A DNA stretch of 64,000 bases from Glutamicibacter sp. B1 (GTDB lineage Bacteria; Actinomycetota; Actinomycetes; Actinomycetales; Micrococcaceae): assembly GCF_039602135.1 (NCBI RefSeq), contig NZ_CP125942.1, positions 1,178,001 through 1,242,000 on the forward strand, in the 5' to 3' direction. Positions 1-64,000 of this stretch are shown one piece after another. The notes under the pieces are model-generated. The model searched no databases, had not been told where the DNA came from, and was given only the letters and a program-made list of their open reading frames with translations. How positions within the stretch are numbered: position 1 is the stretch's first letter; each line of letters opens with the position of its first letter. The translations under genes were made by a program, and so were the position numbers.

Positions 1-2
1 TC

Positions 3-299
3 GGACACCTGCACGGAGCCAACGTCACCATCGCCGAAGAAGCCGAGTCGATGACCGCGTTGCTTCAAGAACGAGGCCCGCTGGACTTCCGCGATTTGAT
101 CGCCGATGCTTCAGAGCATCTGGTGGTCGTGGTGCGTTTTCTGGCATTGTTGGAGATGTTCCGGCAACGAGCCATTAGCTTCGAACAGGAAAATCCGCTC
201 GGAGCACTGCGCATCGCACTGGCTTCGGAGTCCACCTTTGATGCCGACGCGGTCCAAGATGAGTATGAGGGGAGTGCTGGTGAGGTGAATCATGAGTGA
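3..299 (+). CDS. scpA: Segregation and condensation protein A, C-terminal part (partial)
   Basis: This is the 3' end of a gene that begins before the window. The visible 98 residues end in the winged-helix-like C-terminus typical of ScpA, with a run ending VRFLALLEMFRQRAISFEQ, the part of the kleisin that contacts the Smc head. ScpA, ScpB and Smc form the bacterial condensin that compacts and segregates origins. The stop codon overlaps the scpB start by 8 bases, which supports translational coupling. Identity rests on this motif and on scpB following directly. Confidence 0.9.
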   Translation, partial: GHLHGANVTIAEEAESMTALLQERGPLDFRDLIADASEHLVVVVRFLALLEMFRQRAISFEQENPLGALRIALASESTFDADAVQDEYEGSAGEVNHE

Positions 300-882
300 G
301 ATTGCACCCATTGATCAGCTGCCAGGAGGCCTAGAATCGGGTCTTGAAGCGGTGCTGATGGTCGCTGATATCCCCGTCAGTTCGGCACGTTTGGCCGAAA
401 TCTTTCAGGTGCCTACGGACAGGGTTGCCCAGACACTAGAGAAGTTGGCAACCGAGTATGATGGTAAGGATCGCCCGCGCGGATTTGAACTGCGTCGTGT
501 CGCCTCCGGGTGGCGTTTCTATACGCGCAGCGATTATGCCGATTTCGTCTCCAGCTTTGTGCTTGATGGACAGAGCGCGCGCTTGTCGCAGGCCGCCTTG
601 GAAACACTGGCTGTCATTGCTTACCGACAGCCGGTTTCGCGTGGACGTATTTCGGCGATTCGAGGTGTGAACGTCGATTCGGTGGTGCGCACATTGCTCA
701 CCCGCGGATTGATCACGGAGTATCCAGAAACTGGTGACGGCGGCGCAACGCTGTACCAAACCACTGAATACTTCCTGGAACGACTGGGATTGGGCTCGCT
801 AGATGAGTTGCCTGCGCTATCCCCGTATCTTCCTGGGGTTGCCGATCTTGAATCGCTCGATTCGGCAACCTACGACGACTAA
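292..882 (+). CDS. scpB: Segregation and condensation protein B
   Basis: A 196-residue protein of normal ScpB length made of two winged-helix domains. The stretch LSQAALETLAVIAYRQPVSR and the following RGVNVDSVVRTLLTRGLI are hallmark ScpB sequences. ScpB dimers bind the ScpA kleisin in the Smc condensin complex on the nucleoid. The ATG lies inside the scpA end, and rluB follows about 100 bases later, the order seen in most actinobacteria. The acidic C-terminal tail (about residues 180-196) is family-typical and variable. Confidence 0.95.
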   Translation: MSEIAPIDQLPGGLESGLEAVLMVADIPVSSARLAEIFQVPTDRVAQTLEKLATEYDGKDRPRGFELRRVASGWRFYTRSDYADFVSSFVLDGQSARLSQAALETLAVIAYRQPVSRGRISAIRGVNVDSVVRTLLTRGLITEYPETGDGGATLYQTTEYFLERLGLGSLDELPALSPYLPGVADLESLDSATYDD

Positions 883-982
883 GTAGCAGCCAAAAAGGCA
901 GCTACACCGGACTAAGAATGCGTGAAGCCCCACACCGATGGGTCCGCGCAGGTCAACGCAACAGCAAGGGACACAGGCAAGC

Positions 983-2068
983 ATGAGCAGGGGATCATCC
1001 TCCGGCCGCACACCACGCGGCAACAATTCCAACTTTGGCGGCAAATCAGCATCTGGTCGCGGCAAGCAGACCGGCGGCAAGGCCCAGGGTGGCAAGTCTT
1101 ACGGCGAGAAGCCTTACGACAAGTCTGCCTCCGGCAAGCCAGGTGCCAAGTCGAACTCGGCCAAATCAAACTCCGCCAAGCGCAATACTTCGGCAACTCG
1201 TAAAAACTCCGAGCGTGCCTTCGGCAAGGAGCGCTTCGGCAACTCCGTACCGACCAACTATGCGCGTCCAACCCAGCGCGCCCGCGCCCAGGCTCGCGCC
1301 GAGAATCAAGCAGCCCGCGAAGTCAACGGCGAAATGCAGGACGGCATCCGTCTGCAGAAGGCCATGGCCAACGCTGGTGTGGCTTCACGTCGCGTGTGCG
1401 AAGAGATGATTCTCGAAGGCCGCGTTGAGGTCAACGGCAGCCTCGTCGTAGAACTTGGTACCCGTGTGGACCCTGCCAAGGATTCCATCCACGTTGATGG
1501 CATGCGCATCCAGATGAACCAGGCCAACCGCTACTACGTGTTCAACAAGCCGAAGCACGTCATGAGCACGATGGATGACCCTGAAGGCCGTCGCACCATT
1601 GCCGACTACTTCAAGAACGAGCACCACTCCCAGCGCCTGTTCCACGTCGGCCGCCTGGACTACAAGACTGAGGGCCTGCTGATCCTGACTAACGATGGCG
1701 AATTGGCTAACCGCCTACAGCACCCTAAGTATGAGGTGCCCAAGACCTACCTGGTGCAGATCCCTGGCCCACTGCCTCGTGCGGTGAGCAACCAGCTGCG
1801 TGAAGGCATCAAGCTCGAAGATGGCTGGATCAAGGTTGATGACCTGAAGATCATTGCCACCACCCCGAAAAACGTGATGGTTGAAGTGACCCTGCACTCG
1901 GGCCGCAACCGCATCGTTCGCCGCATGTTTGACGCCGTGGGCCACCCGGTTCAGCGTCTGGTGCGCGTGGCCGTGGGACCGATCCAGCTCGGCGATCAGA
2001 AGCAGGGCACGATCCGTTCTTTGGGCAACCAAGAAGTCGGACACCTGATGGCCATGGTGGGGATGTAA
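983..2068 (+). CDS. rluB: Pseudouridine synthase, RluB/RsuA family
   Basis: It modifies uridine to pseudouridine in 23S rRNA helix 80 (RluB) or a similar rRNA site. After a basic, low-complexity N-terminus of about 110 residues rich in Gly, Lys and Ser comes an S4 RNA-binding domain (RLQKAMANAGVASRR) and the catalytic domain with FHVGRLDYKTEGLLILTNDG, whose Asp is the nucleophile. I chose the ATG at 983, preceded by AAGGGA about 10-15 bases upstream. An in-frame ATG at 938 has no ribosome site. The basic extension is common in actinobacterial homologues. It sits between scpB and tyrA and is probably co-transcribed. Confidence 0.92.
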   Translation: MSRGSSSGRTPRGNNSNFGGKSASGRGKQTGGKAQGGKSYGEKPYDKSASGKPGAKSNSAKSNSAKRNTSATRKNSERAFGKERFGNSVPTNYARPTQRARAQARAENQAAREVNGEMQDGIRLQKAMANAGVASRRVCEEMILEGRVEVNGSLVVELGTRVDPAKDSIHVDGMRIQMNQANRYYVFNKPKHVMSTMDDPEGRRTIADYFKNEHHSQRLFHVGRLDYKTEGLLILTNDGELANRLQHPKYEVPKTYLVQIPGPLPRAVSNQLREGIKLEDGWIKVDDLKIIATTPKNVMVEVTLHSGRNRIVRRMFDAVGHPVQRLVRVAVGPIQLGDQKQGTIRSLGNQEVGHLMAMVGM

Positions 2069-2071
2069 CCC

Positions 2072-3172
2072 ATGCTCTCATCTCACCTTGCCGGCCCAGT
2101 ACTGGTCATCGGCACCGGGTTGCTGGGCACCTCGGTGGGTTTGGGTCTGCGCGCCAAAGGCGTGCCGGTCTATCTTTCAGATGTTTCACCGACCGCCGCC
2201 GGGGTCGCCCAAGATATCGGAGCTGGCGTGCTGTTAGAGCAGCGCACCATCGCCCCGGAACTTGTGGTGATCGGCGCTCCGCCGGATGTCACCGCCAAGC
2301 TGGTGGCCGAAGCCTTGCTGGCCTACCCCAATGCCACCGTGGTGGATATTGCTAGCGTGAAGGGCTCGATCCTGAGCGCCGTCTTGGCTGATCAGCGTTT
2401 GAGCCAGAGCGAAACGTCCCGCTATGTGGGTACGCACCCGATGGCTGGACGCGAAAAATCGGGCCCAGCGGCGGCTCGTGGTGAGCTGTTCACCTCGATG
2501 CCGTGGGTGATTTGCGCCCATGAGGGTGCCGACCCGGCGCGGGTGAAGGTGGCCGAATCCCTGGCTATCGACCTGGGTGCCACCATGCATCGCATGTCGG
2601 TCACCGAGCACGATGAATCGGTCGCGCTGATCAGCCACTTCCCGCAGGCCGCCAGTTCGATGATTGCCTCGCGGCTGCTGAACGCCGAAGCGCATCAGTT
2701 GGCACTGGCCGGCAACGGTCTGCGCGATACTACCCGTATCGCGGCCAGTGACGAGAAGCTCTGGATCCAGATTTTTTCGCACAATGCCCCTGCACTGGTG
2801 CCGATTTTGACCGGGATGAAGGAAGACCTGGACCGGCTGATCAACACCTTGCGCGACCCGCAGGGACCCGGTGCGTTGCTGGATTTGTCCACGTTGATGA
2901 CCGAAGGTAACGCGGGCAAGGCACGAATCCCTGGCAAGCACGGCGCGCCTCCACAGGCTTTTGCCCTGGTCACCGTGCTGGTGGATGACCGTCCAGGACA
3001 GATCGCCCAACTGCTCACCGAAATCGGTGAAGCAGACATTAATATTGAAGATTTGCGAATGGAACACTCTGCAGGCCACCAAGTTGGCATGGTGGATGTT
3101 TCGGTGGTTCCCGGCCGCCGCGACGAATTGATCGACGTTTTGACTAAGAACGGATGGAAAGTAGCCCAGTGA
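2072..3172 (+). CDS. tyrA: Prephenate dehydrogenase with C-terminal ACT domain
   Basis: It oxidatively decarboxylates prephenate to 4-hydroxyphenylpyruvate with NAD(P)+ for tyrosine synthesis in the cytosol. The 366-residue protein starts with a Rossmann nucleotide site (VIGTGLLGTSVGLGLRAKG), continues with the active-site region around GTHPMAGREKSG, and ends in an ACT domain (LVTVLVDDRPGQIAQLLTEI), which suggests feedback control by an amino acid, probably tyrosine. The ATG is 3 bases after the rluB stop, and the stop overlaps the cmk GTG start (GTGA), so the genes are likely coupled. Confidence 0.93.
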   Translation: MLSSHLAGPVLVIGTGLLGTSVGLGLRAKGVPVYLSDVSPTAAGVAQDIGAGVLLEQRTIAPELVVIGAPPDVTAKLVAEALLAYPNATVVDIASVKGSILSAVLADQRLSQSETSRYVGTHPMAGREKSGPAAARGELFTSMPWVICAHEGADPARVKVAESLAIDLGATMHRMSVTEHDESVALISHFPQAASSMIASRLLNAEAHQLALAGNGLRDTTRIAASDEKLWIQIFSHNAPALVPILTGMKEDLDRLINTLRDPQGPGALLDLSTLMTEGNAGKARIPGKHGAPPQAFALVTVLVDDRPGQIAQLLTEIGEADINIEDLRMEHSAGHQVGMVDVSVVPGRRDELIDVLTKNGWKVAQ

Positions 3173-3849
3173 GCACCTTGAATAACGACCAGCTTGTGAT
3201 CGCCATTGACGGACCAAGCGGCTCCGGCAAGTCCTCGGTGTCCAAGGCCGTCGCCCGCGCATTGGGTGCCGCCTATCTGGATACCGGTGCGATGTACCGT
3301 GCCATCACTTACTCGGTGCTCGCAAATGGAACCGACCTATCCGATGCCACCGCGATTGCCCAGGCTGTGCGCGATGCACAGTTGGAGATCTCGGTCGACC
3401 CCGATGCCGAGTTGGTTAAGATCGGTGGCGTTGATGTCACCGCTGCCATTCGTGAACCACGCATTTCCGAACAGGTATCCACCGTGGCCACGAACCTCGA
3501 CGCTCGCGCCGAGCTGGTGCGTCGTCAGCAGGAAATCATCAAGGCCAATGCTCGCATTGTTGCCGAAGGTCGCGACATCACCACCGTGGTCGCTCCTGAT
3601 GCGAACGCCCGTATTCTGCTCACCGCCTCGGAAGAAGCACGACTGCGCCGACGTGGTCTGCAGTTAGGTGGAAGCCAGAACGATGAACAGCTGGCCACTC
3701 AGGTGCTGGCTCGTGATGCGAAGGACTCCACCGTGGTGAACTTCACCCAGGCCGCCGATGGTGTGATGACCGTGGATTCTTCGGACCTAGATTTTGAACA
3801 AACCATCGCTGCGGTGCTTGACGCAATTAGCACTGCAACGAAAAACTAG
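3169..3849 (+). CDS. cmk: Cytidylate kinase
   Basis: It phosphorylates CMP and dCMP with ATP. The 226-residue product has a P-loop near residue 15 (GPSGSGKSS), the substrate-binding YLDTGAMYRA, the EGRDITTVVAPDA block and a lid with ARLRRRG. I chose the GTG at 3169, which overlaps the tyrA stop as GTGA. An in-frame ATG at 3154 would lie inside tyrA without a better ribosome site. cmk-der order is conserved in actinobacteria. Confidence 0.93.
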   Translation: MSTLNNDQLVIAIDGPSGSGKSSVSKAVARALGAAYLDTGAMYRAITYSVLANGTDLSDATAIAQAVRDAQLEISVDPDAELVKIGGVDVTAAIREPRISEQVSTVATNLDARAELVRRQQEIIKANARIVAEGRDITTVVAPDANARILLTASEEARLRRRGLQLGGSQNDEQLATQVLARDAKDSTVVNFTQAADGVMTVDSSDLDFEQTIAAVLDAISTATKN

Positions 3850-3914
3850 CCTAAAGCTGGTGCCCATCCTCGGCGAGAGCCGATGAAGATTACGATCGCT
3901 GTGAAGGGAAAATC

Positions 3915-5447
3915 ATGAGCGAGAACAACTCCACCCACGACGAGGAATTTATCCCCGTTGGAGACGACGATATCGCCGAGCGCCTGGCCGAACTGAGCGA
4001 GGAAGAAGCCGCCATTCGTGCGCAGGCTCTGCTCAGCGGACTGGAAGACTACGAACTAGACGAAGAGGACTCGGCCCTGCTGGCCGGTCTTGACGAGTTT
4101 GATGACGACGACGCCGATGTGGTGATCCCACCGGTACTCGCCGTGATCGGACGCCCCAACGTGGGCAAGTCCACCCTGGTGAACCGCATTTTGGGTCGCC
4201 GCGAAGCTGTGGTGGAAGATACCCCCGGTGTGACGCGTGACCGCGTGTCCTACTCGGCTGAGTGGATGGGCCGGCCCTTCACCATCGTTGATACCGGTGG
4301 TTGGGAGCACGATGCCAAGGGTATCCACGCTTCCGTGGCTGACCAGGCAGAAATCGCCGCCGACGTGGCCGATGCCATCCTCTTTGTGGTGGATTCGCAT
4401 GTTGGTGCCACCGCAACCGATGAGGCCGTGGTGAAGATGCTGCGCAAGAAGGGTAAGCCGGTCTTCTTGGTGGCCAACAAAGTTGATGACTTCAACCAGG
4501 AAGCCGAAGCGGCGGTGCTCTGGGGCTTGGGCTTTGGACAGCCATGGCCGGTTTCTGCCCTGCACGGTCGCGGCACCGCGGACCTTTTGGATGCCGTCAT
4601 GGAGAAACTTCCGGAGCACTCCGCTTTTGGTGGTTTGATTCCTTCCGGCGGTCCGCGCCGTATCGCGTTGATCGGACGCCCAAATGTGGGTAAGTCCTCA
4701 CTGCTGAACAAGTTGGCCGGTTCCGAGCGCGTGGTGGTCGACGATTATGCCGGCACCACCCGCGACCCGGTGGATGAACTGATCGAACTGGGCGGAAATG
4801 TGTGGCGTTTTGTGGATACCGCAGGTATTCGCCGCCGCCAGCACATGGCTGTGGGTTCGGATTACTACGCTTCCCTGCGTACGCAGAGTGCCTTGGAGAA
4901 GGCCGAAGTAGCTGTCATCTTGTTGGCTGCCAACGAGGTCGTCTCCGAACAGGATGTGCGGATCATCCAGTTGGCTATTGAGGCCGGCCGTGCCCTGGTC
5001 ATCGTCTACAACAAGTGGGACGAGGTGGATGAGGATCGCCGCTACTACCTGGACCAGGAAATCGAGCGCGACCTTGCCCACATTGAATGGGCGCCACGCG
5101 TCAACATTTCGGCCAAGACCGGATGGCACAAGGACAAGCTGGTTCCTGCGCTGAATACCGCACTGGAATCGTGGGATAAGCGTATTCCTACCGGAAAGCT
5201 CAATGCCTTCCTCGGCGAACTCGTCGCAGCTCATCCGCACCCAGTGCGCGGCGGTAAGCAGCCACGTATTCTCTTCGGAACTCAGGCTTCGGCTCGTCCG
5301 CCACGCTTCGTGCTCTTCACCACCGGGTTCTTGGATCCTGGCTACCGCCGATTCATTACCCGTCGTCTGCGCGAAACCTTCGGCTTTGAGGGCACACCGA
5401 TCGAAGTATCGATGCGAATCCGCGAACGCCGTAGCCGCAAACGCTAG
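3915..5447 (+). CDS. der: Ribosome biogenesis GTPase Der (EngA)
   Basis: A double-GTPase protein that assists 50S subunit maturation. The two P-loops are GRPNVGKST (about residue 79) and GRPNVGKSS (about 255), each followed by DTGG/DTAG switch motifs and NKVD/NKWD specificity motifs. A KH-like domain ends the protein with a basic tail (RERRSRKR). The first 70 residues are an acidic extension (very rich in Glu and Asp) absent from E. coli Der but usual in actinobacteria. The ATG has GAAGGGAA upstream. Confidence 0.95.
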
Positions 5448-5547
5448 AGTTCGAAATTAGCCCTTCACTTGGTGTAGGGTAATAACGGAGCTTTTGCAGA
5501 CGGCACCCTTGGTTCTCACGACTTGGGGATAACGGCTGCGGAGGCAT

Positions 5548-5621
5548 CGGGCTATGGCGCAGCTTGGTAGCGCGCCTCACTGGGGGTGAGGAGGCCGTGG
5601 GTTCAAATCCCGCTAGCCCGA
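5548..5621 (+). tRNA. tRNA-Pro, anticodon GGG
   Basis: A 74-base cloverleaf. The acceptor stem pairs CGGGCTA with TAGCCCG, the D-loop contains AGCTTGGTAG, the anticodon stem CCTCA/TGAGG encloses the loop CTGGGGG giving anticodon GGG, and the T-arm contains GTTCAAATC. The CCA end is not encoded. It follows der and precedes a strong terminator. Confidence 0.95.
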
Positions 5622-5632
5622 CCGATCAGCAT

Positions 5633-5664
5633 AACCCCGTCGAGAGCAATCTCGGCGGGGTTTT
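5633..5664 (+). terminator. Rho-independent terminator after tRNA-Pro
   Basis: The arms AACCCCGTCGAGA and TCTCGGCGGGGTT pair over 13 positions (one G-U) around a GCAA tetraloop and run into a short T tract. It ends the tRNA transcript, and possibly der. Confidence 0.85.
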
Positions 5665-5698
5665 GTGCTGTCTTGCACAGGCTCGGAAAGGTCATCGA

Positions 5699-6541
5699 AT
5701 GCAGCGTCGTTTCTACCAGGTCGATGTTTTCAGCAGTACACCCTATAAGGGCAACCCTCTCGGCGTTGTGCTCGACGGGCAAGACCTTGAAACTGAAGCG
5801 ATGCAAGCCTATTCGCTCTGGTCCAACCTCTCCGAAGTCACCTATGTCTTACCGGCAAACGACAAGCAAGCGGATTTTCAGTTCCGCATTTTTGCCAGGC
5901 AACATGAGTACCGTTTTGCTGGGCATCCAGCTCTTGGGACCGCTCGCGCGTGGCTGGACGCCGGTGGCGTGCCACAAAACCCACGACAGTTGATCTTGGA
6001 GTGCGGGGCCGGACTGGTGCCAATCAATATCGATGGCGATGTTCTTTCCTTCGCATCGCCAGCAACCATCCGTTCAGGGGATCTTGAGGCCGACGAGTTG
6101 AAGGAACTGGTCAGCATCCTGGATATCGATCCGGCCACGGTTAAAGACTCACAATGGGTGGATAACGGGCCGGGATGGGCGGCAGTGCTGCTCGAAAATT
6201 CTGAGCAAGTCTTAGAAATTGTCCCCAAAATTCCACAACGGCCAGGACGCTGGAAGATCGGAGTCATCGGCGCCTTGCCTCAGGAACGTTGGCCAGAAAA
6301 ATTTGAATTCCGTGCACTGACCATCGAAGATGGTGCACTCCGTGAGGATCCGGTGACAGGAAGCCTCAACGGCGCTGCCACCGACTGGTTAATTGATGCT
6401 GGATACACCACCGCTCCACTGATCAACCGACAAGGAACCAAAGTCGGAAGACGGGGGCGAGTTCATTTGGATCGACAGGACTCTCAACTCTGGGTCGGTG
6501 GCGCAACCACGATATTAATCAGCGGGACCATCGAGCTCTAG
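5699..6541 (+). CDS. PhzF family isomerase/epimerase-like protein
   Basis: A 280-residue member of the PhzF/DapF-fold superfamily. The N-terminus FYQVDVFSSTPYKGNPLGVV and the RFAGHPALGTA motif are diagnostic, and EDPVTGSLNGA matches the second half of the pseudo-symmetric fold. Family members isomerise small metabolites, with phenazine PhzF the best known. No phenazine genes are near, so the substrate is unknown. The ATG at 5699 has GGAAAGG eight bases upstream. An upstream in-frame start would read through the tRNA and is rejected. Confidence 0.88.
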   Translation: MQRRFYQVDVFSSTPYKGNPLGVVLDGQDLETEAMQAYSLWSNLSEVTYVLPANDKQADFQFRIFARQHEYRFAGHPALGTARAWLDAGGVPQNPRQLILECGAGLVPINIDGDVLSFASPATIRSGDLEADELKELVSILDIDPATVKDSQWVDNGPGWAAVLLENSEQVLEIVPKIPQRPGRWKIGVIGALPQERWPEKFEFRALTIEDGALREDPVTGSLNGAATDWLIDAGYTTAPLINRQGTKVGRRGRVHLDRQDSQLWVGGATTILISGTIEL

Positions 6542-6743
6542 AGGACTGAATTCTTGTCACTTGCGAATAAGGGACATAGTCTTGAACGATGGGAACGATA
6601 ATTTTTGGGATCTTCGCGCGGTAACTAACGCGCAACTTTGCGTCCTAGCATCCAATCACTTTCTGGCATCTATCTGATGTCGTATGAACGCCAGCGAGCC
6701 GAGCCCACGGTGGCAGGTCTCTGGCAACAGGCAGGAACATCCC

Positions 6744-8450
6744 ATGACTCACCCACATGACGGGCGCCAAGTAGCGTCCCAGAACTTAGATCATTCCCCA
6801 GACTACATTTGCGCTATGCGTGGTATCAGCGTCAGTTTCGGCGATCGAGACGTACTGATTGACTGCGACCTGACGATTTCCGCCAAGGAACGATTGGCGG
6901 TGCTCGGCGATAACGGTTCGGGCAAGTCCACCTTGATGCGCGTCATCGCAGGAAATCTGACAGCCGATCGCGGCCAGCGCGAGATGAACGCCCCCGGGTC
7001 AGTAGCCTTTGCGGCCCAGAATCCACAGTTTGCAGCGTCTGCGACTATTCAACAGGTGATTGATTCGTATCATGCTCGCTTCCGCGAGCTGGAGAATTTG
7101 ATGAGGATTATCAGTCTAAAACTCCCTGGTGCACAGGGTGCGGTAGCTGAACGCCTCATGGCCCAACTTCAGCAGGTCACTGATATCTATGAAGCCGCCG
7201 ATGGCTACACCGTTAAACAACGACTGGATAGCGCGCTACAGCAACTTGGCTTGGGGGAGTTGGATCGTGACAGCGAAGTATCCCGACTTTCCGGTGGGCA
7301 ACGCTCACGTCTGGCCCTTGCTTGTGTGCTTTGCTCAAGCGCGCAGTTATTGTTGCTCGATGAGCCGACCAATGACCTAGATGAAGCCGCACTGACCTGG
7401 CTGGAAAGATGCCTCGACAGGCATCGTGGAGCGATAGTGTTAATCACCCACGACCGTATGTTTCTCAAGCGTTTTGCACGTTCCATTCTTGAAGTTCAGG
7501 AGGGAAGACTGAATCGGTACGGTAATGGCTACGATGGTTACCTGCATGCCAAAGAGCAAGAGCGTATCTCGGCCGAAGAAGCCTATGCTGCGTGGAGTGA
7601 AGATATGGAGCATTCCCGAAAACTCGTGGAAAAGAACGCTTCGCGGGTAGCTGCGATTCCTCGAAAAATGGAAATGGCTGCCTTTGGGCACGGCAATTTT
7701 CGTTCGCGAGAACGAAGCCACGGATCCACTTCGAAAATCCGACAAGCCAAATCTCGGATCGAAGAATTGGAAGCTCGGCCTGTACCCAAGCCGGCCGCCG
7801 AGCTTGAATTTTCTATGCCGTCAGGTAGTGGGGCTGCTGAAAATACACGGGCCCTGATCCAGGTTCGCAATGCGCAACGCGACGTGGCTCCGAAACTTCG
7901 AACAGGCTCGTTTGAGATTAATCTTGGCGAACGCTGGCTGGTGACCGGGCCGAATGGAGCTGGGAAAACCTCCCTGCTGAAACTCTTGGCTGGTGAATTG
8001 GCTGAGGACAGCGGTCAAGTCCAGCGAGCCTCGCAGATGCGTTGGGCTTGGCTACGACAAGAACTGGGGCAGTTGCCCGGGCAGAGCCTGATTGAGGCGT
8101 TTGCGTTGGCAACAGATCAATACCTGGAAGATGCCGCCGAAGCGCTGGCCAAGCTGGGCTTGTTCATGCCGGAGGACTTCGAACGACATCCGCAGGCATT
8201 GTCCGTCGGACAATGCCGGCGACTCGAATTGGCGATCGCCGTGAGCTCTGAGGCTCAGGTGTTGTTCCTGGACGAGCCCACAAACCATATTTCACCGGTG
8301 CTTGTCGAACAGCTTGAAAGCGCCTTGGAGGACTACCCAGGAACGGTCATTACCGTCAGCCATGATCGTCGATGGCAACAAAAACTTAAGGAGCGTGGCC
8401 CCCTGCATCGGTTGCAGGTCCAAGATGGGTATGTTCAAGTTGTTCGCTAA
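6744..8450 (+). CDS. ABC-F family ATPase, TlrC/OleB-like (candidate ribosome-protection protein)
   Basis: 568 residues with two ATP-binding cassettes and no membrane segment, the ABC-F layout. NBD1 has Walker A LGDNGSGKST, signature LSGGQRSR and LLLDEPTNDLD. The linker of about 90 residues is charged and helical. NBD2 has GPNGAGKTS, an altered signature LSVGQCRR and LFLDEPTNH. The overall pattern, including the NBD1 wording, resembles actinomycete macrolide-resistance proteins such as TlrC. It would act by displacing drugs from the ribosome, which is inference. ATG 6744 has AGGAA in register, while ATG 6684 in frame has none. The gene stands alone with a terminator behind it. Confidence 0.85.
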   Translation: MTHPHDGRQVASQNLDHSPDYICAMRGISVSFGDRDVLIDCDLTISAKERLAVLGDNGSGKSTLMRVIAGNLTADRGQREMNAPGSVAFAAQNPQFAASATIQQVIDSYHARFRELENLMRIISLKLPGAQGAVAERLMAQLQQVTDIYEAADGYTVKQRLDSALQQLGLGELDRDSEVSRLSGGQRSRLALACVLCSSAQLLLLDEPTNDLDEAALTWLERCLDRHRGAIVLITHDRMFLKRFARSILEVQEGRLNRYGNGYDGYLHAKEQERISAEEAYAAWSEDMEHSRKLVEKNASRVAAIPRKMEMAAFGHGNFRSRERSHGSTSKIRQAKSRIEELEARPVPKPAAELEFSMPSGSGAAENTRALIQVRNAQRDVAPKLRTGSFEINLGERWLVTGPNGAGKTSLLKLLAGELAEDSGQVQRASQMRWAWLRQELGQLPGQSLIEAFALATDQYLEDAAEALAKLGLFMPEDFERHPQALSVGQCRRLELAIAVSSEAQVLFLDEPTNHISPVLVEQLESALEDYPGTVITVSHDRRWQQKLKERGPLHRLQVQDGYVQVVR

Positions 8451-8492
8451 CAACTCCCAGCAGGCTCATTATTAATAACTTTCGTGACTATC

Positions 8493-8531
8493 GCCCCAGC
8501 AAACCTTTGAACTTAGAAGGTTGGCTGGGGC
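8493..8531 (+). terminator. Hairpin terminator after the ABC-F gene
   Basis: GCCCCAGC-AACCTT pairs with AAGGTT-GCTGGGGC, with one bulge on each side and a 9-base loop, followed by a T-rich run (TTCTTCGTGTTT). Confidence 0.7.
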
Positions 8532-8602
8532 TTCTTCGTGTTTACGGGGCGAGGGAAGCAACCGAACCGCTGACCTTCTTGTGCTGGAGCTCACGGATTG
8601 TA

Positions 8603-8608
8603 TATGAT
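8603..8608 (+). promoter_or_regulatory. Possible -10 element (TATGAT) for the monooxygenase gene
   Basis: TATGAT matches the -10 consensus well and lies about 90 bases before the ATG at 8697 in the only intergenic space available. No convincing -35 box is visible, so an activator may be needed. Confidence 0.3.
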
Positions 8609-8696
8609 CAGTGTGCGATAAAAGATTACAGTGTTCGTTTATAGAACTCATGATAAAAAGTTCGATGGCGCTGTTAGAGAATTGGGGAATGAAACA

Positions 8697-10589
8697 ATGC
8701 AGTTTCACCACAACGGATATGTTTCCGCTGATCCACGAGTACAGCCAGTTGCCGGGGCGGGGATCAACCGTCCCACTGAGCTACCCGAGGAGATGGATGT
8801 ACTGATTGTCGGAACGGGGCCGGCTGGCATCATTGCTGCGGCCCAGCTCTCTCAGTTCCCAGATGTTCATACTCGAATTATTGACCGCCGTCCCGGGCGT
8901 CTTGAGATCGGGCAGGCCGATGGCATCCAGTCTCGGACCGTAGAGACTTTCCAGGCCTTTGGATTTGCAGAGCGCATTACTTCGGAGGCGTACGTCATCA
9001 AAGAGACCACTTTCTGGAATCCAGATCCGCAAAACCCGGAGCGCATTATTCGCACCGACCGTACCGCGGATGATCCAACGGGCATTAGCGAATTCCCGCA
9101 TTTGGTCGTGAATCAAGCACGCGTGATCGATTATTTTGCTGAATACGCCCATAACGCGCCAACTCGCATCGCACCGGATTTCGGTTGGGACTTTCAGGAG
9201 CTCGTAGTCGAGCACGGCCACGACTACCCAGTGAAAGTAACGTTGCTTGGCTGCGGGGAAGAGAATCAAGGTATCCAGCGCGTGGTTCGAGCCAAATATG
9301 TTGTTGGAGCTGATGGTGCACGAAGCAAAGTTCGTCGTTCTATTGGCGCCAAACTTTCAGGCGACAAAGCCAATCACGCCTGGGGAGTTATGGACACGTT
9401 GGCGATTACTGATTTCCCCGATGTGCGCACCAAATGCGCAATCCATTCCCAAGCAGGTTCGATTCTGTTGATCCCTCGTGAAGGTGGCCAGCTCTTTCGT
9501 TTGTATGTCGACTTAGGGGAAGTGCCTGAAGATGACAACGGCAAGGTGCGCCAGACACCGCTGGAAGAAATTATTGAGCGCGCCACAGCAATTCTGAACC
9601 CCTACTCGCTAGAAGTGAGGGACGTAGCTTGGCATAGCGTGTACGAGGTCGGACACCGTCTGGCCGATCGTTTTGATGATGTTCTCCTTGACGAAAGCGA
9701 CCAGAAAGAACCACGAGTCTTTATCACGGGCGATGCCTGTCATACGCACTCAGCGAAAGCTGGGCAAGGGATGAACGTATCAATGCAGGACGGCTTTAAC
9801 CTCGCCTGGAAACTTGGGTACGTCCTATCCGGGCTAGCCCCTGCAGGTCTCTTGCGGACCTATTCGGCGGAACGAAAGCTCATTGCTCAAGACCTGATTA
9901 ATTTTGATAAGCAATGGTCTTCCATCATGGCAGCAACTCCGGAAACCTTGCAGGGCCAGGAGGGTGCAGCTGAGTTTTATGTGCGCACCGCCGAATTTCC
10001 CGCCGGTTTTATGACGGAATATGCTCCATCGATACTCACCGCGCAACACACTCACCAAAGCCTTGCTGCGGGCTACCCGATCGGTAAACGGTTTAAATCT
10101 GCTTCAGTCATGCGGGTCGCCGACGCTAACCCAAAGCACCTAGGACACCACCATCGGGCTGACGGTCGTTACCGAATTTACGTTTTTGCTGATCAAGCAG
10201 AAGTTGGTGCACCAGGCAAGGTTGAGAACCTAGCTCAGTGGTTTTTGGAGTCCAGGGATTCGCCGATTGGGCGATTTACGCCGAAGGGTGCAGATCTTGA
10301 CGCACTCTTTGACGTGAAGGTGATCTACCAGCAGGACTACACTTCCATCAACGTTAATGACGCGCCGAAGATCTTCCGCCCGAACAGCGGAAAATTTGGG
10401 CTCGTAGATTACGAGAAGATTTACACAACCTTGGACTCCTCTTCCAATATTTTTGAGGAGCGTCAAATTTCGCGTGATGGAGCGATTGTCATCGTTCGAC
10501 CGGATATGTATGTTGCTAACGTTCTGCCGCTGGATGCATTTGAAGAATTCGCCGGTTTCTTTGACGGGATTTTGACCCCTCAGGAATAA
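8697..10589 (+). CDS. FAD-dependent aromatic monooxygenase (phenol 2-monooxygenase / 3-hydroxybenzoate 4-monooxygenase type)
   Basis: A 630-residue class A flavoprotein hydroxylase that would add oxygen to a phenolic ring using NAD(P)H and O2. The dinucleotide fold is VLIVGTGPAGIIAAAQLSQ, followed by the GQADGIQSRTVE block typical of MobA-like enzymes, YVVGADGARS, and FITGDACHTHSAKAGQGMN for FAD ribityl binding. The last about 180 residues form the thioredoxin-like domain of the phenol hydroxylase subgroup. ATG 8697 has GGGGAA at good distance. No ring-cleavage genes are nearby, so the substrate cannot be fixed from context. Confidence 0.88.
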   Translation: MQFHHNGYVSADPRVQPVAGAGINRPTELPEEMDVLIVGTGPAGIIAAAQLSQFPDVHTRIIDRRPGRLEIGQADGIQSRTVETFQAFGFAERITSEAYVIKETTFWNPDPQNPERIIRTDRTADDPTGISEFPHLVVNQARVIDYFAEYAHNAPTRIAPDFGWDFQELVVEHGHDYPVKVTLLGCGEENQGIQRVVRAKYVVGADGARSKVRRSIGAKLSGDKANHAWGVMDTLAITDFPDVRTKCAIHSQAGSILLIPREGGQLFRLYVDLGEVPEDDNGKVRQTPLEEIIERATAILNPYSLEVRDVAWHSVYEVGHRLADRFDDVLLDESDQKEPRVFITGDACHTHSAKAGQGMNVSMQDGFNLAWKLGYVLSGLAPAGLLRTYSAERKLIAQDLINFDKQWSSIMAATPETLQGQEGAAEFYVRTAEFPAGFMTEYAPSILTAQHTHQSLAAGYPIGKRFKSASVMRVADANPKHLGHHHRADGRYRIYVFADQAEVGAPGKVENLAQWFLESRDSPIGRFTPKGADLDALFDVKVIYQQDYTSINVNDAPKIFRPNSGKFGLVDYEKIYTTLDSSSNIFEERQISRDGAIVIVRPDMYVANVLPLDAFEEFAGFFDGILTPQE

Positions 10590-10595
10590 CTAGCG

Positions 10596-10653
10596 CTCTA
10601 GGGAACTTGGTGAGGTTCGTTCCCTTAGAGGCGGACCTCGCCAAGGGCTAGAG
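10596..10653 (+). terminator. Long stem-loop after the monooxygenase gene, with an alternative fold
   Basis: CTCTAG pairs with CTAGAG (outer) and CTTGGTGAGGT with ACCTCGCCAAG (inner, one G-U). A competing hairpin GGGAAC/GTTCCC uses the same bases. No T tract follows, so it may act as an mRNA 3' structure or as a leader element for the downstream small ORF rather than as a simple terminator. Confidence 0.45.
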
Positions 10654-10734
10654 ACGAAGGATTGAGGAATATTTCTAGCGCGCAAGGAGTTGATATTACT
10701 GTCAACTGATAATTATCCCGGGGAGGCTAACGGT

Positions 10735-10860
10735 ATGAGCCAAGAGTTTAGTTTTGACCTTCAACAGGTTGTTGAATCGGACTTGATTTGCACTGATGGC
10801 GTCTGTTTTGTTCCGACTACTGGTGATTCAACTGTTCCAACAGAAAATCTCGCAGAATAA
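10735..10860 (+). CDS. Small two-cysteine peptide, 41 residues, unknown function
   Basis: A short ORF with an excellent ribosome site (GGGGAGG, 7 bases before the ATG). The product starts MSQEFSFDLQQVVESD and contains CTDGVC, two Cys separated by four residues, then a Ser/Thr-rich tail; it is acidic with no membrane segment. The FDLQ..VVES stretch recalls leader regions of FxLD-type lanthipeptides, but the core lacks the usual Cys density and no modification enzyme lies nearby, so this is only a resemblance. Its 3' end overlaps the oppositely oriented DUF488 gene by 44 bases. It could be a regulatory or peptide-signal product. Confidence 0.55.
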   Translation: MSQEFSFDLQQVVESDLICTDGVCFVPTTGDSTVPTENLAE

Positions 10861-11179
10861 GTGCATGATTTACCTGTTCATCTCGGGCCGCAAAAACTAG
10901 TGTGACCTTTGGTAGCTGATCGAGTTGCTCCAGAAACTCGTCGACAGCCGAGTTCTGATTTAGCTCGCTTCTGTAATACCGGGCAAATTCCGCAAAACGA
11001 TCAGGGTCATGGTTCCAAGACTTTCGAAGTTCAGAACTTGGGGCAATCGACTTGGCCCACTGATCGATCTTGAGTTTAACTTTGGTGAGACCACGTGGCC
11101 ACAAACGATCTACCAGTATTCGGTAGCCGTCACTCTCCTCTGGTTCGGCGTAAGCGCGCTTAATGAGAATTTCTGTCAT
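10817..11179 (-). CDS. DUF488 family protein (YeaO-like)
   Basis: A 120-residue protein with the family motif RILVDRLWPRGLTK near the N-terminus, then SWNHDPDRFAEFARYYRSEL and a C-terminal TLVFAARDEQVNHA. These features define DUF488. The biochemical role is unknown. It is monocistronic and converges with the small peptide gene, overlapping its end. Confidence 0.85.
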   Translation of the reverse strand: MTEILIKRAYAEPEESDGYRILVDRLWPRGLTKVKLKIDQWAKSIAPSSELRKSWNHDPDRFAEFARYYRSELNQNSAVDEFLEQLDQLPKVTLVFAARDEQVNHALILRDFLLEQLNHQ

Positions 11180-11363
11180 GGTCCACCTGCGAGATTCTGA
11201 TCAACACTTGTTCGGCCACCGGATACCGCGGAAGATCAATGTAATAACGACGATTGCTTCAATGCTCGTTCACGTTCAGAAGGAACGTCAAGAAATCAGC
11301 AGTGGAAATTATCGTTACTACTGTTATCACTTGGGTGGTGAGTAGGCTAATCTGGAGATAGTT

Positions 11364-11378
11364 TGGTATCGCATACCA
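11364..11378. promoter_or_regulatory. 15-bp palindrome upstream of garA
   Basis: TGGTAT-CGC-ATACCA is a perfect inverted repeat 65 bases before the garA start. The shape matches operators of GntR-type regulators (TGGTnnnnnACCA). No regulator can be assigned. Confidence 0.3.
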
Positions 11379-11442
11379 TGCCAAAGTTGAACATAAGGTC
11401 GTCGCGCACGAACTGTTAGCAAGATTTTCTGGAGGATCCCAA

Positions 11443-11895
11443 ATGTCGGAACATGGGCCGGTTGACCCGCACAACGAGTCTGCCTCCGAGACGACCAATA
11501 TTGCTCTTCCTTCAATGAATAAGGCCTCAGAGCCTTCTGTGATTTATACGCTGAGTGAAGATGAAAAGAACGCAGTTCGTGCCCTGCCATCGGGTTCGGC
11601 TTTGCTGATCGCTCACTCGGGTCCAAATAAGGGTGCACGCTTTCTGCTGGATACTGATGAGAGCATCGCCGGCCGTCATCCAAACGCAGATATTTTCTTG
11701 GACGACGTGACAGTATCTCGTCGCCACGCGAAATTCTCCCGTAAGGGAGAGACGTTCCTGCTCAGCGATATTGGTTCGCTCAACGGTACCTACATCAATG
11801 GTGACCGAATTGATGAGATTCAGCTCAATAGCGGTGTCCAAGTACAGATTGGTAAGTTCCGCCTGAATTTCTATCAGAGCGTACCGAACCTTTAA
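11443..11895 (+). CDS. garA: FHA-domain regulator GarA/OdhI
   Basis: A 150-residue protein with an N-terminal phosphorylation motif (ETT at residues 16-18) and a C-terminal FHA domain (IAGRHPNADIFLDDVTVSRR, then SLNGTYINGDRI). In mycobacteria and corynebacteria the unphosphorylated form inhibits 2-oxoglutarate dehydrogenase and adjusts glutamate metabolism, and Ser/Thr kinases phosphorylate the N-terminal Thr so that the FHA domain closes on its own tail. The order garA, MerR (ftsR), BFN, MerR matches M. tuberculosis Rv1827-Rv1830. ATG 11443 has TCTGGAGGATCCC upstream. Confidence 0.9.
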   Translation: MSEHGPVDPHNESASETTNIALPSMNKASEPSVIYTLSEDEKNAVRALPSGSALLIAHSGPNKGARFLLDTDESIAGRHPNADIFLDDVTVSRRHAKFSRKGETFLLSDIGSLNGTYINGDRIDEIQLNSGVQVQIGKFRLNFYQSVPNL

Positions 11896-11917
11896 ACTGG
11901 TAGAGTTCTAGATTTCC

Positions 11918-11946
11918 GCCGGCGGTCCGTCCGCCGAGATTTTTTA
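11918..11946 (+). terminator. Terminator between garA and ftsR
   Basis: CGGCGG and CCGCCG pair around TCCGT and are followed by GAGATTTTTTA. It would separate garA transcripts from ftsR or attenuate read-through. Confidence 0.7.
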
Positions 11947-11965
11947 CTTCCGAGGTGCAGACCCT

Positions 11966-12721
11966 TTGCCGATCTTTGACGCAGCCCGTAGCCCACGACT
12001 CGAGGCCGTACGCCACGAGACTGTCCGGCAGGCAGCGCTGAATATCGGTGAAGTGCTCTCGGAGCTGAAAGATGAATTCCCAAGGGTCACTGCCTCTAAG
12101 ATCCGTTTCTTAGAAGACAAAGGCCTTATCATCCCGCAGCGCACCTCGGCCGGTTACCGTAAGTACACTGCCAGTGATGTCAGCCGGCTTCGTTTTATCC
12201 TTTCGGTGCAGCGAGATCAATACTTGCCATTGAAGGTCATCAAGGATCACTTGGATGCTGTTGATCGCGGAGAAGCACCTGAAGCTTTGCCTGGGGGAGC
12301 GCCCGCAGCTCCTCAGTTAGTCAATAGTGACATGGCCGAGGCGGTAGAAAACAAGGCACGCCTGGTTTCGCTGGCCGAGCTACAGGGGCTGAGCGGCGCG
12401 AGCGAAGAGCTCGTAGATGAACTACTGAAATTCGGTCTCATCGAAGCGCAAGCAGGCCTATTCGACGCAAACTGCATCAAGGTGACCAAGTCTGCTGTGC
12501 AACTGGCTAATCATGGTGTGGAGCCAAGACACCTACGCCAGTTCCGTACCGCGGCAGATCGTGAATTCTCCCTGATCGAATCGATCATTGGTAATGACCT
12601 AAAGAAGCCAGAAGTTTCGGCGCGGGCCAGAGCCGCAGAAGAGGCCCAAGAAATTTCACGTCAGTGCCTCGAAATTCACGAGGCCCTGGTGCAGCGTGCT
12701 ATTTCACAGCTTGATCGTTAG
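11966..12721 (+). CDS. ftsR: MerR-family transcriptional regulator FtsR-like
   Basis: 251 residues with a MerR winged helix-turn-helix near the N-terminus (VTASKIRFLEDKGLIIPQRT, then GYRKYTASDVSRLRFIL). In corynebacteria FtsR activates ftsZ, and the location behind garA matches Rv1828. The start is TTG at 11966, preceded by GAGGTG. No metal-binding Cys cluster is seen, so it is not a metal sensor. Confidence 0.85.
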   Translation: MPIFDAARSPRLEAVRHETVRQAALNIGEVLSELKDEFPRVTASKIRFLEDKGLIIPQRTSAGYRKYTASDVSRLRFILSVQRDQYLPLKVIKDHLDAVDRGEAPEALPGGAPAAPQLVNSDMAEAVENKARLVSLAELQGLSGASEELVDELLKFGLIEAQAGLFDANCIKVTKSAVQLANHGVEPRHLRQFRTAADREFSLIESIIGNDLKKPEVSARARAAEEAQEISRQCLEIHEALVQRAISQLDR

Positions 12722-12761
12722 GCTACAACTCAACAGGCTTTTACAACTCTAGGAGGCCGGC

Positions 12762-13244
12762 ATGCTGGAACTGGAGTTTTCCGGGATTCGTATTCAATTG
12801 CCTGCGAATCAGCCGCTGCTATTACTCAAATACCCAGCGCAGAATCTCTATCTACCATTGTGGATTGGAGCCCCCGAAGCATCGGCCATCGCGATGTCTG
12901 AGCAGGGCCTCACCCCACCTCGCCCCATGACACATGATCTGATGATCAACGTTTTTGAAGCGCTTGGCGTGAGCCTGGAAAGAATCGAAATAGTTTCAGT
13001 GCACAATGCAGTTTTTGTCGCTGAGCTTGTTTTCTCCAACGGTAAACGCGTGGATTCAAGATCGTCGGATGCAGTGGCATTGGCCGTCAGAACCAAATGC
13101 CCCATCATGTGCGCGGAACAGGTATTGGAAGAAGCTGGCGTATCTATTGAAACGGACGGCGACGGAGAAGAGGCTCCCGAGGAGCAGCTACGTGAGTTCC
13201 GTGAATTTTTAGACAATATTGATCCCGAGGACTTTTCTTCATAG
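12762..13244 (+). CDS. Bifunctional nuclease (BFN/DUF151) family protein
   Basis: A 160-residue protein with the BFN fold. LPLWIGAPEASAIAM and the RPMTHDLM block are conserved in the family, as is DSRSSDAVALAVRTKCPI. Plant members have nuclease activity, but bacterial function is unsettled. It is the third gene of the conserved garA cluster; an AGGAGG site precedes the ATG. The acidic C-terminus is family-typical. Confidence 0.88.
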   Translation: MLELEFSGIRIQLPANQPLLLLKYPAQNLYLPLWIGAPEASAIAMSEQGLTPPRPMTHDLMINVFEALGVSLERIEIVSVHNAVFVAELVFSNGKRVDSRSSDAVALAVRTKCPIMCAEQVLEEAGVSIETDGDGEEAPEEQLREFREFLDNIDPEDFSS

Positions 13245-13484
13245 TTGAAGCATTGCTGAATTCAACGAATTATCGACTCTCATTTGGGATATTCGAGAGC
13301 CCCTCGCGACACGGCTTAAAGTTAAGCTTGAAGGTCTTTGACCATTAGGCCAGATGGCCGTACCGTCAATGCATAGGGACATTAAAAATGAACTGTTTTG
13401 TGATCATCACTCGCATCTGCGCGGTTCTAATTTAGTCACCTAATATTTCGTTGAGAATCGTGCTGATACGCAAGGAGCAATTGG

Positions 13485-14078
13485 ATGGAGTCTCGCCAGA
13501 CAGGGCCTCGTCACGGGGTCGACGGTGGCATCAAGCATTCCAATACACAAGGGCTGCTCTTCACCGATGACTTGCCAGAGTTGGACGAGCATGCCGGGTA
13601 CCGTGGCCCGGTTGTTTGCAAGGCTGCAGGTATTACTTACCGCCAGCTTGATTATTGGGCACGCACCGGCTTAGTCGAGCCAGCAGTTCGTGGTGCTCAA
13701 GGCTCGGGTAGCCACCGTTTGTACTCCTTCCGCGACATTTTGGTTCTCAAAGTCGTTAAACGACTACTAGACACAGGTGTTTCTTTGCAGCAAATTCGAG
13801 CTGCAGTTTTGCATCTGCGTGAACGTGGAGTCGAAGATCTAGCACAGATTACCCTGATGAGCGACGGCGCGTCGGTGTATGAGTGCACGAGCGCTGATGA
13901 AGTGATCGACCTTGTCCAGAAGGGGCAGGGAGTATTCGGTATCGCTGTAGGCCGCGTCTGGCGCGAGGTGGAAGGTTCCCTAGCGCAGTTGCCTTCAGAA
14001 AGCTCAGCACAGCAGGCCATGCCTGAAGATGAGCTCGCTGTACGTCGCGCTGCAAAAGCCGCGCGAAACGTCGGCTAG
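13485..14078 (+). CDS. Second MerR-family regulator of the garA cluster
   Basis: 197 residues with a MerR DNA-binding domain at about residues 40-110 (GITYRQLDYWARTGLVEPAV, then RLYSFRDILVLKVVKRLLD) and a helical C-terminal half. Matches the position and style of Rv1830. Targets are unknown. AAGGAG lies before the ATG. The 240 bases between bfn and this gene probably hold its promoter, since no terminator is visible. Confidence 0.85.
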   Translation: MESRQTGPRHGVDGGIKHSNTQGLLFTDDLPELDEHAGYRGPVVCKAAGITYRQLDYWARTGLVEPAVRGAQGSGSHRLYSFRDILVLKVVKRLLDTGVSLQQIRAAVLHLRERGVEDLAQITLMSDGASVYECTSADEVIDLVQKGQGVFGIAVGRVWREVEGSLAQLPSESSAQQAMPEDELAVRRAAKAARNVG

Positions 14079-14096
14079 TCAAGCTAACTAGATCCA

Positions 14097-14150
14097 TACA
14101 TAGTATTTAGGCCGGGCCACCAATTGGTGGCCCGGCCTAAATACTATGTA
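14097..14150. terminator. 54-bp perfect palindrome between convergent genes (bidirectional terminator)
   Basis: Arms of 27 bases are perfect reverse complements with no loop (centre CCAATTGG at 14120-14127). It lies between the ends of the MerR gene and parA, so it can terminate both. T tracts on either side are weak. Confidence 0.75.
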
Positions 14151-14169
14151 GTTGTTGTTTCAGCGAGCG

Positions 14170-15006
14170 TTAGCTGTTCGAGTTGCCAGCGGATGCCATG
14201 ATTTCCTTGAGCAACGCATCAAACTGGTTGAGCATCGGTGCGGTAGCCTTCGAAGGCCACTGGTGAACCGAATAGGCTGCGCCCTGAATTTGCTGCCACT
14301 CGGGGTGTTCTGGAATTTCTGGCTTCACCATGGAGTCACCAAACATTTGGCGCATTTCACCCAGGCGGAAAGTGTGCTCTGCAGAATCCTTGCGAACGCG
14401 ATTGGCAACAACCTTAACAGGGCCCAGTGAAGGAGCGAACTCGCGCCGGAAAAGATCAAGGGCACGCTGGGTGCGTTCGGTACCTGCCACGGAGAAGAGA
14501 CTTGGTTCTGCCACGAGTAGCAACTGATCTGAAGCGCTCCACGCCATACGGGTGAGGCCGTTCAGCGATGGTGGGCAGTCGATCAGTACCAGCTGATATC
14601 CGCTGGTGCGGCTGAGGATTTGGGTGAGGCGACGAAGATCCCTGGTGCGCAGGTCTGGACGATCGTAGATGCCGGTGTAGGCGTCACCTACGGCAACATC
14701 CAACACTGGGATACGCGTACGGGATTTCTTCTCTGCTGCCTTTGACTGCCAAGCGCTGGCGACAACCTGATCTTCTAGTCGGGCCCGACGAGCATTCTTG
14801 AGCATCTGCCCAATTGGTTGCTTTCCGTTGGCTCGAACTCCAAGGCCAGTGCTGGCATCCGCATGGGGATCCAAGTCAATGACGAGAGTCGGAATGCCGG
14901 CGGCAAGTGCTGCTGAAGCCAGGCCGAGCGTTACGGAGGTTTTTCCCACGCCACCCTTGAGGCTGCTGATGCTCACTACGTGCACGGACCAGACCACGCC
15001 TTTCAC
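14170..15006 (-). CDS. ParA-family ATPase, orphan
   Basis: 278 residues with the deviant Walker A SSLKGGVGKTSVTLGLASAA, Walker B-like LVLIDCPPSLNGLTRMAWSA, and DLDPHADAS. ParA/MinD ATPases position chromosomes, plasmids or protein complexes. No parB partner or parS cluster is visible, so its cargo is unknown. The start is GTG at 15006, and other in-frame GTG codons lie at 14985 and 14976; none has a good ribosome site. It is divergent from pyc. Confidence 0.85.
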   Translation of the reverse strand: MKGVVWSVHVVSISSLKGGVGKTSVTLGLASAALAAGIPTLVIDLDPHADASTGLGVRANGKQPIGQMLKNARRARLEDQVVASAWQSKAAEKKSRTRIPVLDVAVGDAYTGIYDRPDLRTRDLRRLTQILSRTSGYQLVLIDCPPSLNGLTRMAWSASDQLLLVAEPSLFSVAGTERTQRALDLFRREFAPSLGPVKVVANRVRKDSAEHTFRLGEMRQMFGDSMVKPEIPEHPEWQQIQGAAYSVHQWPSKATAPMLNQFDALLKEIMASAGNSNS

Positions 15007-15336
15007 TGTTCGCTAGTTTAACGTCCCACCGAATATTTAGTCTCTCATCATCATAGTGTGCCGGAGCGCATTTCCCCGACTTTGCAACGTCGGTTTTTGG
15101 TTATGGAACCAACTTAGTGATTAAAAGATCATCTTCAGCAAATATTTCTTGTGGTCAGACCACAGGGCGAAATGTTTGGACGTTCTGGCGAAGGTCAATG
15201 TAGTGTGTTTCACAGAAGTGGCAAAAGCTTGTCACTTTGCCAGACCCGACAGGCTGTTGATGTCTCGGCTGGGCCAAGGAATTTCATTCATCGGCCCGCG
15301 CATTATCAACCTGTACTGATTCGATGTAGGGACACT
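15007..15336. other. Intergenic region between parA and pyc
   Basis: 330 bases without a supportable gene. It should hold both divergent promoters. The clearest element is the palindrome at 15150-15164. An open frame continues upstream from pyc to 15151 but lacks a start context and similarity. Confidence 0.6.
15150..15164. promoter_or_regulatory. GntR-type palindrome upstream of pyruvate carboxylase
   Basis: TGTGGTC-A-GACCACA is a perfect 7-bp inverted repeat around one base. The core TGGTCAGACCA resembles FadR-subfamily operators. It lies about 170 bases before pyc. Confidence 0.4.
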
Positions 15337-18300
15337 ATGTTTGAAAAAATCTTGGTCGCCAACCGCGGTGAGATTGCAATTCGTGCTTTCCGCGCTGGCT
15401 ACGAGCTAGGCGCAAAGACCGTTGCGGTTTACCCACACGAGGATCGTAATTCGATTCACCGCCAGAAGGCCGACGAGGCTTACCAGATCGGCGAAGAGGG
15501 CCATCCTGTCCGCGCATACCTGGACATCGACGAAATCATCCGCGTCGCCAAAGAAGCCGGCGCCGATGCAATCTACCCGGGCTATGGATTCATGTCCGAG
15601 AACCCTGATCTGGCCCGCGCTGCTGCCGCTGAAGGCATCAAGTTCATTGGTCCAAAGGCGGACGTCCTTGAACTAGCCGGTAACAAGGTTGCAGCGCTGA
15701 AGACTGCTCGCGAAGCTGGCATTCCGGTACTGGAATCCTCGGAGCCAAGCGACGACGTTGACTTCCTGATCGCCGAGGCTGACCGTATCGGTTTCCCGAT
15801 CTTCGTCAAGGCAGTGGCCGGTGGTGGCGGACGAGGTATGCGCCGCGTTGATAAGCGTGAAGACCTGCCAGAACTGATGGGCGCAGCGATGCGTGAAGCG
15901 GGAACCGCCTTCGGTGACCCTACCGTTTTCCTTGAGCAGGCAGTGCTTCGTCCACGTCACATCGAAGTGCAGATCCTTGCCGATGAACACGGGAACATTG
16001 TTCATCTTCACGAACGCGACTGCTCCTTGCAACGTCGTCACCAAAAGGTCGTCGAAATCGCTCCAGCTCCGAACCTGGACGAATCCATTCGGCAGGCACT
16101 ATTCCGCGATGCGGTGAAGTTCGCCCAGACCCTGGGCTACCAAAACGCCGGAACCGTCGAATTCCTGGTGGACACCGTGGGAGACCGAGCAGGCCAGCAC
16201 GTGTTCATCGAGATGAACCCGCGCATTCAGGTGGAGCACACGGTGACCGAAGAAGTCACCGACATCGATTTGGTGCAGGCGCAAATGCGCATTGCCGCCG
16301 GTGAGTCATTGACCGATTTGGGTATCAGCCAAGACAGCGTCCAGGTACGCGGTTGGGCACTGCAGTCCCGAATCACCACCGAGGATCCAGCCAACGGCTT
16401 CCGCCCAGATGTTGGAACGATTACTGTGTACCGTTCTGCTGGTGGTTCGGGCGTACGCCTGGATGGTGGAACCATCTACACCGGCGCCGAGGTCTCCCCG
16501 CATTTCGACTCGATGCTGGTCAAGCTCACCTGCCGCGGCCGCGACTACAAGACTGCAGTAGCACGCGCTCGTCGTGCGCTGGCAGAATTCCGCATACGCG
16601 GTGTGGCCACCAATATCCCGTTCATCCAGAACGTGCTGGGCGACCCGCAGTTCCTGGTCGGTGACGTTGCCACCGACTTCATCGACTCGCGCCCGGACCT
16701 GCTGACCGGCAATGAGTCCCAGGACCGCGGCACCAAGGCCCTGAACTACCTGGCGCATGTCACCGTGAACCACCCCAACGGTGAACGCGTCGAGGGTATT
16801 GACCCACGCAAGAAGCTTCCTGCCTTCCCGGGGGATAAGTCCGACGAACCAGAGCGTTCGCCGTTTGATGGACCATCAAAGGCGGCAGTGCCGGCCGATG
16901 GATGGCGCCAGAAGCTGCTGGAGCTCGGCCCAGAAGGATTCGCCAAGGCGCTGCGCGATTCCAAGGCCGTGGGCATCACCGACACCACCTTCCGCGACGC
17001 GCACCAGTCCTTGCTGGCCACCCGCGTTCGCACCCGCGACCTGCTGGCTGCCGCTCCGGCGTATGCACACAGCGTGCCGCAGCTGTTCTCCATGGAGGTC
17101 TGGGGCGGAGCGACCTACGACGTAGCCCTGCGATTCCTCGGCGAAGACCCATGGAAGCGCTTGGAGCTGTTGCGTGCCGAACTTCCGAACATCCCGCTGC
17201 AGATGCTGTTGCGCGGCCGTAACACGGTGGGCTACACCCCGTACCCGACGGAAGTCACCGACGCGTTTGTGAAGGAAGCAGCCGCAGCCGGGATCGACAT
17301 CTTCCGTATTTTTGATGCCCTGAACGACGTGTCGCAGATGGCTCCGGCGATCAAGGCCGTGCGTGAAACCGGTACCGCGGTGGCTGAAGTAGCACTGTGC
17401 TACACCGGCAACCTGCTGGATGCCAACGAGAAGCTGTACACGCTGGATTACTACCTGAATCTTGCGCAGCAGATCGTTGATGCCGGTGCACACATCATCG
17501 CGATCAAGGACATGGCTGGACTGCTGCGCCCTGCGGCTGCCACCAAGCTGGTCACCGCGCTGCGTGAACGCTTCGATCTGCCGGTACACCTGCACACCCA
17601 CGACACCTCCGGCGGTCAGCTCGCTACCCTGATGGCAGCCATCGATGCTGGTGTCGACGCCGTGGATGTCGCCAGTGCAGCCATGGCTGGTACCACCTCC
17701 CAGCCTTCTGCCTCGGCACTGATCGCAGCGCTGGAATTCACCGACCGTGATCCGGGATTGTCGTTGGAGGCCGTGGCTTCGCTGGAGCCGTACTGGGAGG
17801 CAGTGCGCGCACTGTACAAGCCATTCGAATCGGGACTGCCAGCGCCAACTGGTCGTGTATATCAGCACGAAATCCCGGGCGGGCAGCTCTCCAACCTGCG
17901 TCAGCAGGCCGTCGCGCTGGGCCTTGGCGAACGCTTCGAAGCTATCGAGTCGATGTACGCTTCGGTCAACGCGATGCTCGGCAACGTGGTCAAGGTGACT
18001 CCTTCTTCCAAGGTTGTGGGCGACTTGGCCTTGCAATTGGTAGGTTCGGGTGTGGCAGCAGCCGACTTTGAGGCAAATCCGCAGAACTACGACATCCCGG
18101 ACTCGGTCATTCAGTTCCTCTCCGGTGAACTGGGCAACCCTCCAGGTGGATGGCCAGAACCATTCCGTACCAAGGCGCTTCAGGGTCGTAACGTCAAGCC
18201 CCGTATTGAGGACCTCTCGGCTGAAGACTCCAAGGCGCTGAATTCGGATTCGGCAACGATCCGCGCTACCTTGAACCGATTGCTCTTTGCCGGGCCTACG

Positions 18301-18789
18301 CGTGACTTTGAAAAGTCGGTGGAGAACTTCGGTGATCTCTCGGTCCTGCACACCCGTGACTACCTCTACGGCCTGACCCCAGGCTTCGAGCATGTCATCT
18401 CGCTGGGCACCGGTGTGCGTCTGCTTGTCAAGCTGGTTTCGGTCTCCGATGCCGACGAAAAGGGTCTGCGCACCGTGGTGGTCACCCTCAACGGCCAATC
18501 ACGCCAGATCAAGGTCCGCGATGAATCGGTGGAATCCACCGTCAAGTCGGCACCTAAGGCTGATCCGAACAATGCCGGTCACGTCGCAGCACCGTTCGCG
18601 GGAGCCGTGACCGTCAATGTGAAGGTCGGCGACCTAGTCGAGGCTGGACAGTCGGTGGCAACCATCGAGGCGATGAAGATGGAGGCAGGTATTACTGCCA
18701 ACGCCTCCGGTGTCGTCACGCAGATCACCTTCGAAGGAACCAGCCAGGTCCAGGGTGGGGATCTGCTCCTGGTGATCGAACCAAAGTAG
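15337..18789 (+). CDS. pyc: Pyruvate carboxylase
   Basis: It carboxylates pyruvate to oxaloacetate with biotin, ATP and bicarbonate, refilling the TCA cycle. The 1150-residue single chain has all domains in order: biotin carboxylase (about 1-450; FEKILVANRGEIAIR, then VAGGGGRGMR), carboxyltransferase (about 540-810; DTTFRDAHQSLLATRVRTRD) and a C-terminal biotinyl domain with EAMKMEAG, biotin Lys near residue 1114. ATG 15337 starts the conserved N-terminus; GTAGGGAC lies upstream. Confidence 0.97.
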   Translation: MFEKILVANRGEIAIRAFRAGYELGAKTVAVYPHEDRNSIHRQKADEAYQIGEEGHPVRAYLDIDEIIRVAKEAGADAIYPGYGFMSENPDLARAAAAEGIKFIGPKADVLELAGNKVAALKTAREAGIPVLESSEPSDDVDFLIAEADRIGFPIFVKAVAGGGGRGMRRVDKREDLPELMGAAMREAGTAFGDPTVFLEQAVLRPRHIEVQILADEHGNIVHLHERDCSLQRRHQKVVEIAPAPNLDESIRQALFRDAVKFAQTLGYQNAGTVEFLVDTVGDRAGQHVFIEMNPRIQVEHTVTEEVTDIDLVQAQMRIAAGESLTDLGISQDSVQVRGWALQSRITTEDPANGFRPDVGTITVYRSAGGSGVRLDGGTIYTGAEVSPHFDSMLVKLTCRGRDYKTAVARARRALAEFRIRGVATNIPFIQNVLGDPQFLVGDVATDFIDSRPDLLTGNESQDRGTKALNYLAHVTVNHPNGERVEGIDPRKKLPAFPGDKSDEPERSPFDGPSKAAVPADGWRQKLLELGPEGFAKALRDSKAVGITDTTFRDAHQSLLATRVRTRDLLAAAPAYAHSVPQLFSMEVWGGATYDVALRFLGEDPWKRLELLRAELPNIPLQMLLRGRNTVGYTPYPTEVTDAFVKEAAAAGIDIFRIFDALNDVSQMAPAIKAVRETGTAVAEVALCYTGNLLDANEKLYTLDYYLNLAQQIVDAGAHIIAIKDMAGLLRPAAATKLVTALRERFDLPVHLHTHDTSGGQLATLMAAIDAGVDAVDVASAAMAGTTSQPSASALIAALEFTDRDPGLSLEAVASLEPYWEAVRALYKPFESGLPAPTGRVYQHEIPGGQLSNLRQQAVALGLGERFEAIESMYASVNAMLGNVVKVTPSSKVVGDLALQLVGSGVAAADFEANPQNYDIPDSVIQFLSGELGNPPGGWPEPFRTKALQGRNVKPRIEDLSAEDSKALNSDSATIRATLNRLLFAGPTRDFEKSVENFGDLSVLHTRDYLYGLTPGFEHVISLGTGVRLLVKLVSVSDADEKGLRTVVVTLNGQSRQIKVRDESVESTVKSAPKADPNNAGHVAAPFAGAVTVNVKVGDLVEAGQSVATIEAMKMEAGITANASGVVTQITFEGTSQVQGGDLLLVIEPK

Positions 18790-18818
18790 CAGTCGCCGCA
18801 CAGTAAAGATCGGGCACC

Positions 18819-18846
18819 GGGGCTCGCAACGATGGTTGCGAGCCCC
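18819..18846 (+). terminator. Stem-loop after pyc
   Basis: GGGGCTCGCAAC pairs perfectly with GTTGCGAGCCCC around a 4-base loop. No T run follows, so terminator strength is uncertain. Confidence 0.6.
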
Positions 18847-18895
18847 TGTGCTCCCCACCAAAGATTCACACCACTGAAATACCTAAGGAGCCGTG

Positions 18896-19438
18896 ATGCG
18901 CGCACCTAAAACTCCCGCCGGGGCAGTGCCGGCCGAAGTAGCAGCACGAGCCAGTCAGGTCGCTGCCGGGCGCGATTCTCTGGGCGTGCTGGTTTTTACG
19001 CTCAGCACCCATTTACCTTTCTTCGAAATCGCAGAGCACTTGGCCGAACAATTTGGCGAGCTTGACGTTCGTGCCGAAATTTCCACCGCTGGCCCACAAC
19101 GGGTTCAGTCGGTTTTGGATGGGAAGTTCAAGGGCATCGATGTACTTGTGGTCATTGGGGAAACCGGGGCCGATGGCGAAGACCAACTGATGGAACTGGT
19201 CCAGTGGCTATTGGCTAACGGGCGCCAGCAGCTGGCTGAGAACCTGATCTTTGCGGTCGTCGACGACGGACGACCAGCGGGGAATCCGGTCTCCTTTAAC
19301 CATGTGGTGCTGCCACGCAGTTATTTTGCCCGGACACAGCAAAGCGGCCTCAGGTTGCCCTGGGCCGCTTCGGCTCGTGAATCGTGGGAGCTGGTTACTG
19401 CAGTTCTGGATTACTCTTTGGGTTTGGGTGCCGAGTAG
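18896..19438 (+). CDS. Conserved hypothetical protein, flavodoxin/NADPH-reductase-like fold suspected
   Basis: 180 residues without a confident family match. It alternates hydrophobic strands and helices (LGVLVFTLSTH, then GIDVLVVIGETGADGEDQLM and NLIFAVVDDGRPAGN) like an alpha/beta nucleotide-binding protein, which is inference only. ATG 18896 is five bases after AAGGAG; the GTG at 18893 is too close. Its end overlaps the end of the convergent fadD gene by 28 bases. Confidence 0.65.
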   Translation: MRAPKTPAGAVPAEVAARASQVAAGRDSLGVLVFTLSTHLPFFEIAEHLAEQFGELDVRAEISTAGPQRVQSVLDGKFKGIDVLVVIGETGADGEDQLMELVQWLLANGRQQLAENLIFAVVDDGRPAGNPVSFNHVVLPRSYFARTQQSGLRLPWAASARESWELVTAVLDYSLGLGAE

Positions 19439-21222
19439 ATCTCTTCAATCAGCTGATCGTAGTCCTTGAGCACCACAGCACGCTTGATCTTCAGCGAGGG
19501 AGTCAAATGACCGGTTTCCTCGGTGAAGTCAGTGGGCACTACGCGGAATGACCTAATAGATTCGGCCTTAGACACCGAAGTATTGGCCTTGGCGATGACC
19601 TTTTCAATGGTTTCCAGAACCTTAGGGTGCGTTGTCAGTTCTTCCAGCGGGGTATTTTTATCCAGCTGGTGGCGTTCGAGCCATCCCGGAAGAGCTTCAG
19701 GATCCAGCGTGACCAGGGCGGCGATGAATGGTCGACCCTCGCCAATGACCACGCACTGAGATACGAGGGCATCGGCTCGAATCTGGTCTTCAAGCAGGGC
19801 CGGAATCACGTTTTTACCGCCCGCAGTGACGATGATTTCCTTCTTGCGGCCGGTGATCTTTAAGAACCCGTCCTCATCTAGTTCTCCGATGTCACCGGTG
19901 CGGAACCAGCCGTCGGTAAAAGCTTCGTCCTGAAGTTCTGGACGATTGTGATAACCACGCATCACACACAGTCCCTTGGCCAGAATTTCGCCATCATCGG
20001 CAATCCGTACAGCATTACCTGGAAGGGGTTTGCCGACGGTGCCGATCTTGATGCGTTCCAGGGTATTGACGGTGATCGGTGCGGTGGTTTCGGTCAAGCC
20101 ATATCCTTCAAGCACGGTGACCCCAATGCCGTTGAAGAAGTGGCCGAGACGCTCACCCAAGGGCCCGCCGCCGGAGACTGCATGGCGAATGTTTCCGCCC
20201 ATGGCCTCACGCAACTTTTTGAACAGTAGTACATCAAAAAGTTTGTGCTTGAGGGTCAAAGTCAGCGGGATCTTCCCAGATTGCTGTGCCTTCGAGTAAG
20301 CGACGGCCACATCGACACCCGCGTGGAAAATCTTGTCTTTGCCGCCGTCTTCGGCCTTGAGCATCGCGGAGTTATAGACCTTCTCAAAAACGCGGGGCAC
20401 GGCAAGAATAAAATTCGGCTTGAAGGACTGCAGATCACCGAGCAAGTTTTTGACATCTGGGGTATGCCCGGTGCGGCACCCTGCGCTCACGTTGATCACC
20501 GAGATGAAGCGTGCGAAAACGTGTGCCAGCGGGAGGAACATGATCGTCGAAGCGCCAGGGTAGACCGCTTGGGGCAGTTCGGCAGCAGCGTTTTCGGCGA
20601 GTTCGACAAAGTTACCGTGGGTCAGTTCGCAACCTTTGGGACGGCCGGTGGTTCCCGAGGTGTAGATGATTGTGGCGATGTCCTTGAGCGTCACCGCTGA
20701 GCGGCGGGCTTCGAGCTGATCGTCGTCGATCTTTTTGCCGTCTTCAGCCAGCTGCTCAAGGCCACCTTCGATCTGCCAAATGTGATCAAGGGAGTCTAGT
20801 TGTTCTTGATGAGCCGCGCGACGCACCACACCTTCGTGGGTTGCCGATTCTAGAACGACCGCCTTGACCTCTGAATCCGCGACGATCCAGGCGACTTGGC
20901 TGGGGGAGGAGGTTTCGTAGATAGGCACCGTGACGCATCCGGCGAACCAGATGGCGAAGTCCACCAAGGACCACTCGTAACGGGTTTTTGCCATCAGTGC
21001 GATGCGCTCACCGGGGTTGATGCCGTTGGCAATGAATCCCTTGGCGATGGCTTTTGCATCTGCGGTGAATTGGGATGCCGTGACATCCTGCCAGGTGGAA
21101 TCGGGGCCAGGTTTTGCGAACAGGGCAGGATTCGCGGCCGAATTAGCGTGGCGTAACAACAGGTCGGTGATATTTGACTGCTGAGGCGTATGGATGCGAA
21201 TTGGCGAGCTGTATTCGCGCAT
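19411..21222 (-). CDS. fadD15: Long-chain acyl-CoA synthetase (FadD15-like)
   Basis: It activates fatty acids to acyl-CoA through an acyl-AMP intermediate. The 603-residue AMP-forming ligase shows TIIYTSGTTGRPKGCELTHG (P-loop), EGYGLTETTAPI, DGWFRTGDIGELDEDGFLKI and the C-terminal GRKKEIIVTAGGKNV hinge. No membrane segment. The pairing with a PlsC-type gene, aroG and pknL nearby mirrors mycobacterial order, where fadD15 sits in the same group. Confidence 0.92.
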   Translation of the reverse strand: MREYSSPIRIHTPQQSNITDLLLRHANSAANPALFAKPGPDSTWQDVTASQFTADAKAIAKGFIANGINPGERIALMAKTRYEWSLVDFAIWFAGCVTVPIYETSSPSQVAWIVADSEVKAVVLESATHEGVVRRAAHQEQLDSLDHIWQIEGGLEQLAEDGKKIDDDQLEARRSAVTLKDIATIIYTSGTTGRPKGCELTHGNFVELAENAAAELPQAVYPGASTIMFLPLAHVFARFISVINVSAGCRTGHTPDVKNLLGDLQSFKPNFILAVPRVFEKVYNSAMLKAEDGGKDKIFHAGVDVAVAYSKAQQSGKIPLTLTLKHKLFDVLLFKKLREAMGGNIRHAVSGGGPLGERLGHFFNGIGVTVLEGYGLTETTAPITVNTLERIKIGTVGKPLPGNAVRIADDGEILAKGLCVMRGYHNRPELQDEAFTDGWFRTGDIGELDEDGFLKITGRKKEIIVTAGGKNVIPALLEDQIRADALVSQCVVIGEGRPFIAALVTLDPEALPGWLERHQLDKNTPLEELTTHPKVLETIEKVIAKANTSVSKAESIRSFRVVPTDFTEETGHLTPSLKIKRAVVLKDYDQLIEEIYSAPKPKE

Positions 21223-21332
21223 CTGTTATTCATCTCCTGAACTATGTGTGACCCCAATTGCAATGTCGGGTAACCCGCATCACATTATATTACTTTACAG
21301 TAACCTACAGATCTTGACGCTCCAAGTTCACT

Positions 21333-21767
21333 TCAGACCTGAGCCCCATCATCTCCCGGATCGCGCTGGGTAGGAAGACGTTTCACCAAGTACGCGATCC
21401 CGGCGATGGTCGCCAAGGCCAAACCAATGACGACAAACGCGGGCGCCGAACGGAAGAACAACACGCACAGCAAGAGCCCGATAGGGCCACCAGCTGCCGC
21501 AGTCCATGCCAGATAGAGTTTCGGATCGCCAGAACCCAGTGCTGCTGGCTCATCTGGAACAAAGGGCTCGTCGGACTCTTCTGGCACATAATCGCGCGGT
21601 CCACTCACGGCACCGGGACCGGTGTTAAATAGCTTTTTGAGCTGGTCGGCGCGTTCTTGAGCGCTCGGTTCACGAGGCGCCTGTGCGTCGAGTTGTTGAA
21701 AGTTTTTCACGAGGTCATCCCAGCGCGGATCTTCGCTTGCCGGGGGAGTAGCATCGGGAGAATTCAT
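21333..21767 (-). CDS. Hypothetical membrane protein
   Basis: 144 residues: a charged, Pro-rich cytoplasmic N-terminus of about 85 residues and two adjacent hydrophobic segments (about 87-107 and 110-128) before a short charged tail. No family recognised. Its ATG overlaps the stop of the hydrolase gene (ATGA), so the hydrolase and this protein are probably co-translated. Confidence 0.7.
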   Translation of the reverse strand: MNSPDATPPASEDPRWDDLVKNFQQLDAQAPREPSAQERADQLKKLFNTGPGAVSGPRDYVPEESDEPFVPDEPAALGSGDPKLYLAWTAAAGGPIGLLLCVLFFRSAPAFVVIGLALATIAGIAYLVKRLPTQRDPGDDGAQV

Positions 21768-22537
21768 CGACTACTACCCGAAGCGCTAGGGGCAGTATGC
21801 GCCGCACCGGAGAAGAAGCGGGCGGACTCATGGAAAATTTTCTCGGCATCGTAATCTAGCGTGGCAACATGTTTTGAGTGCAAGAGCATGTGATGCTCCG
21901 CGAGCGTCCCTGGCTTGAGACCATCGACTAACGCACGCACCGAAGCATCGGAAACGATATTGTCCACGGTGGATCTAAAGAGCTGAACCGGGGCCGTCAC
22001 GAGTTCTAAGCGGGCGCGAGCCTGAGCAAACAGCGCATGCAGCTGAGCCACTGCGGCGATCGGGGTACGCGGATACGCTCCCTCGTCCATTCCACGTTTA
22101 GCAATGTCATTACTGATCGGCGAGATGCTGCGCACTACATGCTTGAGCCAGGGTGTGAACGGTGCCAGGGGAGAATCAACGATCAACCCAGGGTTGACCA
22201 AGGATACTGCCGAAACGTTGCGCCGTGTCGCTAGGTGAAGGGCCAGTGCGCCACCCATTGAGAGCCCTGCAACAGCTACGGACTCGTGCTTGGCAGCCAA
22301 CTCGTCGAAGGCCTGCTCGGTGGCCTGAAGCCATTCGCTGTAGCTGACCGGGATCATGTCCTGCCATTTGGTTCCATGGCCTGGCAACTGTGGCACGGCC
22401 GTTGCGAAGCCAGCCTTGCGCAAATAGTTGGCCCAAGGCTCCATCGCGGTCGGCGATCCGGTGAAACCGTGGATCAGCAAAACTGCCGAACCAGATTGTG
22501 GCTGCTGCTCAAAGTTATTCGCTACATCATTTTTCAT
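21764..22537 (-). CDS. Alpha/beta hydrolase (carboxylesterase / monoacylglycerol lipase type)
   Basis: A 257-residue esterase. VLLIHGFTGSPTAMEPWA gives the oxyanion loop, GLSMGGALALHLA the nucleophile elbow with catalytic Ser, and the late Asp and HSKHVATLDYD region the rest of the triad. The length and motifs fit the Est30-like group acting on short or mid-chain acyl esters. The ATG at 22537 has GGAG eight bases upstream. Next to acyl-CoA ligase and acyltransferase genes, a lipid role is reasonable. Confidence 0.86.
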   Translation of the reverse strand: MKNDVANNFEQQPQSGSAVLLIHGFTGSPTAMEPWANYLRKAGFATAVPQLPGHGTKWQDMIPVSYSEWLQATEQAFDELAAKHESVAVAGLSMGGALALHLATRRNVSAVSLVNPGLIVDSPLAPFTPWLKHVVRSISPISNDIAKRGMDEGAYPRTPIAAVAQLHALFAQARARLELVTAPVQLFRSTVDNIVSDASVRALVDGLKPGTLAEHHMLLHSKHVATLDYDAEKIFHESARFFSGAAHTAPSASGSSR

Positions 22538-22672
22538 GGTGACCACTCCAATTTTCTACGTACACCATCGAGCGTAGTGCACAATTGAAGGGTGCGGACA
22601 GTGTCATGAATACTGAGATCATTCCACGTCCCATTGCAACGCCGCTCCTCGAGGAAAAGGAACTATACCGCC

Positions 22673-23344
22673 GTGCTGTACGACTTCCTGAAGCGATTTG
22701 CTGTTCGGCCGCTGATGAAAATCTTCATTCGCGTAGATCTGCAAGGCATAAGTAATGTTCCTCAGTCAGGAGCGGGAATCTTGGCCTCAAACCATCTCTC
22801 GGTCTCAGACTCCGTGTTTTTGCCCGCAATGCTGGAACGCCCGGTCATTTTCCTCGCCAAGGACGACTATTTTAATGGGAGAGGACTCAAGGGGCGGATT
22901 ACCGCGTGGTTCTTCCGCAACATTAACCAGTTGCCGATGGATCGTTCCGGCGGGCAAAAGTCTGCCGCGTCTCTAGCCAGTGCTAAAAAGGCGTTGGATG
23001 AGGGGAAAATTCTCGGGATCTACCCCGAAGGAACTCGTTCGCCTGACGGTCGGCTGTACCGGGCCAAACTCGGAGTGGCAAAACTTGCCTTGGAGTCCGG
23101 GGCGCCGGTGATTCCTGTGGCCATGATCGGCACCGACAAGCTTCAGCCCATCGGACAGAGCTTGCCACGTCCAGGCAAAATCCAGATCAAGATCGGCAAG
23201 CCCTTGAGTTTTGAGCATCTGGCAGGAAAACATGACGATCCGCAGGCCCTGCGAGCCTGCGCTGATGAGATTCGCCAAGCTATCAATGTGCTCTCGGGGC
23301 AGAGCTACGTTGATATTTACGCGCCACGTAAAGCGCAGAAATAG
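22673..23344 (+). CDS. 1-acyl-sn-glycerol-3-phosphate acyltransferase (PlsC family)
   Basis: It transfers an acyl group to lysophosphatidate or a related acceptor at the membrane. The 223-residue protein has the catalytic NHLSVSDSVF (HX4D) and YPEGTRSPDGRL motifs, and the substrate-binding PVIPVAMIGTDKLQP. The start is probably the GTG at 22673, behind GAGGAAAAGGA. A TTG at 22634 in frame is less likely. Similar in place to Rv2182c. Confidence 0.87.
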   Translation: MLYDFLKRFAVRPLMKIFIRVDLQGISNVPQSGAGILASNHLSVSDSVFLPAMLERPVIFLAKDDYFNGRGLKGRITAWFFRNINQLPMDRSGGQKSAASLASAKKALDEGKILGIYPEGTRSPDGRLYRAKLGVAKLALESGAPVIPVAMIGTDKLQPIGQSLPRPGKIQIKIGKPLSFEHLAGKHDDPQALRACADEIRQAINVLSGQSYVDIYAPRKAQK

Positions 23345-23421
23345 AGCCGAGCTCACAGTGTTACGCGCCGTTGTTACATTCGTCGCTGTGCTTTGCTGAT
23401 GCGCGAAGTAGAATCATCAAG

Positions 23422-24816
23422 GTGAGCGAAGTAAACCGAACCCCATTGCCAGGCTCCTCTGTAGCCGGCCCGGCCACTGATCCGCAACTAGATTTGTGGC
23501 GTGAATTGCCTATTGCCCAGCAGCCAACGTGGCGCGAGCACAAGGACTATCAGTCTTCCATTAACGAATTGGGTTCGCGTCCGCCACTGGTTTTTGCTGG
23601 CGAAGTAGACATCCTGCGTGAACGCCTCGCCGAGGCTGCCCAGGGTCGCGCTTTCCTCCTGCAGGGTGGCGATTGTGCCGAGACCTTTGCTGATGCAACC
23701 GCGGACAAGATTTCCGCACGCGTACGCACCATTTTGCAGATGGCCGTCGTGCTGACCTACGGCTCCTCGATGCCGGTCATCAAGATGGGCCGCATGGCTG
23801 GCCAATTCGCCAAGCCACGTTCTTCCAATGATGAGACCCGAGATGGCGTTACACTGCCGGCATTCCGCGGCGACATCGTCAACGGCTACGAATTCACCGA
23901 GGAATCGCGCGCCCACGACCCGAAGCGAATGGTTCAGGCCTACAACACCTCTTCGGCTACGTTGAACCTGATCCGTGCATTCACCCAGGGTGGCTTCGCC
24001 GACCTGCGTAGCGTGCACTCGTGGAACAGCGGATTCATGGCCAACCCAGCCCACTCTGCTTACGAGCAGCTGGCCGGCGAAATTGACTCAGCCATTCGCT
24101 TCATGGATGCCTGCGGCGCGGACTTCGAAGCGCTCAAGCGCACCGAGTTCTTCGCCTCGCACGAGGCATTGCTGTTGGACTACGAGCGTGCGCTGACCCG
24201 CACCGACTCGCGGACCGGGTTGCCTTATGACACCAGCGGCCACTTCTTGTGGATCGGCGAACGTACCCGCCAGCTGGATCACGCACACATCGATTTCCTC
24301 TCGCGTGTGCGTAACCCTATTGGTGTGAAGCTTGGCCCGACCACGGAAGCCGATGACGCGCTTCGCCTGATCGAAAAGCTTGACCCGAACCGCGAGCCAG
24401 GCCGACTGACCTTCATCACCCGTATGGGTGCGAAGAACATTCGTGAGAAGCTACCAAACCTCGTCGAAAAGGTGACCGCTTCCGGTGCACAGGTCCTGTG
24501 GGTTACCGATCCAATGCACGGCAACACCGTGACCAGCCAGAACGGTTACAAGACCCGCAACTTCGACGCAGTGATGGACGAAGTTCGTGGCTTCTTCGAG
24601 GTTCACGATTCCCTGGGCACCTTCCCAGGCGGCCTGCATGTCGAGATGACCGGCGACGACGTCGCCGAATGCTTGGGTGGCGCCGATCCAATCCGTGAGG
24701 AAGACTTCGACTCGCTCTACGAGTCGGTCTGCGACCCACGACTGAACCACCGCCAGTCCTTGGAGATGGCGTTCTTGGTTTCATCGGCTCTGCAGAGCCG
24801 TAGCCGCAAGCGCTAA
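23422..24816 (+). CDS. aroG: 3-deoxy-7-phosphoheptulonate synthase, class II
   Basis: It condenses phosphoenolpyruvate and erythrose 4-phosphate at the first step of aromatic biosynthesis. The 464-residue chain shows class II features: RAFLLQGGDCAETFAD near the N-terminus, HFLWIGERTRQLDHAH, and LWVTDPMHGNT, with Cys and His metal ligands. The GTG at 23422 has no clear ribosome site but TAGAAT ends seven bases before it, which suggests a leaderless mRNA. Unlike tyrA, it is not in the scp operon. Confidence 0.95.
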   Translation: MSEVNRTPLPGSSVAGPATDPQLDLWRELPIAQQPTWREHKDYQSSINELGSRPPLVFAGEVDILRERLAEAAQGRAFLLQGGDCAETFADATADKISARVRTILQMAVVLTYGSSMPVIKMGRMAGQFAKPRSSNDETRDGVTLPAFRGDIVNGYEFTEESRAHDPKRMVQAYNTSSATLNLIRAFTQGGFADLRSVHSWNSGFMANPAHSAYEQLAGEIDSAIRFMDACGADFEALKRTEFFASHEALLLDYERALTRTDSRTGLPYDTSGHFLWIGERTRQLDHAHIDFLSRVRNPIGVKLGPTTEADDALRLIEKLDPNREPGRLTFITRMGAKNIREKLPNLVEKVTASGAQVLWVTDPMHGNTVTSQNGYKTRNFDAVMDEVRGFFEVHDSLGTFPGGLHVEMTGDDVAECLGGADPIREEDFDSLYESVCDPRLNHRQSLEMAFLVSSALQSRSRKR

Positions 24817-24828
24817 ACCCAAAAAACT

Positions 24829-24860
24829 AAGGCTCGATTCCCGCAAGGGAATCGAGCCTT
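24829..24860. terminator. Terminator between aroG and the PASTA kinase
   Basis: A perfect 14-bp stem AAGGCTCGATTCCC/GGGAATCGAGCCTT with a GCAA loop. It lies between converging genes and can serve both. Confidence 0.85.
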
Positions 24861-24871
24861 TGTCATGCTAG

Positions 24872-27079
24872 CTAGAAAGCGTAGATGGAAATGTCGCTAC
24901 CGTAAATAGCCTGCTGATTCAGTGGTGATTGCAACCGCACGCTCTCGTTCGCCCCTCCAAAGACGCTGTGGAGTTTCACCTGGAACCCAGCAGCTTCCAA
25001 TTCTTCGGTTGCGTCTTGAACGCTGAGCCCCACAACGGAGGGGATCTGCACATATTCAGGTCCCGAAGAGAGGCTGACTTCGACGGCACTTCCGAATTCG
25101 GCGGTACCATCGGCTGGATCTTGTGCAGCGACCAGTCCCTGCTCTATCTGCGAGGAATGAATTTCAGTACCCAGCTTCAACGACAATCCAGCCTCACGAA
25201 GCTTCGCATCAGCCTCCTCTTGGCTTAATCCGATGACGGAGGGAACCTGTACAGGTGCATGACCTTTGGAGACGGTGAGCTTGACGGTGTTCTTCTTCGG
25301 GATCTGCTTCCCAGCCTCAGGACTAGTACCAATTACGGAACCACTATCGACCGATGAGGAGTACTCCTCGGTTGTGCTGACGTTTTCAAAGCCGGCCTTA
25401 GCCAGTGACTTTTTGGCGCTTTCCACCTTCATACCAGCGGTCTGGGGGACATCGAAGAGTTCAGGTCCCTGTGAAACCGTCAGCTCGACACCCTGAAATT
25501 TCATGATGTTCGCACCTGAACTAGGCCGGGAGTCAACCACCCTGCCGACTGCGACTTCGTCATCGTAGACACTGCTAATACGAACCGGGACGCCCTGGCT
25601 ATCCATTTGCGAGATCGCTCGTTCTTGGAGCATGCCATTGAGCGAAGGAATACGTACGATCGTTCCGGGCCCGCGACCAAAGAACCAGCCAGCCGAGGCG
25701 ACCAAAGCCACGATCAAAACCCACATCAAGGTGATGACAAGTTTTTGGGTCCCCGTGCGTGGCTTGCGCAAGCGGTGCGTCGGAATTTGCGCTTCCTTAC
25801 GCCAACGCTTGTTAGCCTGCTTTTGAGCTCTCTTCGAATCACGCGCAGAAAGTGTATTATCGTTGGCTTCCGGCTCGTGAGGGGCCAGATCGTCGCGTGA
25901 ATATGCAGTTGTCGCATTCAACATCGCTGGACCAGACGCGTTAGTGTCTCGCGGTAAGGCCATGGTCGCCTGAGTATCACGTAGGTTGAGAACCTCCGTT
26001 GCATCGTCGGCGGCGATGACAGTAGTAGGTGATTCGCTGACGTCTGCTTCGTCGACCTCATAGTCACCTTCACCAGAGGTGGAATTGAGCGCGAGCCATT
26101 GCTGCTCTCGTTCAAGCTCGCGATCGCGTTGCATGGCATCGAGCCGTTGTTGCAAGGTGGTCGGCATTTGGGTGAAGGTTTTGGGGATGAGATCTGCGAC
26201 CGTCCCCAAAGTTTCGATACCAAGATCCAGCTGTTCCTCGGTGAGGGTTGAATGGATCTGGCGAACTTCTGCCAGCAGGAGAGAGGCGTCCTGAGGGCGC
26301 TTTTCAGGGTCCTTTTCGGTACACCAGCGAACCAGCTCATCTAAGTCTTCTGCGAGACCAGCCACGGCCTGTGAAGGTAAGGGCATGGGCGAATCCAGAT
26401 GGTGCTTCATCATGGCAGCCGGATTCGTCTCAGCATAGGGCAAGGCACCGGTGAGCATCTGATAAATCATGATTCCCACCGCGTAGATATCGCTACGAGA
26501 ATCAGCTGCCGCACCTGAGACAAGTTCCGGTGACACGTGGGACAGCGTGGCCAACAACGTTGCTGACTGGGTGTGTGCACTGGCAGCCCGAGCCAGACCG
26601 AAGTCGGTGAGCTTAATTTCCCCGCTGTCCGCGACCAGGACGTTGGCTGGTTTCATGTCCCGGTGAATGATGCCTTCGCTATGAGCAGCGCTGAGGCCAC
26701 GACAAATTTGCTCCAGCACGCTGAGCATTTGTCGGGGAGTGAATTTCCCACGTTCAGCGATCACCTGGTCGAGGTTTCGTCCGCGGACATACTCCATGAC
26801 CAAGTAAACAAGGTTGTCGCTGACGTTATGATCGCGAATAGAGACGACGTTTGGATGGGTAATATTCGCAGCGATGACGGCTTCCGATTCAAAGCGTTCG
26901 CGCACCGTGGGTTCGCTAGCGAAATTGTCGTTCAGGATCTTTACTACGACGGCCCGATGCAATCGTTTGTCCATGCTGCGGTAGATGCGGGACATTCCGC
27001 CAAGTGCTAGAAGATGGTCGAGCCGGTATCGGCCATCGAGCGTCTTGCCTAGATGTGGGTCTGTCAGGGCTGAGCTCAT
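24872..27079 (-). CDS. pknL: Ser/Thr protein kinase with PASTA repeats (PknL-like)
   Basis: 735 residues. The kinase domain occupies about residues 10-280 (GRYRLDHLLALGGMSRIYRS, VVVKIL, IIHRDMKPANVLV, LTDFGLARA). A juxtamembrane linker of about 170 acidic and basic residues leads to one membrane segment near 450-470, and four extracellular PASTA domains end the protein. PASTA domains sense peptidoglycan fragments or lipid II. Position next to aroG, facing it, matches pknL of mycobacteria; the symbol rests on this synteny. It could also phosphorylate GarA, which is inference. Confidence 0.88.
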   Translation of the reverse strand: MSSALTDPHLGKTLDGRYRLDHLLALGGMSRIYRSMDKRLHRAVVVKILNDNFASEPTVRERFESEAVIAANITHPNVVSIRDHNVSDNLVYLVMEYVRGRNLDQVIAERGKFTPRQMLSVLEQICRGLSAAHSEGIIHRDMKPANVLVADSGEIKLTDFGLARAASAHTQSATLLATLSHVSPELVSGAAADSRSDIYAVGIMIYQMLTGALPYAETNPAAMMKHHLDSPMPLPSQAVAGLAEDLDELVRWCTEKDPEKRPQDASLLLAEVRQIHSTLTEEQLDLGIETLGTVADLIPKTFTQMPTTLQQRLDAMQRDRELEREQQWLALNSTSGEGDYEVDEADVSESPTTVIAADDATEVLNLRDTQATMALPRDTNASGPAMLNATTAYSRDDLAPHEPEANDNTLSARDSKRAQKQANKRWRKEAQIPTHRLRKPRTGTQKLVITLMWVLIVALVASAGWFFGRGPGTIVRIPSLNGMLQERAISQMDSQGVPVRISSVYDDEVAVGRVVDSRPSSGANIMKFQGVELTVSQGPELFDVPQTAGMKVESAKKSLAKAGFENVSTTEEYSSSVDSGSVIGTSPEAGKQIPKKNTVKLTVSKGHAPVQVPSVIGLSQEEADAKLREAGLSLKLGTEIHSSQIEQGLVAAQDPADGTAEFGSAVEVSLSSGPEYVQIPSVVGLSVQDATEELEAAGFQVKLHSVFGGANESVRLQSPLNQQAIYGSDISIYAF

Positions 27080-27200
27080 TTACCGTCTGCACCTGCCTGA
27101 ATTGTGCGCGCGACGTAGGCCAAAGTCACTAACAGATCCTTTCGAACATGAATACTACTTTTAATCTACCTAGCCGAGCTGGAAAAATGCCGGTTAAAGT

Positions 27201-27248
27201 CGAAATCCGCCAGTGGTGTTGACCTCTGGCGGATTTCGTTTGACGTCT
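27201..27248. terminator. Stem-loop downstream of whiB
   Basis: CGAAATCCGCCAG pairs perfectly with CTGGCGGATTTCG around a 22-base loop. It lies between the whiB end and the upstream side of the kinase gene, both on the minus strand. Confidence 0.65.
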
Positions 27249-27278
27249 CGGGTTGCGAGAATTACCTCGAGCGCATAC

Positions 27279-27527
27279 TTATGAAGCGCGACGAGCACGT
27301 GCAGCGCGACGCTTTAAAGCGCGACGCTCATCTTCGCTCATACCGCCCCATACGCCTGCATCTTGGCCGGACTCAATGGCCCACTGCAAGCAAGTCTCAG
27401 TTACTTCGCATCGACGGCAAACGCTCTTGGCCTCTTCGATCTGCAATAGGGCCGGACCAGTATTTCCCACGGGGAAAAACAGTTCGGGATCCTTTTCCAG
27501 ACACGCCGCGCGGCTACGCCAATCCAT
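27279..27527 (-). CDS. whiB1: WhiB-family iron-sulfur transcription factor, WhiB1-like
   Basis: 82 residues with four cluster-binding cysteines (Cys9, then CRRC and C at about 37, 40, 46), the GVWGGM turn and a basic C-terminus (RRALKRRAARARRAS) for DNA contact. WhiB1 proteins bind the sigma factor and respond to nitric oxide or redox through a [4Fe-4S] cluster. The ATG has AAGGAG 11 bases before it. Length and motifs fit WhiB1 best. Confidence 0.9.
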   Translation of the reverse strand: MDWRSRAACLEKDPELFFPVGNTGPALLQIEEAKSVCRRCEVTETCLQWAIESGQDAGVWGGMSEDERRALKRRAARARRAS

Positions 27528-27884
27528 GCTTATTGATGCTCCTTGAAATCTGAGAGGGGGTCTGAAGATCCAACATCAGGTAACGGCAAGGCAACTACCA
27601 ACTAGGAATGAAATTAACTTCCGATTACCCAACGGTTACTGATTGGTTCTTCTGATCTTCGGTGAGGACCAATTAGGTACCTCGTTTAACCGACCACATA
27701 AGGTTTTCATGTTACGAGGAAGTAAACAAGAGTCATGATAGCGAAATGTTGCTGAATGCCTGAGTGCTTTCTCACATGGCATTTGGCATTCAATTCCGCT
27801 AGTGCCCATTGATGTGGTATTCGCTACAGTTCGTGCATTTGTGACAGTTTGAGTTCCGGCCAGACGTCAACGAAGATTGTTTTC
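27528..27884. other. Intergenic region between whiB and a membrane protein gene
   Basis: About 350 AT-richer bases. The ribosome site of whiB (AAGGAG on the minus strand) lies at its left edge. I see no coding frame, hairpin or repeat I can support. It must carry both divergent promoters. Confidence 0.5.
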
Positions 27885-28298
27885 GTGAGTCCCCAACAAA
27901 GTAATATGCCCCGTCCTATCAGCGTAGTCATCGTTGCAACATTAGTAATGCTTGAAGCGCTAGCCGTATTGGGATATGCCATTAGCTACCTAAGTAACCT
28001 TTCGAACGACGGCGTAGTCAACGTAGGCGGGCAAATCTTCATGCTGGGGCTGTGCCTTGTGGCAGCTGTTTGGCAAGGATCCGTAGCGGTGAATTTCTTC
28101 AAGGGCAAGGCATTTACCAGGGCCCCGATCATCGTGTGGCAGTTGTTCCAAATTATCCTGGCTGTTTCTTTTCTAAGCTCCAATATTGCGATGGTGAAGG
28201 TTGGTGCCTTCGCAGCTATCGCGATTGCCGGGGTGAGCGTGGTTCTACTATTCGCTCCAAAAACCACGGCGTTCCTCGGAGACCGGCCAGCAAGTTAG
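27885..28298 (+). CDS. Hypothetical four-helix membrane protein
   Basis: 137 residues with about four hydrophobic segments (around VVIVATLVMLEALAVLGYAI, MLGLCLVAAVW, IIVWQLFQIILAVSFL and AAIAIAGVSVVLLFA). No enzymatic motif. The start is uncertain between TTG 27849, GTG 27885 and ATG 27906, as none has a good ribosome site. It is flanked by the end of the large FHA-FtsK gene, which converges and overlaps it by 4 bases. Confidence 0.65.
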   Translation: MSPQQSNMPRPISVVIVATLVMLEALAVLGYAISYLSNLSNDGVVNVGGQIFMLGLCLVAAVWQGSVAVNFFKGKAFTRAPIIVWQLFQIILAVSFLSSNIAMVKVGAFAAIAIAGVSVVLLFAPKTTAFLGDRPAS

Positions 28299-31200
28299 TC
28301 GGCTTCAACAAGAGATCCTCTCGGAATGAGGATCATCCTTGGCTGGCCGGAGCGTGAGATGACGGCTCGCCAATAGGGAGTATGTCTCTCTTCTGATTCT
28401 CGGTGCAATGCTGGCCACTGCATCGGCTGCATATCTTGTGAGTGTTCAGACTCAACGACTGCAATTTCTCTGTCATCGATTCCAGCAGCTGAAAGACCGA
28501 GCTCGTAGCCCAGTCTGACTGACGCTGGGGTAAACACGACGGACTGAATATTTAACGCCCGAAGCCTTTCAAGAGCTGGTGCAAGACGCGTATCGGCGCT
28601 GCTGTCCAAATAAATACAAATCAAGCTTGGGCATGCCCCAGGAGCCACATCGAAGTCGTCGAGCGAAGCAAGTAATTCTTCAACACCGTACCTATGAACT
28701 GCATTCCACCGTTCGGCTAGGCACCGTGAGATCGAGAGTCGATCCTTGGGGTCGGGGCAAATCATGATGAACCGAGACTGTCGCGGACGTGCAACGGACC
28801 GCCAAGTAAATGGACTGTACCCCAGAAGTTCGGATTCTTTCTCTGCTGCGAAGTCGTTCTCAGAGAGGGTAGAAGATCTGCTGTTCCAGCTGCGGTTGCC
28901 GCTTTCCTTTGCTTGGGCCGGAGCCAATTGGAAAACCTGAGGTGGATGATCTGAATTCACGACTACTCCTCGGCCCATCAAGGCAGAGCATGATGGTAAT
29001 TTGGGCCAGATCATTTTTAGGGACTCGGTGGCATTGAGCGGAAAATACCATTGCGTGGTGAATAAGCCCGTGGACTTAAGGCAGTTCTGATCACGGTCGA
29101 CGGCGCAAACAATGAATGGGATCTCAGTTCCACCCAAACGTAATAACGAACCCAGGGCTTCATCAAACCGTTGAAAATGTTGCGGGTGTAAGACCGATTG
29201 AAGCTGAGCCAACGAATGAACCATGACAATTAGACCGCGGTCTCGTGGCAGAGATTCTAAGAAATCCAAAGCATCCAAAAAGGCATACGTGTCTTCTCCA
29301 GTGACAACCTTCAGGTTTGAATGTTGGTCTGGTTCGGACACTGGGGATGGCCCGAAACACAAAATTTTTCGGGGCAGCGATGCTAAGAAGTTTAGGGTCA
29401 TCCGGGCGCCGGCCTCTGGCAATCCACAAATTAGCAGAGACCGCCTCCGCACGGTATTTATGATCAAAGGTTCCAGCGTGCCGCCGGAGAGGTTATCCCG
29501 AACGCCGCAATAGATGGAACCATCATTCATTCCTGGCCAAATTGTTGGAACTGTAATTTCTTCCGTGGCATGCGGAAGCGGTGGTGCAAAACTCGACGTG
29601 CATTGAAGCGCGGAATTCCAACGCGATCCTAAAGATTTTGATAGATCCTTCAGGGGATCCGACCTGTCGACCCCTGCGGGAGAATCGAAGGTACTGAACT
29701 TGGTCAGAGTCATGTTCTTCCGATTTCGCTCATAGACCGCACCTTCGAGACCTGGCTCAACCGCGAGATGAAATTGAACTTTCTCTGTGGGCCTAGAAGC
29801 ACTTTTGATAATCGCTAGACCTGGTTGGTTTAGCACCGTTGCAGCTGTGGATCCGACAAGTTCGACCGATTCACTGGGATCGTTCACGCGCAATGCGATG
29901 ACGGCATTAATGTTGGCGCGAGTTTGGCCCGTTAGCGCGCCCGCCGGACGCTGCGTGCTGAGGATTAAATGGATTCCTAACGCTCGCCCTACGGCAGCCA
30001 AACGATCGATCCTTTGTCCAGCAGTCGGAAGGGAATCGATGAAGACTCGAAACTCGTCAACAATAATGACGAGTCGAGGCAAAGGGAATGGTGCCGAATC
30101 ACACTTCTGATACTCGTGAAGATCGCTGCATCCGGTGTTAGCTAGTATTTCTTCTCGTCGGCGTACCTCGTACTCAAGTTGCTCGAGGATTCGCTGAGCA
30201 ATGGATTCGTCTAAGTCACTGGCGAAAAGCTGAACGTGAGGAAGAGACTCAAAGACGGATAGGCCAGCGCCGCCCTTGAAATCAACGAGGGCAAGGGCTA
30301 ATTGCTGTGGCGAAAATTGGTACGCAAGGTCAGCAACTATGCGACGAAGCGCTTCCGATTTCCCGGATCCCGTGGTGCCACAGATCAACATATGTGGTCC
30401 GTCATCATCTAGATCAAGTGATACCTCATCCCCGGAGTCGTTGACACCGATGGAGACACTCATTCGGTGAGCTGACTGTGGTAAGGCTCGCTGTTTCGGG
30501 CGATCTATCGAAGGCACTAAGTCCAAGAACTGTTGGATGGTTCGATCAAAACGCATCAAACTCAAACGGTGTAATTTCTGGAGGACAAACCGCTGATCAG
30601 GAAAAAGGGCGGATTCGGAATCCAATACGATCCAATGTTCCGCCGTTTCCGGGAGTGAAGGGCAAAGACTAAATATGAGAGTCTCTGGCAACGAATTGGT
30701 GGGCGTAGAGGTCAGATAAATCGTTCTAAGTTCCGTCTCCTTCTGTTGCCAAGGGCTTGCCTCCGCTGCTGGTGTAGGGGCTGACGTACTGACATTGGGC
30801 AGGAGCAATAAGGACGCCGGCAAACAATGAATTGTCGGATCAACTATTAGGGAGAGCTTGCCTGACGCGATTAGCGGGACAAATCGCACCAACACGTTGG
30901 CCAGTACTTCACCCATGTTCGAATCTTGGTTTCCCACCAAATGCCATACACCGGGCACAGGTGGAGCAAATACCGGACTAGGCCTAGGCGCATCCAGCGA
31001 TCGCCCTTTGAAGAAAGTCCATTTTTTCCTCGGAGATTCGGACTCAATGGAGCCAGATAGGTGCGCAGACCAAAGCCCGTCGCCCCACACAACGGGCGGT
31101 ACAGGGAGCGTGGTAATTCCCAAGGCAGTTGCATCAAGCCCTGCAATAACGTTTTGCCCCAACGGAGCCGCATAGTTGTATCGGGCTTGGAGAGCTGATC

Positions 31201-31981
31201 TCATCTGATTGCGCATGGCGCGTTTCCAGCGTCGGAGTTCTGAAACCAATTGGCAAGCAGGGGCTAAACCCATAAGCGCAGAGACGCCACTAATGATCAA
31301 GAAGAACATCGTTCCCATCAGGAAAGCCAGTAATAACCCGGTGAGTATCGGAACGGTGGCAGCCAGGATGAGCATTACCAAGCGATCAATTTCAGGTTTT
31401 GCTGGAACACGGACCTCTAAATCGTCAGCCACGATCGTAGCTCTCGGTTCCGACAAGACCGGATCTCCAACGACAAAAAATGTATTGCCGAGACGAAATT
31501 TTGACCCCAGTTCAAGGTCTAGGGTGATGCAGTTGGTTCCATCGTCACGTGATATGTGATTACCAGGAGTTGCGACGAGTCGTATTTGGCGGGCCGAAAC
31601 CTTTATCGTTGCGTGGCAACGTGAGATTTGTGGGTCTTCTAGCCACAGCGGCGCGTGTCTACCTATCGTGTGTTCGCCATGAGTAAGAGAAATCCATGCT
31701 CCAGAATCTGGTCCTTGAAGTACAAAGAGTTTCAGCGCACTTGAATTGATCGTGCAATCTGGCTGTATCCGAGGAATATCACTGAGGACTATTTTTTGGC
31801 CTGACGCCACAGTACCGACTTGCTTTAGAACCTCGTGTCCTGCATACCAACGCAAGCCAGGGAATGCGGTCTCAAGAATCGATGACAGTTTGCCGCCTGT
31901 CATTTTTCCTGTCGAGACCACCTCAAATTGACGTGGATGCTGAAACTTTTGGGAGATTAAGAGTAATTCGTAGCGTGCCAT
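28295..31981 (-). CDS. FHA-domain FtsK/SpoIIIE-type ATPase (EccC-like)
   Basis: A 1228-residue membrane-anchored motor. The N-terminal part carries an FHA domain (HTIGRHAPLWLEDPQISRCH, about residues 110-170). Two membrane segments follow near 215-260 (VMLILAATVPILTGLLLAFL). The main FtsK/SpoIIIE domain has Walker A CGTTGSGKSEALRRIV and the VDFKGG motif; a second, degenerate ATPase-like region fills the C-terminal third. This resembles EccC/YukB coupling ATPases of type VII secretion, but no EsxA/WXG100 gene is visible. ATG 31981 has AGGA upstream. It diverges from the Tad operon. Confidence 0.82.
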   Translation of the reverse strand: MARYELLLISQKFQHPRQFEVVSTGKMTGGKLSSILETAFPGLRWYAGHEVLKQVGTVASGQKIVLSDIPRIQPDCTINSSALKLFVLQGPDSGAWISLTHGEHTIGRHAPLWLEDPQISRCHATIKVSARQIRLVATPGNHISRDDGTNCITLDLELGSKFRLGNTFFVVGDPVLSEPRATIVADDLEVRVPAKPEIDRLVMLILAATVPILTGLLLAFLMGTMFFLIISGVSALMGLAPACQLVSELRRWKRAMRNQMRSALQARYNYAAPLGQNVIAGLDATALGITTLPVPPVVWGDGLWSAHLSGSIESESPRKKWTFFKGRSLDAPRPSPVFAPPVPGVWHLVGNQDSNMGEVLANVLVRFVPLIASGKLSLIVDPTIHCLPASLLLLPNVSTSAPTPAAEASPWQQKETELRTIYLTSTPTNSLPETLIFSLCPSLPETAEHWIVLDSESALFPDQRFVLQKLHRLSLMRFDRTIQQFLDLVPSIDRPKQRALPQSAHRMSVSIGVNDSGDEVSLDLDDDGPHMLICGTTGSGKSEALRRIVADLAYQFSPQQLALALVDFKGGAGLSVFESLPHVQLFASDLDESIAQRILEQLEYEVRRREEILANTGCSDLHEYQKCDSAPFPLPRLVIIVDEFRVFIDSLPTAGQRIDRLAAVGRALGIHLILSTQRPAGALTGQTRANINAVIALRVNDPSESVELVGSTAATVLNQPGLAIIKSASRPTEKVQFHLAVEPGLEGAVYERNRKNMTLTKFSTFDSPAGVDRSDPLKDLSKSLGSRWNSALQCTSSFAPPLPHATEEITVPTIWPGMNDGSIYCGVRDNLSGGTLEPLIINTVRRRSLLICGLPEAGARMTLNFLASLPRKILCFGPSPVSEPDQHSNLKVVTGEDTYAFLDALDFLESLPRDRGLIVMVHSLAQLQSVLHPQHFQRFDEALGSLLRLGGTEIPFIVCAVDRDQNCLKSTGLFTTQWYFPLNATESLKMIWPKLPSCSALMGRGVVVNSDHPPQVFQLAPAQAKESGNRSWNSRSSTLSENDFAAEKESELLGYSPFTWRSVARPRQSRFIMICPDPKDRLSISRCLAERWNAVHRYGVEELLASLDDFDVAPGACPSLICIYLDSSADTRLAPALERLRALNIQSVVFTPASVRLGYELGLSAAGIDDREIAVVESEHSQDMQPMQWPALHRESEERHTPYWRAVISRSGQPRMILIPRGSLVEAD

Positions 31982-32233
31982 GAAGAGTCCTGAACATGTG
32001 TGACGAACCATGAGGTACTAATCAAAGCGCGCTAGTCCACCTGCTCGCATAACTAAAAGACGGCCTGTGGAGAATCTGTTTCCGTTTATCCACAAAAATA
32101 AAACCTCTTGAAAGGGAAGCGAAGTGCCTATAGCATCCCTAGTCATACGAGTAAGAAAGCTGCACCGACGAAGCGCTCGCCGATGGTCCCCGAATTCGGG
32201 ATTCTTTGATAAGAAAAGCCAGAGGAGTGAGTT

Positions 32234-33454
32234 GTGCAGGCGCTGGCCATCGTTGAGGACGAAGTTCGTGAATTGGTGAGAAGGCGTGGACTAGATCCAG
32301 CTAAACAGCCCACCATGATCAAGTCATTGATTGAAGAAGTAATCAAAGATTACGATGAGCGAGCACTTCTGGGCGCAGTACCGTCGCTGGGATCTCTCGA
32401 TGCTGCACGACAGACAATTTTTGATAATGTCGCCGGTTTCGGTGCGCTGCAGCCGCTTCTTGATGATCCCACTGTTGAAGAGATTTGGATAAACGCGCCA
32501 CATCAAGTTTTTTGCGCCAGAGGTGGCCAAAGCCAACTCACCCACATCCGTATGGAATCCTCAGAGATCGCTGCTTTGGTTGAACGGATGTTGAAGTCTT
32601 CTGGACGGCGTCTAGATCTGTCTCAACCATTTGTCGATTGCCAGCTTCCAGACGGCTCTCGATTACACGTCGTCATCCCCGACATCACTCATGAACACTG
32701 GGCCGTGAACATCCGAAAGTTCATTGCTCGCGCAGGCAAGCTAGAAGACCTGGTAGATCTCGACTCATTGAGCAGACCAGCCGCGTTGTACTTGTCGATG
32801 GCGATTAACGCGGGCTTGAACGTGATCGTTACGGGTCCAACCCAGGCTGGAAAAACGACCATGCTTAATTGCTTGGCATCTTCAATTGGACCGCGTGAGC
32901 GGGTCATTAGCATTGAAGAAATTTTCGAACTTAACCTTGTCCTTCGTGACGTGGTGGCCATGCAAACACGGCTGGCCAACTTAGAAGGAACTGGCGAAAT
33001 TACAATGCGCCGATTGGTCAAAGAGGCATTACGCATGAGGCCTGATCGGATCATTGTGGGAGAGGTTCGAGAAGCTGAATCTCTAGACATGCTCATCGCC
33101 CTGAACTCGGGCATTTCAGGACTTTGTACGCTCCACGCAAATTCGGCGAGGGACGCAATTACCAAAATATGCACACTCCCATTGTTGGCAGGCCCGAATA
33201 TAACCAGCGACTTTACAATCAAGACAGTGGCTGCCTGTATTGATCTGGTCGTTCACTGTGTGCGTAGCCCCGGCGGCCATCGGTACGTCAACGAAATACT
33301 CAGCATTCGCAACCGTGTCGAGGCCGGACAAATTGAGTCCTCGACATTGTTCGAACGACGGGATGGCGCTCTCTGTCCTGCACCAGGCGCGGATTGGGAA
33401 CATGAGAAATTTGATCTTGCGGGTATCAATATTGCTGAGCTGATGGTGGCATAA
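32234..33454 (+). CDS. tadA: Tad pilus ATPase TadA/CpaF
   Basis: A 406-residue secretion ATPase of the GspE/VirB11 group that powers Flp pilus assembly. It shows an N-terminal CpaF helical part, Walker A VTGPTQAGKTTML, the Asp box VISIEEIFEL, RPDRIIVGEVREAE and the His box GLCTLHANSARDA. The GTG at 32234 has GAGGAG upstream. tadB follows after two bases. Confidence 0.92.
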   Translation: MQALAIVEDEVRELVRRRGLDPAKQPTMIKSLIEEVIKDYDERALLGAVPSLGSLDAARQTIFDNVAGFGALQPLLDDPTVEEIWINAPHQVFCARGGQSQLTHIRMESSEIAALVERMLKSSGRRLDLSQPFVDCQLPDGSRLHVVIPDITHEHWAVNIRKFIARAGKLEDLVDLDSLSRPAALYLSMAINAGLNVIVTGPTQAGKTTMLNCLASSIGPRERVISIEEIFELNLVLRDVVAMQTRLANLEGTGEITMRRLVKEALRMRPDRIIVGEVREAESLDMLIALNSGISGLCTLHANSARDAITKICTLPLLAGPNITSDFTIKTVAACIDLVVHCVRSPGGHRYVNEILSIRNRVEAGQIESSTLFERRDGALCPAPGADWEHEKFDLAGINIAELMVA

Positions 33455-33456
33455 CC

Positions 33457-34308
33457 ATGCTTGCGTTTTTCGCGTTACTCGGAGGCCTCGGGCTGGCCAT
33501 ATTGGTAGATTGGTTGCTTTTTGCGCCTTGGGTCCGTGCTCCGAAACGCACGTCCAGAATCAAAACTGCCCTGCAACAAGCCGGAATGACTAACGTCGCT
33601 CCTGCCAAGTTTCTCCTGATTTGCTTGGGGTGCGGGGTCATATCTGGTTTGCTGACGTTTGGGCTAACAGGCGCGTGGCTTTTTGCCATATTGTTTTTCA
33701 GTTTTGGGACGTTGGCACCGTGGGCATTTTTACGTCGGCAAGCAGCAAAACGGCAGGCCGCATTGCAAGAACAATGGCCTGAAGTCGTCGACCACCTAAG
33801 AAGTGCGATACGTGCGGGACTTTCGTTGCCGGAAGCTCTGAGCCAGTTGACGTCATTGGGCCCTCAAATATTGAGGCCGCTTTTTAGAGATTTCGCTCTG
33901 GACTATAGGGCCACCGCAAATTTTCGTGTTGCATTAGATCAACTGGGTGAACGTCTAGCAGACCCGGTCGCGGACAAGATTTTGACGACCCTTCGAATTA
34001 CTCGTGAGGTCGGCGGCACGGATCTGGGAAACACACTTGCTACTTTGTCTGCATTCCTCCGTGACGATGTGCGCACGCGAGGCGAATTGGCTGCACGTCA
34101 GTCGTGGATAGTTTCTGCTGCGAGGCTCGCCGTGGCAGCACCGTGGATTCTTCTCTTGGTTCTTGGAACTCAACCAGCAGCTAAAGATGCCTACATGACA
34201 CCCGGAGGAGTGCTCGTTCTTGCACTAGGAATTGGGATTTCAGTTGTCTGTTATCGGATCATGTTGCGGCTGGGAACTTTGCCTGTAGAAGAGAGGGTTT
34301 TGTCATGA
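33457..34308 (+). CDS. tadB: Tad inner-membrane platform protein TadB
   Basis: 283 residues with the type II secretion F domain. Hydrophobic segments near the N-terminus (two, about 1-25 and 45-85), a central cytosolic helical domain (WPEVVDHLRSAIRAGLSLPE) and two C-terminal segments. TadB and TadC form the platform on which TadA drives pilin assembly. Its end overlaps tadC by 4 bases. Confidence 0.88.
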   Translation: MLAFFALLGGLGLAILVDWLLFAPWVRAPKRTSRIKTALQQAGMTNVAPAKFLLICLGCGVISGLLTFGLTGAWLFAILFFSFGTLAPWAFLRRQAAKRQAALQEQWPEVVDHLRSAIRAGLSLPEALSQLTSLGPQILRPLFRDFALDYRATANFRVALDQLGERLADPVADKILTTLRITREVGGTDLGNTLATLSAFLRDDVRTRGELAARQSWIVSAARLAVAAPWILLLVLGTQPAAKDAYMTPGGVLVLALGIGISVVCYRIMLRLGTLPVEERVLS

Positions 34309-35246
34309 ACTCCTTCATTTCGTGGGCTGCTCTGTGCGGTTTCGGCTTCGGCCTCGGACTTTGGATCATCTTGGTCAACCTACCCGGATGGCGGAAGATG
34401 GCGTTCGCTGAACGTATTGCGCCCCACGTGCGCGTAGGCGTACGGAGCTCGCGAATGCTTGAAGACTCATGGCATTCAGAATCGGGGCATTCCGCATTGG
34501 CCCAACTCGCGTCGCCAATGATTTCGCAAATAAGAAAATTTGCCACGAGCCATAACCCTTCTAACGACATCCTCTTGAAAAAGCTCAATGCCGCTGGCCT
34601 TGAACTAAGTGTCATTGACTATCGCGCACAAGAAATCATTTGCGCATTGGTCGGCATAGTTGTGGGTTCGGTATTCACAGCAGTCGCCTCGCTTCAATAT
34701 GACCTTTCATTGGTATCGAGCGTCTTGATAGCAATCTGTTGCGGCATGCTGGGGTACGCACTGCGTGGCTGGTGGCTTGGCGAACAAATCCATCGGCGCT
34801 CCCGAAAAATACTGACCCAATTTCCGACCGTCGCTGAAGTTCTGGCACTTACCGTGGGCGCTGGGGAGTCCACCACCGGAGCCATCGAACGAATCTCCCG
34901 TATCTGTCACGGAGTAATAGGTGAAGAATTCGTCAAGACGTTGAATGACATCCACGCTGGAACACCAATGATTCAAGCGATGCAGAATATGTCGGATCGA
35001 ATGCAGGTCGGCACGATCACTAGATTCGTAGACGCCATTGTCGTGGCTACGGAACGCGGTACTCCGCTCGCTCAGGTGCTTCGTGACCAAGCTCAAGATG
35101 TTCGTGACGCATCAAAGCGCGAACTAATGGAAGTTGCCGGAAAAAGAGAAATTTTGATGCTCGTTCCGGTGGTATTCGGGATATTACCCCTGACCATCAT
35201 TTTCGCGGTGTTCCCTGGACTAGCGCTATTGGAGATGAGCTATTGA
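34305..35246 (+). CDS. tadC: Tad inner-membrane platform protein TadC
   Basis: 313 residues, type II secretion F family. Membrane segments at the N-terminus, near 105-155 and at the C-terminus (LMLVPVVFGILPLTIIFAVF), with a cytosolic GAGESTTGAIERIS region. ATGA overlap with tadB. The operon should continue with pilin-type genes, but is interrupted by the prophage. Confidence 0.88.
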   Translation: MNSFISWAALCGFGFGLGLWIILVNLPGWRKMAFAERIAPHVRVGVRSSRMLEDSWHSESGHSALAQLASPMISQIRKFATSHNPSNDILLKKLNAAGLELSVIDYRAQEIICALVGIVVGSVFTAVASLQYDLSLVSSVLIAICCGMLGYALRGWWLGEQIHRRSRKILTQFPTVAEVLALTVGAGESTTGAIERISRICHGVIGEEFVKTLNDIHAGTPMIQAMQNMSDRMQVGTITRFVDAIVVATERGTPLAQVLRDQAQDVRDASKRELMEVAGKREILMLVPVVFGILPLTIIFAVFPGLALLEMSY

Positions 35247-35307
35247 TCGAAACGAAACAACAAGTCATCGAAGAACTTACGAAGCACGAATCACTGAAGG
35301 GGATGTC

Positions 35308-35457
35308 ATGTTAAGCATTCAAGAATTTATGGTTGGTTTCTACTTGCGCGTCGTCGGGGAGACTCGCAGATTCTGGGAAAAGATTTCGCCCAAATTGGCG
35401 GAGAGCAGAGGAGATGTGCCGGGGTGGGTCATGATTACTCTCGTGACTAAGCCCTAA
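35308..35457 (+). pseudogene. Remnant of small Flp/TadE-like pilus protein, split by the prophage
   Basis: 49 codons starting at an ATG with AAGGGGAT upstream, 61 bases after tadC. The peptide MLSIQEFMVGFYLRVVGE...RGDVPGWVMITLVTKP looks like the start of the short membrane protein that follows tadC in actinobacteria, where RGDVPGWV leads into a single hydrophobic segment. Here the frame runs into prophage sequence and stops at a TAA that overlaps the integrase stop, so the membrane segment is missing. The rest should lie at attR outside the window. Confidence 0.7.
35425..35457. other. Left prophage attachment junction (attL)
   Basis: Similarity to the pilus gene is lost after the codons for VMITL, and the integrase gene ends at 35454, so the crossover is within this stretch. 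Serine integrases use a 2-base core, which cannot be located without the attR side or an empty site. Confidence 0.6.
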
Positions 35458-36890
35458 TTGCTCCCACCATCTGACAAGGTGCTTTGCTCCCAACGGGCAA
35501 CAATCCGCACCTCGGCACGCGGCCGCCCAGGCTTTACCACGATCCGTGCCACCACCCTGGACAGCAGCTCACGCTTTACCGCGGCCGGCATCTCGCCCCA
35601 CTGCTCCATCAGGTCAGGAGGTAACTTCACCGGCTCTACCCGCGCCTCAACCCGCGCCGCCATCAACTGATCTTCCAAAGACTTCTTCTCACCGAGCCAC
35701 TGGTCACGCATCCGCTCATACACCTCCTGCGGCACCGTCCCATCCACCAGCTTCTCAGTCAACGCCGACAACCTGGACTCGACCTTGATCAGCGCTCGCC
35801 GGAGGCTGGGGGTGGGATCGTGAGGCTTGGGTGCCTTGCGGTCCTTGGTGGCCTCGTTGATTTCTGCAGCCAAGTCCGTGAGCCAGGGAAGAAGCGTCGC
35901 TTCGATGGTGCTGCTCATGACGTAGCCACCGGAATGGAGTTTCCATTGGGCGGCGCCGCTGCAACGGTATTTGAGGGTGTGGCCTGAGCCGAAGAGGCCG
36001 GCGTACATGCCGTGGCCGCAGAGTTCGCAGAAGATCAGGCCTGTGTAGGGGTATGTGCTTTTGGTGCTGGAGCGGCTGACCCTGCGGCTCTTGCGTCGTA
36101 CCTGGTACTGCTCCCATGTTTCTTCGTCGATCAGCGGATCGTGGATCCCCTGGTGGACTTCGCCCTTGGAGATGAAGTGGCCGGAGGCGAAGGGGTTGTC
36201 CATGACGCGTCGGACGGTGGTTGCTGACCAGATGCCAGGCTTCGGCCCGGTGTAGCCTTCTCCTGGCTTGGTGGGCCCGGCGTTGAGGTAGTCGGTGATC
36301 TCGTAGAACGAGGTGCCGGTAATGTATTTGCGGTAGCACTCCTGCAGGATGGGCCCCTCGACCGGATGCGGGGTGAAACCTGTGGCCCGGTCGTATTCGT
36401 AGCCGTATCGTTTCTTTCCAGTGGCTGGGATTCCTTGCTCGACGCGGCGCCGGTGCGCCTCTTTCCAAGTATCGCCAATGCGTTCCGATTCGAAGGCTGC
36501 GAACTCCGCGAGCATGCCGCGCGCGAAACGTCCGGTGGACGTACTCACGTCAACCTGCTCTGTCGCTGACTCGATGCGGCCGCCGGCGGCTTCCACTTTG
36601 TCGATGGCCACGGCCCAGTCCAGCCGGGCGCGTGAGAGGCGCGACCATTTCCAGAGGATGATGACGTCGGCGTGCTGGTCTTCGATCATCTTCATGACGC
36701 GCAGCACGGCTGGGCGTTTCCAGGTGCGTCCGCTGATCCCGTGGTCGGCCTCGACGGCGACAACGTCGTAGCCTGCCTGCGCTGCGTAGCGCCGGCCTGC
36801 GTCCTCTTGCAGCTCAAGGCTGATGGATTCCTCCCTGGCCACTGATTGGCGGAGGTAGAGGATCGCCCTAGGACGTGCTTTCGGGTTCAT
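35454..36890 (-). CDS. int: Large serine recombinase, prophage integrase
   Basis: 478 residues. The resolvase domain begins AILYLRQSVAREESISLELQ with the catalytic Ser at 16 and WKWSRLSRARLDW later. Next come the recombinase domain (VRRVMDNPFASGHFISKGEV), a zinc-ribbon region (FCELCGHG, then YRCSG) and a C-terminal coiled coil. It integrates the phage by attP x attB recombination and, with a directionality factor not identified here, excises it. An AGGAG site precedes the ATG. It lies directly against attL. Confidence 0.95.
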   Translation of the reverse strand: MNPKARPRAILYLRQSVAREESISLELQEDAGRRYAAQAGYDVVAVEADHGISGRTWKRPAVLRVMKMIEDQHADVIILWKWSRLSRARLDWAVAIDKVEAAGGRIESATEQVDVSTSTGRFARGMLAEFAAFESERIGDTWKEAHRRRVEQGIPATGKKRYGYEYDRATGFTPHPVEGPILQECYRKYITGTSFYEITDYLNAGPTKPGEGYTGPKPGIWSATTVRRVMDNPFASGHFISKGEVHQGIHDPLIDEETWEQYQVRRKSRRVSRSSTKSTYPYTGLIFCELCGHGMYAGLFGSGHTLKYRCSGAAQWKLHSGGYVMSSTIEATLLPWLTDLAAEINEATKDRKAPKPHDPTPSLRRALIKVESRLSALTEKLVDGTVPQEVYERMRDQWLGEKKSLEDQLMAARVEARVEPVKLPPDLMEQWGEMPAAVKRELLSRVVARIVVKPGRPRAEVRIVARWEQSTLSDGGSN

Positions 36891-36982
36891 TGTGGATACT
36901 CCTGTGAATATCGAATCTTTATTCCATGATCAGGGCGCAGGACAGCCAGGGAGCATGGGAGAAGCGAGATGTGGATTAGTGT

Positions 36983-37384
36983 TTAGGCGATATGTTCGCT
37001 GGGTGGCCAGAGTTCCTGGAGCTGATCGCCATCAAGCGTGGCCAACCGGTCCAAGACAACCTGTTCTATAACGTTGAGTTCCTCAGCCATCTCTGCTGGA
37101 CAAGTGGCCCAACCGGCGACGCGACGCAAATCCTCGTAAGGAATAAGAAACCGCGCAACTTCCAACCGGAGCTGCCGCTCGACAGTCGGAGGCTGGCATG
37201 TTGTGTGGCCAGCGACCAGATGGAAGATTTCATGTGCGAGTACACAACGCTTCTCAGTTGACGAGAGTGACGGATCAATCCAAATATGTTGACCGTCAGT
37301 TCCTGCCAAGCCACTTGAAGGTGGCTTGGTCCAGACGACGACCGTGTGCGCGAGTTCGCGCAGTTTTCCCCATACGTTCTGCAT
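36983..37384 (-). CDS. ImmA/IrrE-type metallopeptidase
   Basis: 133 residues with the zinc motif HEIFHLVAGH and the downstream VERQLRLEVARFLIP that supplies the third ligand. ImmA-type proteases cleave phage repressors in response to damage or signals and so induce excision. Here it sits in the same leftward run as the repressor. The ATG at 37384 has no ribosome site but is preceded after one base by a 20-bp palindrome with TATATT, so a leaderless transcript is possible. Confidence 0.88.
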   Translation of the reverse strand: MQNVWGKLRELAHTVVVWTKPPSSGLAGTDGQHIWIDPSLSSTEKRCVLAHEIFHLVAGHTTCQPPTVERQLRLEVARFLIPYEDLRRVAGWATCPAEMAEELNVIEQVVLDRLATLDGDQLQELWPPSEHIA

Positions 37385-37385
37385 G

Positions 37386-37405
37386 ATTCGAATATATATT
37401 CGAAT
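37386..37405. promoter_or_regulatory. 20-bp perfect palindrome at the metallopeptidase start
   Basis: ATTCGAATATATATTCGAAT is identical to its reverse complement. Its AT core gives a -10-like TATATT on the minus strand about 10 bases before the ATG. A related ATTCGATATTC lies before the integrase gene (about 36908-36918). Confidence 0.5.
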
Positions 37406-37439
37406 TGGCGCAGGTGTCGAAAACTGACAAGACGGTGAC

Positions 37440-37991
37440 TTAAGAAGAGGTTCCGTCCAAGTCAGTACGTACCTTGTTGATCATGACGTAGTTCTTGTAT
37501 AAGCGTGGCAAAGCGATCAGAAATACCATGAATACATAGACGCCACATGCAGTCGCAAGCCAGGCGAATGGTCCTGTTACTGATCCATCACAATCGCTAC
37601 CGAAATTAATTGCCAATATTAAGAAGGCCGCTGCGAGCGCTGATACATATGACGCGGCAAGAAGGTGAGTTGCACTCTCGTCTAGAGCATCCCTGTCTAC
37701 AGATTCGGACAACCGGTACTTGGCTGCTCTTTCCGTCAGACGATCACGCCAAGACGACAGCTGGGCAAAAGCTGATATCAGCGCGCCGGCAAACAACGCT
37801 GCTCCGGCAAGCAGCGAATTTGGATCCGCAATTGAACCATTGAAGAACCACATGGCGACACCTGCCATGATTGGCGTCAGAAATGTGAGTATCCGCTCGA
37901 TCCATGCCGGCTTCGGGTTTTCGCCCCGATAATCACTTAGCGATTTGTATTGACCCCGAAAAAGAGCTGCAGGTGTAAAACGTTCCAGCAT
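37440..37991 (-). CDS. Four-TM membrane protein of the immunity region (RexB-like in layout)
   Basis: 183 residues with four hydrophobic segments in two pairs (about 35-52, 60-80, 112-132 and 140-165) and short charged ends. No sequence family recognised. It lies 17 bases after a 346-residue soluble protein gene in the leftward lysogenic operon, has AAGGAG before its ATG, and the pair is visibly AT-richer than the rest of the phage. In lambda, RexB is also a four-segment protein next to the repressor, but no sequence similarity is claimed. Confidence 0.7.
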   Translation of the reverse strand: MLERFTPAALFRGQYKSLSDYRGENPKPAWIERILTFLTPIMAGVAMWFFNGSIADPNSLLAGAALFAGALISAFAQLSSWRDRLTERAAKYRLSESVDRDALDESATHLLAASYVSALAAAFLILAINFGSDCDGSVTGPFAWLATACGVYVFMVFLIALPRLYKNYVMINKVRTDLDGTSS

Positions 37992-38008
37992 TACGGGCTC
38001 CTTCTGTG

Positions 38009-39049
38009 TTACAGCTCCAACGGTATCCGATGCGAAGGCGCCAAGTCCCTTAGCTTTGATTCGATCGCTTCGATTAGCGTTTCATTGTCGGGCGATATTC
38101 CCGGTTTTCCGACTGAATAGGTAAATTGGTCCACTACGTCGTCTGGGCCAATGAACTTGGTGGTTCCATCTGGGCCCTCCCAAGTGAACCCGGCCTCATC
38201 GAAATCTGCTGCGTCGACATTCACTTCAACCAGAGTCGCGAGCTGTTGAACGCTATTACCAGATGGATCGATACCCAGGGCTCTCAGATTCTTGGCCTCT
38301 GCTTTCTTGATCCAAAACATACCAAGGGTCTTGGACGCTTTAGCTACGCCTGTTCCCGTAAGACCGTCTTGGCGAACGGTAACTTTCTTAGTGCCAGGAG
38401 TTCCATCCGGCTTAATTTCGTGCTTAATGAGGCTAATGCTGCGAGGTTCGCCCTGGGTTATGAACTTTACCCATTGTTCAGGGTCGGTGATTCGAAAATA
38501 TCGGAATCGCCACCAACCAATCTGCGCGTCTAGCGAGCGCTCTTCATCTTGCTCTTTGCTGCTTACGCCAAGTAACTTCATCAAATTATCGGCTGGGCAT
38601 ATCCTATTTCTGGCTTCGACCGCGAGTATGGCCTTAGTTCCGGAAACGGGGAGATAGAGAAAAGCTCTAAAGGGGTTGGTCGGGGCTTTGCCACTGAGCT
38701 CTGCATCCTCTTCCGCTGATTCTGCCATCGCTAGGTCATGACTTCCTCGACGGCCATAACGAAATTCGAAATCAATACGACTACCGATACTCGCAAACTT
38801 GAGCAATCGAATCGAAGGTTGGGTATCTTCAGATTCCTCAATTTTTGAAGGAACGTCACGATGCCGGTATCGCAGTATGCCAGTCACGGTTACACCTTGG
38901 ATAGATGCGCAAATTCGGCGCAGTGACTCGATGAAAGCAACTTCACTTTCACCCGAACCTAACGTGGCACTACTGAAATCTAAGGGGGATTTCTTATGCT
39001 CACGCAGAAGTTCAACTTCGAAGAGACGGTATCCAAACTGTGTCGCCAA
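38009..39049 (-). CDS. Hypothetical 346-residue protein of the immunity region (candidate exclusion sensor)
   Basis: A soluble, mixed alpha/beta protein with no signal or membrane segment and no motif I recognise. Start TTG at 39049 is four bases after GGAGGA. It is encoded between the repressor and a four-TM protein on the same strand with a 17-base gap to the latter, which suggests a two-component function expressed in the lysogen. AT-richer than its neighbours. Candidate roles are superinfection exclusion or abortive infection, which is inference from context. Confidence 0.7.
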   Translation of the reverse strand: MATQFGYRLFEVELLREHKKSPLDFSSATLGSGESEVAFIESLRRICASIQGVTVTGILRYRHRDVPSKIEESEDTQPSIRLLKFASIGSRIDFEFRYGRRGSHDLAMAESAEEDAELSGKAPTNPFRAFLYLPVSGTKAILAVEARNRICPADNLMKLLGVSSKEQDEERSLDAQIGWWRFRYFRITDPEQWVKFITQGEPRSISLIKHEIKPDGTPGTKKVTVRQDGLTGTGVAKASKTLGMFWIKKAEAKNLRALGIDPSGNSVQQLATLVEVNVDAADFDEAGFTWEGPDGTTKFIGPDDVVDQFTYSVGKPGISPDNETLIEAIESKLRDLAPSHRIPLEL

Positions 39050-39090
39050 TTTTCCTCCAACATGGAAACAGGTGAGATTAATGAATTGTG

Positions 39091-39744
39091 CTACTGCTCA
39101 GGTGATTCTTGGTTTTCTTCTCCACGCTCACCGTGGAGCCTTTCGAACTTTTGACGCTCGGTCTCAAAGGCATGATGCGCTGCCAGTGATTGCTCCGGCC
39201 GGGCGTGGCTCGTAGCATCATCGCCATGGAGTTGTTGCACGCCGTGCTCATCAAGCGCAAGTTCCAGGTCGTCAGGTACACCGGTCTTCTGTCCAGGGCG
39301 AGTGTCACTCGTGGGCGCCACCGCTCGCAGTCGTGGTGCGGTGTCGTTATTAGGCCTGGGGTTGTCGTGTTGTCCAATGCTTCCGCTTCCGGTATCGCGC
39401 ATCGCGGCCGCAAGGCTCAAAATAAGCCGCTGGTCGCGATTGCTTAGGTCGGTCGTGTTGCGGAGCGAATCTTCCAGCGAGGCGGAGGTGGAATCCAGCC
39501 GGACTCCCATGCTTTCAATGGCAGCCATGGCAACGGCCTGCTCGGTTACGCCAAGCACCGATGCGAGCACTTGGATCTGACTCGCCTTGATCGCAATAAC
39601 AGGTTCGATCTTTAGGCGGGAAAAATTCGAGTGCTTCATCGAATGGCCCTTGCGTTCGGCGGCGCGTTCCAGATCGCGGGTTGACCAACCTTCACGGTCC
39701 TGTGCGGCCTGGATCAGCTTGCCTAGCGGGTGCAATTCGTTCAC
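39091..39744 (-). CDS. Putative immunity repressor (HTH, XRE-like)
   Basis: 217 residues. The N-terminal 75 residues form a helix-turn-helix domain (LGKLIQAAQDREGWSTRDLE, then ASVLGVTEQAVAMAAIES). The rest is charged and low in hydrophobics, like a flexible oligomerisation or protease-target tail. Start is GTG at 39744. The position, facing a Cro-like gene across repeated operators and followed by exclusion-type genes, ImmA and integrase, supports the role of lysogenic repressor. Confidence 0.75.
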   Translation of the reverse strand: MNELHPLGKLIQAAQDREGWSTRDLERAAERKGHSMKHSNFSRLKIEPVIAIKASQIQVLASVLGVTEQAVAMAAIESMGVRLDSTSASLEDSLRNTTDLSNRDQRLILSLAAAMRDTGSGSIGQHDNPRPNNDTAPRLRAVAPTSDTRPGQKTGVPDDLELALDEHGVQQLHGDDATSHARPEQSLAAHHAFETERQKFERLHGERGEENQESPEQ

Positions 39745-39767
39745 GGCATCAGTCTTTCTGGATCACT

Positions 39768-39932
39768 CGGACACTGGCAAACCGCGCGGACACTCGCTGT
39801 AAGCACTTCGTGGACACTAAGAACTCTAGCTTTTTCTTGACGAATATGCCCGATTCCACGCGGAATAAGGGGGAAAGTGAAAAAAGAGGGTGGACACTAG
39901 GCGGGACTTAATGTAATGATTTACTGGACACT
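39768..39932 (+). repeat. Operator array: five copies of (C/T)GGACACT
   Basis: Copies at 39768, 39787, 39811, 39891 and 39925, all in the same orientation, in the divergent intergenic region between repressor and Cro-like gene. Spacings are 19, 24, 80 and 34. The copy at 39891 overlaps the -35 box and the one at 39925 the presumed start of the rightward promoter, and three lie just before the repressor. Confidence 0.75.
39891..39919 (+). promoter_or_regulatory. Rightward early promoter (PR)
   Basis: TGGACA and TAATGA are separated by exactly 17 bases, and both match sigma-70 consensus well. The start site would fall near 39926, inside an operator repeat, so the repressor could block it. Confidence 0.65.
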
Positions 39933-39951
39933 TGGAAGAAAGGCGATTACA

Positions 39952-40257
39952 GTGAAGGTTGTAAAGTTCCCGAGTCCGTTAGGAGATCTCTGGATGAAAC
40001 TCAAGGACAGGAAGAAGCTCCTGACCATCATGGAGATTCAGGAGGTATCGCGCAGAGAGCTGGCCCGAGTGGCCGGGTGGCACTCGCATAGCTATATGAA
40101 CCGCCTCTGCAATGGCGATGTGGATACTCTGCAGCCAGAGCCAGCCCTTCGAATCGCCAAATTCCTCGGCGTCGGAGTGGACGATCTTTTCTTGACCAAA
40201 GTGGAAGAAAAGATCGAACACTCGGACATGAAAATCGGACGAAAGAAAGTAGCATGA
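39952..40257 (+). CDS. Cro-like / XRE helix-turn-helix protein
   Basis: 101 residues with an XRE domain (VSRRELARVAGWHSHSYMNR, then ALRIAKFLGVGVDDLF). It is the first rightward early gene. I chose GTG 39952 with AAAGG nine bases upstream, since ATG 39916 would put the operator inside the gene. The role could be Cro-type repressor of the lysogenic promoter or an excise/early regulator. Confidence 0.75.
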   Translation: MKVVKFPSPLGDLWMKLKDRKKLLTIMEIQEVSRRELARVAGWHSHSYMNRLCNGDVDTLQPEPALRIAKFLGVGVDDLFLTKVEEKIEHSDMKIGRKKVA

Positions 40258-40421
40258 CCACCACCGAGGCCAAGAACAACCTCCAAGCCCAGCTTGATGC
40301 CCAGGCGCTCGCCGAGACGGTGACCGTCGATCGCAAGGACCTGGAGCGCGTGCTGCAGTGCATCGACGACGTGCAGGCATGGGCCAGGAGCTTTCCGCAG
40401 CCATCAGGCGGTGCCGTATGA
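40254..40421 (+). CDS. Small early phage protein, 55 residues
   Basis: Begins at the ATGA overlap with the Cro-like gene stop and ends at an ATGA overlap with the next gene. The product MTTTEAKNNLQAQLDAQALA... is Gln/Ala/Asp-rich and helical. No function known. The double overlap supports that it is real. Confidence 0.65.
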   Translation: MTTTEAKNNLQAQLDAQALAETVTVDRKDLERVLQCIDDVQAWARSFPQPSGGAV

Positions 40422-41113
40422 GCCGGAACAGGGAAGAGCACGATCAGGCTTATGGGGCCCTTCGCGCTGCTGGGGTCGATTTCTACGATGCTCGTCAACT
40501 AGTCGGTTCAGCAGCAGTGGACATCGCCGAACAGGTGGTCACCTCCGGCACCGTCGACCAGACCGCAATCGATGTTTACAGGAAGGCGAAAGAACTGGCC
40601 GAGCAGAAGGAAGCTGCGGCCGCTGAGGCACGGGAATACTATGCCCGGGCCTACCGGATCATGATCGAGCAGGAAAAGGAAGTGCCCCCAGCAGGCGCAT
40701 CTGCTGAGGGCGAGTCGAAATTAGAGATTGCCGAGTGCCGAGTCGCTAACGATGAGCGAATGCTTGTCACCAGGTTCGCCCTTGATTCCGAACGGGATGC
40801 CGGGTCCCAGCAGAAGGCAAAGCGGCCCGTCAGCTCCGTGGATATTCATCCAGAAGGTCTCGCCACTATTGACCTTCTGAACAATGGCGGCCAGCGTATC
40901 CGCGTTGATGGACGAGTCAGCATTGGTGATGACTTGCCCGCCGTAAATGATTGTCGCCATGATTCTTCCCTCTCAGTAGATGGTGCGCCATGTGGCGCGG
41001 TTGGTGGAACTTCCGAGTCTACCGAGAGGGGCCTAACTCCGGTTGTCCCGGAAATGAAAGAGCACCCAGCAGCGGCAACTGCTGGGTGCGATGAAACCAA
41101 AAACCAACGGTAA
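40418..41113 (+). CDS. Early phage protein, helical N-terminus; 3' half overlaps an antisense gene
   Basis: 231 residues if read to the stop. The first about 90 residues look like a normal coiled helical protein (DQAYGALRAAGVDFYDARQL, Ala/Glu-rich). The C-terminal 140 residues are unstructured-looking and lie opposite a more protein-like minus-strand ORF (40721-40960) and across a strong hairpin (41062-41089). The ATG at 40418 overlaps the previous stop. The 3' part may be an accidental extension after insertion of the antisense gene. Confidence 0.5.
   Translation: MSRNREEHDQAYGALRAAGVDFYDARQLVGSAAVDIAEQVVTSGTVDQTAIDVYRKAKELAEQKEAAAAEAREYYARAYRIMIEQEKEVPPAGASAEGESKLEIAECRVANDERMLVTRFALDSERDAGSQQKAKRPVSSVDIHPEGLATIDLLNNGGQRIRVDGRVSIGDDLPAVNDCRHDSSLSVDGAPCGAVGGTSESTERGLTPVVPEMKEHPAAATAGCDETKNQR
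40721..40960 (-). CDS. Antisense small gene, 79 residues (moron-like)
   Basis: On the strand opposite to all other genes of the right arm. Its ATG is preceded by GAGAGGGAAG at ideal distance. The product MATIIYGGQVITNADSSINA... with SGETFWMNIHGADGP and LLLGPGIPFGI has the composition of a folded protein, better than the plus-strand reading. No family recognised. A separately transcribed gene inserted in the early operon, expressed in the lysogen, would fit. Confidence 0.6.
   Translation of the reverse strand: MATIIYGGQVITNADSSINADTLAAIVQKVNSGETFWMNIHGADGPLCLLLGPGIPFGIKGEPGDKHSLIVSDSALGNL
41062..41089. terminator. Stem-loop in the early operon
   Basis: GCACCCAGCAG pairs perfectly with CTGCTGGGTGC around CGGCAA. 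On the plus strand no T run follows; on the minus strand TCTTTCATTTCC does. It lies upstream of the antisense gene and at the end of the 40418 frame. Confidence 0.5.
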
Positions 41114-41129
41114 GAAAGGCGTGATTTCA

Positions 41130-41264
41130 ATGTCCAGTGTATCGAACACTGCTGAGAACTCGCAGGCGGAGCCGCGGCCTTCGCGGGAGCAGTGCCTGCG
41201 GGAAGCTGCTGGTGTCTATGCCAGCTGGCGCGCAGAGTCCAACGCGCAGGCGGTCGCGGCGTGA
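41130..41264 (+). CDS. Small phage protein, 44 residues
   Basis: ATG 41130 is ten bases behind AAGAAAGG, and the stop overlaps the next GTG (GTGA). The peptide begins MSSVSNTAENSQAEPRPS and contains EQCLREAAGVYASWRAES. Function unknown. Confidence 0.55.
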   Translation: MSSVSNTAENSQAEPRPSREQCLREAAGVYASWRAESNAQAVAA

Positions 41265-41566
41265 GCAAGATTGAAGGCAGAGTCCTGATCATCCCGAGAG
41301 GGCAGCACGAGCACTCGGCGAAGCTGACCGCTTTCTGGGATTCTGATTCGAAGGCGGACCGTGCCCGTCAGGTCAAGAAGGCCGCGATGGCTTGGGCCCG
41401 CGACAAGTACCGGGGAAACGCCGTGTATGTCGATACGTCATCCATTTCCAAGGAAGGCGACGATGGCGTCGGCGTGCTGTTCGTGAACGGCATCGAGTAC
41501 GCGAAGGTCACCAGCTACGTGTACGTCCCGAAGCCGGTTGATGTCGCTTCGCTTTTCGAGGGGTGA
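41261..41566 (+). CDS. Hypothetical phage protein, 101 residues
   Basis: Start GTG at 41261 (GTGA overlap). Contains GRVLIIPRGQHEHSAKLTAF and NGIEYAKVTSYVYVPKP; alpha/beta, no signal peptide, no known domain. Early operon member between small genes. Confidence 0.65.
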   Translation: MSKIEGRVLIIPRGQHEHSAKLTAFWDSDSKADRARQVKKAAMAWARDKYRGNAVYVDTSSISKEGDDGVGVLFVNGIEYAKVTSYVYVPKPVDVASLFEG

Positions 41567-41799
41567 GCCTGGTGACTGCTGAAACGATTCTTCTCTTCGC
41601 GGTGCGCCGCATGTTTTGGGTGCACATGCCTGTGGTGGGGCTCCTGCTGCTCGTGTCGTGGCTGTCGGCTCAGTGGCCGACAGGAGTGTCGGCGCTGGCC
41701 GCGTTGGTGGCGTTCGCGTGGGTTGTCCTGGCCTTGGGGGACTGGATAACCGCCGAACTGCGCGCCGACCGCCTCGCCCCATCCGATACTGCGGCCTAA
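41563..41799 (+). CDS. Small phage membrane protein, two TM segments
   Basis: 78 residues from a GTG overlapping the previous stop (GTGA). Hydrophobic stretches at about 22-36 (MPVVGLLLLVSWL) and 43-60 (SALAALVAFAWVVLALG). No function assigned. It could alter the membrane during infection. Confidence 0.65.
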   Translation: MSLVTAETILLFAVRRMFWVHMPVVGLLLLVSWLSAQWPTGVSALAALVAFAWVVLALGDWITAELRADRLAPSDTAA

Positions 41800-41856
41800 C
41801 TTCCGGGCCTTCTTGGCCCAATCACATTCTTTTTCAACACATCTTTGGAGGACTTC

Positions 41857-43359
41857 GTGTCTCAAAATCCAGGGCAGCTGAAGATGCTGCCGATCAATGC
41901 GATTCATCCGGATCCAGACAATCCTCGTACGGACTTGGGCGACATTGACAAGCTGGCCCACGAGCTGAAGTCCGTGGGCCAGATGGAACCGATCAAGGTC
42001 TACCCGCACCCGGAGCGCGAAGGCGACTGGAAGATCCTGGGCGGTCACCGCCGCCACGCGGCCGCGCTGCGTGCCGGCCTGACCGAACTGAACTGCCGTA
42101 TCGTCGAGGTCCCGCAGAATCCGAGACTGGCCCTGTACCTGGACGCCATGTCCACGGGAACCAACCACCTGGCCCTCGACCATTTGGGGCAGTCGCAGGC
42201 GATCCAGGGCATGCTCACCGAGAGCAAGACGGACTCGTGGATCGCGAAGAACTTCCAGATCGACAAGGCCGAGGTGAAGCCGCGCGCTCGGCTGGCCAGC
42301 CAGCCGAAGGTCGCCAAGCTGCACGAACGCGGAACCATTGACCTGCTCACGGCCGCGGACATCCTCGATGTGGAAAGCGAGACCGGCGACGGTTCACTGT
42401 TCGACAGCGTCGTGGAGGACTTGGCAGGCTCCCGCTGGAAGCAGGACCAGCACGATGTAACGAGACTGATCGAGCAGAAGAAGGCGAACGCTAAGCGCAA
42501 CGTGCTGCGCGCCGAACTGACCGGCCAAGGCGCGGTGGAGATCGATTCCGAGAACCGGTACAGCGGCCGCTGGTCCAAGACCGACGCGGTGCTGTCCGTT
42601 GAGGAGCATATCCAGGCAGGCCACCAGTTCGACGTGAGCACCCCGGAGTCGGTCAACTGGTGGGCCAAGACCAAGACGAAGGCCAAGCAGGTTTCTCCGG
42701 AGCGCAAGGCCGAACTGGAACTGGTTCGCAGGCTCAACGGCACGTTGCCGACTTCGAAGGCTGCGCGCCAGCAGTTCGTGGTCTCGAAGATCCATGACAA
42801 GAAGGCGCTCACGGATCTCGATGACCGCCGGATCTTTATCGAAATCATCTTTGCGCTCGACACCTTGACCGAGGAGCGCAAACAGCTGATCGCCTTGGCC
42901 GTCAACCTCCCGATACCTGAGCCGGAAGGCGATGAGAGCGCCTGGGATCCAGCGGTTAAGGAACGCCGCAAACTGTGGGAGATGAAGGCCATCGACCTGG
43001 TGCTCAAGATGACGCTGGGCCAGCAGGTGCGCTTGTACGCGTGGTTGCAGGCCGCGGCCGCCGAGGACATGTCGCACAAGACCAACTTGTACCAGCGGGA
43101 TTCATGGGAGAAATCGGCCCGGTGGAAGCCGATGGCCACTTGGTACAACCAGTTGATCCGCTACTTCGGGTATGTGCCAGACCGAGACGAGGTCGACGCG
43201 ATGCGCTGGGCCTCTGATCAGGACGAGCAGTTCAGCAAGGGCATGAATGTTGATCTGCCGGTGGGCGCCGAAGTGGTGTGCGCGGGCTGTGGCCAGCATC
43301 AGGTGATCGCTGCCGACGCGTCCACCCCGTGCCCGACCTGCGACGGCGGCGACAAGTAA
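41857..43359 (+). CDS. ParB-like nuclease domain protein
   Basis: 500 residues. The N-terminus is a ParB/Srx domain (MLPINAIHPDPDNPRTDLGD, then GGHRRHAAALRAGL with the arginine finger), followed by a ParB-like helical HTH region and a long phage-specific part. A zinc-ribbon-like end (CAGCGQHQ...CPTC) closes the chain. Phage proteins of this type bind DNA and may act in replication, partition or gene control. The start GTG 41857 has GGAGG upstream; an in-frame TTG at 41845 overlaps that site. Confidence 0.82.
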   Translation: MSQNPGQLKMLPINAIHPDPDNPRTDLGDIDKLAHELKSVGQMEPIKVYPHPEREGDWKILGGHRRHAAALRAGLTELNCRIVEVPQNPRLALYLDAMSTGTNHLALDHLGQSQAIQGMLTESKTDSWIAKNFQIDKAEVKPRARLASQPKVAKLHERGTIDLLTAADILDVESETGDGSLFDSVVEDLAGSRWKQDQHDVTRLIEQKKANAKRNVLRAELTGQGAVEIDSENRYSGRWSKTDAVLSVEEHIQAGHQFDVSTPESVNWWAKTKTKAKQVSPERKAELELVRRLNGTLPTSKAARQQFVVSKIHDKKALTDLDDRRIFIEIIFALDTLTEERKQLIALAVNLPIPEPEGDESAWDPAVKERRKLWEMKAIDLVLKMTLGQQVRLYAWLQAAAAEDMSHKTNLYQRDSWEKSARWKPMATWYNQLIRYFGYVPDRDEVDAMRWASDQDEQFSKGMNVDLPVGAEVVCAGCGQHQVIAADASTPCPTCDGGDK

Positions 43360-43402
43360 TGCCGTGGTTCATGGCCAGCGACTGGCTGAGGAGGGCGCCG
43401 CA

Positions 43403-43762
43403 ATGGTGACCCGGCGCATCCCATCGATGATCCAGCAGGCTCCGGACAAGTCCACTGACCCGAACGCCTGGATGGACCAGGCCGCCTGCGCGGACATGGC
43501 CAAGACATGGGACTTCCGCAAGAACGGGGACCCGTTCTACCCGGTCAGCTCCGCGCCGTTCGCCGCGAAGCCAGGCAAGACGATCTGCGCGGGATGCCCA
43601 GTCGTCAGCATCTGCTACGAGCACGGGCAGAGCAATCCGAACAGCCGGCAGTACGGCACCTTCGGCGGACTCAGCCAGGAAGAACGACGCACCCGGTACA
43701 AGCTCAAGCAGCGCGTCGAAGCGAACCAGAGAAGACAAGAGAGAAGGAGGGCAGCATCATGA
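43403..43762 (+). CDS. Phage-encoded WhiB-like protein
   Basis: 119 residues with the four cluster cysteines (AACADM, then ICAGCPVVSICYEHG) and a GTFGGL turn replacing the usual GVWGG, with a basic C-terminus (EERRTRYKLKQR). Mycobacteriophage WhiB proteins act on host transcription, so redirecting the host sigma factor is a plausible role. ATG 43403 follows GAGGAGGG. The stop overlaps the next ATG. Confidence 0.82.
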   Translation: MVTRRIPSMIQQAPDKSTDPNAWMDQAACADMAKTWDFRKNGDPFYPVSSAPFAAKPGKTICAGCPVVSICYEHGQSNPNSRQYGTFGGLSQEERRTRYKLKQRVEANQRRQERRRAAS

Positions 43763-44490
43763 AGTTCCTCGTTGATATGTACTACTTCCGTGCAGCCTTG
43801 GCCTCGGTAAAGACTCACGCATCCAAGGATAAGAAAGACACCGTCGGTAATTCACTGACTTTGTCTCTCCGTCACAACGGGGATCTGCTGGTCTTCGCCG
43901 AGAACGGCCTCACCACCGGAATGGCCCGCGTAGAAGTGGACCAGGACGAGTGGGATGGCGAGCTGGGTGAGTTCAGCATGACTCCGGACATCGCCTCAAC
44001 CGTCATTGCTGCGTTCACGCCGTCCAAGACGGACTGGGAAGTGCAGCTGGAAATCACGGTGACCTTCACCGTTGAACGGCAACCTGAGGAAAAGGACATC
44101 CAGCTCGCGACGATCAACATCCGTCGCCTGGGCCAGCTATTCGGAGGGGACTCGTACCGCGTCACCACTCCGGTGCAGGAACGCAAAGACCTGCAAAAGT
44201 CGTGGCACATGCTGGCGACTTACGTGCAGGCGAAGTCTTCCAAGCTTCCGCCGATCGAGTTCGACAGCAAAACCCTCGGCGCGTTCAAGGCTGCAGAAAC
44301 CGTGTACGGAGTCGGATGCCTGATCGCTGCCGCCGGCGGCGGGCAAATCCTGGTCATGGTCGGATCGCGGTTCATCGGCCTGATGCACGTATCGAAGTTG
44401 GAACTCGACAATACGGCTGACAAGAACTTCAGAACCACCAAACGAGCATGGATCGCTCACGTGCCGATGCACCTGGCCGTCGTCAGCTGA
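43759..44490 (+). CDS. DNA sliding clamp-like protein (DnaN fold suspected)
   Basis: 243 residues. The N-terminal MKFLVDMYYFRAALASVKTH and the strand pattern LTLSLRHNGDLLVFAENGLT recall beta clamps, which phages use to load their replication enzymes. The chain is shorter than the three-domain host DnaN (about 370-390), so two domains are expected. No phage polymerase is in the window. The match is from pattern only. Confidence 0.5.
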   Translation: MKFLVDMYYFRAALASVKTHASKDKKDTVGNSLTLSLRHNGDLLVFAENGLTTGMARVEVDQDEWDGELGEFSMTPDIASTVIAAFTPSKTDWEVQLEITVTFTVERQPEEKDIQLATINIRRLGQLFGGDSYRVTTPVQERKDLQKSWHMLATYVQAKSSKLPPIEFDSKTLGAFKAAETVYGVGCLIAAAGGGQILVMVGSRFIGLMHVSKLELDNTADKNFRTTKRAWIAHVPMHLAVVS

Positions 44491-44538
44491 AACCTTGTCA
44501 AGAAATTAACAAGCCAACCACCTTGTAAGGAGGAACCA

Positions 44539-45390
44539 GTGAACGACCTACTCACCTACGCAGCACAACGAGACACCGCGCGATCGCCGTTCGAACAGAT
44601 CAAGCTCACGACTGAAGCCGGTACAAAATATTGGTCAGCCCGCGATCTGATGCCGCTGCTCGGCTATGAGACTTGGCGCCGATTCGAGGAATCGATCACC
44701 CGTGCAAAGTTCACCGCAGCGAACCAGAACCAGCCCATCGAGTCACTTTTCGTCGGCACCGTCAAAAAGTCCGAGGGCGGCCGTCCGGCGGAGGATATTC
44801 ATCTCGCCCGCTACGCCTGCTACCTGGTCGCCATGAACGGGGATCCGCGCAAGCCGGAGGTCGCGGCCGCGCAGTCGTACTTCGCGATCCAGACCCGCGC
44901 CGCGGAGGTGCAGGCGCCGCCGGCCAAGCCGTCCGGCGCTGAGCTGCTGGCCATGGCCGTGATCGAGGCGCAGGCGATGATCGCGGCGAAAGACCAGCAG
45001 ATCGCAGAACTGGAGCCTAAAGCAGATTACGTCGACACTTTCGTGGCCGACGAGGATCTGATCACCTTCCGCACGCTGGCATCGGATCTGAAGATCGGCG
45101 AGAACGAATTGCGCGCGATCCTGCTGGACCGCAAGTGGATCTACAAGCAGGAATCATCCCGCTGGTCGGAGAAGGAGCAGCGCAAGAAGTTGATCTACCG
45201 GTACAGCGCCATGGCGGACAAGAAGAAGTACTTCCATGCGGTCCTCGTGCACGACGCGCCACGATTCCGCGGCGAAGTAATGCACACTCTCAAGCTCACC
45301 CCCGAGGGCGCGGTCGCCGTGAACCGGCTCATCACCCAGATGAGAAGATCGGCAGCCACTCTCCAAGGACCGAAAGGACCAGTAGCATGA
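44539..45390 (+). CDS. Phage antirepressor-type protein (BRO/DinD-like N-terminus with KilAC-like C-terminus)
   Basis: 283 residues. The N-terminal part KYWSARDLMPLLGYETWRRF followed by LARYACYLVAMNGDPRKPEV is typical of BRO-N/DinD-like domains. The C-terminal LITFRTLASDLKIGENELRA and DRKWIYKQ are KilAC-type. Such proteins bind and inactivate repressors or act as early transcription factors. GGAGGAACC lies before the GTG start. Confidence 0.8.
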   Translation: MNDLLTYAAQRDTARSPFEQIKLTTEAGTKYWSARDLMPLLGYETWRRFEESITRAKFTAANQNQPIESLFVGTVKKSEGGRPAEDIHLARYACYLVAMNGDPRKPEVAAAQSYFAIQTRAAEVQAPPAKPSGAELLAMAVIEAQAMIAAKDQQIAELEPKADYVDTFVADEDLITFRTLASDLKIGENELRAILLDRKWIYKQESSRWSEKEQRKKLIYRYSAMADKKKYFHAVLVHDAPRFRGEVMHTLKLTPEGAVAVNRLITQMRRSAATLQGPKGPVA

Positions 45391-45728
45391 GCGACTTTGA
45401 GCAGGCACCAGGCGAGGAACCGCAGGTAGACGAGCGTCCCCGCATCACCGTGTACGTCAAGCCGTCCGGGAAGGGCCCGCCCGTGTGCCAGGGCTGCAAG
45501 GCGACCCTGCGCAAGCTCGACGAGGCCGGCATCCCGCACAACAAGATCATCGTCCACGACGACCACCTCGAACTCATCGATGAGCTGAAGCGCGAGGCCG
45601 CCACCCTCGGCGTGGCCTGCGAAATACCGTTCGTGCACGTCTACTACCCGGCCACGACCGACGAAACCACCTGGTTCGGCTACCAGCCAGACAAGATCAA
45701 CAAATTGAAAGAGGAGCTGCAGCCATGA
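45387..45728 (+). CDS. Glutaredoxin/NrdH-like redoxin
   Basis: 113 residues with a thioredoxin fold: RITVYVKPSGKGPPVCQGCK gives a CxxC (CQGC) active site, and WFGYQPDKINKLKEEL forms the end, similar to NrdH redoxins that reduce class Ib ribonucleotide reductase. The phage could boost dNTP supply through the host reductase. The ATGA overlap with the antirepressor gene fixes the start. Confidence 0.8.
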   Translation: MSDFEQAPGEEPQVDERPRITVYVKPSGKGPPVCQGCKATLRKLDEAGIPHNKIIVHDDHLELIDELKREAATLGVACEIPFVHVYYPATTDETTWFGYQPDKINKLKEELQP

Positions 45729-46051
45729 GCAACGAGAGCATCACAGTTTGGGAACTCGGCGAAGACACCGACACGTGGCTTGTAGAAGGAACCTCCGACG
45801 CGCACAGCGCAGACGAAGCCGTACGCGGATGGGTCGAAGACCACACCGGGGAGACCATCGAAGCGTTCCAAGACGCGGATGACCTCGTGGAGTTTGAAAT
45901 CAAGTTCCGCAAGGACTGGTACTGGTTGCCCGGCGGAGATCCGGAGAATCCACTAGACGAAGCCGCCCTGGTCTATCCAAAGGATGGTCAGATGCTGCCG
46001 CATGAGACCCCAGTCATCGGTCCGTTCTCCGGCTTCCTGGTGCGGGCATGA
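45725..46051 (+). CDS. Hypothetical phage protein, 108 residues
   Basis: Acidic protein (MSNESITVWELGEDTDTWLV...) with no recognised domain; start at an ATGA overlap, stop in an ATGA overlap. Asp/Glu-rich, and Trp-rich near WYWLPGGDP. Confidence 0.65.
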   Translation: MSNESITVWELGEDTDTWLVEGTSDAHSADEAVRGWVEDHTGETIEAFQDADDLVEFEIKFRKDWYWLPGGDPENPLDEAALVYPKDGQMLPHETPVIGPFSGFLVRA

Positions 46052-46239
46052 GCACGAACCCAACGACGCAGCCAAACAGAACCGCAGCTGAAGCCAAAGC
46101 ACGCCGCGAGGCCCGCACCATTGCACGGCATCTGGCACACATCAGCAAAGACGCCTCACCGCTCGCACTGGCCGAACTCCACGGCAAGCTTGGCCGATCC
46201 ATCGCCGAAATCGCCACCACCCGAAAGAAGGAATCATGA
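46048..46239 (+). CDS. Hypothetical phage protein, 63 residues
   Basis: Basic helical protein (RTAAEAKARREARTIARHLA) with overlaps on both ends (ATGA). Function unknown. Confidence 0.6.
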   Translation: MSTNPTTQPNRTAAEAKARREARTIARHLAHISKDASPLALAELHGKLGRSIAEIATTRKKES

Positions 46240-46634
46240 TCACCAAGAAAACCACTACCATCATCGCCGCATTCCTAGCCACCATCGCGCTCGCCGGTTG
46301 CACCACGAACGCGGACAAGGCTAACGAGAACCTGTCGATCGCTGCCGATAACTTCGAGGTGCAGCGCCACATCGTTGGTGTCAACGGCATCACCGGAGAG
46401 TACGCCTTCGAGGTTGTCGGCAGATGCTCGATCAATGACCAGGGGCACCAGCTGGAAGTCACCTGCCGGCACGGCGAGAACGAATACCGCAAGCACATGA
46501 TCGGCCTATCGGACAACACCTTCTATGTGGCTGAACAGCTCGGCGCCATCGATGTGAGCGTCTACCACACCCGCATCATCATCAAGCCGGAAACGCTACT
46601 GCCGGAGCTGGAACTCCAGACGGGAAAGCAGTAG
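46236..46634 (+). CDS. Phage lipoprotein
   Basis: 132 residues. A type II signal peptide (TTTIIAAFLATIALAGC) ends in the lipobox LAGC, so Cys21 would be lipidated and the protein anchored outside the membrane. The mature part is beta-rich. Phage lipoproteins of this style can block adsorption or DNA entry of other phages, though here it sits in the early operon. Start by ATGA overlap. Confidence 0.8.
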   Translation: MITKKTTTIIAAFLATIALAGCTTNADKANENLSIAADNFEVQRHIVGVNGITGEYAFEVVGRCSINDQGHQLEVTCRHGENEYRKHMIGLSDNTFYVAEQLGAIDVSVYHTRIIIKPETLLPELELQTGKQ

Positions 46635-46636
46635 CC

Positions 46637-46909
46637 ATGACTGAGCGCCCAGATGGCACCGAATTCACCCCTGACACCGCGACCATACGAACGTTCTATA
46701 CAAGTGACACGGACGGGAACCCTCTTCCCGGCCGAGCTGCCCAGTTCAACCGATGGCTCGAAACGGTCCGCGCCGAAGCGAAACAGGAAGCGCTCGAAGA
46801 AGCCGCCAGCGCATACCCGGTCATGCTTCGCGACATGGTGAGCCGAGGCAGCGTAGCGGCCTGGCTCCGTGACCGCACAAAACAGTACAGCCCGGAGGCA
46901 GACGAGTGA
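46637..46909 (+). CDS. Hypothetical phage protein, 90 residues
   Basis: Starts two bases after the lipoprotein stop. Contains GRAAQFNRWLETVRAEAKQE, a helical charged stretch. Stop overlaps the next GTG (GTGA). No known family. Confidence 0.62.
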   Translation: MTERPDGTEFTPDTATIRTFYTSDTDGNPLPGRAAQFNRWLETVRAEAKQEALEEAASAYPVMLRDMVSRGSVAAWLRDRTKQYSPEADE

Positions 46910-47190
46910 CCGAGCCAGCGAAGCAGAAGCAACCCAGGAGCGATGGGCCAGTCTCGCGCCTCGACCCGCTGCGCGACATGGAAGCGATCCAAACCGGCCG
47001 ACTCAACAACCTGGAGCACATGGGGCTGCACGCTTGCATCAATGTACCGGGCGAGCAACGACTCTACGGGCGCATCACGTATCTCACGCACCAGCTCCAT
47101 GCCACTGTCATAGAGCTCACGTGGAACGGGATCCAAATCAAGCACCGCAGCGACCCCGAGCTGGTCATCAGAATTGAGGCCCACCAATGA
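46906..47190 (+). CDS. Hypothetical phage protein, 94 residues
   Basis: GTG start in overlap with the previous gene. Beta-rich second half (ACINVPGEQRLYGRITYLTH) suggests a small folded domain. Function unknown. Confidence 0.62.
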   Translation: MTEPAKQKQPRSDGPVSRLDPLRDMEAIQTGRLNNLEHMGLHACINVPGEQRLYGRITYLTHQLHATVIELTWNGIQIKHRSDPELVIRIEAHQ

Positions 47191-47459
47191 TGCTCATGAG
47201 AGCCCTGACAGATGATTCAGACAAGATCTACGTCTGCCGAAACCCGTACACGCTCCGCTGGTTCACCCTCAAACGGGGCCACGCCATCGCAGACACCAAA
47301 CACCCAAAAGACGCGCTCGCCGTAGCCAGGGCAGAAGTCCAGAAGCTACCAAAAGCAAGAGAGAAGAACGGAACCGAGAATGTCGTGGTTGAAGCAGTCG
47401 GACATCGCCGCGACACATCCTCTCGTCCTTCGAGTCCTGGAGTGGAAGGACTACGATGA
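47187..47459 (+). CDS. Hypothetical phage protein, 90 residues
   Basis: Starts at an ATGA overlap (MMLMRALTDDSDKIYVCRNP). Contains NPYTLRWFTLKRGHAIADTK. The last 26 codons overlap the HNH gene that follows in another frame; that extension is probably functionally irrelevant. Confidence 0.55.
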   Translation: MMLMRALTDDSDKIYVCRNPYTLRWFTLKRGHAIADTKHPKDALAVARAEVQKLPKAREKNGTENVVVEAVGHRRDTSSRPSSPGVEGLR

Positions 47460-48681
47460 TCGTCTCCTGAATGAGATGTACGGCTGGGTGAATCGTTGCG
47501 CGACGATGTCTGCCGCTCACGACATGGACTACATCGTGGAGATTGGCCAGGCTCGCCTGTTTGCAGGGTCGCGTTATGCGGCCCTCCGGGACGCAGCGGT
47601 ATTCTGCGGGATCTTCTTCGAGAAGGAGATCACCGAGGAGGTGAAGGACGACGAAGGAAACGTCGTCTCAACCAGACCGCGCCAGGTGCTGAAGCTCGTG
47701 GAAGAAAAGGACCTCTTCCACATGATTCTCCGCTCCGAAAAGGAATGGGAAGCTCAGCGCCAGTACGACAACCGCAACCCGGAACGCTCCGGCCCGGTGC
47801 GCAAGCGTGACGGCGACGAATGCCGCTGGTGCGGCAGGATTACCAGATGGGACTCAGACCGCAGGTCAGCGCGAATGGGAACCATCGACCATTTGAAGCC
47901 AGGCGAAAAGAACGCGAAGGAAGAAGACCGGGTCGTAGCCTGCAAATCGTGCAACTCTTCAAGACAGGACGGTGACAACTGGGATAAGGAACTCCGGCCC
48001 GCGCCGACGAATCCGTACTACAGTGCGGCGACGGCAAAGTGGCTGATGGAAAAATGTGGTTTCGACGTTAAACCGACCGAGGAACGCAAGGAAACGAAGA
48101 CTCCCGCAAAGTCTCCGGCAGGACAGAAGCAGGCTGTTGAACCTCCCACTCGTGGTGAGGATCCGGCCAAGGTGAGCGCGACGGACACCTCCGGCGCCAC
48201 CAATGCACCTGTTACCGCAACGGGAAAGACGCACGCGGACGAGTCACCTGGTGCGACGGAATCACCGGCCCAGGGCTTCAGATCGCACTCAGATCTGGCC
48301 TCGTATCCGAGCGTTGAAGCGATCGAAGCAGAAACCGCCGCTGTTGAACCTCCCGCCAAGGTTGAGGATCCAGCTGCAGATCAGGAAACCCAGGCTCCCG
48401 AACCAGAACAGGCAACGGAACCCTCCGGCCACTCAGGCGCACGGTCGAACCAGGGCACTGATCAAACGCCGATCAAACGGCGACCAACTGATAAGCAAAA
48501 CCAGACCACAGGTGAAAGCTATGTCAGATCTGGCTTTGCCGGGTCGGGTCGGGACGGGTTGGGTCGGGCTGGGCTGGGTCTGGACGGGCACGCTGGTGCC
48601 GTCCACGGTGCTCCTGCGAAGCCTGTGGCTGACTCTCGGCCTCGTCGAAGACGCAATAGACCTCGTAGGAGGAAGAGCTAA
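47380..48681 (+). CDS. HNH-domain phage protein (replication-associated type)
   Basis: 433 residues. The N-terminal about 140 residues (SWLKQSDIAATHPLVLRVLE) resemble phage replication initiators. An HNH motif lies at about residues 145-195 (ECRWCGRITRWDSDRR, GTIDHLKPGEKN, VACKSCNSSR). The C-terminal 200 residues are low-complexity with a repeated VEPP...EDPA unit (48136 and 48343) and end in a Gly-rich GSGRDGLGRAGLGLDG part encoded by a period-5 G tract. The stop overlaps the next ATG (TAATG). Confidence 0.75.
   Translation: MSWLKQSDIAATHPLVLRVLEWKDYDDRLLNEMYGWVNRCATMSAAHDMDYIVEIGQARLFAGSRYAALRDAAVFCGIFFEKEITEEVKDDEGNVVSTRPRQVLKLVEEKDLFHMILRSEKEWEAQRQYDNRNPERSGPVRKRDGDECRWCGRITRWDSDRRSARMGTIDHLKPGEKNAKEEDRVVACKSCNSSRQDGDNWDKELRPAPTNPYYSAATAKWLMEKCGFDVKPTEERKETKTPAKSPAGQKQAVEPPTRGEDPAKVSATDTSGATNAPVTATGKTHADESPGATESPAQGFRSHSDLASYPSVEAIEAETAAVEPPAKVEDPAADQETQAPEPEQATEPSGHSGARSNQGTDQTPIKRRPTDKQNQTTGESYVRSGFAGSGRDGLGRAGLGLDGHAGAVHGAPAKPVADSRPRRRRNRPRRRKS
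48541..48588 (+). repeat. Period-5 G-run tract, potential G-quadruplex
   Basis: GGG recurs at 48541, 48546, 48551, 48556, 48561, 48566, 48571, 48576 and 48586, almost strictly every five bases (GGGTC, GGGAC, GGGTT, GGGCT units). Four runs with 2-base loops already meet the G4 motif. It is inside the HNH gene on the coding strand, so the mRNA carries it too. Confidence 0.8.
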
Positions 48682-49034
48682 TGAAGTACAGCCAGCAGTT
48701 CAATAATCCGGTCCTCCAGTGGAGTGAAGCCGTGTTCCAGTCCAACGTGATCCGTCTGGCGAAGTCCTTGGGCTACATGAGGATCTATCACACCAAGGAC
48801 TCTCGTGGTTCCGAGGCAGGGTTCCCGGATCTGGTGATGATTCATGGTCGGACGAAGCAGGTCTTGTTCGTGGAGTTGAAGTCCCAGGGCGGGCGAGTCA
48901 GTGCAGCGCAGGAATTGTGGCTGGATGATCTTCGTCTTGGTGGCCAGTTTGCTGAGGTGTGGCGTCCGTCGGATTGGGTGAGTCGCCGTATTGAGAAGGT
49001 CCTGCGAGGAGGTGCGACCAGTGCCCGAGCATAA
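48681..49034 (+). CDS. VRR-NUC domain nuclease
   Basis: 117 residues of the PD-(D/E)XK family. SNVIRLAKSLGYMRIYHT, then GFPDLVMIHGRTKQVLFVEL with Asp and Glu catalytic residues and KSQGGRVSAAQ are typical of stand-alone VRR-NUC phage enzymes, thought to act as Holliday-junction or structure-specific nucleases. Overlaps the HNH stop by one base. Confidence 0.88.
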   Translation: MKYSQQFNNPVLQWSEAVFQSNVIRLAKSLGYMRIYHTKDSRGSEAGFPDLVMIHGRTKQVLFVELKSQGGRVSAAQELWLDDLRLGGQFAEVWRPSDWVSRRIEKVLRGGATSARA

Positions 49035-49743
49035 GGATGTTGAAGACTGTGGATGTTGGGGGTGCGTGCAAATGAATGGGGGAATGGCAGTGGAGAGTCG
49101 GTCCATGTATCGGTTGGTGCAGGTGTGGCGGTTGCGGGACCAGCTCCTGGAATCGACGCATGAGATTGAGCGGTTGCCGGAAGGCCCGCGCGTGGTGAAG
49201 ACCGAGGCGCTGTTGCTGTTGCTGGCCAGGGCATTAAAGCCATCGGGGGAGCCCAGCTCTGGTGGTAGCTCGTCTGGTCCGGGGTTGCCGTTGGATGCGG
49301 CCGCGTTGGACTTGCAGATGAAGATCGAGCAGGAAGCCAACGACCAGTACTGGCTCCGGTATCCAGGCAAGACCGCGCCGGGTCTGAATGAGAAGGTCGT
49401 TCAGTGGGTCGACAGCCTGAGCATCCAGCATGAGTCCGGATCGGTGAGCGTGGATGAGGAAGCGCTCAACGAATGCCACCGCGTGCTGGCCTCATGGGTG
49501 CAGGAGATCGAGTCGCTGCTGAATCCGCCGATCATCGTGGCATTGCGCCGGCCGTGTCCTGCCTGCCGCTCGAATGAGGTGCGCGAGGAGCTGAATGGCG
49601 AGCGAGTGGTGAATCGTGCAGTTGTCGCCCAGATCCGTCGAGGCAACCAGGAAACTTCCGTGCTGGTGCTGTGCCGGGTATGCGGTGCTGAGTGGAAGGG
49701 GAACGACATTCATATCCTGGAGCAGCTGACCAGACCAGCCTGA
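49021..49743 (+). CDS. Phage protein with C-terminal zinc ribbon
   Basis: 240 residues from GTG 49021, eight bases behind GAGGAGG. A CGCWGC motif near the N-terminus and CPACRSNEV...CRVCGAEW near the end could bind zinc. The middle is helical and charged. Overlaps the VRR-NUC end by 14 bases. Function unknown. Confidence 0.68.
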   Translation: MPEHKDVEDCGCWGCVQMNGGMAVESRSMYRLVQVWRLRDQLLESTHEIERLPEGPRVVKTEALLLLLARALKPSGEPSSGGSSSGPGLPLDAAALDLQMKIEQEANDQYWLRYPGKTAPGLNEKVVQWVDSLSIQHESGSVSVDEEALNECHRVLASWVQEIESLLNPPIIVALRRPCPACRSNEVREELNGERVVNRAVVAQIRRGNQETSVLVLCRVCGAEWKGNDIHILEQLTRPA

Positions 49744-49744
49744 T

Positions 49745-49774
49745 TCGACAGTTCAGCGATGGACGTTGTACGAT
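49745..49774 (+). promoter_or_regulatory. Possible promoter before the late gene region
   Basis: TCGACA and TACGAT separated by 18 bases in the gap after the early operon. It would transcribe the HNH-terminase region, but a terminator follows at 49816. Confidence 0.3.
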
Positions 49775-49815
49775 GAACGTGCTTACCACAGGTGTATCCA
49801 AAACCCTGTGAATCG

Positions 49816-49844
49816 AAAGCCCAGCCAGTTATCGGCTGGGCTTT
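49816..49844 (+). terminator. Terminator at the end of the early operon
   Basis: AAAGCCCAGCC pairs with GGCTGGGCTTT around a 7-base loop. It ends before the HNH gene of the late region. Confidence 0.75.
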
Positions 49845-49867
49845 CGTCGTATCTAGGGCAGGTGCAA

Positions 49868-50185
49868 GTGCTCAGTGAATGGGACCCGAAGCGTGGCAGG
49901 CAAGGCAGGCCATGGCGCCGTCTGGTTGCACTGCACTGCCCGTCTGGTTCGATCTGCTCATGGTGCAGTCAAGAGATAATCTTCGGGCTTCGGCCACGGC
50001 ATCCGCTCGGTCCATCGCTCGATCACATCATCGCACTGACCGATGGCGGACACCCGACAGCCCCATGGAACCTTCAGCCCATGCACCTCGGATGCAACAG
50101 CAAGAAGGAAGCTGCCAGGCGACGGATGAAAAAGAAACCGGCACCTAGGCCGGTCACAAAATTATCCGCATTGAGGCGTCGATGA
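49868..50185 (+). CDS. Terminase-associated HNH endonuclease
   Basis: 105 residues with HNH features: ICSWCSQEI, LDHIIALTDGGHPTAPWNLQ and CNSKKEAARRRMKKK. In HK97-like cos phages an HNH protein next to the terminase is needed for specific cleavage at cos. GTG 49868 is nine bases after AGGG; the GTG at 49862 is too close. Confidence 0.85.
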   Translation: MLSEWDPKRGRQGRPWRRLVALHCPSGSICSWCSQEIIFGLRPRHPLGPSLDHIIALTDGGHPTAPWNLQPMHLGCNSKKEAARRRMKKKPAPRPVTKLSALRRR

Positions 50186-50198
50186 CCCTCGATCCACC

Positions 50199-50218
50199 CC
50201 GGAAACCTCCGGTTTTTT
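50199..50218 (+). terminator. Terminator between HNH and terminase genes
   Basis: CCGGA-AACC-TCCGG followed by TTTTTT. A compact terminator. Confidence 0.75.
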
Positions 50219-50288
50219 AGGAAAAGCGCGTACGGATCACCCGCGCATGTTCCATTTTTTCTCTCTCCCCGATTTTCCCGGGTAGTGC

Positions 50289-50302
50289 CCTACACATGTA
50301 GG
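50289..50302. other. Short palindrome in the HNH-terS gap, possible cos region
   Basis: CCTACA-CA-TGTAGG in the gap 50219-50361. Cos sites usually lie next to terS, but the cut site cannot be seen from sequence alone. Confidence 0.3.
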
Positions 50303-50361
50303 CAGGTCAGACGACGATTCGGCAGATTTTTCACCAGCTCACCAGAGAGGCGGTTAAGGGC

Positions 50362-50883
50362 ATGGAAGACACTCAGATCCCGTCAATTCCTTACCGCCAC
50401 GGCAAGGGCGAGCCCAGCCTCAACGGATACCGCCGTGGTTGCCGCTGCGCAGGATGCAAGAAGGCCAAGCGCGATGACATGGCGGCGTACCGCGCTCGCC
50501 GGAAGCTGCGCGAGCAGGGCGGCGAGGTGGTGCTGGAGGACCTGCCGGCGCTTCCCCCGGCCATTGACCCATCGAGCATGTCGCTGGACTGGCAGGCGGC
50601 CCCTGGGCAGATCGAGGAAGTGCTCACCGAAGAGCTGGGCAAGCTCGTTGGAGAGCCCCCGTTCAAGAAGACTCTGGTGGTGCTGGCCAAGTACAACGCC
50701 AGGGTGCTGGATCAGATCCCGCGCATCGAGCGCCCCGACCTGATCTCCGGCATGGAGTCGCGCCTGTTCAACGTTTTCGACCGGCTGCGCAAGGTCACCG
50801 ACGGCGGTGACAAAGCAGCCACCTCGCCCGAGGAGTTCTTGGCTGGCCTGTTTGGCGAAGAGGGCGACGCCTCGACGCAGTAA
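50362..50883 (+). CDS. Terminase small subunit
   Basis: 173 residues. A Cys-containing N-terminus (GYRRGCRCAGCKKAKRDD, possible zinc or DNA contact) and a helical C-terminal part. It recognises phage DNA for packaging with TerL. Assigned from position directly before terL (12-base gap) and size. AAGGG before ATG. Confidence 0.78.
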   Translation: MEDTQIPSIPYRHGKGEPSLNGYRRGCRCAGCKKAKRDDMAAYRARRKLREQGGEVVLEDLPALPPAIDPSSMSLDWQAAPGQIEEVLTEELGKLVGEPPFKKTLVVLAKYNARVLDQIPRIERPDLISGMESRLFNVFDRLRKVTDGGDKAATSPEEFLAGLFGEEGDASTQ

Positions 50884-50895
50884 TGGAGGTAGCTC

Positions 50896-52344
50896 GTGGA
50901 GTCGCTGTATGCTCCGCGGAATCCCGCGCCGCTGTACGCGACGCCTCGCAACCCGCAGAGGGAGACTCGCGGTGGCCAGGTTGCCAAGGTCATGAAGGCC
51001 ATGGGCAATACCCCGATGCCGTGGCAGCGTGATGCTTTGAACGTGGCCTGCGAGATTGATCCACGCACTGGTGGTTTCTGGTATGACACGGTGATCATCA
51101 TTGTGTTGCGTCGTGCTGGGAAGACCACCATTAGCCGCGGGAAGCTGACACACCGAGCGCTGACGACGCAGGACGCCCGGATGATCTACACGGCCCAGAA
51201 CCGGCTGAAGGCGCTCAAGCGGCTCAAGGATGACTACTACCTGCCGCTGCACCGTTCTCCGCTGGACATGTTCCTGACGAAGCCACGGTGGCGCGGAGGC
51301 GAGGAGGCCGTGCGCTTCATCAACGGGGCCGAACTGGCCATCGATGCGGTGAAGCGCGAATCCGGCCACGGCGACGCGAACGACGAAGCGCACATCGACG
51401 AAGCGTACGTGCACCGGGACAGCATGCTGGAAGGCGGTCTGCAGCCGACGCTGATGACCATTGTCGGCTCCCAGATGTGGGTGCTGTCGGCAGCAGGCGA
51501 TACGTCCTCGGCGTACCTGAAGGACAAGGTGGATCTGGGCCGGGCGCTGATTGATGCAGGCGTGGAGTCGAGGACCTGCTATATCGAGTACTCGGCGCCG
51601 GTGGACTCGGATCCGAATGACGTTGAAACCTTGCTCGGCTGCCACCCGGCCATCGGCTACACCATCGAAGCCGAACGCGTGATGAACCTGCGCGTGAACA
51701 CGACAGACAAAACCGAGTGGGAACGCGCCTGGTTGGGATGGTGGCCTGCTGCCAAGGGGCCACCGAAGCTGATTCCCGAGCTTGCTTGGAAGAAGAACTT
51801 CGTGCCCACCGATGACGAATCCTGGCAGGGCACGCCGTTCTGGGCGATTGATGTTTCCCCGGAGCGGGACTTCGCATCCATCGCGCTGGCGGCCAAACCC
51901 ATGGATGTCAAAGCCAATGCGTACGTCGAGGTATTCGACCGGCTGGATGGCACTCAGAACGTCGTAGCCGAGCTGAAACGGCTCAGGGAAGTACTGGGCG
52001 GCAGTCATGTCGCAATCGACGGCAACGGCTCCGCAGTGTCTTTGAAACAGGATCTGGAAGATGAAGGCTTCGAAGTCATCACCGTCACTGGCCCGAAGCG
52101 TGTGGCCGCCTGTGGCGACTTCTACGACAAGGCCCTGGTGGGAAGCCTCCGCTTCCCGGATGATTCGCTCCTGAACGATGCCATGGCCTGCACGGTCAAG
52201 CGCATCATCGCCGACAAGGCGTTCGTCTTCGCCCGCGGCCGGGAACTCAAGGACATATCGCCCATGTACGCAGTCGCCCTGGCCCGCTGGCTGTACATCG
52301 AGAAGAGAGAGGACGCCTACGATGTCGATGAAACGCTCGGATGA
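50896..52344 (+). CDS. Terminase large subunit
   Basis: 482 residues. The packaging ATPase has a Walker A-like LRRAGKTTISR and Walker B NDEAHIDEAYV, and the C-terminal nuclease domain has acidic clusters (AIDVSPERDFASIALAA, then AIDGNGSAV). HK97-like TerL type. GTG start at 50896. Confidence 0.92.
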   Translation: MESLYAPRNPAPLYATPRNPQRETRGGQVAKVMKAMGNTPMPWQRDALNVACEIDPRTGGFWYDTVIIIVLRRAGKTTISRGKLTHRALTTQDARMIYTAQNRLKALKRLKDDYYLPLHRSPLDMFLTKPRWRGGEEAVRFINGAELAIDAVKRESGHGDANDEAHIDEAYVHRDSMLEGGLQPTLMTIVGSQMWVLSAAGDTSSAYLKDKVDLGRALIDAGVESRTCYIEYSAPVDSDPNDVETLLGCHPAIGYTIEAERVMNLRVNTTDKTEWERAWLGWWPAAKGPPKLIPELAWKKNFVPTDDESWQGTPFWAIDVSPERDFASIALAAKPMDVKANAYVEVFDRLDGTQNVVAELKRLREVLGGSHVAIDGNGSAVSLKQDLEDEGFEVITVTGPKRVAACGDFYDKALVGSLRFPDDSLLNDAMACTVKRIIADKAFVFARGRELKDISPMYAVALARWLYIEKREDAYDVDETLG

Positions 52345-52513
52345 CCTACGTCCTGTAGGGCTCACAAGCATCCTTGACCTGCTCGGATCCCTACTAGTCA
52401 TTGCTGCTATCGCGCTCGCCGTGGCCGCGTACTCGGTCCCCGGGGCGCTGGCCGCGGCCGGCGTGCTGCTGCTGGTGCTCTCTTGGCTGATTGATCGGAG
52501 GACGCGCGCATGA
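52322..52513 (+). CDS. Small membrane protein between terL and portal
   Basis: 63 residues, with two hydrophobic segments (ILDLLGSLLVIAAIALAVAA and GALAAAGVLLLVLSWL). Overlaps terL by 23 bases and the portal ATG by 4. Unusual in the head module; function unknown. Confidence 0.65.
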   Translation: MSMKRSDDLRPVGLTSILDLLGSLLVIAAIALAVAAYSVPGALAAAGVLLLVLSWLIDRRTRA

Positions 52514-53664
52514 GCCTGTTCCGACGATCGAGCATTGAAGCCCGCTCCTCGAATGATGGCTGGTTCAGCATCTTCGGGAGCGGAAAGGGCCTGGACGGGT
52601 CGATGAAGTCGGCGCTTCGCCTGGTGCCGTTGTACGCGGCCACCAGCTTGATTGCCGACTCGATCGCGATCATGCCCTGCAGCGAGTACGAATCCACGGG
52701 CGGTTCCAAGGTCAAGGCGAAGCATCAGTCGCCGCTCCTGCTCGACCCGCACCCCGCGGCCACGATGACCCGCATCGAATGGCTGCACCAGTACACCACC
52801 AGCTTCCTGCTGCGCGGCAACGCGTACGGGCTGATCGTTGCCGTGGACACCGCTGGTGTTCCATCCAAGCTTGCCTGGTTGCATCCCGACCAGGTGACGG
52901 TGGACGAGAGCGGAAGCCAGCCCAAGTACCAGTACAAGGGCAAGGATCTGGATCCCAGCACCGTCGTGCACATCCCGTGGTATCCGGTCCCCGGCTCCGT
53001 GGTGGGTCTGTCGCCGATTGGACAGTTCCGGCGAATGCTGGAAACGGGCAGCTCGGCCGAGCAGTACGGCGCCGACTGGTTCAAGAACGGGTCCACCCCT
53101 TCCGGGCACCTGAAGTACAACAAGGGATCGCTGACCGGATCAGATTCCGCCAAGGCGAAGGCCCGGTTCAAGGCCGCTGTCTCGAACAACGACTTGTTTG
53201 TTTCGGGCAGCGACTGGGATTGGGAAGCGCTCTCGGTTAAACCGAACGAGGCCCAGTTCTTGGAGACGATCAAGGCCACGGCCAACCAGATCGCAGCAAT
53301 CTACCGGGTAGACCCATCGGACATCGGAGGAGAAGCCGGCAGCTCGCTGACGTACTCCACGTTGGAAATGAACCAGATCAAATTCCAGACCCGGGCCTTG
53401 CAGCCGATCTTCACCCGCCTGGAGCACCACATCACCCGGCTGCTCCCGGACTTCCACTATATGAAGTTCAACCCGGACGCCCTGGTGCGTACCGACATCA
53501 AGACCCGCACCGAAGTGAACAAGCTCAATCTGGAAATTGGCCTGCTCACCCAGGACGAAGGCCGCGAGCTGGAAGAACGCCCAATCCTGACCGACAAGCA
53601 AAAGCAGGAATGGCTGAAGAACTACGGCAAGCAACCCACCGCACCGAAGGAGGAAACCTCGTGA
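52510..53664 (+). CDS. Portal protein (HK97 family)
   Basis: 384 residues. Typical portal sequence: LRLVPLYAATSLIADSIAIM near the start, LLRGNAYGLIV, and VDPSDIGGEAGSSLTYSTLE. Forms the dodecameric ring for DNA passage. ATGA overlap upstream, and the stop overlaps the protease GTG. Confidence 0.93.
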   Translation: MSLFRRSSIEARSSNDGWFSIFGSGKGLDGSMKSALRLVPLYAATSLIADSIAIMPCSEYESTGGSKVKAKHQSPLLLDPHPAATMTRIEWLHQYTTSFLLRGNAYGLIVAVDTAGVPSKLAWLHPDQVTVDESGSQPKYQYKGKDLDPSTVVHIPWYPVPGSVVGLSPIGQFRRMLETGSSAEQYGADWFKNGSTPSGHLKYNKGSLTGSDSAKAKARFKAAVSNNDLFVSGSDWDWEALSVKPNEAQFLETIKATANQIAAIYRVDPSDIGGEAGSSLTYSTLEMNQIKFQTRALQPIFTRLEHHITRLLPDFHYMKFNPDALVRTDIKTRTEVNKLNLEIGLLTQDEGRELEERPILTDKQKQEWLKNYGKQPTAPKEETS

Positions 53665-54380
53665 AAATCAAAGACATCGAGCGGCGGTTCCACACAGCCA
53701 AGATCGAACTGCGAGCCTCCGCCAACGGAATCGGTGTGCTGTTCGGATACGCCGCAGTGTTTAACCGCTACAGCCAGAACCTCGGCGGCTTCGTCGAGCA
53801 AGTAGATCCGGCCGCCTTCAACAAGACTCTTGCCGATGGCGGCGACGTCCTGGCACGCTTCAACCACTCGGATGACGCACTGCTCGGAACCCTGCTGGCC
53901 GAGACCCTGCGACTCGGCGTAGACGGCACCGGCCTCTGGTACGAAGTGGACCTCCCGGACACTTCCGTAGGCCGCGACGTCAAGGCGCTCGCCGAGCGCG
54001 GAGACCTCCGCTTCAGCTCCTTCGCCTTCCGCACCATGGAGGACGACTGGGGATACACCGACGAGGACTTCCCGCTGCGCACGCTGAAAGCGGTTCAGCT
54101 TGCCGATGTGGCCCCTGTAGTCACGCCTGCCTACCGGGACACCACGACCGGCCTGCGCTCCCTCGCGGAACGCAACGAGCTGGATCTGGAAGAGGTGCGC
54201 AAGGCGGCCGAGGGCAACACTCTGGCCAGCCTGCTGCACAACAAAGAAGCTTCCCGAGCCCACGGGCACGAGGAGAAGCCGGTGGACGGACAGGGCGCAA
54301 CTCATCCGTCTATCGGCGAATTACGAGCCAAGCTCGATGCGCAGTCGCGTCGGGCCCAGCTCGCAGAGCACATGCTCTAA
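53661..54380 (+). CDS. Prohead protease (HK97 family)
   Basis: 239 residues. VLFGYAAVFNRYSQNLGGFV, the His of ARFNHSDDALLGTL, and DLRFSSFAF with the Ser nucleophile form the S78-type catalytic site. It cleaves the capsid delta domain during maturation. Start GTG in overlap with the portal stop, behind AAGGAGGAAA. Confidence 0.92.
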   Translation: MKIKDIERRFHTAKIELRASANGIGVLFGYAAVFNRYSQNLGGFVEQVDPAAFNKTLADGGDVLARFNHSDDALLGTLLAETLRLGVDGTGLWYEVDLPDTSVGRDVKALAERGDLRFSSFAFRTMEDDWGYTDEDFPLRTLKAVQLADVAPVVTPAYRDTTTGLRSLAERNELDLEEVRKAAEGNTLASLLHNKEASRAHGHEEKPVDGQGATHPSIGELRAKLDAQSRRAQLAEHML

Positions 54381-54475
54381 ACCCGTGGGCAGGTAGCAAA
54401 CCACCCGCATTCCGAAATCACCCAAGGCCCGGCATCGTGCTGTGCTTTCGTCATTTCTGAAAGGAATGATCCATC

Positions 54476-55687
54476 GTGGCCAAGACCATGGAACAGCTGC
54501 TCATGGAGCAGCGCAAGAACATCGAGGCGCAGATGCGCGCTTTGCTGGACAACGCCGAGAAGGAAGAGCGCAGCCTCTCCGGCGAGGAAACCGAGCAGTT
54601 CGAGAAGATGAGCTCCGACATGGACTCCCTGCGCAAGCAGGCTGACTCCCTGGTGCAGGCCAAGGAGCGCACCCGTGCTGCTGGTGATGCACTGGAAAAG
54701 GCCGGCGTGACCGGCACTCCGGAGCAGCGCGGCGGCGCAACCGAAACCGAGGAGCAGCTGCGCTCCTTCCTGAAGGGCGAATCGCGCAGCTTCGAGGGCT
54801 TCGGGACCAAGGAAGAAACTCGCGCGCTGTCCACCGGCACCCTGGGCGCCGGTGGTGCCACCGTTCCGACGACCTTCTATGGCAAGCTCATGGAGCACGC
54901 CATCGAGGTAGCCACCATGCTGGTAGGCGGTGCCACCACCTGGACCACCACGAGCGGCGAGAACATCGACGTCCCAGTGACCGTGACCCACCCGCAGGGT
55001 GCGCAGGTCTCCGAGGGCGGCGTAATCCCGCAGTCCGATCCGGTCTTCGGCAAGCGGACCCTCGGTTCGTACAAGTACGGCGACTTGATCGAGGTGCCAA
55101 AGGAACTCTTGGACGACACCGGCGTGGATCTGGAGGGCTACCTTGCTCGCGCTGCAGGCTGGGCCATCGGCAACGCGCTGGGCGAGAAGCTGATCGTCGG
55201 CACCGGCACCAGCGAACCAGCCGGCGTCGTCGGCAGCTCCACCCTGGGCAAGACCGCGGCAACGCTGACCCCGACCTTCGATGACGTGATCGACCTGTTC
55301 TACTCCGTCATTGGCCCATACCGGAACCGCCCGTCAGCTTCCTGGGTCATGGAGGACACCACCGCCGGCTACCTGCGCAAGCTGAAGGACGGCAACCAGA
55401 ACTACATCTGGCAGGCCTCGGTCATCGCCGGTACCCCCGACACCATCGAGGGCAAGCCGGTTCGCACCGACCCGTACATGCCAGTGATGGGCGCCAACGC
55501 CAAGCCGCTGCTGTTCGGCGATCTGGCCTCCTACGTGGTGCGCCTGGTCAACGGAGTCCGCTTCGAATCCTCGGAGCACTTCGGATTCAACAAGGACGTC
55601 ATCACCTTCCGCGCTCTGGTGCGCGGTGATGGCCTGCTGATGGACCAGTCCGGTGCCGTGAAGCACCTGCTGCTGCCAGCAGCCTAA
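54476..55687 (+). CDS. Major capsid protein (HK97 fold)
   Basis: 403 residues. A long coiled N-terminal delta domain (about 1-100, Glu/Lys/Gln-rich) is followed by the HK97-fold shell domain with VPKELLDDTGVDLEGYLARA and IGNALGEKLIVGTG. The delta domain is probably removed by the protease. Start GTG with AAAGGAATGA upstream. Confidence 0.94.
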   Translation: MAKTMEQLLMEQRKNIEAQMRALLDNAEKEERSLSGEETEQFEKMSSDMDSLRKQADSLVQAKERTRAAGDALEKAGVTGTPEQRGGATETEEQLRSFLKGESRSFEGFGTKEETRALSTGTLGAGGATVPTTFYGKLMEHAIEVATMLVGGATTWTTTSGENIDVPVTVTHPQGAQVSEGGVIPQSDPVFGKRTLGSYKYGDLIEVPKELLDDTGVDLEGYLARAAGWAIGNALGEKLIVGTGTSEPAGVVGSSTLGKTAATLTPTFDDVIDLFYSVIGPYRNRPSASWVMEDTTAGYLRKLKDGNQNYIWQASVIAGTPDTIEGKPVRTDPYMPVMGANAKPLLFGDLASYVVRLVNGVRFESSEHFGFNKDVITFRALVRGDGLLMDQSGAVKHLLLPAA

Positions 55688-55699
55688 CCAAGTCGGTAT

Positions 55700-55736
55700 C
55701 ACTGGCGGCCGTCACCCCCATAGGCGGCCGCCAGTG
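55700..55736 (+). terminator. Stem-loop after the capsid gene
   Basis: CACTGGCGGCCG pairs perfectly with CGGCCGCCAGTG around a 13-base loop. No T tract; it may partly end or stabilise the abundant capsid mRNA. Confidence 0.55.
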
Positions 55737-55766
55737 GCGCCTTCCCTGTCTTTGAAAGGAACGATC

Positions 55767-56120
55767 ATGGCACCTCTAGTGCGCATGCGTGCGCTGATCT
55801 CCGGATCGCGCAACGGCAAGAAATGGCCCAAGCCCGGACAGACTATCGAGCTTCCCGCCGAGGAAGCCGCCCAGCTGATCGCGCAGGGCATCGCAGAAGA
55901 CCCCGATGCAGCCGAGACCGCGACAGTCGCAGACGGCGCCGAGAAGGCTGTAACCCCTGCCGGCAACAAGTCGCTCGCGTCCATCCGCGAGGAAGTCAAG
56001 GAAGCCCTGGCTGCCGAAGCCAAGGTGAAAGAAGAAGCTGCCAAGGCCGAAGCCGAAGCCAAGGCCGCAGCGGCCAAGGAAAAGCCGAAGGCACCGGCTG
56101 CTAAGTCCAAGGAGTCCTGA
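55767..56120 (+). CDS. Head protein, Ala/Lys-rich C-terminus
   Basis: 117 residues, ATG 55767 behind AAAGGAACGATC. The first 55 residues look folded (MAPLVRMRALISGSRNGKKW). The rest is an Ala/Lys/Glu-rich helix (KVKEEAAKAEAEAKAAAAKE). Possible head-associated or decoration protein; not recognised. Confidence 0.6.
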   Translation: MAPLVRMRALISGSRNGKKWPKPGQTIELPAEEAAQLIAQGIAEDPDAAETATVADGAEKAVTPAGNKSLASIREEVKEALAAEAKVKEEAAKAEAEAKAAAAKEKPKAPAAKSKES

Positions 56121-56893
56121 TGGCGGCGGTTGATCTCGGCTCAACGTACACGACCGAATGGAAGACCCGTCCGGAGACTGCCACGCTCACAGCCGAGGTC
56201 ACCCGCCCCGACGGCACGACGGGAACCGCCACCGTTGACCAAGCCGCCGGCACCGCCCAGATCCCGGCCACCATGGCCGGGCGGTGGCGCATCGTCTGGT
56301 CCACCGACACCGGCCTGGTCTATACGGACATCTTCGACGTCTGGCCAACCGACCCGCGCTTCATCATCAGCATCGATGACGCGCTCGCCGGTCTGAACGC
56401 AGGTCGCGCCAGTGATCAGTACATCGATGATCTTCGTCTGTATATCGCGGCGGCTACTCCGGTTATCGAGGACATCACTGGCCCGATCCTGCTTTCAACG
56501 GTAACCGTGACGGCTGCTGGCGGCGGCAGTTCGGTGCTGCTGGATTGGACGGCCCGGACGGTGACGCAGGTCAGCGTTGACGGTGTGCCCGTGGCTGACT
56601 GGTATGTGGAGCATGGAATCCTCTATGCCGGCACTCGCCAGCAATTGGGAACTTTCCCCGTGGGAACGCTCGTGGCCACCGTCCAGCTCGGCGCTGACAG
56701 CGTTCCGCCGAATGTCCGCCTCGCTGCGCGCGAGTTGGTGCGCCACTGGGTGCAGCTCGGCAAGCAGTACGCGGGCGGCTCCGGCGTCCGCAGCGATCCG
56801 ACCGATGAAGTGTTCACTCCCTCCGGTTTCGCCGTTCCACGCCGCGTTGTGGAGCTGTGCGCCCCGCACGAGCAGATAGGCGGTTTCGCATGA
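56120..56893 (+). CDS. Head-tail connector protein with Ig-like N-terminus
   Basis: 257 residues. A beta-rich N-terminal part (TLTAEVTRPDGTTGTATVDQ) is followed by a gp6-like connector segment (SIDDALAGLNAGRASDQYID; LAARELVRHWVQ). Binds below the portal. One-base overlap with the gene before. Confidence 0.72.
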   Translation: MAAVDLGSTYTTEWKTRPETATLTAEVTRPDGTTGTATVDQAAGTAQIPATMAGRWRIVWSTDTGLVYTDIFDVWPTDPRFIISIDDALAGLNAGRASDQYIDDLRLYIAAATPVIEDITGPILLSTVTVTAAGGGSSVLLDWTARTVTQVSVDGVPVADWYVEHGILYAGTRQQLGTFPVGTLVATVQLGADSVPPNVRLAARELVRHWVQLGKQYAGGSGVRSDPTDEVFTPSGFAVPRRVVELCAPHEQIGGFA

Positions 56894-57363
56894 GTTCGAC
56901 CTTTACCGCGGGCATGGCGTTCAAGAAGGCCTTGTTCGAAGCGATCAAGGCGATCATGGCCGAAATCGCAGATACCGAGAATGTCCTGGTTGCGCCCGGC
57001 ATGCCCGGGAGCTTCCAGCCTGACGAGATCATCGCGGTGACGGCGCTGGAAGTGCAGCAGGACTTCGCGACCATGGGCAATCTGCGCACCCGCGAGGAAA
57101 CCTTGACCGTCACCGTCGTCTTCTCCTGCCTCATCGGCGGCGATGAGACGCAGGAACTGCCAGCCCAGGAACGCGCCTTCGAGCTGCTAGGCAGGGTCGA
57201 ACGGCACGTGCGCATGGTCGATACCACCCTGGGCGGCGTGGTACGCCAGTGCCTGCTCACCGGCGTGCAGACCGACGGGCAGACCCCAGAGGAATACTTG
57301 CAGGCCGGCCGCGGCGTAGACGTCACAGCAACCTTCACCGCCCAAAACCGGGTCCGAGGATAG
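56890..57363 (+). CDS. Head-tail joining / tail terminator-type protein
   Basis: 157 residues, start at ATGA overlap. AFELLGRVERHVRMVDTTLG and the C-terminal GVDVTATFTAQNRVRG fit minor neck proteins that cap the tail tube. Assignment from position. Confidence 0.6.
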   Translation: MSSTFTAGMAFKKALFEAIKAIMAEIADTENVLVAPGMPGSFQPDEIIAVTALEVQQDFATMGNLRTREETLTVTVVFSCLIGGDETQELPAQERAFELLGRVERHVRMVDTTLGGVVRQCLLTGVQTDGQTPEEYLQAGRGVDVTATFTAQNRVRG

Positions 57364-57371
57364 GAACGAGC

Positions 57372-57539
57372 ATGGCTCAGAACATCAAGATCAAGAACAT
57401 CTCCCCACTGGGCGACCTCGACGTGCCATTGCTCGGGCAGATCGTCAAAGCAGGGCAGACCATAAGCGTGCCTCAAGCAGCAGCGGACAAGCTCTTGGCG
57501 CAAGCACGTAACTTCGAACAGGTTGGAGGCAACCGATGA
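57372..57539 (+). CDS. Small structural-region protein, 55 residues
   Basis: ATG 57372, stop overlapping the tail tube gene (ATGA). MAQNIKIKNISPLGDLDVPL... resembles a short beta-sheet protein found beside tail tube genes. Function unknown. Confidence 0.6.
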   Translation: MAQNIKIKNISPLGDLDVPLLGQIVKAGQTISVPQAAADKLLAQARNFEQVGGNR

Positions 57540-58561
57540 CTACTCAGCTTGACTGCTCGCTAGGGCTCGGCAAGGAAACCGACTACGGCGTGCCGGCCAC
57601 CCCGGACCAGTTCGTGGAGTTCGTCTCCGAGTCGCTGTCCTGGAACCCGGAAATGGTCCAGGGCGAGGGCTTGCGTGTAGGGTCGCGAGCCCCGCGCACC
57701 GCCCGCCGCGCGCTGGGCAAGGAAATGTCCGGCGGGGACATCGAGGTGGAAGCGACTACCAAGGGTCTTGGAATGTTCCTGCATGCGATCTTCGGGGAAT
57801 CGACCATCGCCGCGATCGATGCCGGTACGGGTTACCAGCAGGTGCACACCTACACCAAGGGTGCGCTGCCGTCGTACACCATCCAGAAGGGCGTCCCGCT
57901 GATCGGCGGCGGCGCGATCCAGCCGCACACCTTCCACGGCGCTGTCGTGGAGTCCGCGGAGTTCAGCGCCGCACAGGGCGAAATCGTGAAGCTGTCCACC
58001 ACCTGGAACGCCCGCGAGACCGTCACCGACACCCCCTACGTGCCGACCGTGTACCCGGCAGACATGGAGCTGTTCACCTTCGTGCACGGCGCCATCACCA
58101 TCGGCGGCTCGGTCACCGCGCCGACCAGCACCGCGCTGGCCGCCGGCGGCACCGTCGCCGGCAACATCACCGAGTTCACGCTCTCACTGTCCAACGGCAT
58201 CGACGAGGGAGGCTTCACCTTCGGCTCTGCCGGCAAGCGTGGACGCCGCCCCGAGGTCGGCCTGATCGAAGCGACCGGTTCCATGGTCGCCGAGTACGAC
58301 AACAACATGCTGCGCGACGCCTTCCTGAACCAGGAAGCGCTGCAGATCGTCCTCACCTTCGAAGCAGGAGCCGAGATCTCCGCCGGGGTGCGCCCCACCT
58401 TGCAGATCTTCCTGTCCTCGGTGAAGCTCGACGGCCAGCTGCCCGCCTCCAACGGCGGCGAACCAATCACCCAGTCCATCGACTTCACATCCCTGGACGG
58501 GCTGCTCGCAGGGGTCGAACCGGTCTACGCCGTGTACCGGTCCACCGACACCGCGTACTGA
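57536..58561 (+). CDS. Major tail tube protein
   Basis: 341 residues, beta-rich with Gly/Thr-rich stretches. Position before the tail chaperones and the pattern VGSRAPRTARRALGKEMSGG...IEVEATTKGLG match tail tube proteins. ATGA overlap upstream, stop overlaps the next ATG. Confidence 0.82.
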   Translation: MTTQLDCSLGLGKETDYGVPATPDQFVEFVSESLSWNPEMVQGEGLRVGSRAPRTARRALGKEMSGGDIEVEATTKGLGMFLHAIFGESTIAAIDAGTGYQQVHTYTKGALPSYTIQKGVPLIGGGAIQPHTFHGAVVESAEFSAAQGEIVKLSTTWNARETVTDTPYVPTVYPADMELFTFVHGAITIGGSVTAPTSTALAAGGTVAGNITEFTLSLSNGIDEGGFTFGSAGKRGRRPEVGLIEATGSMVAEYDNNMLRDAFLNQEALQIVLTFEAGAEISAGVRPTLQIFLSSVKLDGQLPASNGGEPITQSIDFTSLDGLLAGVEPVYAVYRSTDTAY

Positions 58562-59151
58562 TGAGCGGCAACGAACCGCAGATTGAATTCGACACGAAGA
58601 ATCTGCGGGCAACCCTCCTGCGGGTCAAGGAAGAGCAGGGGCCGCGCATGCTGCGCAACCTCCGCCGCAACCTCCGATCCGTAGGTGACGGCATCATCGC
58701 CGGGCAACGCCAGGAACTCTCCGGCCCGTTGCCCGGCGTAGCTGTCCGCACCGGCAAGAAAATCGTTCGTGTCAAGCCACGCAACGGCCGCAAAGCCTAC
58801 CTGCGCACCATCAACGTGTACGACGCACGCGAAGCCCGACGCTCACGCAGCACCAACCTGCGCGCAAGCATCAAGCAGAACCTCAAGACCCGCGTCGTCG
58901 CCGGCAAGACCCGCTCGGGAATCCGCATCGAAGCGGCCAAGACCCCGAGCAAAACCAGCGGCAAGAAGTACGACATGGCCAAGGTCTGGAACAAGAAGAC
59001 CTTCCGCCACCCGGCCTTCGGCAACCGCCGCGGCGACTGGGTCACCCAGTACGGCCAGCCCTACTGGTGGAAACCGATCGCCAAAGGCAGCAAGCAAGCC
59101 GCGGCCCAGGCAGAAAAAGCCATCAACGACGCACTGAACGGAAAAGGATAA
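58561..59151 (+). CDS. Minor tail-region protein (basic)
   Basis: 196 residues, basic, with ARRSRSTNLRASIKQNLKTR and SKTSGKKYDMAKVWNKKTFR. Position between tail tube and chaperone genes suggests a tail completion role, unproven. Confidence 0.6.
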   Translation: MSGNEPQIEFDTKNLRATLLRVKEEQGPRMLRNLRRNLRSVGDGIIAGQRQELSGPLPGVAVRTGKKIVRVKPRNGRKAYLRTINVYDAREARRSRSTNLRASIKQNLKTRVVAGKTRSGIRIEAAKTPSKTSGKKYDMAKVWNKKTFRHPAFGNRRGDWVTQYGQPYWWKPIAKGSKQAAAQAEKAINDALNGKG

Positions 59152-59153
59152 CC

Positions 59154-59537
59154 ATGAAGCTGATCATCGGCGACAAGAAATACCCGCTCAAGGAAGGCAT
59201 CGCCAAAGCCAGCCTCGGCGACCTCTACGTTCTCAAGATCAAATCAGGCATGGGCATCAAGACAATCATGCAGACCTTCAACGGCCTCAAAGGCGCCGAA
59301 ACCCACCTCGACTTCCTCGAAGACGAGAACGGAATCCAGGCACTGCGCGCCATGATCTTCCTCTGCCGCCGAGCCGCCGGCGAACACGTCGACTTCGACG
59401 AAGCAACCGACATGCCCCTCAGCTCCATCGGATTCGAAACCGAAGAAGAGGACACCGCCAAAGCCGACCCAAAAGAAACCCCGAAGGATTCCGCTCCGGA
59501 CGAAGAACCTCAAGAAGCGGGTCCAACGACCACATAG
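59154..59537 (+). CDS. Tail assembly chaperone, short form (gpG-like)
   Basis: 127 residues with an ordered N-terminus (MKLIIGDKKYPLKEGIAKAS) and an acidic Pro-rich tail (EEEDTAKADPKETPKDSAPD). Works with the long frameshift form to load the tape measure. The slippery CCCAAAA at 59468-59474 lies in the correct zero frame (C CCA AAA). Confidence 0.82.
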   Translation: MKLIIGDKKYPLKEGIAKASLGDLYVLKIKSGMGIKTIMQTFNGLKGAETHLDFLEDENGIQALRAMIFLCRRAAGEHVDFDEATDMPLSSIGFETEEEDTAKADPKETPKDSAPDEEPQEAGPTTT

Positions 59538-59731
59538 ACGACATCGAGCAAAGCGTCTTCCGCTGGCTCCCCACCATCTCCCACGTCTGGCCAGGAATCA
59601 CCCCGCTCAACGTCTGGGACATGAAATACGACATGTGGATCCTCTACGTCCGACACGCAGACAAATGGGCCGAACAACAAAAGAAAGCCCGCGAACGCAA
59701 GCGCTCGCCGAGGGCGGGTCGCCGACGCTAG
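59154..59731 (+). CDS. Tail assembly chaperone, -1 frameshift product (gpGT-like)
   Basis: After slipping at CCCAAAA (59468-59474) the -1 frame is open with no stop to TAG 59729-59731, adding about 85 residues (…NDHIDDIEQSVFRWLPTISH…, then KARERKRSPRAGRRR). The extension lacks its own start codon, as expected. Total about 192 residues, the range typical for GT proteins. Confidence 0.8.
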
Positions 59732-59746
59732 GCAGGAAGGGTGGCC

Positions 59747-61738
59747 ATGGCTGTTCAGAAGCTGATGTTCGACATCATTGGCAACGCGAAGAATGTTGAT
59801 AAGGCGTTCGATGATGTGGTGAAGTCGGCCGAGACCATGGGCGGCCGGTTGAAGGCGGCGGGCAAGGACGCGTTCGCCGGCATGATGGATCCCCGGGTGG
59901 GGGCTGGCGCTGGCGCACTGGCTGGCGCGGCACTGACCAAGGGCTTCATGACCGCTCTGGACGCGGATCAGATCAACCGCGAAATCTCTGCTGGCCTTGG
60001 CTTGAACCCGGGGCAGGCAGCCGCCGCTGGCGAAGCTACCGCTGCACTCTACACTGAGGGCTGGGGCGAGTCCCTCGCGGATGTAGGGTCGGCAGTCGAG
60101 TCCGTCATCTCCACCTTCCCGGCGCTGAAGTCGGCCGGGCAGGACGTGATTGAGGGCATGACCGGGCAGGCATCCGCCTTGGCCAAGACGCTGGAAGTCG
60201 ATGTGGCCGAAGCGTCCGCTGCGGCGGGCACGATGGTCAAGACCGGGCTGGCGAAGGATGGCGAGCAGGCATTCGATCTGCTTGCGGCCGCCTCTCAGCA
60301 GGTGCCCAAGCAGATGCGTGCTGAACTGCTGCCGGTGCTCAGCGAGTACTCGAAGGACTTCCAGGCGCTGGGCATCCAGGGGCCGAACGCCATGGGGCTG
60401 ATCGCTGATGCGGCCCAGGGTGGCACGATCCAGATGGACAAGACGGGCGACGCCCTCAAGGAATTCATGATCCGCGCATCCGACCTGGATGACACGGGAG
60501 CGCAGGAAGCCTTGGCTGGGATTGGCCTGTCCGGAACGGACATGGCCAACAGCCTGCTGGCGGGCGGTGAGCAAGCCTCTGGTGCGTTCCAGCAGATCGT
60601 GTCCGAGCTGCAGGGCATCAAGGATCCAAGCAAGCAGGCCGCCGCCGCGGTGGCCCTGTTCGGCACCCCGTTGGAGGATATCGGCAAGGACAAGATCCCG
60701 GGATTCCTCGACGCGCTCACCTCGGCCGATGGCGGGCTGGGCGAAACAGCTGGCAAAGCCGACGAGCTGGCCACCGCGCTGACCGATGGGCCACAGGCCG
60801 CGCTGACCACTCTGGGCCGCGAGGCGGAGTCCGCCCTGGGCGGCATGGTGGCCGGCGCGCTACCGGTACTTGAGCCGTTGCTGGAGGGGCTGGCGCAGTT
60901 CGCGCCGATCCTTGGCCCGCTAGTGCTGGCCATCGGCGCGTTCGCGATCGCCCAGGGCATCGCCAACGCTGTCATGTGGGCAAGCCCGGTGACATGGATC
61001 GTGGCCGGCATTGTCCTGCTGATCGCCGCGCTCGCGCTGCTGATCGCCAACTGGGACTCTGTCGTAGCGTGGATCACCGAGGTCTGGGGCGGTTTCATGG
61101 GGTGGCTTGGCGAAGCCACCGCCGGTTTCATCGAGGGATGGAACGCCATGTGGGCCGGGGTCGGAGAATTCCTGTCCGGGCTGTGGCAGGGATTCGTAGA
61201 CGGCGCCAGAAATATGGGTCAGAATCTGGTCGATTTTTTCACCGGCCTGCCTGACCTGATCCTCGGTGTCCTCTCCGGAGCCGGAAACTGGCTGGTCGAG
61301 ACCGGCAAGAACATCATCCAAGGCCTGCTCGACGGCATCGGCTCGCTGGCAGGATCCATCGGAAACTTCTTCCTCGACCTGCTGCCTGGCTGGATCGTTG
61401 GCCCGTTCAAAGCGGCGCTCGGCATCCATTCGCCGTCCCGTGTTTTTGCTGGCTTCGGCGAGAACATCGGCGAAGGTGTGCTGGTCGGTGTTGAGGACAT
61501 GGCACCGGCGATCGACGCGTCCATGGCGCACCTGGTAGAAGTTCCGGATGCTCCGGGGCCGGTAGGTTTCGCTGCGGCCACGGCTCCGGTTCGTCATTCC
61601 CCTCAGATTACTGAGAAGAACGTGACGCTAGCGCCTGTGTATCAAGTGCAGGGGGCAGATTCGGAAGAGCTGTTCCAGAAGCTATGGCCGATGTTCCGGA
61701 ACGAAGCCAGGAAGGAAGGGCTGGGTCTTGGCGGATAA
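59747..61738 (+). CDS. Tape measure protein
   Basis: 663 residues with a helical N-terminus (QKLMFDIIGNAKNVDKAFDD), a phage-typical ASALAKTLEVDVAEASAAAG region, several hydrophobic segments around residues 370-440 and repeated WxGF/MGWLG pieces. It sets tail length; 663 residues predict about 100 nm by the 1.5 angstrom-per-residue rule. ATG 59747 follows AGGAAGGG by five bases. Confidence 0.9.
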   Translation: MAVQKLMFDIIGNAKNVDKAFDDVVKSAETMGGRLKAAGKDAFAGMMDPRVGAGAGALAGAALTKGFMTALDADQINREISAGLGLNPGQAAAAGEATAALYTEGWGESLADVGSAVESVISTFPALKSAGQDVIEGMTGQASALAKTLEVDVAEASAAAGTMVKTGLAKDGEQAFDLLAAASQQVPKQMRAELLPVLSEYSKDFQALGIQGPNAMGLIADAAQGGTIQMDKTGDALKEFMIRASDLDDTGAQEALAGIGLSGTDMANSLLAGGEQASGAFQQIVSELQGIKDPSKQAAAAVALFGTPLEDIGKDKIPGFLDALTSADGGLGETAGKADELATALTDGPQAALTTLGREAESALGGMVAGALPVLEPLLEGLAQFAPILGPLVLAIGAFAIAQGIANAVMWASPVTWIVAGIVLLIAALALLIANWDSVVAWITEVWGGFMGWLGEATAGFIEGWNAMWAGVGEFLSGLWQGFVDGARNMGQNLVDFFTGLPDLILGVLSGAGNWLVETGKNIIQGLLDGIGSLAGSIGNFFLDLLPGWIVGPFKAALGIHSPSRVFAGFGENIGEGVLVGVEDMAPAIDASMAHLVEVPDAPGPVGFAAATAPVRHSPQITEKNVTLAPVYQVQGADSEELFQKLWPMFRNEARKEGLGLGG

Positions 61739-62495
61739 CCTGAGCCTCACCATAGGTGGGATGGAATTGAACGATCCATCCCACCGCAACGGATACTTCG
61801 AAGTGGACGACATCGACGGATGGTGGAAAGCACCCTCGCGCAAGTCCCGGGACTCGTCTCGCCCCAACGCGGACGGTGACTTCGGATCAGTCGACAACTA
61901 CGAAGCACGCTACATCACTATCAAGGGCGCTTTTGCTGCGAAATCGTCTGCTGACCGTTGGGTAGGCGCTGACATCCTCTCATCCTTGCTGTCTTCCGGA
62001 CCGCAGATCATGGTGGTGCGCATCGATGGCCAAGCCCAATGGGCCACGGTCAAGCTCGTGGATAACCCCGAAATGAACTGGACAGCGTACAAGCTGCTCG
62101 AATACTCGATCCAGGTCAAAGCCGTAGACCCGCGCAAATATGGCAACGCCGAAGTATTCTCGGCCAGCGTCGGATCTGCTGCTGTCACGGTGTTCCAGCG
62201 CGGGACCTATCCCTCGCTGCCCGTCATTACGATCAGCGGGAACATGCCCGGAGGTTACAAGCTCACTAAAGGTGGGCAAATTGTCTCCGTAACCGCCCCG
62301 CTCGCCAGCTCGCAGATCCACACCCTGGACATGGCCACCGGGATCCTACGCATCAACGGAGCAGTAGTCACCGGCGGCCTCAACGACTACCAGTGGAACA
62401 CCATCGAACCAGGACTCGGACAAGCCATCGCACTGGCGCCGCTGACCACCGGAATCGGAACAGCAGCCATCGAAGTCACCGACACCTACATCTAA
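61728..62495 (+). CDS. Distal tail protein (Dit-like)
   Basis: 255 residues, beta-rich, with the typical early DLDDIDGWWKA-like region (EVDDIDGWWKAPSRKSRDSS), then a galectin-like C-terminal part. Starts at TTG 61728 with an 11-base overlap with the tape measure gene and GGAAGGAAGGG upstream. Confidence 0.8.
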   Translation: MADNLSLTIGGMELNDPSHRNGYFEVDDIDGWWKAPSRKSRDSSRPNADGDFGSVDNYEARYITIKGAFAAKSSADRWVGADILSSLLSSGPQIMVVRIDGQAQWATVKLVDNPEMNWTAYKLLEYSIQVKAVDPRKYGNAEVFSASVGSAAVTVFQRGTYPSLPVITISGNMPGGYKLTKGGQIVSVTAPLASSQIHTLDMATGILRINGAVVTGGLNDYQWNTIEPGLGQAIALAPLTTGIGTAAIEVTDTYI

Positions 62496-62506
62496 GGAGG
62501 CCTAGC

Positions 62507-63580
62507 ATGAAAGGCACACGCGTATGGAGCGTCTCCGCGGCCAACTTCTCAGACAAGGCGCTCATCCACCCGGATGACTGCCCCTGGTCCAGAGCGCCGA
62601 ACGACGGTGCCAGCCACACCGCCAGCTTCAACATCAACGACGAAGCCACCGCAGAGCACATGAAAGCCGGCATCCTGGAACCGCTGGAACGATTCATCGT
62701 GATCGAAGACGGAGGCGTGGTCACATACGCCGGACTCATCTGGGATGACACCTACGACCGCGACGCCCAAACACTCACGATCACCCACGATGACATCTGG
62801 TCGATCCTCGACCTGCGGCTTATTGCTGAAGACCGCACGGCGAACATCACGAACTGGAAGAAAACCTACTCGGGTCTGTCCTACGACACCATCGTCAAAC
62901 GCCTCATGCAGCTGGCCACCACCGGCCTCGGGCGGAACATACCCATCCGATACGAAGACGACTACACCGGAGGAGAAGAACGGACCTACTACGGGTACAA
63001 CCTCGACACCGTGCTCGACGCCATCACCGAAATCATGGATCTCGACGACGGCCCCGACATCGACTTCCGCCCCGAATGGGATACCAGCGGTTCCCTGCGG
63101 TGGACCATGCGCACAGGAGACCTCAGCCCCGAAGGCCAAACCATCGAGGTCAACCTCGCAGCACCGAAGACCGATCTGCGAGGAATTACTTACAAACGAT
63201 CCGGGCGCACCATGGCCACCCACCAGGTGGCCATCGGTGAAGGATCAGGCATCGACATGCTCACAGCCACCGCAACCCGAACCGGTCCCATGTCACTCGA
63301 AGTCATCGACCAATTCAAGAACATCAAAGACGCGGCCCAACTGCAGAAGAACGCGACCTCTGCGCTCGCCGCCCGCAAGCTCATCAGCCAGATCGACTTC
63401 AGCATCCGTGCTGACTCGCCACGCTTCGGCAACATGTGGGACCTGAAACCCGGAACCCTGGTCCGCTGGTACAGCAATGGAGACGCACACATCCCCGACG
63501 GCTGGCACTTGTCCGAAATTATCAAGTACTCCGGCAACGTCACTAGCGACTGGATCAAACTCGAACTCCAACCCAAGTGA
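62507..63580 (+). CDS. Minor tail protein, Gp37-like (Tal-type)
   Basis: 357 residues, behind AAGGAGG. Pattern VITPDDCPWSRAP-like start, IVIEDGGVVTYAGLIWDDTY and SILDLRLIAEDR, and GEGSGIDMLTATATRTG match siphoviral Gp37-like base-plate proteins. It attaches the fibre at the tail tip. Confidence 0.8.
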   Translation: MKGTRVWSVSAANFSDKALIHPDDCPWSRAPNDGASHTASFNINDEATAEHMKAGILEPLERFIVIEDGGVVTYAGLIWDDTYDRDAQTLTITHDDIWSILDLRLIAEDRTANITNWKKTYSGLSYDTIVKRLMQLATTGLGRNIPIRYEDDYTGGEERTYYGYNLDTVLDAITEIMDLDDGPDIDFRPEWDTSGSLRWTMRTGDLSPEGQTIEVNLAAPKTDLRGITYKRSGRTMATHQVAIGEGSGIDMLTATATRTGPMSLEVIDQFKNIKDAAQLQKNATSALAARKLISQIDFSIRADSPRFGNMWDLKPGTLVRWYSNGDAHIPDGWHLSEIIKYSGNVTSDWIKLELQPK

Positions 63581-63591
63581 GGTGACCGCCA

Positions 63592-64000
63592 ATGGCACGT
63601 AAGCCCAACCTCAACTCGGGTAGCTTCAAACGCTTCAAAAAGAACCAGGGAGCGCTCGCCGTTCAGACTCCGCTGTCTAGAACGGCAGTCGAGCGTGGGT
63701 CTACCCGCTGGCTGTCCGGGTCCCGTGTGGACATCGAGGGCATCCTTAACCTGATCGGTACAGGCAACTTCACGGGCACCGTGAACGTCGGGGGAGTGCT
63801 GGATGTAACAGGAACCTTGAACGGTTCCGGTGTGACTAACCTCAGCGGTACGAATAACTTCTCCGGGGTGAATCACCTGACTGGGCCAACTGATGTGGCC
63901 GGCAACTTCGAGATCATTGCCGGTGGACAGTTCAAGGCTGGCGAGTCGATCATCTACCCGGATGGTTCTGCGAAGTTCGGTGCCCTGGGTATCGCCTCGG
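63592..64000 (+). CDS. Minor tail / fibre protein, N-terminal part (partial)
   Basis: ATG 63592 opens a frame without stop to the window end, 136 codons. After a basic N-terminus it enters short repeats such as GVLDVTGTLNGSG, GVTNLSGTNNFSG, and NHLTGPTDVAGN, typical of beta-helical tail fibres or receptor-binding proteins. Confidence 0.75.
   Translation, partial: MARKPNLNSGSFKRFKKNQGALAVQTPLSRTAVERGSTRWLSGSRVDIEGILNLIGTGNFTGTVNVGGVLDVTGTLNGSGVTNLSGTNNFSGVNHLTGPTDVAGNFEIIAGGQFKAGESIIYPDGSAKFGALGIAS

Follow-up and report, generated by a model that had tools for sequence, protein, structure and literature searches.

What are the two adjoining genes, here termed A and B, that lie between the repressor gene and the ImmA gene of a prophage of Glutamicibacter sp. 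B1, and are they kin of the RexA/RexB exclusion pair of phage lambda? The stretch of DNA analysed, called the window, comprises 64,000 bases of contig NZ_CP125942.1 (positions 1,178,001 to 1,242,000). An initial annotation had read the genes as a RexA/RexB-like module that may be a new exclusion system. The likeness is supported, the direct homologues being the defence pair gp30/31 of Mycobacterium phage Butters and the RexA homolog gp42 of Gordonia phage Toast; the novelty is reduced accordingly, and the pair is a new member of a RexAB-like kind that has already been described, with a putative role in defence.

The prophage status of the locus rests on its repressor, ImmA, integrase and Cro-like genes (Table 1) and on a 99% identical A-B pair in a 37,044-base viral contig of IMG/VR. 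As read from the ORF coordinates, the repressor gene is followed on the same strand by A after 41 bases, B after 17 bases (37992-38008), ImmA after 55 bases and the serine integrase after 92 bases. Homologues of the repressor sit upstream of ImmA in related loci, and homologues of the Cro-like gene stand opposite the repressor. Five of the eight copies of GGACACT in the window fall within the 164 bases listed in Table 1, where they may act as operators; the eight copies in the whole window are not above chance (6.5). Three genes at 32234-35246 adjoin the integrase end of the prophage and were taken as host flank; they resemble genes of Tad/Flp pilus assembly.

Table 1. Features of the immunity region, with positions in the window
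Feature	Position	Strand	Length	Basis or location
Serine integrase	35454..36890	-	478 aa	PF00239, PF07508; PHROG 95 integrase
ImmA/IrrE-like metallopeptidase, downstream of B	36983..37384	-	133 aa	PF06114 (2e-9, above cut-off); PHROG 87 metallo-protease (1.1e-14)
B, RexB-like protein, four TM segments	37440..37991	-	183 aa	ORF list, protein search, tblastn, model, iterated HMM
A, RexA-like soluble protein	38009..39049	-	346 aa	ORF list, protein search, tblastn, fold comparison, iterated HMM
Prophage repressor, first in lysogenic-strand series	39091..39744	-	217 aa	PHROG 12831 'transcriptional repressor' (6.8e-10)
GGACACT, five direct copies, candidate operators	39769..39932	+		Between repressor and Cro-like gene
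Cro-like HTH protein, divergent	39916..40257	+	113 aa	PF13443 (1.9e-5, above cut-off); PHROG 3

The initial description of the genes is confirmed. Their coordinates, strand and 17-base spacing agree with the ORF list to the base, and Pfam and PHROG identify all three of the neighbours (repressor, ImmA and integrase) between which the pair had been placed on the lysogenic strand. A starts with TTG four bases 3' of a Shine-Dalgarno-like GGAGG, and B starts with ATG just downstream of a Shine-Dalgarno-like AAGGAG. Neither is a chance open frame, because full-length relatives beyond the window's own copies are 86% (A) and 64% (B) identical. The proposed combination of a soluble protein with a four-TM protein is borne out by a Kyte-Doolittle scan at a threshold of 1.4, which finds no hydrophobic segments in A and four in B (34-52, 60-78, 110-128 and 143-161, of which the first and weakest is lost at 1.5-1.6), and by a predicted model of B with four long helices (30-49, 57-89, 93-131 and 141-171). 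The AT-richness that had been noted relative to the phage is also real: the G+C content of A+B is 49.9%, against 61.4% in 39745-64000, a stretch that may run past the right end of the prophage, and none of 227 segments of 1610 bases there is as low. However, 14 of 337 such segments are equally low in the left flank (1-35250, 55.1% G+C), taken as host chromosome. The low G+C content of A+B is unusual against the phage side but not against the left flank.

No credible family for A or B, and no profile of unrelated metabolic function, was found in Pfam, PHROG, NCBIfam or PADLOC, in keeping with the earlier statement that neither protein matched a family that was recognised. A large protein search returned 15 proteins for A and 11 for B, unnamed or 'hypothetical', with one entry in each list being the window's own product or a near-identical copy. 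By tblastn against 50,697 phage records, A matches five (Toast twice, PCoral7, and Butters twice) and B matches two (Butters twice), Butters being the phage found with both. A is 21% identical to Butters gp30 (5e-8) and 26% identical to Toast gp42 (1e-12), and B is 35% identical to Butters gp31 (4e-9). Toast gp41 has no direct tblastn match to B and is 32% identical to Butters gp31 (1e-11). Direct tblastn matches between A or B and the proteins of Sbash and CarolAnn were not found. Among 72,556 plasmids, one matches A: Rhodococcus opacus pCP105, in which the adjacent gene is a relative of B (profile-profile probability 99.8% with rows excluding that relative).

Profile-profile comparison groups the window pair with those of Butters, Toast and pCP105 at 98-100%. 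Single-step links to Sbash and CarolAnn are weak and vary with the rows used, amounting to 1.3% (close rows), 24% (distant rows) and 4.8% (all rows) for A, and to 3.8%, 55% and 50% for B, against maxima of 0.5% (A) and 0.9% (B) in an all-row control of 20 column shuffles. Iterated HMM searches were made in a pool of 4957 ORFs, mostly neighbours or spurious frames, that included lambda RexA and RexB. The A model recruited 25, then 33, then all 37 A-position ORFs, and the B model 32 and then all 38 B-position ORFs, in both cases including Sbash and CarolAnn; no other ORF in the pool scored below 1e-4. Many of the same loci were already in the start set for A (A3), which had no Sbash or CarolAnn row, and the start set for B (A2) contained neither phage. 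By tblastn, profile-profile comparison and iterated HMM, A is homologous to the first protein of an actinophage Rex-like superfamily, and B is homologous to the second, with the four TM segments that go with it, the first of them weak. Judged by sequence, A-B belongs with the Rex-like pairs of Butters, Toast, Sbash and CarolAnn, not with lambda RexA/RexB.

The likeness to lambda is one of order and topology, and a RexA/RdgC-type fold of A is possible. The repressor-RexA-RexB order is the same as in the window, RexB has four TM segments in the same Kyte-Doolittle scan, and structure prediction, which the initial annotation had recommended, yields a list of folds for A that is headed by lambda RexA in a tie with related folds. 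In contrast, sequence similarity to lambda was detected neither by Pfam nor by HMM or profile-profile comparison. Searched singly against Pfam up to an E value of 1, window A and B match neither PF15969 nor PF15968, the families that lambda RexA and RexB themselves match strongly. None of 36 A members matches PF15969 up to 0.1, and PF15968 is absent for 37 B members among the matches listed (25 of 41 families). Profile-profile probabilities to lambda were 0.1-0.3%, no better than shuffles, and the iterated HMMs never recovered lambda RexA or RexB from the pool. A and B are 67 and 39 residues longer than their lambda counterparts, and in the window the pair is followed by ImmA. The failure of the Pfam RexA model with 36 A members, and the absence of RexB among the B matches listed, bear on a survey that reports RexAB only in Proteobacteria, describes RexAB models derived from Pfam or COG, and offers limited model detection as a possible cause (PMC9090908). 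Only five RexAB-like systems are counted as described so far in another account (PMC12894663).

The studied actinophage pairs resemble A-B to different degrees. Both Butters proteins are homologous to those of the window, in the same order, with four TM segments in the second and none in the first, but the Butters pair lies between the lysis and immunity cassettes on the strand opposite the repressor, and its genes overlap by 8 bases. Butters gp30/31 is presented as a prophage defence system, for which syntenic orthologues in Actinobacteria were already noted (PMC7542560). In Toast, as in the window, the order is repressor-A-B-metalloprotease-serine integrase, and gp42 (like its counterpart in PCoral7) is homologous to A; the second gene lacks the direct match, two small genes separate the metalloprotease from the integrase, which is encoded on the opposite strand. 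Toast gp42 was assayed for dimerisation and DNA binding and is characterised as a dimeric, non-specific DNA-binding RexA homolog in a paper that also notes rex-like genes beside CI-like repressors in actinophages (PMC11077077). Sbash gp30/gp31 and CarolAnn gp44/gp43 join the window superfamily on profile iteration. In CarolAnn, repressor-A-B is succeeded by a gene with weak similarity to IrrE (0.019, below cut-off), then by a small gene and then by a serine integrase.

That homologous pairs should be sought in other loci had been part of the initial proposal, and homologues of the two proteins do pair, so that the case of homologues that never occur together is excluded. A-seeded searches found 16 loci, among them one nearly identical to the window's, and a B-family gene is directly downstream of A at all 16. 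A B-seeded search gave 25 matches in 24 of 395 family genomes, with one match set aside as doubtful; an A-family gene is directly upstream of B at 23 of the 24 B-loci, the lone exception having just a 163-aa ORF there. The A-seeded and B-seeded sets overlap. The window, with its 17-base gap, has the same-strand order of soluble gene before membrane gene, and its genome has one B-family gene. A is rare, being present in 2 of 394 class, 5 of 396 order and 7 of 395 family genomes with the window's own counted each time. In Curtobacterium luteum, an A homologue lies within an open frame of 1032 aa (locus L002, 3904-7002), either a fusion or a chance frame.

Among 26 B proteins, the sole invariant column is R82 (26/26), just after TM2, and this arginine is at least 90% conserved among 37 B proteins. 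Sbash and CarolAnn have an arginine after TM2 in common with B, and R82 aligns with R70 of Sbash gp31, whose replacement by alanine is reported to abolish defence (PMC6426596). Sbash D73, also required for defence in that phage and located like R70 by counting along the translated protein, is not conserved in B, which has L85 at that position. The cytoplasmic loop of B after TM2, comprising R82 and a conserved R/D/E stretch at 100-105, is likely to be the contact with A. The invariant arginine and the clean pairing are direct handles on how RexA signals to RexB.

Some B-family genes reside near type I restriction genes. HSDR_N has 41 matches in 27 genomes, and 7 of 28 B-loci (G568, G629, G421, G602, G438, G706 and G903) have one within 6 kb, where 0.15 would be expected (Poisson 4e-10). 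HsdM-like ORFs are present in all seven fetched stretches, and the one B-locus that lacks a complete A gene, G602, is among the seven. The 6 kb limit was chosen with the distances already known, the genome sizes used are rounded values, and the expected number presupposes random placement even though defence genes tend generally to cluster; this proximity is therefore taken to indicate a defence-island habitat and not a functional link. Given this neighbourhood, a further role of Rex-type abortive infection may be that of a chromosomal back-up to restriction. Chromosomal B-family members close to type I restriction-modification genes are at L057, L060, L063, L066, L067, L068 and L080. A GmrSD-type restriction enzyme gene (PF03235; L058, 6042-7649) is less than 4 kb from a Rex-like pair, and a similar ORF (L069, 3638-5356) is within 4 kb of another.

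On balance, A-B is probably a RexAB-like abortive-infection or exclusion module with roles of the lambda/Sbash type, in which A may be the soluble sensor and B the membrane effector of a putative defence. A and B would be made along with the repressor during prophage dormancy. A, a RexA-fold protein that is probably a dimer binding DNA without sequence preference, would recognise an incoming phage by one of its products or DNA intermediates and then engage the four-helix protein B through the loop after TM2. Once opened, B would reduce ATP and the membrane potential, and the infection would be aborted. The scheme starts from what was observed of the pair: its homology, the strictness of its pairing and gene order, its topology, a resemblance in fold, the conservation of R82 and its position in the apparent immunity operon. 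Lysogenic expression, DNA binding, the trigger, channel action and defence are suggested by analogy with studied relatives. The weak step is the direction of control, because Butters reverses it: gp30 alone, the effector there, is reported to abolish PurpleHaze and to lower Alma by four orders of magnitude, whereas gp31 alone has no effect and attenuates defence when co-expressed with gp30 (PMC7542560). Butters being the phage with matches to both proteins, there is an appreciable minority chance that the anti-phage effector is A, held in check until infection by B as its membrane partner. However, Sbash and CarolAnn, which are in the same superfamily, are described as defending only with both genes present, and Sbash as losing defence through a point change in its membrane protein (PMC6426596). 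The retention of B at every A-locus and the invariance of R82 also argue that B is under a constraint of its own.

A may instead be mainly a regulator of the prophage switch, binding DNA near the repressor to bias the choice between lysogeny and lysis, with B tuning it and little value in defence. Lambda RexA is described as binding DNA non-specifically and tilting the bistable switch towards lysis, and Toast gp42 as binding its own operator region (PMC11077077); A directly follows the repressor, with candidate operators upstream. This role is improbable, since it fails to explain why pairs of the same superfamily are found on the Rhodococcus plasmid and near HsdR. Kiwa systems also combine a small multi-TM protein with a soluble one of roughly 300 aa, the same kinds of parts as A-B, but their membrane gene stands first, whereas here the soluble gene does. 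A membrane sensor like KwaA with a DNA-binding effector like KwaB is a very remote prospect, as fold and homology favour the Rex-like pairs and no PADLOC profile, presumably including the Kiwa models of PADLOC-DB, matches A or B at E values up to 1.

The interval occupied by A-B is variable in related loci. The window ImmA has 58 matches, spread over 53 of 375 family genomes, and the stretches around all of them were compared. By the threshold used, one lacks an ImmA ORF; no repressor was found at 13, and one is a repeat site. In the remaining 43 repressor-ImmA sites, which include two near-twins in one genome, the two genes are within 100 bases at 16 and 0.5-3.2 kb apart at 27. The A/B superfamily occupies five of the 27 filled slots (the window, L055, L059, L065 and L123), and CarolAnn, and Toast by annotation, hold a pair in the corresponding slot. 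The five closest relatives, of the window's genus and with ImmA 63-65% identical, all have other cargo. The repressor-ImmA interval is thus a variable cargo slot, and its variation among relatives suggests that the A-B module is exchanged at a fixed site, with which the deviating G+C content also fits. Three slots (L115, L122 and L136) contain a soluble gene of 306-335 aa and then a gene of 156-189 aa with 3-4 TM segments; the A/B profiles do not reach these pairs, which are possibly further Rex-like lineages.

These observations can be joined in a wider reading that stands slightly short of an even chance: the pair may be one case of a broad actinobacterial superfamily of RexAB type, as yet without a name, whose divergence puts it beyond the reach of lambda-based Pfam models and which serves as cargo in prophages and, in chromosomes, as a partner in defence to type I restriction systems. 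The repressor-ImmA slot would be a dedicated exchange site for defence cassettes, including soluble-plus-membrane pairs of other lineages, and its cargo, cotranscribed with the repressor and ImmA, would be on in the lysogen; the protease that ends repression could switch the cargo off too. A literature search by titles gave none on an association of Rex with type I restriction or on a repressor-ImmA cargo slot in actinophages, which does not imply absence from print. The slot offers a simple route to further prophage-borne defence genes.

The soluble-plus-membrane pairs of L115 (3043-4494) and L136 (4658-6104) are mutually homologous in both genes (33% and 27%), and a third such pair is at 2526-4022 of L122. 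L117 (2683-5524) and L135 (2074-4877) have a three-gene cargo in common, of which the middle gene encodes a HipA-like kinase (PF20613, 2.4e-8 in L117) and the first gene has relatives in slots L118, L122, L135 and L140.
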